35,124 nucleotides of DNA, from assembly GCA_025201865.1 (NCBI GenBank), contig MU602775.1:21070-56193 (forward strand), read 5' to 3'. Numbering within the stretch: the stretch's first letter is position 1; each line of letters begins with the position of its first letter. The DNA is from Ramicandelaber brevisporus (Eukaryota; Kickxellomycota; Ramicandelaberales; Ramicandelaberaceae). A model generated the notes under the pieces. It was not told the origin of the DNA. It did no database searches and saw only the letters and a program-made list of their open reading frames with translations. Made by a program: the position numbers and the translations under genes. Shown piece after piece: positions 1 through 35,124 of the stretch.

Positions 1-338
1 GTTGGTGGATACGTCGGCGGATACGTAGTTGGTGCGCCAGAGCATGGAATCTTGACTGTCTGCGTCACTGTAACGTATACGGTTGTTGCTGGTCCACCAT
101 AAACTGGTGGTGGCTGAGGCTTGCCGTAATCACCGCCATTTGAACCACAATGGGCTGGACCTGAGCCGCAGAATCCCCATGGTGAGCAGCATAAGCCATG
201 AGGGCACGGATTGCTCGCGTCGCACTGCGGTTTTGCAACTGCTAAGGCACCTGAACTGCCGTTGTTCAGAGTGATCGCCGGCAGAACAAGACCGAGCACG
301 GACGCAGCTACAAGAACTGCTGTATTGCCGAAGCGCAT
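1..338 (-). CDS. Secreted chitin-binding (hevein-type) protein, 3' part cut by window edge
   Basis: Reading leftwards from the ATG at 338, the frame stays open to base 1, so about 112 N-terminal residues are visible and the C-terminus lies outside the window. A hydrophobic signal peptide covers about residues 5-22. A compact cysteine-rich module follows at residues 39-64 (C39, C45, C50, C51, C57, C64, with the core GLCCSPWGFCG), which is the classic type 1 chitin-binding or hevein pattern with the adjacent CC pair. After it comes a Pro/Thr-rich linker with the VYVTVTQTV style seen in many fungal cell-wall proteins. The product is probably exported and binds chitin or chito-oligosaccharides in its own wall or on a substrate. 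A catalytic domain further downstream (for example a chitin deacetylase or glycosidase) cannot be excluded. The start is the first ATG and is directly followed by the signal peptide. Confidence 0.85.
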   Translation of the reverse strand, partial: MRFGNTAVLVAASVLGLVLPAITLNNGSSGALAVAKPQCDASNPCPHGLCCSPWGFCGSGPAHCGSNGGDYGKPQPPPVYGGPATTVYVTVTQTVKIPCSGAPTTYPPTYPP

Positions 339-1908
339 CTGGAATGGAGCTAATAATCGATAGTCAATAAAAAAAGAGTAATAATAGTAGTAGTAATAAT
401 CAGATATAAATGATTTGTTTGGATATGTATGATATATGAGATGGTAACTGTGCAGGCGCTTGCTTTCGGAATGGCAAAGATGGCACAGCAAGGATATGGT
501 CAGCAGATATGATATGCTATGCTATTCTTTGCTGTGAGGTGAAGAGGAGCGTACTTGTCGATTTTCGTGAATAACAGGCTGCTGAAGAAGCGACCACGGT
601 GGGATGTCCCGGTTGGTATTTATCATGTTGCCTTGTGGCACACTCAAATCTATTTTCTGACATGCTTCCTTCTCTCTGTCTCTCTCTGATTGTGTGTGCT
701 TCTCTGCTGTATGTTCCTTCTTTGTTGTTGCGTCGCTTCCGCTGCTGCTGCTGATGCACGCGCATGCCAAAACAAATCGCGCAATGTTGCGCTCCGGTTG
801 GAAAGTTACACGCGGATAGGCGAACAGTCCAAAAGGCAACGGCAGAATGATAGTCACAAACAGTGTGGCGGCAACAGTATCAACAAGTCCAGGAATAGAT
901 TTCTGAAGTGTATGTCACACAACTATTTCTGGGGTATAGGGTTCGACTGTGGCTAAAATCTTCATCTTTAATTAACCGTCTAACAGTGATTCTGTGTTAT
1001 TTTGAATTCACTGGAAGAGAGAGAGAGAGAGAGAAAGAATGGGAGATTCGCAATTAGAGGCATCTTCCACTCTCCACTGCAAGTCAAGCCATTCGCAGTC
1101 TTGCTAACGACTGTGGCGAAGTCTCTTTGTGTGTGGGCGAGTTCGCATCGGACTCCTCGGAACGTGGGTGTTTGGTTGGCTGAGCAGGACAGTGCTTGAT
1201 TGTATGGGGTTACACCAAGTCAGTATTTCTTCAGTACTGTGAAAAGCAAGGAACCCTTGTGTTATCTTTGGGAGGGAGGAGGACGGGGAGAGGGACGGGG
1301 GAGACGACTGAGGGAAGAGACAGTTGGCTGCACGTGTATGAGCAGCTCACTACAAGTCTGCATTCAATCAAAGCCAGTATGAAGACGGGCGTTGACTGTA
1401 GCTTTGAAAATAGACGCTTCGAAAGTCCACTGGATAGTCTGACTGAGAGTGAGTTCAAGCTTCGGAACCATATTTGGCACGCGTCTAATTAGGTTCATCT
1501 ATTTTGGCGTTGAATCTAGCAGCCACATTCGCCACTTGCATGTCGATTTCGGGGAGAGGGAGGGGGAGGCAAAAGTTGGAGGCTTTGCATTGTTTTAACT
1601 GCGGTTGTTGGACTGAATGAAATGCAAGATTTGACACAACTATGACATATTCCGCGCGCACAAATAATGTCCGTGTTACTTTTGTTTTTGTTGAAAGCAG
1701 CTGTGGTGTGCCACATTCGTGCAACCCTCTTCATGCGCAGTGCTGAATTCCGAGTAGATTTCGCGTTCATTTTCTAAGTCTCTTTCTCTACTTTTCTATT
1801 TAAAAATGAGATAGGTGTTAGTGTCGTTAATGTTGTTAATGTTAATTGGGCCTCCCGTTCATTTTAGTTAAACGAAAAGTGTATTCAATCATATTTAATT
1901 TTTTATAG
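339..1908. other. Intergenic region, no gene seen
   Basis: This holds the upstream region of the chitin-binding gene and the 3' flank of the zinc-cluster gene. An AT-rich stretch with a TATA-like sequence on the minus strand lies about 60-70 bases before the ATG at 338 (around 400-408). Short frames here are antisense to simple-sequence DNA and show no domain. A GA microsatellite sits at about 1015-1033. I see no RNA gene. Confidence 0.5.
1015..1034. repeat. (GA)n microsatellite
   Basis: An uninterrupted GA dinucleotide run in non-coding DNA upstream of the chitin-binding gene. Confidence 0.9.
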
Positions 1909-3084
1909 TTAATCGCTCTCATCTTCACTTTTGATATCAACAACTTCACCTTCATTACCTTCGTCATCTTCATCATCATCTTCTTCATCTTCTTCATCTT
2001 CTTCCTTATTTGACATGGTTTTAGATTGGCGGGCTCTACCTGCAAGAACTTTAAGCCGAGCCACCCATCTAGCATGAATATGATAGCCACCAAATCGTTC
2101 AACCTGTTCCTTGATCAATTCTTGTATATTATTATAGCCTGTATCATTGCGGCGAATTGCATATAACGAGTCACTCTTATAAGGCGATAGCTCTGCAGGC
2201 ATTTCGTTTTCATCAGCATTAACTAAATAATCCAAATATTCTTCCATAAGGATACCTGTAGCCAATAGCGATAGACCAGTTAATCTGTAATCCAATCGAT
2301 CTCTACGCAATGGATTAAACGCTCTTGTGAAATGGTTGAGCCGTCCCAACTCAACTGGGAGCGCATCCTTCTTTGCCTCTTTTGAATAAACGTTGTCAAA
2401 TATACTGCAAGAATCCCTCCAAATTGAATTCAATAATTCATCGCTTGGAAGCTGGGATTCGTCCATTACAAATGCCTCTCTAAACAATTCATTCACAACA
2501 CACAAAGGTGCTCTAATTGTTTGATTTTTGACGCCTTTTCTCTTTGGTTTGCTTTCATCGCCTTCTTGCCTAGCGAATCTACCATCAACATGCGACGAGC
2601 TGACTGGATGTAAATGATGGGGAAATAGAGGATATGAATTAGCCTCCACATGCGATTTGTTTAGAAACGCCATGTGATTGTTTCTGATGTATTTCCTTGA
2701 TCTTCCATGCTCAGCCAGCGGCTTTACATCATCCAACTTGATTCTTTTTCTCTGCTTAAACTCTATTGGTCCTCCATCCATTGCCATCAAGTCGTTGTGA
2801 ACATTGCGATGTCTATACCCATCTGCTTTCAGCTGCAAACTCTCTCCATCTGGTATTAACGTTAGCGAAGCCTCTTGGGTAATCGTTTTGGGTGTCTGGA
2901 TGCTTGGATAAATGCAAGCTACGCCAGCTATAGCGCAAGACGTGCAACGAGGAAGCTCGCGATCGCAGCGTGCTGAAGAGCTCCTGGGCTGTTTGGCGCA
3001 TCCCCCACAATCTGCTTTGACTGCTTTAATCGCAGTTTGGTGTCCATTTCGAACACTTGTTGCTTTTTGTCTTGATGCCGACAT
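1909..3084 (-). CDS. Zn2Cys6-like nuclear protein with RRN10-like central region
   Basis: The protein has 391 residues. Cysteines C26, C29, C40, C47, C50 and C57 form CX2CX10CX6CX2CX6C. The second half (ARCDRELPRCTSC...GVACIYP) matches fungal Zn2Cys6 DNA-binding clusters well, but the first loop has 10 residues where the family normally has 6. Basic patches follow (KQRKRIK; KPKRKGVK). The central region, about residues 205-330, is predicted helical and includes LTGLSLLATGILMEEYLDYL. This resembles, from memory and weakly, the conserved helix of RRN10, a subunit of the RNA polymerase I upstream activation factor. The C-terminus from about residue 355 is a run of E and D. The ATG at 3084 is used because the frame has only a GTG before it. 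It lies 169 bases from the methylthioadenosine phosphorylase start, in divergent orientation. A nuclear regulator of transcription is likely. The RRN10 link is a guess. Confidence 0.75.
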   Translation of the reverse strand: MSASRQKATSVRNGHQTAIKAVKADCGGCAKQPRSSSARCDRELPRCTSCAIAGVACIYPSIQTPKTITQEASLTLIPDGESLQLKADGYRHRNVHNDLMAMDGGPIEFKQRKRIKLDDVKPLAEHGRSRKYIRNNHMAFLNKSHVEANSYPLFPHHLHPVSSSHVDGRFARQEGDESKPKRKGVKNQTIRAPLCVVNELFREAFVMDESQLPSDELLNSIWRDSCSIFDNVYSKEAKKDALPVELGRLNHFTRAFNPLRRDRLDYRLTGLSLLATGILMEEYLDYLVNADENEMPAELSPYKSDSLYAIRRNDTGYNNIQELIKEQVERFGGYHIHARWVARLKVLAGRARQSKTMSNKEEDEEDEEDDDEDDEGNEGEVVDIKSEDESD

Positions 3085-3253
3085 CAAGAGCACACTTGTT
3101 TGTGTTTAGTATGTGTTTTGTATGTGTTTTGTATTTTTTCTTGAGGGGAAAAATAATTGCGCCATGCTCTCCTTCGAGATGACAGACGCAACTCTTTGTC
3201 AGCCAGATCTACATAAAAAAAAAAAGAATAAGCTTACTTGTCCAATACCACCA
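3085..3253. promoter_or_regulatory. Short divergent promoter between zinc-cluster gene and MTAP
   Basis: Only 169 bases separate the two chosen start codons, so the two genes must share a compact bidirectional control region. It contains TATGTGTTTTGTATG-type near-direct repeats at about 3110-3135 and an A11 tract at about 3216. The MTAP frame is open through it, so part may be coding if an upstream ATG (3167 or 3182) is used instead. Confidence 0.4.
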
Positions 3254-4258
3254 ATGGTCGTCTCGTCCTCGTCGTCGTCTGTTGCCTCGTCTTCATCATC
3301 GTCCTCTTCTCTTCTGGAGCTCTACAAGGACACTCCCATCAAGATTGGTGTCATTGGAGGAACTGGTCTCTACAATCTCGAGGGTCTTGAGCTCAAGCAC
3401 AAGGACTATATCCAAACTCCGTGGGGCCGCACCTCTTCCCAAGTGCGCATCTTCCGCTTTGCATCAACCCACGTTGCGTTCATTGCACGCCATGGCGATA
3501 ACCACGAATTCTCGCCATCAGAAGTTCCCGTCCGTGCCAACATTGCAGCGCTGAAGTTGCTTGGAGTTGAGGTGATTGTCGCGTATTCAGCGGTTGGCAG
3601 TTTGCGTGAGGAGATTGTTCCGGGCCACTTTGTGCTTCCTGATCAGCTGATCGATCGTACAAAGGGAATTAGACCATCCACTTACTTTGAGGGAACTGGC
3701 ATTGTTGCTCACGCTGGCTTTGCTGATCCTTTCCATAATGGATTGGCCCAGCTCATTAAGGATGCTGCCGATACTCTAAACGGCGAGGATGCAAACCAGC
3801 AGCAGTTGGTGGTTCATGCCGAAAAGACGGTCATTGTGATGGAAGGACCTGCGTTTAGTACTAGAGCAGAATCGCGCATGTACAGATCATGGGGCGGCGA
3901 TATTATCAACATGTCTGCCCTGCCCGAGTCTAAGTTGGCTCGCGAGGCTGAGATTGCCTATCAAATGATTTGTATGTCTACCGACTATGACTGCTGGAGA
4001 ACCGAGTCTGGCTCAACCGCCGAGGGCGATGTTACTGTCCAGCATGTTATGCAGACCATGAAGCAGAATGCCCACAATGCTAACCGTCTCGTTGGTAAGG
4101 TTCTTCCGCTCCTGGACGCTGCTCTTCGTTCAAACGATGCCAAGTATCACTTGGGTGACATCAAGGGTTCAATGGAATTCAGCATCATGGCTGGCAAAGA
4201 AGCACGCCAGTCTGAGCGTGCTGCCATCTTGCGCACAATCTACCCCAACTACTTTTAA
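3254..4258 (+). CDS. MEU1: S-methyl-5'-thioadenosine phosphorylase
   Basis: This enzyme splits methylthioadenosine with phosphate into adenine and 5-methylthioribose-1-phosphate, the first step of methionine salvage after polyamine synthesis. From the ATG at 3254 it has 334 residues. A poly-Ser tail at residues 4-19 precedes the nucleoside phosphorylase fold: phosphate-loop GGTGLY (about 35-40), RHGDNH (79-84), SAVGSLREE (112-120), EGPAFST (197-203), NMSALPE (219-225) and STDYDCW (242-248). The ST-DYD motif and the DQLIDRT segment mark the MTAP subfamily rather than general purine nucleoside phosphorylases. The family is usually 270-350 residues long. I chose 3254 because its context CCACCAATGG is an excellent initiation site and the upstream in-frame stretch contains a Lys/A-tract that looks untranslated. 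In-frame ATGs at 3167 and 3182 remain possible. It is cytosolic. Confidence 0.95.
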   Translation: MVVSSSSSSVASSSSSSSSLLELYKDTPIKIGVIGGTGLYNLEGLELKHKDYIQTPWGRTSSQVRIFRFASTHVAFIARHGDNHEFSPSEVPVRANIAALKLLGVEVIVAYSAVGSLREEIVPGHFVLPDQLIDRTKGIRPSTYFEGTGIVAHAGFADPFHNGLAQLIKDAADTLNGEDANQQQLVVHAEKTVIVMEGPAFSTRAESRMYRSWGGDIINMSALPESKLAREAEIAYQMICMSTDYDCWRTESGSTAEGDVTVQHVMQTMKQNAHNANRLVGKVLPLLDAALRSNDAKYHLGDIKGSMEFSIMAGKEARQSERAAILRTIYPNYF

Positions 4259-4892
4259 AATATATAGAAAAGAAAAGAAAAGAAAAGAAAAGAATAAGGA
4301 GCCGAATCCTCTTCTTCTTTTTATTATTTAAATGAAAGAATTAAAAGAAATAAAATAGCATGGCAGGACTGATGGAGTAAGAGAGAGAGAAAGAAAAAAG
4401 GAAAGAAAGAATGTGTGAGAGTTAAATCGGTGTAAGCTTTTAGACATTGAGGATAGAGTAACTGCGTCAATTTTGAATGATAATGAGGCAGCATTTAAAT
4501 GAATTAGACAGCGCAAAAGGACTAAATGGAGAGACAGAACGAGAAAGAGAACACGCAGGTACCAAGAAAACAAAAGACTAGTTAAGGATAAGTGCGAAGA
4601 TAAGTTTATAGGAATAAGAAGAGAGTGAGTGGATGGATGGATGGTGTGCAATGTACGGAAGATTGTGATGTTGGCGTTGGGAAAGAGAGTGAGAGAGCGC
4701 GCAAGTATAAGTGTTTATGAGGATAGGAAGAAAGTAGTTAGTCAATGCCATGTGACAAACAAAGAAAAAGAGAAACGAAATGGAAAAGAAATTCAAATGA
4801 AAGTCGGTTTGAAATATGGCTGCAAACAAAAGTAATAGTAATACTAGTAATATAGTAATAGATATAATAGATATAATAGTAGATATAATAAA
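4259..4892. other. Convergent 3' region, no gene seen
   Basis: The 3' flanks of MTAP (plus) and the first HMG-box gene (minus) meet here. The plus strand is strongly purine-rich, with an AAAAG pentamer array at about 4267-4294 and GA-rich runs at 4380-4410 and 4680-4700. Reading frames on either strand are low-complexity and have no recognisable domain. Confidence 0.5.
4267..4294. repeat. (AAAAG)n tandem repeat
   Basis: Five and a half perfect pentamer units lie directly after the MTAP stop codon, probably within its 3' UTR. Confidence 0.9.
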
Positions 4893-7412
4893 TCAATAGT
4901 TTCCATTACCATCGTTTTTGTCACCATGAATGCCAGGTCCACTAGTGTACTGACGCTGGTGGATCTGCGATTGCTGTTGTTGATGCTGCTGTGACATTTG
5001 ATATAATGGAAGATGTTGATGATGATGTTGTTGCTGCTGGTGCTGCTGGTGCTGCTGATGCTGTTGACCATGAACTGAAGTCAGTGTAGCAGGCGGACAA
5101 GCTGTGTTCACATCTTGAGCAGACCCAATACTTGTCATACGAAGTGTCAAAGGATTAGCTGCCTGAATACTAACTTCTTGAGGAGTGGCAGCGATACTAG
5201 TGACGTTGGAGCCAGCAACCACCCTGCTGGCAGGCGTGTTGCTATATGTTGGTAACGGTGTCACATCGCTGCTAGTCATTGCTCCACCGCTGGCATTCGA
5301 CAGTGCGAGGTCAGTACCAAGTTGAGCTGAGCCGAATGCAACAGCTGCAATCGGCGTAGCAATGCCACTGGGATTCAATGAGGCATAGCCACTATAGAGA
5401 CTGTTGCGTCTGCTGATGCCAACGGCAGATTGAGACTGATCAGTTCCACTGGGAATGAGCATTTGGGCAGAGCCGGCACTGAATGCAACGCGCTGTTGAA
5501 GTTGATGCTGATTCTGCTGCTGCTGCTGCTGCTGTTGAATTTGTTGAGTGGCAGCTGATAGATGTGGGGCAGACAATGCGCTGAATGCAACAGGGCCAGT
5601 GTGCATCATTGAGTTAATTGACATTACACTTGAAGGTGAGCCATTTCCAGCACTTCCAACACTTCCAACAGCGGCAGCAGTAGCGGTAGAAGCATTGTAT
5701 TCGAGTATGGCAGATTGATAGGCATTACTAGAAATAGATTGCAGTTCATGATTTTGCATTTCTCTATCATATCTTTTACGGTCGTCAATGGCCATGTCAG
5801 TATAAGGTTTTCTAGCATTATCATCCATTGTACGCCACTCCTCACTTAATTGCTTTACAAAATCTCGATTCTGGATTGCAAGCGATTTGAAGTTTCGCTC
5901 TCGACGCTGCGCATTAACAAAGAACAAAAATGCATTGCGGAATCTCTTGAATGGCGGCCGGGCTGGTTTGCTTGTTGCTGTGATGGCCGTGGCTGTGTTG
6001 GTTGGAGTCATTGAACTATGGACTGACTGGATAGCTGCACTTGATGACTGTGAGCGCTGGTGATACTGGAGTGGATCCAGAGGAAGGATATCGGGGTTTC
6101 CACGATGGAGAGGATGGGTGTGCTGCAATTGCTGATGCGACTGAATTGCATAGCCAGTCAGTGGAGTGGTGTTTGTAGACTGTGACATTCCTCCTCCACT
6201 GTTGCGATTCACAGTTGGAGTTACCATGGCGGGATCAATAGTGTTTGGAGATGACTTGCGATGCTTGCCCGACTTTGGTCGAGCTGGAGTCTGGGGCGAA
6301 TCAACATTGGCAGTGGGCAGTGAATGACGCTGGAATTGAGACACTGATGCACTGGCGTTTGCACCAATGGCAACAGGCGCACCTCCAGCCAACAGGTAGT
6401 TGGATGTCAAACCAAATGCAGAGGAGGTTGGATTCATCAAATCCGATCCTTGTTGAAGCTGCAATGCTTGAAATTGATACTGAGCAGGTACAAATGATTG
6501 CTGCTGAGGTTGAGGAATCATAGTTTGGTACAATTGCTGCTGCTGCTGCTGCTGTTGCTGTTGTTGCTGTTGCTGTGGGCGAATTTGCTGTTGCTGCTGT
6601 ACTTGTTGTTGCTGTTGTTGCTGCTGTACAGGCTGTTGCACTTGCTGTGTATGAACTGTATTTGTCATGTAAGGGACGTAGAATGGCTGCTGCGGGAAAT
6701 CAACATTCCCGCCGGGAAGAGGCAGCGTGATGCCTGCAGCTGGTGCTGGCAATGTCATATCAGTTGCCATTGCGAACGATGACTGCGATGCAGCTTGAGT
6801 GGGATGATACGACGGAATGCTACCACCAATCGCCGATGTTATTGACGGGATTTGAACAGACTGCCTGGGCTGTTGCTGCATTAGCTGGGCCAGCTGGCTA
6901 TCATTTAGAGTAGATGGGAGCGGCAGTGATCCGCCTCCACCTCCTGCTGTAGCTACTGCACTGTTGTTGCTGACGCCACTGTTCGGATTTGAGACTGCAG
7001 AGCTGGGTGTTGACGAACGCGAATTACTCGAACTCCCTTCAGCCCTCACTCCCAGCTTGTTGTTTGAAGACGATGGAAACATCGAACCAGAGACTGAACG
7101 CGTTGGCAACGGTAGTTTGCGTGGCTCAACTGGGATTTGCAACGGGGGCGGCTGTGGTGCAGGCTGCGGCAGGAATGGTTGCTGCTGTAATAGCTGGTGC
7201 TGGTGCTGGTGCTGCTGGTGGTGATAACTCTTGTCTGTGGATGTGGAAATTGGTGAGGCGCCTGTTGTCGCTATCGGTGTCGTCGTTGTGAAGATGGAGG
7301 TTGCAGTTGATGTATTGAAAGTGGCTGTGGAATCAGTGGCAGTGGCAGTGGCAGTGGCAGTGGCAGTAGTAGTGTACACGTTGTCTGTGCTCTGTGTTGT
7401 AGTGAGCAACAT
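4893..7412 (-). CDS. HMG-box transcription regulator with polyQ tracts
   Basis: The protein has 839 residues and one HMG box at about residues 484-556. The box starts with PPFKRFRNAFLFFVNAQRR and contains the signature EEWRTMDDNARKPYTDMA and DRKRY, that is, the three-helix minor-groove DNA-binding fold. The rest is low-complexity: an N-terminal Thr/Ala repeat encoded by CAGTGC-type units (7330-7370), a long polyQ block (about residues 262-300, DNA 6530-6640), further Q/H runs near the C-terminus (DNA 4970-5065), and Ser/Ala-rich linkers. Such tracts are typical of fungal co-regulators of the Rox1/Ixr1 type, but the box does not let me assign one. It is a paralogue of the HMG gene at 16445-19720. 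The ATG at 7412 opens the frame. It is expected to be nuclear. Confidence 0.88.
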   Translation of the reverse strand: MLLTTTQSTDNVYTTTATATATATATDSTATFNTSTATSIFTTTTPIATTGASPISTSTDKSYHHQQHQHQHQLLQQQPFLPQPAPQPPPLQIPVEPRKLPLPTRSVSGSMFPSSSNNKLGVRAEGSSSNSRSSTPSSAVSNPNSGVSNNSAVATAGGGGGSLPLPSTLNDSQLAQLMQQQPRQSVQIPSITSAIGGSIPSYHPTQAASQSSFAMATDMTLPAPAAGITLPLPGGNVDFPQQPFYVPYMTNTVHTQQVQQPVQQQQQQQQVQQQQQIRPQQQQQQQQQQQQQQLYQTMIPQPQQQSFVPAQYQFQALQLQQGSDLMNPTSSAFGLTSNYLLAGGAPVAIGANASASVSQFQRHSLPTANVDSPQTPARPKSGKHRKSSPNTIDPAMVTPTVNRNSGGGMSQSTNTTPLTGYAIQSHQQLQHTHPLHRGNPDILPLDPLQYHQRSQSSSAAIQSVHSSMTPTNTATAITATSKPARPPFKRFRNAFLFFVNAQRRERNFKSLAIQNRDFVKQLSEEWRTMDDNARKPYTDMAIDDRKRYDREMQNHELQSISSNAYQSAILEYNASTATAAAVGSVGSAGNGSPSSVMSINSMMHTGPVAFSALSAPHLSAATQQIQQQQQQQQNQHQLQQRVAFSAGSAQMLIPSGTDQSQSAVGISRRNSLYSGYASLNPSGIATPIAAVAFGSAQLGTDLALSNASGGAMTSSDVTPLPTYSNTPASRVVAGSNVTSIAATPQEVSIQAANPLTLRMTSIGSAQDVNTACPPATLTSVHGQQHQQHQQHQQQQHHHQHLPLYQMSQQHQQQQSQIHQRQYTSGPGIHGDKNDGNGNY
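6530..6645 (-). repeat. CAG/CAA polyglutamine repeat inside HMG-box gene
   Basis: On the coding strand, mixed CAG and CAA codons encode almost uninterrupted glutamine. The mixture suggests selection on the protein tract rather than a young pure triplet expansion. Confidence 0.85.
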
Positions 7413-7920
7413 ATCAAGTATGAATGAATGTAAGCCTCAAGCGCGAGAGAAACAAGGAACAGTGAATGAGCAAAAAGGCGAACGAGAGGCAATGTAAACA
7501 GCAAACGACAAGAAGAAGAAAAAAAAACCAAAAGCAAGCGAACAAGGAAGAAAAAAAAACAAAGAGTGTAGTGGAAGCAGTAACAGCAGAGTGTTGCGGA
7601 ATCGATATGCCTATTCCCAGTGTGGGCTCACTCGCGTTCTTTCGAGAGGGTTCTTTTTGTTTTTTTCTTACACAGTCTGCAATATGCACGAAAGGTTTAC
7701 AACTACCACTACAGCGACTACGACTCTATTCTTCTCCCTCTTTCCCCCCAAAAAATGATATGCAAACGTGTGAAGAGTGGGATGCAAGCAAAAGGTCCCC
7801 AGAGAAACAGGAGGCGATGGTGGTCGATACAAAAAAGGGTGCTGTATATTGACTGTTGAGTATGAAGGTGGGTGTGCGGGTTTAATATACAGTGTATTAC
7901 TGTGAGAGTAAGTATGAACG

Positions 7921-7970
7921 AGAGAAAGAGAGAGAGAGAGAGAGAGAGTGCCTGTGTGTATGTGTGTGTA

Positions 7971-8002
<32 letters not shown>

Positions 8003-8010
8003 TATGTGTG
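7921..8010. repeat. Adjacent (GA)n and (GT)n microsatellites
   Basis: A GA run at 7921-7949 is followed, after a short spacer, by a GT run with TATG interruptions at 7953-8010. Both lie in the upstream region of the HMG-box gene. Confidence 0.9.
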
Positions 8011-8870
8011 GGCAGACAGTGCAGAAGAGAACGGATAAAGATAGCCGAGTGTCTTTTTGTGAAGCGGAAAAGAGTCCCTGAATTGACTGTTGTGTTGCCA
8101 GGACTGACTGGTAGTGAGTACAGACGACTATGAGAGACCGGGCGGACACAAACTGGAGGGCGGGGCGGCAACAACTGTAGCCAAACTTGCGAGGATGAAT
8201 CGAGAACAAGAGGAGAATGGAGAGAGGAGGAGGGCAGCAGTGTGGACCGACGGGCTGACTGGTTGACTGCTGCGAAGTGTAGTGTAGTGAGTAGGTCGCA
8301 GTGTGACACAATCGGCGCGCCAGAGTAGGAAAATGACCTGTGAAATAGTTGGGGGGGGGGAGAGAAGGAACAAGTGGCCGGTCGGAGTCACACTCTTGGT
8401 CAAAATTAGAATATATGACATCAGGAGTGCGCACGGGCGAATCAAACGATCTCTCCCCGCCAAGACAAGATACCTCCCCTGCTCTGTTTGTTCTATGTGG
8501 GAGGTGCGGGGTAGTACTTGATTACTAAATGTCGCAAATCGATTCAAGTGTGATAGAGAATCAAGTGCAAATGCAAGTGCGAGTGCACTATGTACCAAAA
8601 CGGGGAAGCATGCAAGCAATATACATCCATTCTTCTGGTTTGCACAGTGACTTTCGATCAAATGTCACTTGAACGCATGCACCTGTTCATTAATCACCAT
8701 CAGGTATTGGAATTGATATTCTGATAGTGATTACTTTTCAATTTAGATGTTTGGGTTTTGGATATTTGTTACGGAATTGCAGTGTTCAGGGGACGTGTTT
8801 TTTTTGAAGGTTTAAAAGATATAGACTGAGGAGACAATTTGCAAACAAGATAGGAGTAAAGTAAAGAAAT

Positions 8871-8905
8871 GAATACTGAATACTGAATACTGAATACTGA
8901 ATGAA
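8871..8905. repeat. (GAATACT)4 tandem repeat
   Basis: Four perfect 7-base units run into GAATGAATG. The array lies about 50-80 bases downstream of the membrane-protein stop codon, probably in its 3' UTR. Confidence 0.85.
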
Positions 8906-8953
8906 TGTGCCTTCATTTCATTGTGATCAGTTAAGGAAATAACTGAAAAGAGT

Positions 8954-9875
8954 TTAGTAAACAGTAAAATCGGACAACTGCTTTTCAATCGGCTCGACGA
9001 CTCGAATGGCACGGAAGCGCGACTTGACGCTGTCATCCATTTCAATGTTCGGGCGAGTGGCAGCAATGAAAAGCCGACTATTTTTCCGCAGATTGGTTGG
9101 CATTGTGATAGTGATGTTGGTGTAGGCACAGCTCGGTGCAGCCGGATAGCGTGGATAAGATGATTTCCATTGATAGTACGTCGAGTCGCCAGCATTGAGC
9201 CAAACGACAGGATTGCCGTAGCCGTAAGGTGATACCTTTGTGCGGTCTTGGATGAAGCTAGAGTCCGTACCATTGTGAGCGACAGAGTATTCAATTATAA
9301 TTCTGTCAATGGCACTGTCCGTCTGCACAACAATATTGGAGCGCATCTGACCGCCAGCGCGAATGTAGAGATCAGGAGCGTGAATCTCGTGGCCGTATAT
9401 GTGTCTTCCCGTCGGATGGACTTCGCGACGAGTAATGAAATTTTGCTTGGGCATGGCATGAGACTGGTCGGCGGCGAGACAGTGGGCAGGCTGCTCACTC
9501 AAGACAGACCAAGCCTCGGTGTCACGGATTGCGTAGTCCATTCTGTTCCACACAGCGTTGAGATGGCTGACATCTGGGCGAGCCCAGAACCGCGGAAGAA
9601 CAATTCCGTACGCAATGAAGGCAAAGATGCCCAGAGTCACAAGAACAGACAGGAGCGCTATGAAGATGCGGGTCTTGGCAATGTAACGCAACCCTCTGGC
9701 GATGGCAAACACGACAACAGACAAGACGGCGAAAATGGACTCGAGTAGAGACACAGTGCCATCGTAACCCTCCATGAGTAGCGACATAAGGGTGACCGGG
9801 AGCTCAACAACGCGGACCTGGATCACCCGCGGTGAATGGCAGTGACAGTGTGCGCAAGTGTGAGTGGGGGCGGCT

Positions 9876-9910
<35 letters not shown>

Positions 9911-10018
9911 CTGAGTATCGTCTGCTGGCTCTTCACCGAGAAGTGGCTGAGATTCGGATGGTGGGTCAACAGACACCATCACACTGGCGGCGTCGTGGGC
10001 AGGACCAGTGTGCGACAT
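8954..10018 (-). CDS. Membrane-anchored protein of unknown function with Cys/His cluster and dileucine motif
   Basis: The protein has 354 residues when started at MSHTGPAHD (ATG at 10018). The frame runs 39 codons further upstream from another ATG at 10135, but that part looks like leader. The N-terminal tail carries ESQPLL (residues 22-27, an acidic dileucine sorting signal of the ExxxLL type), a Q11 tract (about 38-48) and THTCAHCHCHS (52-62), which could bind metal. Hydrophobic segments lie at about 94-109 and 117-141. The remaining roughly 210 residues hold beta-strand-like alternations (DRIIIEYSVAH, TNITITMPT) and N-glycosylation sequons (NGT, NIT), so this part probably lies in the lumen or outside the cell. 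I do not recognise the domain. An adhesin-like beta-fold or a LEA-type fold is possible. It may be sorted to the vacuole or endosome through AP complexes. Confidence 0.75.
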
Positions 10019-10990
10019 ATTCACAATCAAAAGGTTAGTTCTATGACGAGGTGAAAGGGATATCAGGGTCGAGAGTGAATCAAGCCCAGCTCCTCTGACT
10101 GACCGACAGACTGCAGCCCTTGTCTCTAAATACACTCACTGTCTTTCGGAGTACTGCGGCAAGGCTATTTTCGTGGCAATCTCTCGTACGTGACAGAAAA
10201 TTCGACCACTGCTATCCTCATCCTCTTCGAGTCTCAACAAAATAAAAATGTGACACGCATACCAATCAGAATTCCAGAAAGTATGATCTGGGTGCTAGCG
10301 TTTGCTCCGATCCAGTCTTTGATTGCGATTTACCTATCAGTTATGTGCACATTGCCGAGACATTGTGGCAGACTCCCATTTCGTTCTTGCAGAGAGACAC
10401 TTGTTTTGAATAGGAGAAAACGGCATTGTAGTTTACATTGACTTTCTTTCGTTCGGATGTGATTCTGGTTTCCCGAGAGTGCTGTGAGTGAGAAACCTCA
10501 TTGATTACAATAAAAAAAGTGGGCAGCACGAGCACTCTGTTACCATGCACCTGGATATATTAACTCGATGACTTTATATGCCTATTGGTACTGTCTCCTT
10601 GTATGGCTTGTATTTAATGTTTACATCTTATCGCCAATGCTCGTTTGGTTCATAATCAGCTTCTGATTACATGAGCCAATTAAAAACCGGTTCGGCGATT
10701 TCTGTTTTTAAAATCGGCAAATTCCCTTTTCTAGCGCAATGTCATACAAAAAATTCTCCGAAACGGACCATTCTTGCTGACAGCGAGCGCACACACACTC
10801 TCTCTTCAATTAAAAAAAGAAAGTACGCCGTCCGTATCACCACCATCGCCTACCCTCCCCCCAAAAAAGTTCCGAGGACAACTGCTCACCGTGTCTTTCG
10901 CTTTTTTCCCTCTTCCACCGTGCTCTTTCTACTCTACAGCATACACGACGAAGTTTCATCGGCAGATATTTTTTGTTGGAGGTTTGTCAT
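10019..10990. other. Divergent intergenic region, no gene seen
   Basis: This is the shared upstream region of the membrane-protein gene (minus) and the zinc-cluster factor gene (plus). Bases 10780-10960 are pyrimidine-rich and run up to the TF start, with CTCTACAG at about 10932-10939. That could be a 3' splice acceptor, so a short upstream exon of the factor cannot be excluded. I see no RNA gene. Confidence 0.45.
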
Positions 10991-11041
10991 ATGGAGGAGA
11001 GAGCTTACTGTGCAAACAAGCTGCACTTGGACCAGCTCATA

Positions 11042-11077
<36 letters not shown>

Positions 11078-13417
11078 CAACAACCATGGGGTGCCGGTGG
11101 AGTCACCACGCCGGCCTCAGGCCTGTTAAATAGTGCGGGGTCATCTCAGTCGACAATCAGCTGCTTTTCCGCCGAGATCCACAACAGCCACTCCACTCAT
11201 CACTCTAATCAACAGCAGCACCAGCAGCACCAGCAACGGATGCAGACACATCAGCAGCAGCTTCCAGTGTTGCCGTCTCTTGGAACAATGGTTGGTAATA
11301 GGCCAGCTCTGCAGCCGCCGCCGCTGCTGCCGCCTGCACACACGACACCAATTACAACTGTACCAGCGATTGCTCCGTCAGCATCGGCTATTCAAAGCCG
11401 GATGTCGCTTCGCAACTTGATGTCAAATACATCGGATCCACCACAGGCTTGGCAACACTCGCAGCCCACTACTATTGCGACCCAGGCCATGAGCGAATCA
11501 AGTATGAGACCGGATTGGCAGGTTCCTTCAATTGTGATATCTCCGCCTGCGCCAGTAGCTGCAATTCATGTCCCACCACCACCACCACTACCACCGCAGC
11601 AGTCGTTGTCGGGGATTATGGAGACGCATGATCACCATAGCCAAATGAATGCATCGATGCAGGGCTATCACCATTATCATCAGCAGCAGCAGCACCAACA
11701 GCACCAGCACCAGCATCAACAGCACCAGCAACAGCAGCACCAGCAACATGGCTTGAACGGTCCCGTCTACCAACCACAGCACCAACAATCCCTGTACAAT
11801 CATTACCAACCACCTCCACAAAACGACTACCAAGCACATGCTTACTCATCAACCCCACACCTGCATCCACAACAGCACATTAGCCCACATCAGCACCAAC
11901 ATGGTTACCCACATCCTCATCCACATTCACGCCCTCATCCTCATCCGCACCCTCATCAGCATTTGCAGCAGTATCAAAGCTGCATCTCTGAAGATGAGAA
12001 TGTAAGCCCATATCCGCACCTTCAACCTCCAGCTTTGTCACAGTCATCGCCTGCAGCGGTTGGCTCTCCGCCTCAGCCCACAGCTGTTCCGAGCAACTTT
12101 GCTACCGCTTCTGCAATTAATATCAAAGCCAAGGCTCCCCGGAATCCAACACCAAGTGCATGTGCCAATTGCAAGCGCACTCACCTTGCGTGTGACTCTT
12201 CTCGGCCATGCAAGCGCTGTGTTGCTCGCAATGAGACCAGTACCTGCATTGATTTACCACCCAAGAAACGAGGTAGACCAACAGCTGCTCAAAAGAATGC
12301 TCGAGCCATTCTACCAGAACAGGCCGCTACCACTTTGGTTACTGCTTCTGCTGCTGCTTCTGCTCGTACTCCTGATGCTGCTGCTATGTCCACCCAGACC
12401 AAGGCTGATATGGATATTGACGAGACTGTCACCAGTGCTGCCTCGGCGCTCATGGTGATCAAGAAGCGGCCAAATGAGATGACAAGCCCACAGCTTGCTC
12501 CAAATCAGGCCAATGAGAGCACCTCAAAGGATATCAAACGGCCGCGATATGATGTACCGATTACACCCCGCCCAGATAGCGCTATGCAAATCTCATCACC
12601 ACTACTTTCCTCACCACCGCCACCACAACCAGCATCATCTCTGCCACCTCTGCCGCAACAAGTCGCAGTTGTCGAATCCAGCTCGACATCAGTGCCGGCG
12701 ACGCAGGCATTTCTCGACGACGGGAGTAACTTTGAGCCCGTCAGAATCATCGCCGACTTGAACGGCGTCTGCGTGGTTGTTCCCGATTCTACTGCCCATT
12801 TTCTAGGCATCCGGCCGGCTGACCTTCTCTTCACCAAGTTCTCAACCTCAGTCACTCCCAATGATCAAGGGTCTGTGGACAACCTGCTGTTCTTCGTCGG
12901 TGCCAACAATACTCGCGTTAGACTCATGGAGCGCGGGCTGCTGCCACGAAACGCTCCGCCGCAAATGACGGCCGTGACCAATCGGCCAGCCATGACGTCA
13001 AGGCTCAACCTGTCAAGCCTGATGCCGTCTCTGCCAAAGCGCATTGGTGGTCCTAGTATTGGTGGTAGTGGTGGTAGTGGTGGTATTCCTCCGCCCAAGT
13101 TGGCCAAGCCGCAGGATCGCGACTCAGTTCCAGCCAGAGATCCACGCGAGGTGTCCAATTTGCTGCATACGCTACCAAATGAGACGCTGTTCAAGACTCC
13201 AAACCTAATGTCTGGCGAGACTGTGGTGGACATCAGGCGGCATGGCTCATTCTCAAAGGCCAAGGCTAGCTTTGGCCACGTTGCCTATAGCACGAAATCT
13301 AGCAGCACCAAAGGTGAAGATATACTTGATTGTATCGTGATCATGATCAGTCCAGTATCATCGACATCCTCACCACCCATTGCTGGTGTACCAGCACAGC
13401 AAATTGTCGCATTGTAA
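10991..13417 (+). CDS. Zn2Cys6 transcription factor of ERT1/AcuK type, with AT-hook-like motif
   Basis: The protein has 808 residues from the ATG at 10991. A Gln-rich N-terminus begins with a Q17 tract (about 17-34), then Pro- and His-rich repeats. The zinc cluster is C391-X2-C394-X6-C401-X5-C407-X2-C410-X8-C419 within SACANCKRTHLACDSSRPCK. Its THLACD(D/S)SRPC..C...N form is that of the ERT1/RDS2/AcuK regulators of gluconeogenesis and non-fermentable carbon use. Directly after it, PPKKRGRP is an AT-hook core. The C-terminal half includes FEPVRIIADLNGVCVVVPDS (about 580-600) and a second block around 755-805, which could be the two halves of the PAS-like domain usual in that family. I infer nuclear control of carbon metabolism. 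The exact orthologue is not certain. The first in-frame ATG is used, and an upstream TTG precedes it by six codons. Confidence 0.87.
11040..11085 (+). repeat. CAG/CAA polyglutamine repeat at start of zinc-cluster factor
   Basis: Ten or more CAG codons run into CAA codons and encode a pure Gln tract near residue 17-34 of the transcription factor. Confidence 0.9.
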
Positions 13418-13947
13418 CCAATATTCGTACTCACTTTCTTCACACACACACACACACACACTCACTCACACATACTTACTTTCTATTCCACTATTATTTT
13501 CCTCTTTATTGCGACCTATTTTGCTTATACCTCCAGTTACCATCCACTTTCCACCATGTTTTTTATTTAGTATTATTAACACCCCTCCGCGCTTTATTCA
13601 AAGACATTTGTGTGTCTGCAAGCTCTACAAATCAGGCTAGACAAGAGAAAACAGAGCCAGCAACCAGTAACTAAAAACTACAAACAGCCATAGTTATCAC
13701 AACAATGACAGTAATAATGGCAGCTTGGAGCTTGTCTGTGCAGAACAAATAATCCCAAATTGAAGCGGTGTCTTTTTGGGTTACAGCTTCGAGCCTGCGA
13801 ATCAGCAACCAAAAAAAATAAAAAAATAACAAAGCCGAAGTCAACATCGACATCGACATCAACATCAACATCGTCGTCTCCGTAAACACGCACACGAAGA
13901 GCTTCAAGCGCACAGCTAGATCGAACTAGGAAAAGCGAGCAGATTCC
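13418..13947. other. Tandem intergenic region, promoter of the Tom20-SET gene
   Basis: A CA microsatellite at 13440-13461 is followed by a pyrimidine-rich stretch to about 13570, then A-rich DNA with a GACATC/AACATC array at 13845-13875 just before the Tom20-SET start. The minus-strand frame across 13678-14757 is antisense shadow. Confidence 0.45.
13440..13461. repeat. (CA)n microsatellite
   Basis: A perfect CA run lies about 20 bases after the stop codon of the zinc-cluster factor. Confidence 0.9.
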
Positions 13948-16233
13948 ATGGCACCCAACCCCTCTACTCCAGGAGCAACTGGCACTGGTGCCAACTACCG
14001 TTCGTGGCTGTTTGCCGGCCTCGCTGTCGCTGCTGTTGCCGGCATTGGCTATGCAACATACTTTGATTATCGCAGAAGAAACGACAAAACATTCCGCAAG
14101 GCTCTGCAGAAGGAGCGCAAGAAGGCTGCCAAGAAGGATCAGCAAAAGCGCTCTGCGGCAGCTGGTGGTGCTGGCGCAGACTCCACTACATCGAGCCGCT
14201 CTGGTGCTGGCGACGCTGACGGCGCGGATGCTTCCCCGGAGGCGCTCGAGAAGCGCGTCAAAGAGCTGCTGGCCCAGATTGCCAAGGATGAGCTGCCAAC
14301 CACTCCAGAAGGACTGGAGCAAATGTTCACTGAGAATCTGACGCGCGGTGAGCAGCTGATGCAGCTCGGACCAGATGCATTCGATGTGGCTGCGCTGTGC
14401 TACTACCGTGCATTGCGCGTGTTCCCTAACCCAATTGAGCTGATCACTGTGTATCAGCGCACATTGCCTGATCCAGTGTTCCAGCTTGTAATGCTGCTGA
14501 TGTCTGAGCAGATCAAGATGCGCCAGATGCAGTACTGGGAGAAGTTCCCGCCAAAGGAGATGAACGTGCGTGTCGATACCATCAACGTTGCCGAGCGTCC
14601 TGGTGTCAACGCATCCACCGTGTCTCTTGGTGGACGCACTGCTACTCGCCGCGCTGTCATTGCTCTCAAGGACTTCCAGCCGGGCGATGTCGTCTATGTG
14701 GATGAGCCTGTTGTAAGTGCACTGGAGCCAGGTCTTGAGACTACTCATTGCGAGCACTGTTTCAAGGTTGTTGCAGTCAGCGGATCATCTGAGGAGCTTG
14801 TTGATGGCGCTATTGCCTGCCCAACGTGCCCATATGCCAAGTATTGCAGCAAAGAATGCGAGAAGATTGCATTTGATGATTACCACCAGCACATTTGCCC
14901 AGGTCTGCACAAGTCGATTGCTGCTAAGCTCGAACTGTTCCATCAAATGGCCTATGGCGATGGTATCATTGAGGTTGATGAGACTGGCAAGGAGATTACC
15001 AGCGATTCCGAAGATGCTGCTGCTGTTGATGCTGTTGAGGCTTCAAGCAGCAAGGTTGAGAGTGAAACTGACGAGGAAGGCATTGATGTCATTACTCGTA
15101 GCGAGGCTGGTGACTTGGAACAGTCTGCCTCAAAGGCTGAAATGCTGGATGGTGTTGAATCAATTACCAGCGAGACTGCTGCTGACGTTGAGGAGGAAGG
15201 AGAGCAAGAACAAGAGCAAAAGCAAAAGCAAGAACAGGAGCAAAAGCAGGATCAGCAAGAAGAAGAAAAGCAGCCAGCTACCACTGAGAACGGTCGTGAC
15301 CCAGAAGACACGGTTGTTGTTCCACAGCCCGAGGAGAAGACTGATGCTGCTGAAGAGTCTGCTGCCGATGCTGATGTTGCTGAGCAGCCAGCCACCTCTG
15401 CCGTGGAAGAAGAGATTGAGGAGGAGGAGGAGGAGGAGGAGGAGGAGGAGGAGGAGGAAGAGGAAGCTGCGGAGAAGAAGGAAGCCGAGGATAAGCCAAC
15501 TTCCCCAGTTATTGTGAGCAGTGACCATCTCACATTGGTTCCACTGATGATTCTCAAGTTTATTGGTCGCATGATTGCTCGCGAGAAGGGTAAGAAGGAC
15601 ATTGACGAGGATGCTGACGGCGACAAGGCAAAGACTGCTGCTACTGCTGCTGCTCCTGCTGATGATGACAACAGCGAAGACTCATCCAAGGATGCTGGAG
15701 ACGATGAGACCTTCACCACCTGGGAGCACATTGAGCGCATCAAGTATCTCGATATGGATGCTACTCAACAATGGCTCGCCTGCCGCAAGCTCACTTCTGA
15801 GCTGCTTGATGCCCCAGACTTCAACTTCAATGAGACATTCAACATGGAGCGCTACATGATGCTTGTTGGCAAGATTGCCTACAACGCGTATGCCGTCAAC
15901 ATTCAGCCACTTGGTGCTGTTCCACATGCCACAAAGGATCAAGCTCGTACCGATGGTTCGTTCAAGCCTGCTGGTATGGCGCTCTACTTCCTCAGCTCGC
16001 AGCTGCAGCACTCGTGCAAACCAAACACCAAGCCAGCGTTCCCGACCGGCACCAACAAGCTTGCTTTGACTGCCACGGAGGCTATTAAGGAAGGCGATGA
16101 GCTGACTGTCTCGTGGATTCCAGTGCCAGAGAGCGTTGCCAAGGAGGCGCGCCAGAAGACTCTTGTCGAGAACTACGGATATCGCTGCGCATGCGATCGC
16201 TGCTCTGAATCCGAGGATGATGATGATGAATAA
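13948..16233 (+). CDS. TOM20: Tom20 mitochondrial import receptor fused to a MYND-SET (SMYD-like) module
   Basis: The protein has 761 residues and its start context is CCATGG. The N-terminus is Tom20: a membrane anchor at about 20-39, then YFDYRRRND and a Lys/Arg-rich stretch, and the presequence-binding domain at about 117-190 (EGLEQMFTENLTRGEQLM; YQRTLPDPVFQLVMLLMSEQ). Instead of ending there, as stand-alone Tom20 of about 150-200 residues does, the frame continues into a split SET domain: SET-N at about 230-260, MYND finger with all eight ligands C268, C271, C291, C294, C300, C304, H313 and C317, an acidic insert at about 345-560 with a Glu run near 490-508, then SET-C and a post-SET cluster (C747, C749, C752). 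SET signature residues are changed: QHSCKPN (Q687) instead of NHSCxPN, and ELTVSW (W723) where SMYD proteins have Tyr. It should sit in the outer membrane facing the cytosol. Methyltransferase activity is doubtful. No stop or splice signal separates the halves. Confidence 0.93.
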   Translation: MAPNPSTPGATGTGANYRSWLFAGLAVAAVAGIGYATYFDYRRRNDKTFRKALQKERKKAAKKDQQKRSAAAGGAGADSTTSSRSGAGDADGADASPEALEKRVKELLAQIAKDELPTTPEGLEQMFTENLTRGEQLMQLGPDAFDVAALCYYRALRVFPNPIELITVYQRTLPDPVFQLVMLLMSEQIKMRQMQYWEKFPPKEMNVRVDTINVAERPGVNASTVSLGGRTATRRAVIALKDFQPGDVVYVDEPVVSALEPGLETTHCEHCFKVVAVSGSSEELVDGAIACPTCPYAKYCSKECEKIAFDDYHQHICPGLHKSIAAKLELFHQMAYGDGIIEVDETGKEITSDSEDAAAVDAVEASSSKVESETDEEGIDVITRSEAGDLEQSASKAEMLDGVESITSETAADVEEEGEQEQEQKQKQEQEQKQDQQEEEKQPATTENGRDPEDTVVVPQPEEKTDAAEESAADADVAEQPATSAVEEEIEEEEEEEEEEEEEEEEAAEKKEAEDKPTSPVIVSSDHLTLVPLMILKFIGRMIAREKGKKDIDEDADGDKAKTAATAAAPADDDNSEDSSKDAGDDETFTTWEHIERIKYLDMDATQQWLACRKLTSELLDAPDFNFNETFNMERYMMLVGKIAYNAYAVNIQPLGAVPHATKDQARTDGSFKPAGMALYFLSSQLQHSCKPNTKPAFPTGTNKLALTATEAIKEGDELTVSWIPVPESVAKEARQKTLVENYGYRCACDRCSESEDDDDE
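15418..15475 (+). repeat. GAG/GAA poly-glutamate repeat inside the Tom20-SET gene
   Basis: A run of GAG codons encodes about 18 consecutive Glu residues in the acidic insert that splits the SET domain. Confidence 0.9.
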
Positions 16234-16444
16234 AACGCTCACTCTTCATTATTAGACTAAACTCTTTCTTTCCTTCACTCTTCATTTCTTTATTATTATT
16301 ATTAACACATCTATATACATGTTTAGTAGCATCCAAGTGATGATTAAAAAGTTTAATTATAAAAATTGACGAACGAAACAAACAATAATGAATATGACAA
16401 GTGAAAAAAATAGTAAATTAAAAAAGGACAGCAAATCGACTTGA

Positions 16445-19400
16445 CTATCTCGAACCAGATGCTGACTGTAATTTTGAAGTGACTGTAGGTGGTATACCTG
16501 ATAGAATGCTGTGGTTAGCAACTGACGATGACGATGATGACGATGGTGGTAGTTGTGGCATTTGTGGCGGTAGTTGTGGCGGTGGCGGTTGAATTAGTAA
16601 CTCTGATTGAGCCAAGCCTGTTAAAAGTGAGGCAATTGATGCGGTTGAATCTGAACGCAGCTGCTGTTGTTGCTGTTGCTGCTCAAGACAATCAGTGGCC
16701 AGCGAACTTCGTCGACGCAAAGGTGAGCTGGCTCTAACTGACAGGTACTGATTATGCTGAGAGTGCTGTGAAGCTGTGGATGATTGTCGCGGCCGCTGAT
16801 ATGGATGGAACCCAACGTCCAACGACGCATTGCTGGGAGATCTGAATCCACGGACTTGACCGCCGCCAACGACACTAGCCGTCCCTGAGCTGCCATTGCT
16901 GTTATCGTTGCTGTTGCTGCTGGTACCGTTTGTTGCAATAGTGCCAGATTGAGCGTATAATGGAGGAGGTGTTGACCCGTTTGATTTGACAGTCTTTAGT
17001 GGCTCGATAGCTGAAGAGGCGGGATTGTTTACATCCCTGATGGCAATTGATGAAGCACAATCGAGGCTGCTGTTGGCACTGGCGATCCCACTATCGACTT
17101 GACCACCCATTTTCGTGGTTGCTGCGATGGCGGTGTCAGTTGTACAAACAGTAGCAGCAGCAGTAGTATTAGTGGTAAATGAGTCAAGTTGTACAAAGGC
17201 GGGAACGCTGGAGTCGCTTGCCATAACTGAAGCTGATGACATGGTGACGGGTGGAACGACGGATACTGCGGCAAGTGGCGATGAGAAACCAAGCTGCATG
17301 CTGGTTAGCATTTGACGAGCCAGTGACGACGCAGGCGACTGAATAAGATCGCCCAAGTTTGGCGACAGTGCACCGGATGAGGCGGCGGTGATGGCTGTGA
17401 CTGGAATAGCGGAAGCTGCAAGTGAGGACTGGCTGCCTTCAAACAGCAATGGAGCTGCAGATGATGTGATAAAGCCAGTATGGTTGGCTGCGACATTTAC
17501 GGGAAGATCAATACCACCAGCTGATGTGATTGCTGAGGTTGATGCTGATGCCGATGATGGTAAAAGTTGCAAGCTAGGCGAGGTTAACGCCGCTGCGACA
17601 AACACAGCAGAGTCAACTTCAGCTCCATTCACATGCAGAGCGCCTGCACCACTAGTCACAGACGTCGATCCTGGACCTGCACCAGCGCCTCCAACCGAAG
17701 CGAGAAGAGCTGCGGAGGATGGATTTGCGAGATATGCAGGCAATCCAGCAACTCCCGAAGCAGGCGTAAGGTTATTGGAAGCTGTGGCAATCGTGCTGGC
17801 TGTTGTGTGAGCTCTCTTGCGGTTTAAGCTGTTTGAGTTTGAGTTTGAATTTGCGGTAGCAGCAGCGGCCGCCGCCGCAGCCGCAGCGACAATCATTGCA
17901 GACCGTGAGATGGATGTTGAAGAGCCGGCTGCGGTTGAAGCAGCTCCTGACAGCACTTGATTTGCAGCCGCAGCCTGATGAATATCGCTAGTACCTTCAG
18001 CTACACTGTTGGCATTTGAGCTTGCAGTGGCGGCGGCAGCAGCAGCAGCCAAAAGCGAAGCAGCCGAAGCAGCTGTAGAAGAGGAAGCCACACCAGTCAA
18101 TCCATCGTTACTTTTAAGGGGTAAAAATGAACTCTCACCGCTGATACTGCTACCACCCGAGCTTCCTCGCAAATTTGATAAAAATCCAACTCCACCACTG
18201 CTGCTACCACTGTTGATGCCGTTGTTGTTGATTCCGGCAAGACCTGCTGACACACCACTGTCTGAAGTTTGTAACGCAGGCGTCACTGATGAAACACTAT
18301 CCACCATTCCAAATGTTCCTCCAATGTTGCTGTACCCAGCATTGTCACTGTTCATTCCAAGTCCTGCTGCTGTGTTTGTATCTAGTATTGTACTGATGTG
18401 GCTGTTGGCTGTGATATCTGCAAAGGTGTATCCAGCCGTCAGTGTTTGTGTCGGTGGCATTACTGCAGCTGATCCAACCAATGGGTTATAGCCATGGAAT
18501 GATTGATATGCTGGTGGTGATTGTGGCATTGGCTGCGGCTGTTGTTGATATGTGTTAGCGTATCCTCCTCCTCCACTACTATTACCAAGCGGTGTCGATT
18601 GCTGTATCTGTTGCTGTTGTTGCTGTGGTGGCGGTGGTGGCGGCATTGATCCATAGTACCCATACTGGTTCATTCCGGCTCCATAACCACCATACTCATC
18701 TCCGCCGCCAGTGCCAGCACCCAGGAACACGTTTGCAGCAGCAGCAGCCGCCGCCGCAGCCGCAGGATTGTTAAAGAACATTGGTCCACCGACGCCCATC
18801 GACGCGGCGGCGGCCATCATTCCAAACAAACGCGGATCGCCTGGCTTCAAATTGGCTCCACGCGGCTTCGGCACAAACCTTCCATGCCTGCCTTGGTCAG
18901 TCTCGTATCGGTCTCGATCCTCTTGGGCCATTTGGTAATACGGCTGCTTCTCGGCCTCGGTCATTTGCTTCCATTCTGCGCTCATCAGCTTGAGGAAATC
19001 GCGGTTCTTGACTATGGCTTCATCAGCGCGCCGTTTACGCTGCTCGTTGACGTAAAAGATGAAGGCATTGCGAAACCGTTTGAATGGATTGGCGCCTGGT
19101 GGGTTTTGAGACTGGTTGGAGGAGGAGGATGCTGACTGATTAGTATCGGCGTGCGCAGTGTTGAACAGTTGGGGATTAATGTCACCAGTGCTGCCTGGAA
19201 TCATCAGACCACCGGAGGCACTACTGAAGCTGCCATTGATACTGCCATTGCCATACAATGGACCAGTTGGTGAGCCTGGGACGTTACTGCTGAAGTCAGC
19301 CAGTCCAAATGATGCCGTAACTGGCGGTTGATAGAACTGCTGCTGTTGCTGCTGTGGTGGTGGTGGCTGTTGTGTATCCACCAGGCTGTGCCCAAACTGT

Positions 19401-19720
19401 GGCATTCCAACAGACTGGCCAACAAAGGATGGTTGGGATTGTGGAGGCGGTGGATGTGCGAGCATCCCGCTGGAAGCAGCTGCTGTTGTGTTTGCAGAGT
19501 AGAACAAGTTGGATGGTAACAGTTGCGGCTGCTGTTGATGTGGCAGCATTGTGCCTGAAGGTGGAGCAAGCATAACAGGATTTGATGCAGAGGCAATAGC
19601 AGCAGCACTGGGGTGAAGTGGCAAAGGTGGATGAAGTGATGTGGAAAGCTGTGGTGGAGTGGATGACGATGTAGCTCCGGCTGACTGCTGGTCAGGAAGC
19701 AAAGAATAACGATGGTCCAT
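16445..19720 (-). CDS. Large HMG-box transcription regulator, paralogue of the gene at 4893-7412
   Basis: The protein has 1091 residues. The single HMG box is at about residues 210-283 and starts NPFKRFRNAFIFYVNEQRKR, with the typical SAEWKQMTEAEKQPYYQMA and DRDRYE. The first nine box residues FKRFRNAFx are identical to those of the other HMG protein in this window, which supports common origin. A basic/Pro stretch (HGRFVPKPRG) follows the box. The long C-terminal part is rich in Ala, Ser, Gly and Thr, with poly-Ala runs (DNA 17850-17885, 18030-18045, 18735-18765) and several polyQ stretches. It has no other recognised domain. A nuclear DNA-binding regulator is likely. The ATG at 19720 opens the frame, and a long region of about 3 kb with no gene lies upstream. 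Confidence 0.88.
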   Translation of the reverse strand: MDHRYSLLPDQQSAGATSSSTPPQLSTSLHPPLPLHPSAAAIASASNPVMLAPPSGTMLPHQQQPQLLPSNLFYSANTTAAASSGMLAHPPPPQSQPSFVGQSVGMPQFGHSLVDTQQPPPPQQQQQQFYQPPVTASFGLADFSSNVPGSPTGPLYGNGSINGSFSSASGGLMIPGSTGDINPQLFNTAHADTNQSASSSSNQSQNPPGANPFKRFRNAFIFYVNEQRKRRADEAIVKNRDFLKLMSAEWKQMTEAEKQPYYQMAQEDRDRYETDQGRHGRFVPKPRGANLKPGDPRLFGMMAAAASMGVGGPMFFNNPAAAAAAAAAANVFLGAGTGGGDEYGGYGAGMNQYGYYGSMPPPPPPQQQQQQIQQSTPLGNSSGGGGYANTYQQQPQPMPQSPPAYQSFHGYNPLVGSAAVMPPTQTLTAGYTFADITANSHISTILDTNTAAGLGMNSDNAGYSNIGGTFGMVDSVSSVTPALQTSDSGVSAGLAGINNNGINSGSSSGGVGFLSNLRGSSGGSSISGESSFLPLKSNDGLTGVASSSTAASAASLLAAAAAAATASSNANSVAEGTSDIHQAAAANQVLSGAASTAAGSSTSISRSAMIVAAAAAAAAAATANSNSNSNSLNRKRAHTTASTIATASNNLTPASGVAGLPAYLANPSSAALLASVGGAGAGPGSTSVTSGAGALHVNGAEVDSAVFVAAALTSPSLQLLPSSASASTSAITSAGGIDLPVNVAANHTGFITSSAAPLLFEGSQSSLAASAIPVTAITAASSGALSPNLGDLIQSPASSLARQMLTSMQLGFSSPLAAVSVVPPVTMSSASVMASDSSVPAFVQLDSFTTNTTAAATVCTTDTAIAATTKMGGQVDSGIASANSSLDCASSIAIRDVNNPASSAIEPLKTVKSNGSTPPPLYAQSGTIATNGTSSNSNDNSNGSSGTASVVGGGQVRGFRSPSNASLDVGFHPYQRPRQSSTASQHSQHNQYLSVRASSPLRRRSSLATDCLEQQQQQQQLRSDSTASIASLLTGLAQSELLIQPPPPQLPPQMPQLPPSSSSSSSVANHSILSGIPPTVTSKLQSASGSR

Positions 19721-22688
19721 TGCTAACAGTGATTACGACGATGTAAACGGGCAGAATGACAGTGTGTATCGCGATACAAATATATCTCTCTCTTCTTTTT
19801 TGATGTTTAGATTGCTAGTGTTGATGACGATGATGGTGACGATAGTGATGACGGTGACGATGAAGGTGCAGGCGATATTATGCGATACGAGGCAAAAGTG
19901 CAATGTAAATAGCAAGAGAGAATGATAGAGAATGATAGAGAAAGTGAAAACAAGAAAGAGAGAGAGAAAGTAAGTGAACAGCAATGAATGTCAGCACAGA
20001 ACGGATAAGGTTCGACGGAAGTAAAGTCTGTAAGTGTAAGTGAAAAACAGAAACAGAAACAGAAACAAAAACAAAAAACAAAAGCAACAAAAGAGATTGC
20101 TTGAAGGAGAGTTGTTAGTGAGAAATTGTAAATGAGACGTAAAGTTATCCCAAAGGAGTTAATCCTTGAACAAGGAGAAGGAGAACAGGCCAAAGCAAAC
20201 AAGTGTGAGTGATGCTATGATGTTATTCTGTACTAACCGATCGATAGAGCTGACTGACCAGCACAGAATAAAGAGAGATATGATCAATATCCCACGGACT
20301 GATTGTATCAGTGAAAGAAGGAAGATACGAACTGTTGACTGGAAGCTAAAGATGATCGGTGTGATACTTTGTTTTTTTTCCTGCTTTTGCTGTCGTTGTT
20401 GTTGATACCAAAGGAGATGTGTGTTCAGTGGGAGATGACAGCGGATAGACTAGGACGATAAGTGATCCGCAGTTTACTTTCTTGCTTGCTTACACACGAA
20501 ATGGTCACACGGAACCTAACACACTTACAATTACACTCACACTCGCACTCGCACTCACACGCACTCCTGGAAAAAGTATGCTAAGAGAGCAGATATGAGG
20601 AATAGAAGGAATACAGAGAAATATGACACGATAGTCAGCTGAGGAATAAAGGAATGAATGAGTAAATGAGTGAGTGAGAAGATGAACAAAGAAGAAGAGG
20701 AAGAAGAAAAGGATGAATGGAAGAAAAAATGATAGATAGAGAGAATGAATAAACACAGCCGGGAACAGTGTGTGGTTGAATGGTGATATTTGTCAACCGG
20801 TCCTAAGAAATAGAATGTGCGGCTGTATGGTGTTAGTCGTCGGCACAAATAGGAAGAAAAGTTGCAGAATGATACATGCAAGGTTAACAGTCAGTATCCC
20901 GATGGGTACACAGCCAATTCTTATGCTCCGTGAATAAGAAGAATTAGCAACAACAGCAACAAACAATAACAACAGCGACAAAAAAAAACAGAATGGGAAG
21001 CACACTCAACAATAAGCAAACAGAGAGACTACACGCATACACACATACACACACATGCGCACACGCATACACACAGAATGAAAGAAAGAAAGACGCGAAA
21101 AAGAAATCTTTTTGAGTGAGTAAGAGCGAGTGGATGGATGACTGGAGAAAAGATTGTGAGCACGATGCCAAGCAGGAAGAGAATTGTGTCCCCCGAATAA
21201 GGATGGGAAAAAATCAAGTGTAGAGGCAACAGTACTTACAGTCAGATAGAGAATACACAGCAGGCGTGATGTAATTTAAGAGATGAAGGAAAAGAAGAAC
21301 AGTGAGAATGACGATGGAAATGATCAGCTGGACGTCAGTGGATGCTACTGGAGGAAAAGGTAGAGAAGTGGAGAGAGCATGCGAGAGAACATGCGAGAGA
21401 GGACAAGAGAGAATGAGAGAATGAGAGAATGAGAGAATGAGCAAGATAAGCACATGAATGTACTGTCAACGACCAAGGCTCAACAAAAAGCTCGAATGAT
21501 CGATACACACGAACCAAATTCGAGCATCAAAGCGTGTGCAGGTGTGTGCGCGCATACAGCTATGCGTGTGTGCTGCCAGATGTATTCATGGCGCCAGTAT
21601 ACTGTATTTGGAGTTTTGAAGGGAAAATATAAAAAAAAAAACGGGTAACAGTGAGCAAAACATCGGTCAGGGTACATGCGCGGTATCCCATCGCACAACA
21701 ACCAGCGGGTGAGCATGCGAACAAAGGATTGAATTGGCGATGTGGCAACAAATGTACAAGGCAGCCAATAGAAAGAAAGAAAAGAGGAAGAAAGAAAAGA
21801 GGAAGAGTCTAGCTCGTTGAGATTTGGGAGTAGAGGAGGGAGGAGGTTGTGCGGCATGTGGTTGAAGCGCAAGGAAAAAAAAGATAAAAAGAAAAAGAAA
21901 AGAAAAAGAGAAAAAGAGAGAGATAGGATAAATAAGGGAAATCATCGAGTGGTGGCAGCAGTGATAGTCAATGGATGTGAGCCATTCATTGCAAATTGGC
22001 ACCGCTCTCCCAGTCGCCACCCCGGAGAGTGGATGCGACGAATGACACGTATTCGTGTAGTCCAGGCGAACAGGCTTTCACTTACGTTTTGGAGTGCAAG
22101 AGGTTGAAGAATGGTGGTTGTTGTACTGCAGCAGGTATGATTCGGAGGCAAACTATGCAAGAGAAAGAAGAAGGCACAACAGACAGATAGTAGGAGTTGT
22201 GTGGGAAACGATGACTACAGGATTGATTGAATGCTGGCTAGCTGGCTGTGAATTGAGTGACGACAGTTATTCAAATCAGTGCAGGCTGGGGAGTGAGAGA
22301 ATCGAGTCAATCAGAGGATAATAAAGTCAGTGAGTGAATTGCATCTTCAATTCAGAAGGGAGTTGGTCAGAAGACCCTGAGAATTGCGAACGACGTCGAC
22401 AGTGAGTAAGCACTTTTGCCTGTCTCTGTCTCTGTCTCTGTTTTTCTCTTTCTCTCTCTCCCACTCTCCCACTCTCTCATACGCGAAAAATAACCTTGGC
22501 GGCAATACAGTGAATTGAAGAAGGAGAGGAGGTTCACTTAATAACGCGAGACTGGAGGAGGGGGGATGTAATTCAGGGGGCGAAGAGTGGAACTTCACAT
22601 CCGCGCGGTGCAATTCTATAATTAACTTTTTTTTACAATACATTTTGCGTCGCCATTCGATGAGTAAGCTTGACTTTGTATTGAGTAG
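19721..22688. other. 3 kb region without genes upstream of the large HMG-box gene
   Basis: I find no convincing gene. The plus strand is purine-rich and full of short tandem units: ACAGAA repeats (20045-20075), CACTCG/CACTCA (20530-20565), GAGAGAAT x4 (21407-21441), GAAAAAG-like runs (21875-21925) and TCTGTC repeats on the same strand at 22420-22445. Frames of 60-130 residues on either strand translate these repeats and show no motif. The stretch probably serves as the promoter and long leader of the HMG-box gene. Unspliced small exons cannot be excluded. Confidence 0.45.
21407..21441. repeat. (GAGAGAAT)4 tandem repeat
   Basis: An 8-base unit is repeated four times in the gene-poor region upstream of the large HMG-box gene. 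Confidence 0.8.
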
Positions 22689-22690
22689 TA

Positions 22691-22718
22691 TTGGGTCGTG
22701 TCAAAAGTTCGTGCCGGA
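22691..22718 (+). repeat. Mariner terminal inverted repeat, one end
   Basis: This 28-base end matches the reverse complement of 23296-23323 at 27 positions and is preceded by TA at 22689-22690. Confidence 0.95.
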
Positions 22719-22743
22719 AAATAAATTTTTTTTAAACTTCTAT

Positions 22744-23158
22744 TCACTCTAAACTCTCCCACTCTATTTCATCGATGTACTTGCCATCGTGCTCCTTCAC
22801 GGCTGCCCAGCGACTGTAGAGCGACAGGATGCCGTTCTTTCAGAATTTTTCAGGTTTGGTAATGAAGTAACTATGAAGGTAATCTCGAACTTCCTGATCA
22901 TTTCTGAGATACACTCCGCATGTCATTCGATAGTCTCGAAGGTGGCATGTCTTCCAGCGAATGACTCTCGTCTTCAAATCGCTCAAACTTTTTCGGTGTA
23001 GTTCGCTCCTTATATGAATGAGTACTAAGTATACGATGCAGATCTCTGTATGCAGTAGCGGCTGTTTTGCCTTGCACAAACAGAAAAAGAGCAAACGCGC
23101 GAATATGGGTTTGCTTCAAATTTTTGAACTTTACAAAATTTTTATCACTTTTTGGCAT
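22744..23158 (-). pseudogene. Mariner transposase remnant lacking the DDD catalytic core
   Basis: The frame opens with an ATG at 23158 (MPKSDKNF). The N-terminal helix-turn-helix region is recognisable: THIRAFALFLFVQGKTAATA, then a stretch ending FEDESHSLEDMPPSRL, which parallels the mariner GDFSLEDxPRSGRP segment. That frame stops at 22898. Shifted by one base, the mariner C-terminus appears (NDQEVRDYLHSYFITKPEKF, then a TGA where Trp or Tyr would stand, then KNGILSLYSRWAAVKEHDGKY), ending at 22744. The whole catalytic D..D..D region between them is deleted. The copy therefore has three lesions: deletion, frame change and a nonsense codon. The closest style is that of animal (nematode/insect) mariners, judged from memory. 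Confidence 0.88.
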
Positions 23159-23295
23159 TTTTTGACATTATTACTCATATACGATAGCAAGGGAAGAGTT
23201 TTCGTATCTGTTCCGTTTCGACATGTCACAGGCATAGTTACATATACACAACATCTGAGATCAATGGAGGGAAAAAGAATAAAATTAATTACTGT

Positions 23296-23323
23296 CCGGC
23301 ACGAACTTTTGACACGACCTAAT
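23296..23323 (-). repeat. Mariner terminal inverted repeat, other end
   Basis: This is the inverted partner of 22691-22718, next to the target-site TA at 23324-23325. It lies at the 5' side of the transposase remnant. Confidence 0.95.
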
Positions 23324-23594
23324 ATAATATGCTTACTTAAACAAAGAGGAAAGACATGGAAAGCGTGAAAAATAAAGAGTAGAGTGAGAGATATAAAGAG
23401 GGTATAGATAAACAAAGAGGGACTTGATTCGACATTCAAAGCATCGAGAGGAGGAGAGAAAGGAAGGCAAAAAAGAGAGAGAAAGAGAGAGAGAAAACAG
23501 AAAGCGAAAGAAAGAGAGAAGGCATTTACAGCACATGTACACAGCAATAGCATCGGCAGATAGTGATAAGAATCCGTTCTTCTTTTTTTTTTAC

Positions 23595-24848
23595 TTAAAT
23601 TGGAGCATCATGAACTGTCCATGTCAGATTGGGCTCGCATACCAAGCGCATTCCATCATGAGCAGCCATTGCAGGGAATCCGCGCTCAGGTTGAGTTTGC
23701 GCCAGAGCTTGATTGAACTCAAGTGTATCCAACTCGTGGCCCATCCCAACAGACAGCATCAGCCGTGGCTTGAAATGCTTGGCAACCTCGATGGCCTGTT
23801 CGACACTCCAGTGAGAAGCATGCGGATAGTCGCGCAGAATGTCCAGGATATGGATATCGGCATTGTGCAGTCGAGCTGGAGTTTCTGGACACAGGCCGCT
23901 GGCATCAGAGATGTAGACGACGTTGCCGAATCGGAATCCGTGGCTGATGAACGGCACTTTGACTGGCACTGGCTCTTGGTTATGGCGTCGTGGGCTGGTA
24001 TTGGCGTTTGTTGGCTGATGATCGCCGCAATTGGCACTGTGACTGTGACTGTCACCTTCACTTCCATTCAACAGTGGCAATCTTCCGCCCTCATACACCC
24101 AGTACGCCTGCATGACTCCATGCTCCACTGGCAGCGGCATAATTCTGATTTTTCCATCCAAAATCGCAAACACCTCGTTGCCATCAATGACAATAAACTG
24201 CAGCGCAGCTACTGCTCCACCACCCGTAGCTTTACGAGGGTCGGCAATGTACGGAAACGCTCGCTGAACAACACGCATAGTCTCTCGCGTCAAATACACA
24301 GGGATCGAGGCGGTTGGTCTCAGCGACGTGCGCATTGCTGTCCATTCGCGCAGGTCGTCTAAGCCCATCATGGCGTCAGCGTGGCCGTGCGTCAAGATGA
24401 GAGCATCAATGCACGGAACATTGTGCTCAACCATCCAGTCTTTGGCTGCTTCGTAATATGACTTTCCACAGTCAATTAATACATTGAGCAGGCGGGAGTT
24501 GGGGCTGTGAGGGTCCTGGTAACGCACAATGATGCTGCTGTTTCGTCGACGGTTGCGGAATCCTTGTTCGGAGCACGGATCGAGACAGCTCAAGCAAACT
24601 GTGCAGGGTGACTCGCCCTCTGCTGCATGTGGAGGCAGATGGGCAAGTGCCTCGTTCAACGGATATTCCTTGTCGTCGATGATGAGAGAGGCATACTTGC
24701 GGACTGGCTGGCCGCGTCGAGTGCGAAGACGAACGCCGGGGTGCGAGTTGATGCACAAATTGCTGGGCAAGCTGCCGGAAGTGCCCGTGCCAAGGAAGAT
24801 GATCTCGCGAGGCTGTGAGAGTCCAGAAACGAGCGCGGAGATGTCCAT
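23595..24848 (-). CDS. Metallo-beta-lactamase-fold hydrolase, PhnP-like
   Basis: The protein has 417 residues. The N-terminal strand IIFLGTGTSGSLPS (16-29) opens the fold. C82-X2-C85-X2-C88-X3-C92, followed by RNRRRNSS, resembles the zinc-knuckle region of PhnP-type phosphodiesterases. The metal motif reads THGHADAMMGLDDLR (153-167): H154, H156 and D158 are kept, while the last His of HxHxDH is Ala159. As I recall, the fungal/plant branch of this family also has HADA here, so it need not mean loss of activity. Further ligand candidates are H in LPVEHGVMQAYW, D in YISDASG and H in VGMGHEL. A His/Ser-rich insert (about 265-295) is lineage-specific. The substrate is unknown; a cyclic or phosphodiester compound is likely by family. 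It lies head to head with the ALKBH7-like gene. Confidence 0.88.
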   Translation of the reverse strand: MDISALVSGLSQPREIIFLGTGTSGSLPSNLCINSHPGVRLRTRRGQPVRKYASLIIDDKEYPLNEALAHLPPHAAEGESPCTVCLSCLDPCSEQGFRNRRRNSSIIVRYQDPHSPNSRLLNVLIDCGKSYYEAAKDWMVEHNVPCIDALILTHGHADAMMGLDDLREWTAMRTSLRPTASIPVYLTRETMRVVQRAFPYIADPRKATGGGAVAALQFIVIDGNEVFAILDGKIRIMPLPVEHGVMQAYWVYEGGRLPLLNGSEGDSHSHSANCGDHQPTNANTSPRRHNQEPVPVKVPFISHGFRFGNVVYISDASGLCPETPARLHNADIHILDILRDYPHASHWSVEQAIEVAKHFKPRLMLSVGMGHELDTLEFNQALAQTQPERGFPAMAAHDGMRLVCEPNLTWTVHDAPI

Positions 24849-25991
24849 CAGTGTTGGCTGGGATGACGGCAGTGGTGGCGGCGGTGGCTGTGGCTGTGGT
24901 GATGGTGGTGATAGTGGTGGTGGCTACTGTAGATTGCTGGTGCGTGTGGCGTTCTCTACACAGTACCGCGGGGTGGAGAGGAGGAGATGTGGAGATTGCT
25001 GACGTAGACACAGGGGCGGAGGCGGAGAGGCTATATAGACGGCTTGCTCGACTGTCAGGCTGCTGATAACGATAAGAAAGAGCGAGAAAGACACAGCTGA
25101 CGAAGTCTGCTAAGACGATCTGGGACTAGATTTCGGGTGTGCCGTTGCTTATCGTTTTGTGAAGTTGAAATTTTGCAAGTTGAACTGGAAGTCGAATTCG
25201 ATAAAAAAAAAAGTTGAACTCTTGTGTCGAAGTGAATCAATGGGAGGCAAGCTCAAAGCAAACAAAGAGGAAGCACGCGACTTTTCTTCTTCTTCTTCTT
25301 CTTCTTCATTTATATCGTCCTCTGACTTGCACGATCGTCCACACTATAAATAATGCAAGCCTGTGGGCTGGAACTTGTGAGCTTCCTTGTTTGTGTGTGC
25401 GTTTGTGTGTGCGTGTGCGTGTGCGTGTGTGTGTGGGCCGACAGTTTGAATGGAAGACGGTTGGGAGCTGTAAATGAGGATCAATGTGCCATTTTACTGA
25501 ATGTCATTCCTGTCTTGATCCAGTGTGGACCATGTGTTCCTCCGGGTTGACCCTAGTGTGCTCTCTCTTCTCTCTTCACTCTTTCTTTCGTTTCTTTTTT
25601 ATCTTTACTGCGCCACAGTGTTGTTGTCTACTTTCCGCGAATGAATGAATGAATGAATGAATGAAGGAATGAACAAAGGAAAGTGGGAGTGAGGATCAAA
25701 AAAACAATAGTGTGGCTCGCCTGAATGGGAGAATGGGAGAATGGGTCAATGCGAAAACAAGCTTCAACCTGCACTGAATGTCTTTGTGAGCAGCGGCGCG
25801 CACGCGCAACCCGACTGACTTACAATGGACTTTCAAAAGCCTCCACTGGGTTGCAAAATGGAGAGGAGTATCACCCAACAAACATGGTGTCTTTGTTTTT
25901 ACTTTTACTTTTGTTTTTACTTTTGTTTTTTGTTTTTGCTCTTTCTTTTGTGCTTGATTAGACTTGATCGGTCAAGATTCGCAGCTATTCA
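24849..25991. other. Divergent intergenic region, no gene seen
   Basis: Upstream DNA of the PhnP-like (minus) and ALKBH7-like (plus) genes. It contains a CTATATAG box at about 25028-25035, 180 bases before the PhnP-like ATG. It also has a CTATAAATAA box at about 25343-25352, a GT/GC-rich array at 25387-25436, a GAAT repeat at 25639-25665 and T-rich DNA (TTTTTACTTTTG repeats) at 25893-25935. Frames covering 24849-25011 on both strands are low-complexity Ala/Thr/Val repeats. Confidence 0.45.
25639..25665. repeat. (GAAT)n tetranucleotide repeat
   Basis: Six to seven perfect GAAT units in the region between the PhnP-like and ALKBH7-like genes. Confidence 0.9.
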
Positions 25992-26858
25992 ATGCTGGGC
26001 GGGCGCGCGTTACCTTCGATACTACGCTTGCCAGCTTCGTTACAGCAACCTGCCGCTCAATTGCTCGATGTGCCCTCTTCGTCTCGCCTGTTGAAGCTTG
26101 TCAGTAAGCATCTCGTCGTGATTCCCGACTTTGTCTCACAGTCGGAAGCGGATGCATTGGAACGAACTGCATTGCGCAAACTGAAGCGATATTCTCTTCC
26201 GAGCGGAAGCGGCGACAGTTTGACGCCAAAAACTGTGTATGAAACGGATCATTTTGATCAGGTGATATCTGGCTTTCGAGAATGTACAGTCAGTTCGTGG
26301 ACAAGCGAAGCTTCCAACACTCCAGCGGCTGCTGCAGCTGCTGTGAATGATGCAAAGTCGGAAGCAAGTTTAGGGAGTCAATCAAAGGCGGGCAGTGCGA
26401 TTAAGCATGATGAGAATGTATCGCTAACAATCTGCAGTCGTTTCTTCAGCCTCTTCCCCGATGATTTCAAATGGCTGCCCGTGCATATCCTAGAGCTATC
26501 GCCTTCGGGATATATTGATCACCACGTAGATAACGTTGGGTTTAGTGGAGAGATTGTGGCTGGGATCAGTCTTGGCACGCCGTGTGTAATCAAATTTAAG
26601 AGGCAAGATAATGCGGTCATACCAGAGCAAATTAGGATCGAAGGTGCAGATGAATTAAAAGAGCTGTCAAGAGAGGAAACGAGTGGATTTGAAGCATACA
26701 TTCCACCGAGATCACTGTATATTCAGTCTGGACTGGTGAGATATAATTACACTCATGCGATTCCTGTCAAAGAAGAGGAGAGAGTGTTTAGAGGACAGCC
26801 TGTGTCTGGTGGTCGACGCATATCTGTCTTGTTTAGAGACGTTCCCTTGGCATCGTAG
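25992..26858 (+). CDS. ALKBH7: AlkB-family Fe(II)/2-oxoglutarate dioxygenase, ALKBH7-like
   Basis: The protein has 288 residues. The N-terminus MLGGRALPSILRLPASLQQ is basic/hydrophobic with no acidic residue, consistent with a mitochondrial presequence. The double-stranded beta-helix core shows HILELSPSGYIDHHVDNVGF with the iron ligands H178 and D180, followed by GEIVAGISLGTPCVIKF, then the distal ligand H255 in RYNYTHAI. The 2-oxoglutarate arginine motif lies in GGRRISVLFRD near the C-terminus. The order and the GYIDxHxD form fit ALKBH7, the mitochondrial member, which acts in animals in mitochondrial RNA demethylation and programmed necrosis. A low-complexity Ala/Ser insert (about 105-140) is extra. 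The ATG at 25992 gives the presequence directly. Confidence 0.88.
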   Translation: MLGGRALPSILRLPASLQQPAAQLLDVPSSSRLLKLVSKHLVVIPDFVSQSEADALERTALRKLKRYSLPSGSGDSLTPKTVYETDHFDQVISGFRECTVSSWTSEASNTPAAAAAAVNDAKSEASLGSQSKAGSAIKHDENVSLTICSRFFSLFPDDFKWLPVHILELSPSGYIDHHVDNVGFSGEIVAGISLGTPCVIKFKRQDNAVIPEQIRIEGADELKELSREETSGFEAYIPPRSLYIQSGLVRYNYTHAIPVKEEERVFRGQPVSGGRRISVLFRDVPLAS

Positions 26859-27050
26859 ATACAAAGAGAGACCGTTATAACATACAAAAAAAGAACTAGC
26901 TATTTTGATACAAAATGATGACAGATAGAAGGAATGAATGTTTTAATTAGATGACAAGGACAATGACAATGACGATGACAATGACAATGACGATGAGGAA
27001 GACGATGACGATGACGATGACGAAGACGCTGCTGATGATGATGATGGTGA
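26859..27050. repeat. GAC/GAT-rich trinucleotide array between convergent genes
   Basis: The 192 bases between the ALKBH7-like stop and the stop of the secreted-protein gene are dominated, from 26951 to 27050, by GACAAT, GACGAT and GATGAT units. On the plus strand one frame would read as Asp/Asn/Glu repeats. No start codon or domain belongs to it, so I treat it as a 3' UTR microsatellite. Confidence 0.75.
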
Positions 27051-27560
27051 TTATTGGCATGGTTTATCGCAAGCTGGCTGTTTGACATGATGCATTTCAG
27101 CTGGGCATAGGACTTTAAGATTCTTTACAACCGCTCCATAGAATGCACCGTTTGATTTTCCGCCATTCTTGTCATGCTCATTATCCAACATGTACTTGGC
27201 CCAGAGACTCACATTTGGGGTAAACATCTCCAACAGCTTGCCACGAAGAACTTCCCAGTTTTGATCGTCGGCTGGAGGAGGTGCGGGAGGCTGATCTCCA
27301 TCCGGGGTGTTTGGCTTCGTGCTATCACTCGTCAGCACTTTTGAGATGCAGTCAAATTGTTTGTCGCATTCACCCGAGCAGGTAGCTTCCTTGAGACCGC
27401 ATTCACGTATAATCTTGAGATGGATTGGAAGCATTTTGAGCCAGTTGAAGCAATATGACCAAATGGCTGGACTGTCTTTGGCAGGCTGGATGCCCGGGAA
27501 CACAGCGCTAACAGCTGCAATCAGTACAGCAGAAACTAACCAAATCTTGAGCAGGTGCAT
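27051..27560 (-). CDS. Small secreted protein with eight cysteines, function unknown
   Basis: The protein has 169 residues from the ATG at 27560. A signal peptide at residues 1-20 (LLKIWLVSAVLIAAVSA) is followed by eight cysteines, C37, C54, C61, C65, C71, C152, C164 and C168, enough for four disulphides. A Pro/Asp-rich spacer (about 84-100, PPAPPPADDQ) separates the first five from the last three. The frame extends 41 codons upstream, but that stretch is a second hydrophobic run and looks like leader. I do not recognise the fold. Size, export and disulphide richness fit the general class of fungal small secreted cysteine-rich proteins, whose roles range from wall proteins to effectors. No closer assignment is possible. 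A minus-strand TATA-like stretch lies at about 27723-27733. Confidence 0.75.
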   Translation of the reverse strand: MHLLKIWLVSAVLIAAVSAVFPGIQPAKDSPAIWSYCFNWLKMLPIHLKIIRECGLKEATCSGECDKQFDCISKVLTSDSTKPNTPDGDQPPAPPPADDQNWEVLRGKLLEMFTPNVSLWAKYMLDNEHDKNGGKSNGAFYGAVVKNLKVLCPAEMHHVKQPACDKPCQ

Positions 27561-27923
27561 GTTTGTATGTATGAGGAGGATGATAAAGAGGGAAGGGGAA
27601 GCAGCAACAAAACAAAGTAAAACAAAACAAAACAAAAACGATGAAAAGATAGCTGATGATGATATGATGGAATGAAGGAACAAGGACAGGATGGAAAAAC
27701 TGAATCACGAGTATAAGATCAACTTAATATAAAGCATGTAAGTGAGTACATACGAATGTCTGCAGCGGCGCTCATTTAATAGTGGCACCAAAAACTACGC
27801 CGCACATCATGCTGCCACATTCCGTCTTATATTACGTGGACCTTCCAACTAACTGACCGTCGTCATAGAAAAAATATATTGTATTTATTTAACACTAATA
27901 ATTTCAAAATAAAGGCAAGACTG
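27561..27923. other. Intergenic region, promoter of the secreted eight-cysteine protein
   Basis: Contains AACAA-type repeats (27605-27640), a TATA-like stretch at 27723-27733 and, towards 27924, the 3' flank of the Ste24-like gene. No gene seen. Confidence 0.45.
27884..27889 (-). terminator. AATAAA polyadenylation signal of the Ste24-like gene
   Basis: AATAAA on the minus strand, 35 bases after the TAA at 27924, is in the usual place for 3' end formation. Confidence 0.45.
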
Positions 27924-29537
27924 TTAGTCAGTCTTGCGTTTAGCGAGATCCAAGGCAGCCTCGATGTTCTTCAGACGCTCAATGAGCGGTGGGCAAGAGT
28001 AGTGATAATTAACATAGAGTGGTTGTGGGTTGATTGCAACCACCGACCGGACTGGGGCAGCAAGGAGACCGCGACGGAACCAGCCACCCACCTGGCCGAG
28101 CTGCTCTGGGAGCTCCAGTGGAAGCACGGCAGACACAGAGTAGTCGGTCACAGCAACAAAGTGGCGCTCGATGGCACGAAGGACCAGGTCGAAGAACGTC
28201 GTCAGTGGCAAGAAGAGGAGCTGGAATATAATGTAGCCCAAAACTGGTGGAACGCCAGAGCCAGAGTAAGCAAAAAGAGAAGCACCGCCGTCCTTGTGAA
28301 TGGGCAGCTTGAATGCATTAAAGATATACTGGTTGTTCAGAGACAGAATGAAGGCAGCGATCAGTGCCATGTAGCGAGCTTGATGAGACCAGAACACAAC
28401 GGCAGCGGCATGAGTGCGCCACCAGACCATCGAGTGCAAAGCCAAGGCGGCAACGATGTCGTCGCCGTCATCCTTAGAGTTGCTCGAGTACACACTGTCC
28501 AGAAGCTGGCGAGAAATGACAAGGTATCTCTCGTCCAGTTGGCCATAATGCCATACACCAATTTGCGCCACAGACTGGTCGCCATTATCAATGTAGATGC
28601 GAGATACGTTGAATGTAACGGCCTCAGCAAGAGTGCGAATCTTGTTTTCAAGGGACTCGCTTGTCAGCTCAGTTGGGCCAACGGCAGCGTCAAAGATATC
28701 CGGCCAAACCCAGTTGTTCAGCAGATTGATGGACAGCAGCCCGGTCACAATCATGGCAAAGAAGATTGGGCCAGACTCTGCAAATGTTCCAACCCATAGC
28801 GCAATGTAAACAAACAGTGGAATTACAGTGCCATAGTAGAGAATAGAGCCAAGCAAGCTAGCAATAGAGCTGCCCAGGCTGTAGTGCCACATTCCAAAGA
28901 GACGGTCGATAATCGACTCCACAATATCCAGCACCACAGAAACAGCATAATGGGCAAGCAGATACGTGCCAATAAATGCAGTCTGCTGGATAATGCTGTG
29001 ATGGATCAGCGAATTTACCGACACGTATCCACCCAGCTGCTCTGTCACAATAGTCCAGAGCTGCGGAATGAGATCGTACTGGACCATGCCATAGGTGACG
29101 CCAACATTGATTGTGCTTCGGATAATCTTGACAACAGCCTTCACCATTGCGTATCGGCGCACAGCCTTGTATGTGTCAGACGGCATGCTCTTGGCCAAGT
29201 CCTTGTGGGGAATCTCCGAGCCAGCCAGCCAAAGACGGCCAAGCTGGATCAAGCTGATAAACGTCTCCGCTCCGTAAATGATGACGGAAAACAAGATGGC
29301 CATGTCCTTGTACGGGAGGTTGTCCCACTGAAAGCCTGACCAGGACGACGCGGCAGCCTCCCAGTATCCAATGACGTGTGCAATGCCGTCGTGAATTGGC
29401 GCAGGCAGGGCATGGTAGACAAAGACAAGGTTCTGGATGACGTAGCTGAGGATGGATGGCGCAAAGATAACTACGCCAAACACGAAGAGGCAGGACACGA
29501 TGATCAGCGTGTCGCTTGTTGACTCGCTAAAAGCCAT
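27924..29537 (-). CDS. Ste24-like (M48) polytopic membrane protein with lost catalytic residues
   Basis: The protein has 537 residues from MAFSESTSD (ATG at 29537; a TTG lies upstream). The layout is that of CAAX protease Ste24/ZMPSTE24: several membrane spans in the first half, the segment IRTLAEAVTFNVSRIYIDNG (Ste24: I..LA..V.FPL..V.V.DG), then the helix that should carry HExxH, then two more spans and the distal-ligand helix. The HELGHW position reads HSMVWW (H368, S369, W372), so the catalytic Glu and second His are gone. The E of FEYQAD reads Val461 (HFVAVTDYS), so the third zinc ligand is gone too. The SxHSNAYF element is also absent. It is probably an ER or nuclear-envelope membrane pseudoprotease. 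A recent pseudogene is unlikely because the frame is intact over 1.6 kb. Confidence 0.85.
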   Translation of the reverse strand: MAFSESTSDTLIIVSCLFVFGVVIFAPSILSYVIQNLVFVYHALPAPIHDGIAHVIGYWEAAASSWSGFQWDNLPYKDMAILFSVIIYGAETFISLIQLGRLWLAGSEIPHKDLAKSMPSDTYKAVRRYAMVKAVVKIIRSTINVGVTYGMVQYDLIPQLWTIVTEQLGGYVSVNSLIHHSIIQQTAFIGTYLLAHYAVSVVLDIVESIIDRLFGMWHYSLGSSIASLLGSILYYGTVIPLFVYIALWVGTFAESGPIFFAMIVTGLLSINLLNNWVWPDIFDAAVGPTELTSESLENKIRTLAEAVTFNVSRIYIDNGDQSVAQIGVWHYGQLDERYLVISRQLLDSVYSSNSKDDGDDIVAALALHSMVWWRTHAAAVVFWSHQARYMALIAAFILSLNNQYIFNAFKLPIHKDGGASLFAYSGSGVPPVLGYIIFQLLFLPLTTFFDLVLRAIERHFVAVTDYSVSAVLPLELPEQLGQVGGWFRRGLLAAPVRSVVAINPQPLYVNYHYSCPPLIERLKNIEAALDLAKRKTD

Positions 29538-29961
29538 CGGTTCAGAGGATATGATACACGCGTTTGCTCTTGGTGGTTTCAAAAAAAAAAAAAAGGTTGA
29601 TCACAATGAGGATGAAAACAGACAACAGACAGACAAGCGAGAGAGAGAGCAAACAAGCAAGCAAAAGAAAAAGAGAAAACGACAGACAGTCAGAGAGAGA
29701 GGGAGAAAGGGAGAGAGAGAACAGGCGAGAAGGTCACTTTTGCTAGCGTGGACTGCACAACCTAAAAAAAAAATCACAAAACGACAAAGCAACAACGACA
29801 AAGCGACAACAGCAACAACGAGGACGACGACGTGGTAGTGAAGGTGGCAGGGAAAAGAAAAGGGAAGGGACGGTCAGTAACGGTGTAAGAACGATCGTGA
29901 AAAGAAGTTGACAGCAGTTGACAGCAGTTGGCAGAAGTGACAGCAAGCGGAGTAGATTGGA
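29538..29961. promoter_or_regulatory. Divergent promoter of the Ste24-like and polytopic membrane protein genes
   Basis: 424 bases separate the two start codons. The plus strand is purine-rich with an A15 run at 29581-29595, GA-rich units (29640-29730), CAACRA repeats (29775-29820) and a duplicated TTGACAGCAG at about 29908-29927. No gene seen. Confidence 0.45.
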
Positions 29962-32900
29962 ATGAATAGAAGGGTGAGAGCGGCGAGAACAGCAGTGACA
30001 CTGCCGCTGTTGCTGCTTTTGCTGCTACTTGGCTGCTACTCGTTGGCTGCTCAAGTTTTCGCAGTGGCAGCAAGTAAAGATTCGACTTGTCCATTGCCCA
30101 CTATGATTGATGCTATCGACAGTCATTCGTTCTGTCCTGTACCAAGGATATCGGTCTTGTCGGCCTTTGTGCATTCATCACAGCTGCAATCCATGGCATC
30201 CTCTGTGACGACTGTGTCATCTCGCAGTGTGTTGACATCACTGAAACCACAGCCAGCAACGTCTGCAAAGAGGAGGAATCGACCAGTATTAGCCACATCG
30301 TCATCATCATCTGCATCATCATCTGCATCATCATCTGCATCATCCGTTTTGACAGCAAGAAGCCGAGAGCCGATAGTCGTCAGCGGTGACCAGGCCGAGT
30401 TCTTCAGAGTGGTTCGTGGCCACATTATTGCCATGCTACTGTACCTGACGGTGTCTGCCATGGCATACTGGCTATCTCACCGCCACATTTTATCGTCCGC
30501 GATTGGTCTTCCATCCACTGAGCATCACCAGAATCAGCATCATCAATACCAACAACAGCAGCAATATCAGCAGCAATATCAAGAACAACAACAGGGCACG
30601 TCGAGGGATGTTGTGGGTGATATTGTTGATACAATGCTGCAGCCTGACAGCTCTAGCAGTAGCGCCACGACATCCGGCACCAGTACTCCCCATCCGTTTA
30701 CCTCGCCAGTGATTTCACGACAGCGCAGCAAGAGCATCACTATTGAGGAATTAGTGGAGCGAAGGACTCGGTTCTGGCCAAAGTTTGTGCCTAGACTTGT
30801 CATTACCTTGTCGCTGGCTGTCATTGCGATGCAGGTTGTGCTGTTTGGTGCGACTATTGTTGCTGTGAATTACGCCGAGGTGATGGCTGCAGATAGTAGC
30901 GCTGCTGGATCCTCTGGTGAGAATCTGTCTGGAACCTCATCTCATGCCTTATCATCGTCACTGCTGACCCTCACCGCGTGTTCCCTGTCAAACACTTTAA
31001 TGGCACTTCGTGCTTGGCTGGGATTTATCTCACCCACGGATCACGACAGGTACTTGAGCGAATTAACCCCTCAGAAATGTCCTGTTTGGGCTGACCACCA
31101 CGTTCTGGAGACACTATGGGTGTATCAGCACTACCTAGTGCAGAGCCTTATTGGCATCCTTATACCATTCACATATCTGTTGAGTGACGCCACAATGAGG
31201 TTCACGATGCGACATCATCACAATCGGCTGATACGGGTTTGTCTTGGCATGGCTCTCATTGGAATGACACAGTACTCTACAGTTCACGCTCTTTGTGGAA
31301 TCATCGTGCCAATGGCTATCGAACAACTGGCCATCCATTTTAGCAGTGATTCGATCCCTGCCATAGCAAAGATTGCCATGAACTCGTTTAGGCTGCAATT
31401 ATATGGTGAGCTAGTTGCTATTATGCTTGTGGTCTCCATCTACTCTATTCCACAGGGACTTGCACGTTGGATTCATCAGTTGCGACAGCTTCCACTGGCC
31501 TTTTCTCATCAAAAGCGAGTCGGTCGGGCACTGGAGATTGCGTACGAGCAACAGCGCCAGGTGGAGGATGAAATTCGCCAATTACAGCAGCAATATTCTT
31601 TGACAGCCTCCTTGACATCAGATGTTGAGGAACATCCAAATGCAGTCGAGCCTCTACAGCCAGAGACGCTGCCGCTTTCACCTCCAAGAATCCAGCCGCT
31701 ATCTCCAGTTCGGGGCACTGAAAATGATGGCTGGTTAGTCGCACGATACCGCAGTGTACCGGCAATTCTTCGATACCTGGTGCAAGCGAACACTCGCATC
31801 GTGCATGGCATTGTACGCACAGTTGGCTTCAATCGACGACCAAGCGATACTGCTGGCGTAACTACTTCAGACACAGCAGCACCAGCGGGTGGCGGCAGTG
31901 GCAGCGGCATCAATCTGAGGCGATATGGTCGCTTTGCACCTCTGGCAATGCCGTATCTCACGCCGAGAAGGAGACGAGCCGGTGTTGCGCAAAGGTCACA
32001 ACGCATTCCAGCTGTCTCGCCCACCGAACTGGAGCTTGAGCGATTGTCTTCATCAATCAAAGCATTGCGCGAATACAGCACTGCTCTCGTCTCTCACATT
32101 AGCATGCTGCAAGCCAGCTTGACTCTATTGCCGTGGCGCAAGAACTGCTTGTTTCTGCTTCTCACATTCATGACGATCAACGCGTGGTTCCTGTTGCTAG
32201 TGTATGTCGGCATATCACCGCTTCGTGCGATCCTTGGTGGATCGGATTGGGCATGGATGAGCAGCACCTTCGAGAGCACAGATTGGGATGGCATCATTAA
32301 AAGTGCATCTGACTCTACACCAATAGCCACGGAGACTGCCAAATCATCAGAATCTATAGTGTCCATGAGAATATCGATAGACCGGGCAAGCTCGTTGGTG
32401 TTTGCTGTCATCCTACAATTGACACTTTCTGTCGCCGCTCTGATTCTGTTTGCTCTTGGATTCGGTGTTCGTTTCATTATGGACCGCTCACCTGCAACTC
32501 TATCGCGAATTGTTCTGCCATCTCGTCCAATATCAAGCCTGTTCAATCTGGGTCCGCTGTCCGCTGATGACCCGTTCGATCAATCGACACTTACATCAAA
32601 GGTGGTTCCTCTTCTCAAGTCGCATTTTCTGGCAGCCGATGGCGCGGCAAGAACGCTATTCAAGCACTCGCCGCTGGCTGCTATATTGTCGTCGATCCGC
32701 CACACAATCTCTGATGCCGTTCGGTTCCACTCCAATCGCAAGTCACGTGGTGTTTTGGCGCGTCTCTATGCACTACTGTTGTTGATTCATGCATGGCCTA
32801 CAATGTGCGTTGTACTTGGTTTGACGCACTCTGGCGTGCTCTGGTTCATATTGCCGCCGTTTATATCATCAAATTCGTTACAGGTACATCGTGAGTCTCA

Positions 32901-33636
32901 GTTATCCTCCGTAGGACAGCCGCAGCATCAGACCCCATACAACTCGCTCGACAACATGCTTAGTGACATAATTTGGCCACTGTACGCACCATCCTCCACC
33001 TGCAATGTGATGCCACCAGCTCCAACAACCACACTTCGCCCAATCCACACTGCGAGTGCATTCGCTACAACTACAACCACTACAGCAGCCAAGTGGAGCA
33101 TTTACGACTTGATCATTCCTGAATATCATGCACCTTTCAAACAACACCATAATCACCGTCAACACTCACAGAAAGATGCAACCAAGATAGACATGAAGTT
33201 GGCTCAGCAGTCAATGACGCGATTTGAATACCCAGTCAGTGAGCTCATTTTGTCCGTCCACGGCTTGGTTGCTCAACCAGTGCATCTGCTCCAAGGCTTG
33301 TTGTACTTGCCAGTTGCGCTAGTTCCGGCTGCTTGGCCGGACTGGTTGATGGATTCTGGTGAGTTGTACTTTTCTGATGCTGGATCTCATCAATTTACGA
33401 GCAACGTCGAATGCAACTCGAGTGCTGCGAATGACACGGACAACAAACAGTTTGAGCAAGTCGTTGCCACTGTGTGGATTGGTTATCGTGCAGTCTTCTT
33501 CATTGCCTGTCTGGATCGAATCATTCGTCCGTTAATCGTGTATATATTGGCAGTGATGGCAAAACGGGCTCGATTCTACACGGCTCGGCTTTTAACATCT
33601 TATTTGCGTCCTTCCTCTTCTTCTTTAACACCTTAA
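29962..33636 (+). CDS. Large polytopic membrane protein, possibly LMBR1-like
   Basis: The protein has 1224 residues. A signal peptide or first span (about 13-33, Leu-rich) is followed by a Ser-rich stretch with a 12-base coding repeat (30300-30345) and about ten further hydrophobic segments: roughly 152-170, 279-303, 390-411, 423-452, 478-494, 729-752, a pair near 815-835, one or two around 935-970, and two in the last 130 residues. A Gln-rich cytoplasmic loop (about 185-212) and a coiled-coil-like stretch (VGRALEIAYEQQRQVEDEIR) before a long polar loop with RRRR resemble the arrangement of LMBR1/LIMR proteins. The match is weak and based on architecture, so I leave it unnamed. The start context is GGAATGA, and the Ste24-like gene runs away in the other direction. 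Confidence 0.75.
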   Translation: MNRRVRAARTAVTLPLLLLLLLLGCYSLAAQVFAVAASKDSTCPLPTMIDAIDSHSFCPVPRISVLSAFVHSSQLQSMASSVTTVSSRSVLTSLKPQPATSAKRRNRPVLATSSSSSASSSASSSASSVLTARSREPIVVSGDQAEFFRVVRGHIIAMLLYLTVSAMAYWLSHRHILSSAIGLPSTEHHQNQHHQYQQQQQYQQQYQEQQQGTSRDVVGDIVDTMLQPDSSSSSATTSGTSTPHPFTSPVISRQRSKSITIEELVERRTRFWPKFVPRLVITLSLAVIAMQVVLFGATIVAVNYAEVMAADSSAAGSSGENLSGTSSHALSSSLLTLTACSLSNTLMALRAWLGFISPTDHDRYLSELTPQKCPVWADHHVLETLWVYQHYLVQSLIGILIPFTYLLSDATMRFTMRHHHNRLIRVCLGMALIGMTQYSTVHALCGIIVPMAIEQLAIHFSSDSIPAIAKIAMNSFRLQLYGELVAIMLVVSIYSIPQGLARWIHQLRQLPLAFSHQKRVGRALEIAYEQQRQVEDEIRQLQQQYSLTASLTSDVEEHPNAVEPLQPETLPLSPPRIQPLSPVRGTENDGWLVARYRSVPAILRYLVQANTRIVHGIVRTVGFNRRPSDTAGVTTSDTAAPAGGGSGSGINLRRYGRFAPLAMPYLTPRRRRAGVAQRSQRIPAVSPTELELERLSSSIKALREYSTALVSHISMLQASLTLLPWRKNCLFLLLTFMTINAWFLLLVYVGISPLRAILGGSDWAWMSSTFESTDWDGIIKSASDSTPIATETAKSSESIVSMRISIDRASSLVFAVILQLTLSVAALILFALGFGVRFIMDRSPATLSRIVLPSRPISSLFNLGPLSADDPFDQSTLTSKVVPLLKSHFLAADGAARTLFKHSPLAAILSSIRHTISDAVRFHSNRKSRGVLARLYALLLLIHAWPTMCVVLGLTHSGVLWFILPPFISSNSLQVHRESQLSSVGQPQHQTPYNSLDNMLSDIIWPLYAPSSTCNVMPPAPTTTLRPIHTASAFATTTTTTAAKWSIYDLIIPEYHAPFKQHHNHRQHSQKDATKIDMKLAQQSMTRFEYPVSELILSVHGLVAQPVHLLQGLLYLPVALVPAAWPDWLMDSGELYFSDAGSHQFTSNVECNSSAANDTDNKQFEQVVATVWIGYRAVFFIACLDRIIRPLIVYILAVMAKRARFYTARLLTSYLRPSSSSLTP

Positions 33637-33744
33637 TTAAGTTTGTGTTGTTAAGTTCAACTTACTTTATTTAATCGCAATCGAACTGTTACTTTTATTT
33701 TTTATCAAAAGAGGTAGAGTTTGCGTGCAAGTAATCGTGACTAA

Positions 33745-34326
33745 CTAACCAGACATTGGTGCACCGACGACCATTGTCAGTGGTGGTGCAGGCGCTACTG
33801 CACTGCATGCTGGAGCTTGGAGCGTGTTTAGATACACCGAGTTTGTTAGTGAAACGACCACAACCACCACAATTTGGCTGCTTCCAACTCCAGCAACCGC
33901 TGCGCCAGCCGCATTAAACGAACCGACCAACTCAGCCTGGCTCGGATCACCTCCGTTCCAGCCGTTATAATCCAAAGCATCCCAGCCGTCATAAATACGA
34001 ACGAATCCGACCCCGCTATGGGCAACGCCATTACCAGCGGCTGCAGCCGGATAAAGACGCTGCAGATTTTGAGAAAGAGTGACACTGGCTGAAGAAACCA
34101 TGCCGCTTGTAGGAGTGTTGCGTAATGAGGAGAGTTGGGCGGCGTGAATTTGAGCAACAATGTTGAGGGCGGGGTCGTACTTGGCAGTGAAGCCGGACCC
34201 GGATGATTTCCACCGATTTAGCGAGCAGATAACAGCAACGGGATCCACTGCGGAGACAACAGCAGCAATAATGGCCAGCAAAAGAGGAACTAAGACGAGA
34301 GGCAAGGATGTTGAGTTAAACTTCAT
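33745..34326 (-). CDS. Secreted protein, possibly CAP/SCP-like
   Basis: The protein has 193 residues. The signal peptide is strong (residues 7-27, LPLVLVPLLLAIIAAVVSA). The start of the mature protein, CSLNRWKSSGSGFTAKYDPA followed by LNIVAQIHAAQLSSL, resembles the first helix of CAP (SCP/PR-1) domains, where a LNxxR......L.YDP.L...AQ.HA pattern is usual. The rest lacks the typical HxxE and GCG elements. It has a region GFVRIYDGWDALDYNGWNGG, a run of six Val residues, and only two cysteines (C34 and one near residue 173). It may be a degenerate CAP protein or an unrelated small secreted protein. Its gene converges with the polytopic membrane-protein gene with 108 bases between stops. A TATATAATA-like box lies at 34631-34639 on its strand. 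Confidence 0.72.
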   Translation of the reverse strand: MKFNSTSLPLVLVPLLLAIIAAVVSAVDPVAVICSLNRWKSSGSGFTAKYDPALNIVAQIHAAQLSSLRNTPTSGMVSSASVTLSQNLQRLYPAAAAGNGVAHSGVGFVRIYDGWDALDYNGWNGGDPSQAELVGSFNAAGAAVAGVGSSQIVVVVVVSLTNSVYLNTLQAPACSAVAPAPPLTMVVGAPMSG

Positions 34327-35025
34327 TTTGTATTTGTATTATTACTATTATAGTGATTCAGGCAATGTAAGCAAATGTAAGTAAAAATAAAAGACGCTAG
34401 AATGAGGGAAGCTTACCGCCAGCAGTAGTAATAGTAGTAGTAGCAGAGAGTAAAAAAGAAAGACAACTTTTAATCGGGTGAGGAGGTGGGATATGGGATA
34501 GGCAAAGGCGTAGGTAGAGAGGAGGGAGACGGCGAGAGTACGAGAAAAGGAAGGGATGGTAGAAAGTTGTAATGGAAAAGACAATACGGTTGAATTCAAA
34601 AAGGGAGCCAAGTAAGTGCGTGTGCACTACTATTATATACTCATTTCTCTTACCACAGTGACGACGCTATTTACTACCAGCGCTGCCATAACTAGCACTA
34701 CCATGACGAGCACTAATGGTGCATGCTCAGACAACTCCAGAAAGAAACAATTAATACGAAAAGAGACCGCGTGAGTCACTCCTTTCGCTCTTTTGTTGAA
34801 TTGCACACAAAAGTCTTCTCTTTCCATTTCCGTTGGCGAAACAATTGGTGTACTCTTTGTCTTTGCATTTTGAAAGAAAATCAAAGAGTCACAAAAAAGG
34901 TTTAAAAAAAAGTAATAAAAGGTAGAGGGAAAGAAAGGAAAAGTAGGAAAAGAAAAGCCACAGGTTGTCCCTTCTTTCGTTTTTCTTTCCTTTTTTTCTT
35001 TCCTTCTTTCCTTCTTTCTGTTTAA
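34327..35025. other. Intergenic region, no gene seen
   Basis: Upstream DNA of the CAP-like secreted protein and the 3' flank of the truncated gene at the window edge. TAGTAG repeats at about 34425-34445 and a TTTCTTTCC-type pyrimidine array at 34975-35015 are the only structured parts. Confidence 0.45.
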
Positions 35026-35124
35026 TTATTCGCTACCGTCGTCGCTTTCGAGCTCGTCGGAGTCATCGTCCTCACTCAGGTCAAGGTCTGAGCCGTCATC
35101 GGAATCTACATCCGAGTCATCGGA
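35026..35124 (-). CDS. C-terminal end of a truncated gene with an acidic Ser/Asp tail
   Basis: Only 32 C-terminal residues and the TAA at 35026-35028 are inside the window. They are almost all Asp, Ser and Glu (SDDSDVDSDDGSDLDLSEDD onward). The other two minus-strand frames stop immediately, and the codon pattern is regular, so this is very likely coding. Serines followed by acidic residues make good casein kinase 2 sites. Such tails are common on nucleolar and chromatin proteins, but the protein cannot be identified from this piece. Confidence 0.7.
   Translation of the reverse strand, partial: SDDSDVDSDDGSDLDLSEDDDSDELESDDGSE

Follow-up and report, generated by a model that had tools for sequence, protein, structure and literature searches.

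The mitochondrial import receptor Tom20 is viewed as a short receptor, a picture that comes from yeast and animals. A survey of 229 fungal genomes by Ding et al. (2022; PMC9692433) sorted 3816 SET proteins into clusters, among them a Group 25 in which a MAS20 domain lies upstream of SET. Ascomycota yielded no Group 25 gene, which the authors read as a loss, and the text describing the group gives no function for it. The MAS20-SET architecture is thus already catalogued in fungi, a question that the original prediction for the present locus had left open. Within open-licence full text, we found no paper that treats the architecture as a mitochondrial import receptor and one that names it (PMC9692433). 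To this record we add a gene of Ramicandelaber brevisporus that is the sole Tom20 match of this fungus and whose SET half, judged by its active-site residues, probably cannot transfer methyl groups.

Two groups of SET proteins bear on that half. For the SMYD lysine methyltransferases, the part of the literature drawn on here (PMC4307310) reports that MYND fingers bind proline-rich peptides, that SMYD clefts bind peptides and that exchange of tyrosine for phenylalanine at the catalytic site abolishes the activity of SMYD2 and SMYD3. The Set3 family, in the account given in the relevant part of PMC2474616, is inactive as a methyltransferase owing to a change in its NHSC motif and works inside a deacetylase complex.

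A single reading frame joins Tom20 to a split SET-MYND region

The window, that is, the whole stretch of 35,124 nucleotides analyzed from R. brevisporus, a fungus classified in Kickxellomycotina, contains at 13948-16233 (+) a frame that stays open across 761 codons plus a stop, with zero in-frame stops in its translation. Pfam-A domains follow one another along this frame in the order MAS20, zf-MYND and SET, each above its curated cut-off. The NCBI model of the gene (P0002, 745 amino acids, titled "SET domain-containing protein [Ramicandelaber brevisporus]") carries the identical fusion and matches the 761-residue translation except for 16 residues dropped in a poly-Glu tract; because it derives from the same contig, it is not independent support. 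The public model treats as an intron a 48-nt in-frame GT..AG piece inside this tract (about 15403-15450, +), a prediction that we judge doubtful because the piece sits within a GAG repeat. Since its removal keeps the frame, the fusion stands with or without it.

The first 200 residues of the translation resemble Tom20 throughout. A hydrophobic stretch at the N terminus (residues 21-36, 14008-14055, +, limits set by eye) forms the putative membrane anchor, and together with the basic segment that follows it (residues 21-68 in all) it aligns with the Tom20 chains of the solved structures 9i7s and 7vc9. The MAS20 domain (PF02064) covers residues 26-182 (14023-14493, +) with 107.5 bits against a cut-off of 27 (E 7.1e-31), spanning profile positions 2-131 of 132. 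Against solved structures, these 200 residues score 77.2 bits with the fungal-type Tom20 of 9i7s (185 amino acids) and 43.8 bits with human Tom20 (7vc9, 145 amino acids). In an AlphaFold2 single-sequence model, the presequence-receptor part (residues 97-199, 14236-14544, +) consists of helices at 97-113, 120-138, 142-158, 162-169 and 175-199, with mean pLDDT values per block of 67-80 at residues 101-160 and of 52-56 at 161-190.

Searching the 17.9-Mb, 510-contig assembly in six frames with PF02064 gave one match, the fusion gene itself (contig C108). Matches to other TOM components lie elsewhere in the assembly, one each for Tom22 and Tom7 and five for the porin family, which includes Tom40 and VDAC. 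As the sole Tom20 match, the fusion must take the role of import receptor, provided that no stand-alone TOM20 escaped the assembly or is so split by introns that it goes unrecognized; its presumed location and receptor function are those of the Tom20 family.

The second half follows the plan of the SMYD lysine methyltransferases, in which MYND lies inside SET and post-SET cysteines are present. SET-N, or the S-sequence, occupies residues 205-262 (14560-14733, +) in the alignments with SMYD3 and with the comparison panel described below, and has R-R-A at the G-x-G place. The MYND finger follows at residues 268-317 (14749-14898, +; PF01753, 25.5 bits against a cut-off of 22.7, E 1e-5) with all eight ligands, C268, C271, C291, C294, C300, C304, H313 and C317; H313 was picked by the H-x3-C spacing that we assume for this finger. 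What parts the MYND finger from the remainder of the fusion is an acidic insert of low complexity, about 185 residues long (337-520, 14956-15507, +), with a Glu run at 491-506 (15418-15465). Beyond it lies a helical, SET-I-like region (residues 525-655, 15520-15912, +), so assigned from its position between MYND and SET-C and from low-confidence models. The SET-C core (residues 671-724, 15958-16119, +) contains the PF00856 match at residues 671-722 (32.5 bits against a cut-off of 22.4, E 1.2e-7), the motif QHSCKPN (16006-16026) and, in place of the catalytic tyrosine, Trp723 (16114-16116). The post-SET motif CxCxxC at residues 747-752 (16174-16203, +), placed from sequence positions and alignments, supplies C747, C749 and C752, which together with C690 and the MYND residues we take to be zinc ligands. 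Directly after it the protein ends, so that the C-terminal TPR-like domain of SMYD1-4 is absent. Among solved structures, SMYD3 is the first match to the portion that follows Tom20 (46.7 bits).

At the junction between the two halves, no candidate intron starting at 14381-14800 came up in a coarse pattern scan that required a donor GTRNG, a branch site CTRAY and an acceptor YAG within 40-200 nt. A donor-like GTAAGT does occur at 14714-14719 (+), directly 5' of MYND; an in-frame splice from this site, which would delete the first MYND cysteine pair, is unsupported by the scan's branch-site rule. Codon usage was also scored as log-odds, with five ORFs of the window as the training set. The frame of the fusion outscored both alternative forward frames in 13 of 15 scoring windows, and the best reverse frame scored higher than it in 11 of 15. 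The score settles neither strand nor continuity; strand and frame are assigned by homology. An antisense ORF of 359 amino acids (13678-14757, -), which overlaps the Tom20 part, is probably a mirror frame of the coding sequence.

These results bear out the layout that the original prediction had described for the gene: a single 761-codon frame linking the anchor, basic stretch and receptor domain of Tom20 to a MYND-SET module, with eight MYND ligands and post-SET cysteines in place. The second, stand-alone TOM20 that it suggested looking for did not appear in the assembly-wide search, nor did an intron candidate in the scanned interval around 14520-14600, where it had considered a spliced stop. 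The SMYD-like layout that it described is complete in the order of SET-N, MYND, SET-C and post-SET, with the qualifications that the catalytic and cofactor residues are not conserved and that the TPR-like domain is absent.

Two HMG-box ORFs, at 4893-7412 (-) and 16445-19720 (-), flank the fusion gene, one on each side. Farther along the window, an ORF at 27924-29582 (-) encodes a Ste24-like protein in which the N-terminal domain of CAAX proteases (PF16491) is recognized. Neither an M48 domain nor an HExxH motif was found in this ORF, which has the stretch HSMVWWRTH near residue 383, and the protein is possibly an inactive paralog; two M48 domains are present elsewhere in the genome (contigs C64 and C510).

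Active-site residues of the SET half

We compared the SET half with a panel of 57 SET loci from viral (13) and prokaryote (44) collections, each required to contain the pattern [NSQ]HSC[LAK]PN[CT] or a stretch of the xxGxxLT[VI] type. Thirteen loci were dropped, 12 lacking the HSCxPN motif and one too short at its N terminus, and their tyrosines are not counted. The 44 retained loci and two SET-MYND paralogs from the R. brevisporus genome gave 46 aligned rows, to which the fusion was aligned with its insert cut out. The panel is mostly bacterial, and its patterns partly select for HSC/PN and LT; the first of them also admits Ser or Gln at the asparagine, and neither includes the tyrosine.

In this panel, the column of Trp723 holds tyrosine in 45 of 46 rows and phenylalanine in the remaining one, the paralog on contig C165. 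The asparagine of NHSC, replaced by Gln687 in the fusion (QHSC at 687-690), is likewise present in 45 of 46 rows, with serine in the other. When the 44 fetched rows are thinned to representatives at 70% identity, all 20 that remain have both Tyr and Asn. In a phmmer alignment, the residue of SMYD3 that pairs with Trp723 is Tyr239. Within xHSCxPN, the fusion retains His, Ser, Cys, Pro and Asn, which each of the 46 rows has as well, so that the active site of the fusion is not wholly eroded.

At the G-x-G place, glycine occupies the first position in 40 rows and the third in 38, and the fusion, with R-R-A, is the sole row missing both, in an alignment where its SLGGRTAT could be realigned as an insertion with a different gap placement. 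Seven Verrucomicrobial MYND-SET rows and C165 have GRH, GRN or GRR here, and those seven retain Tyr and NHSC; because rows that keep these residues also depart at this place, loss of G-x-G alone is weak evidence. Proteins of about 555-572 amino acids from bacterial contigs (L042-L048), mainly of Verrucomicrobia and including the complete genome CP011265.1, have a SET domain that a cluster of MYND-like cysteines interrupts, as in the SMYD layout, with GRH or GRN for G-x-G and with Tyr and NHSC kept.

Predicted structures add little at this level of detail. The AlphaFold2 single-sequence model of the whole fusion (mean pLDDT 42.2) has believable helices in the Tom20 part alone, and a model of residues 198-761 from a 13-row alignment reaches a mean pLDDT of 50.5, and 93 of its 564 residues score at least 70. 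A Foldseek search with the latter returned one hit at E <= 0.001 (SMYD3, 5ex3, TM 0.10), followed mostly by further SMYD3 entries, which is too weak to place Trp723.

Eight SET matches were found in the R. brevisporus genome, of which five have tyrosine at the catalytic position, one has phenylalanine (C165) and two have tryptophan (the fusion and a PHD-SET protein). The protein on C165 is a second SET-MYND paralog (L016:55-1965, -), with SHSC for NHSC, and may be inactive too; with its phenylalanine, loss of the catalytic tyrosine in this genome extends beyond the fusion. The PHD-SET protein (L009, on contig C94) has RFGC for NHSC and appears to be Set3-like.

Possible roles of the fusion protein

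We lean towards reading the gene as a Tom20 import receptor that carries a zinc-stabilized pseudo-methyltransferase used for binding. One gene would encode the Tom20 of R. brevisporus, its N terminus anchored in the outer membrane and a SET-MYND region of SMYD5-like layout at its C terminus, which should face the cytosol since it sits after the receptor domain. The Tom20 half would carry out ordinary presequence binding beside Tom22 and Tom40. The C-terminal half probably folds, because neither any of the eight MYND ligands nor the post-SET cysteines have been lost, and it has most likely lost methyl transfer, a reading favored by Trp723, Gln687 and the missing G-x-G glycines when set against the panel. 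It would act as a protein-binding module through the MYND groove, the former substrate cleft or both, and would keep a cytosolic partner or a precursor close to the import pore. Docking near the pore would be the simplest use of a retained inactive module, because MYND fingers and SMYD clefts bind peptides. The original prediction had put a lysine-methyltransferase fold directly at the TOM pore, with possible action on incoming precursors or other TOM subunits; the tryptophan at the catalytic tyrosine, the glutamine at the asparagine of NHSC and the loss of both G-x-G glycines speak against such an enzyme, and the binding module that it offered as an alternative fits the sequence better.

An active enzyme tethered at TOM, methylating precursors or TOM subunits, would require that Trp723 be tolerated or that other residues be catalytic. 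The SET-MYND-SET order, the HSCxPN core and the post-SET zinc site are all retained, and SMYD3 is the best match by both sequence and fold, which speaks for such an enzyme. Set against this are a tryptophan where 45 of 46 aligned proteins have tyrosine, a glutamine for asparagine and a missing G-x-G, and in SMYD2 and SMYD3 even a change of tyrosine to phenylalanine is inactivating (PMC4307310, in the part cited above); we regard an active methyltransferase as decidedly unlikely. The same degenerate active site, together with the long low-complexity insert, would also suit a passive passenger, that is, a fusion fixed by drift in which Tom20 functions and the SET half decays without a role. Every zinc ligand of the MYND and post-SET sites is intact, however, and the relevant part of PMC9692433 reports the architecture for an entire SET group of fungi, which argues for retention and makes a mere passenger unlikely in our view.

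The two halves could, finally, belong to separate genes joined by an assembly error, an overlooked intron or separate transcripts, and the NCBI protein, which derives from the same contig, does not speak to this. The 761-codon frame is unbroken, however, the crude junction scan gave no intron candidate and just 20-odd residues separate the two folds. Since MAS20-SET fusions are moreover reported independently from other fungal genomes (PMC9692433, as described for Group 25), we consider an artifact highly improbable.

The idea of a receptor with a binding module can be extended beyond this species, at present as a tentative and rather doubtful proposal. Tom20 of non-Ascomycota fungi might be a two-part protein whose SET-MYND half is a conserved pseudo-methyltransferase fixed in TOM, where it would dock a chaperone, the ribosome or a regulated precursor; yeast and Neurospora, with their short Tom20, would then have a reduced form. 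If these fungi do build Tom20 with a dead SET-MYND half used for binding, the best-studied TOM complexes miss a part. If the half is dead, a census of SET proteins counts a non-enzyme among candidate histone methyltransferases. Basidiomycete proteins may have the same layout, perhaps with the tyrosine kept, a point on which none of the readings given here draws.

Protein searches say little about the spread of the fusion, because they depend on shared five-residue words and other Tom20 proteins also went unrecovered. With the full fusion as query, the NCBI copy was the only hit among the best 7998 candidates scored, and with region 15-335 it was again the only one among the best 8000. With residues 98-200 of a 335-codon query (length range about 184-586 amino acids), none of 93 candidates reached E <= 1. 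When prokaryote genomes and viral contigs were searched with P0001, no relative came up among 224 and 62 pattern matches, respectively.

Comparison with described systems

The closest described counterpart of the fusion is Group 25 of Ding et al. (PMC9692433), with which it shares MAS20 before SET and an origin in a fungus outside Ascomycota; the likeness is one of described domain order, not of member sequences. That survey accepted PF00856 matches at E < 1e-5, and in the fusion MAS20 (E 7.1e-31) lies upstream of a SET match with E 1.2e-7, values that come from search sizes unlike those of the paper. Set3-type PHD-SET proteins, including the one on C94 of the same genome (L009), share with the fusion a tryptophan at the catalytic tyrosine and an altered NHSC, and differ from it in having a PHD finger and neither MYND nor Tom20, so that the analogy is functional only.

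With the SMYD family, in which SMYD3 is nearest by sequence and SMYD5 by domain layout, the fusion has in common the MYND-split SET, the SET-I region and the post-SET cysteines. It departs from that family in its tryptophan for the catalytic tyrosine, in QHSC for NHSC, in the lack of G-x-G and of the C-terminal TPR-like domain, and in the Tom20 at its N terminus. With canonical Tom20, as seen in 9i7s and in human 7vc9, it shares the anchor, the basic stretch and the receptor helices. Those chains, of 185 and 145 amino acids, stop after the receptor domain, whereas the fusion runs on for about 560 residues.
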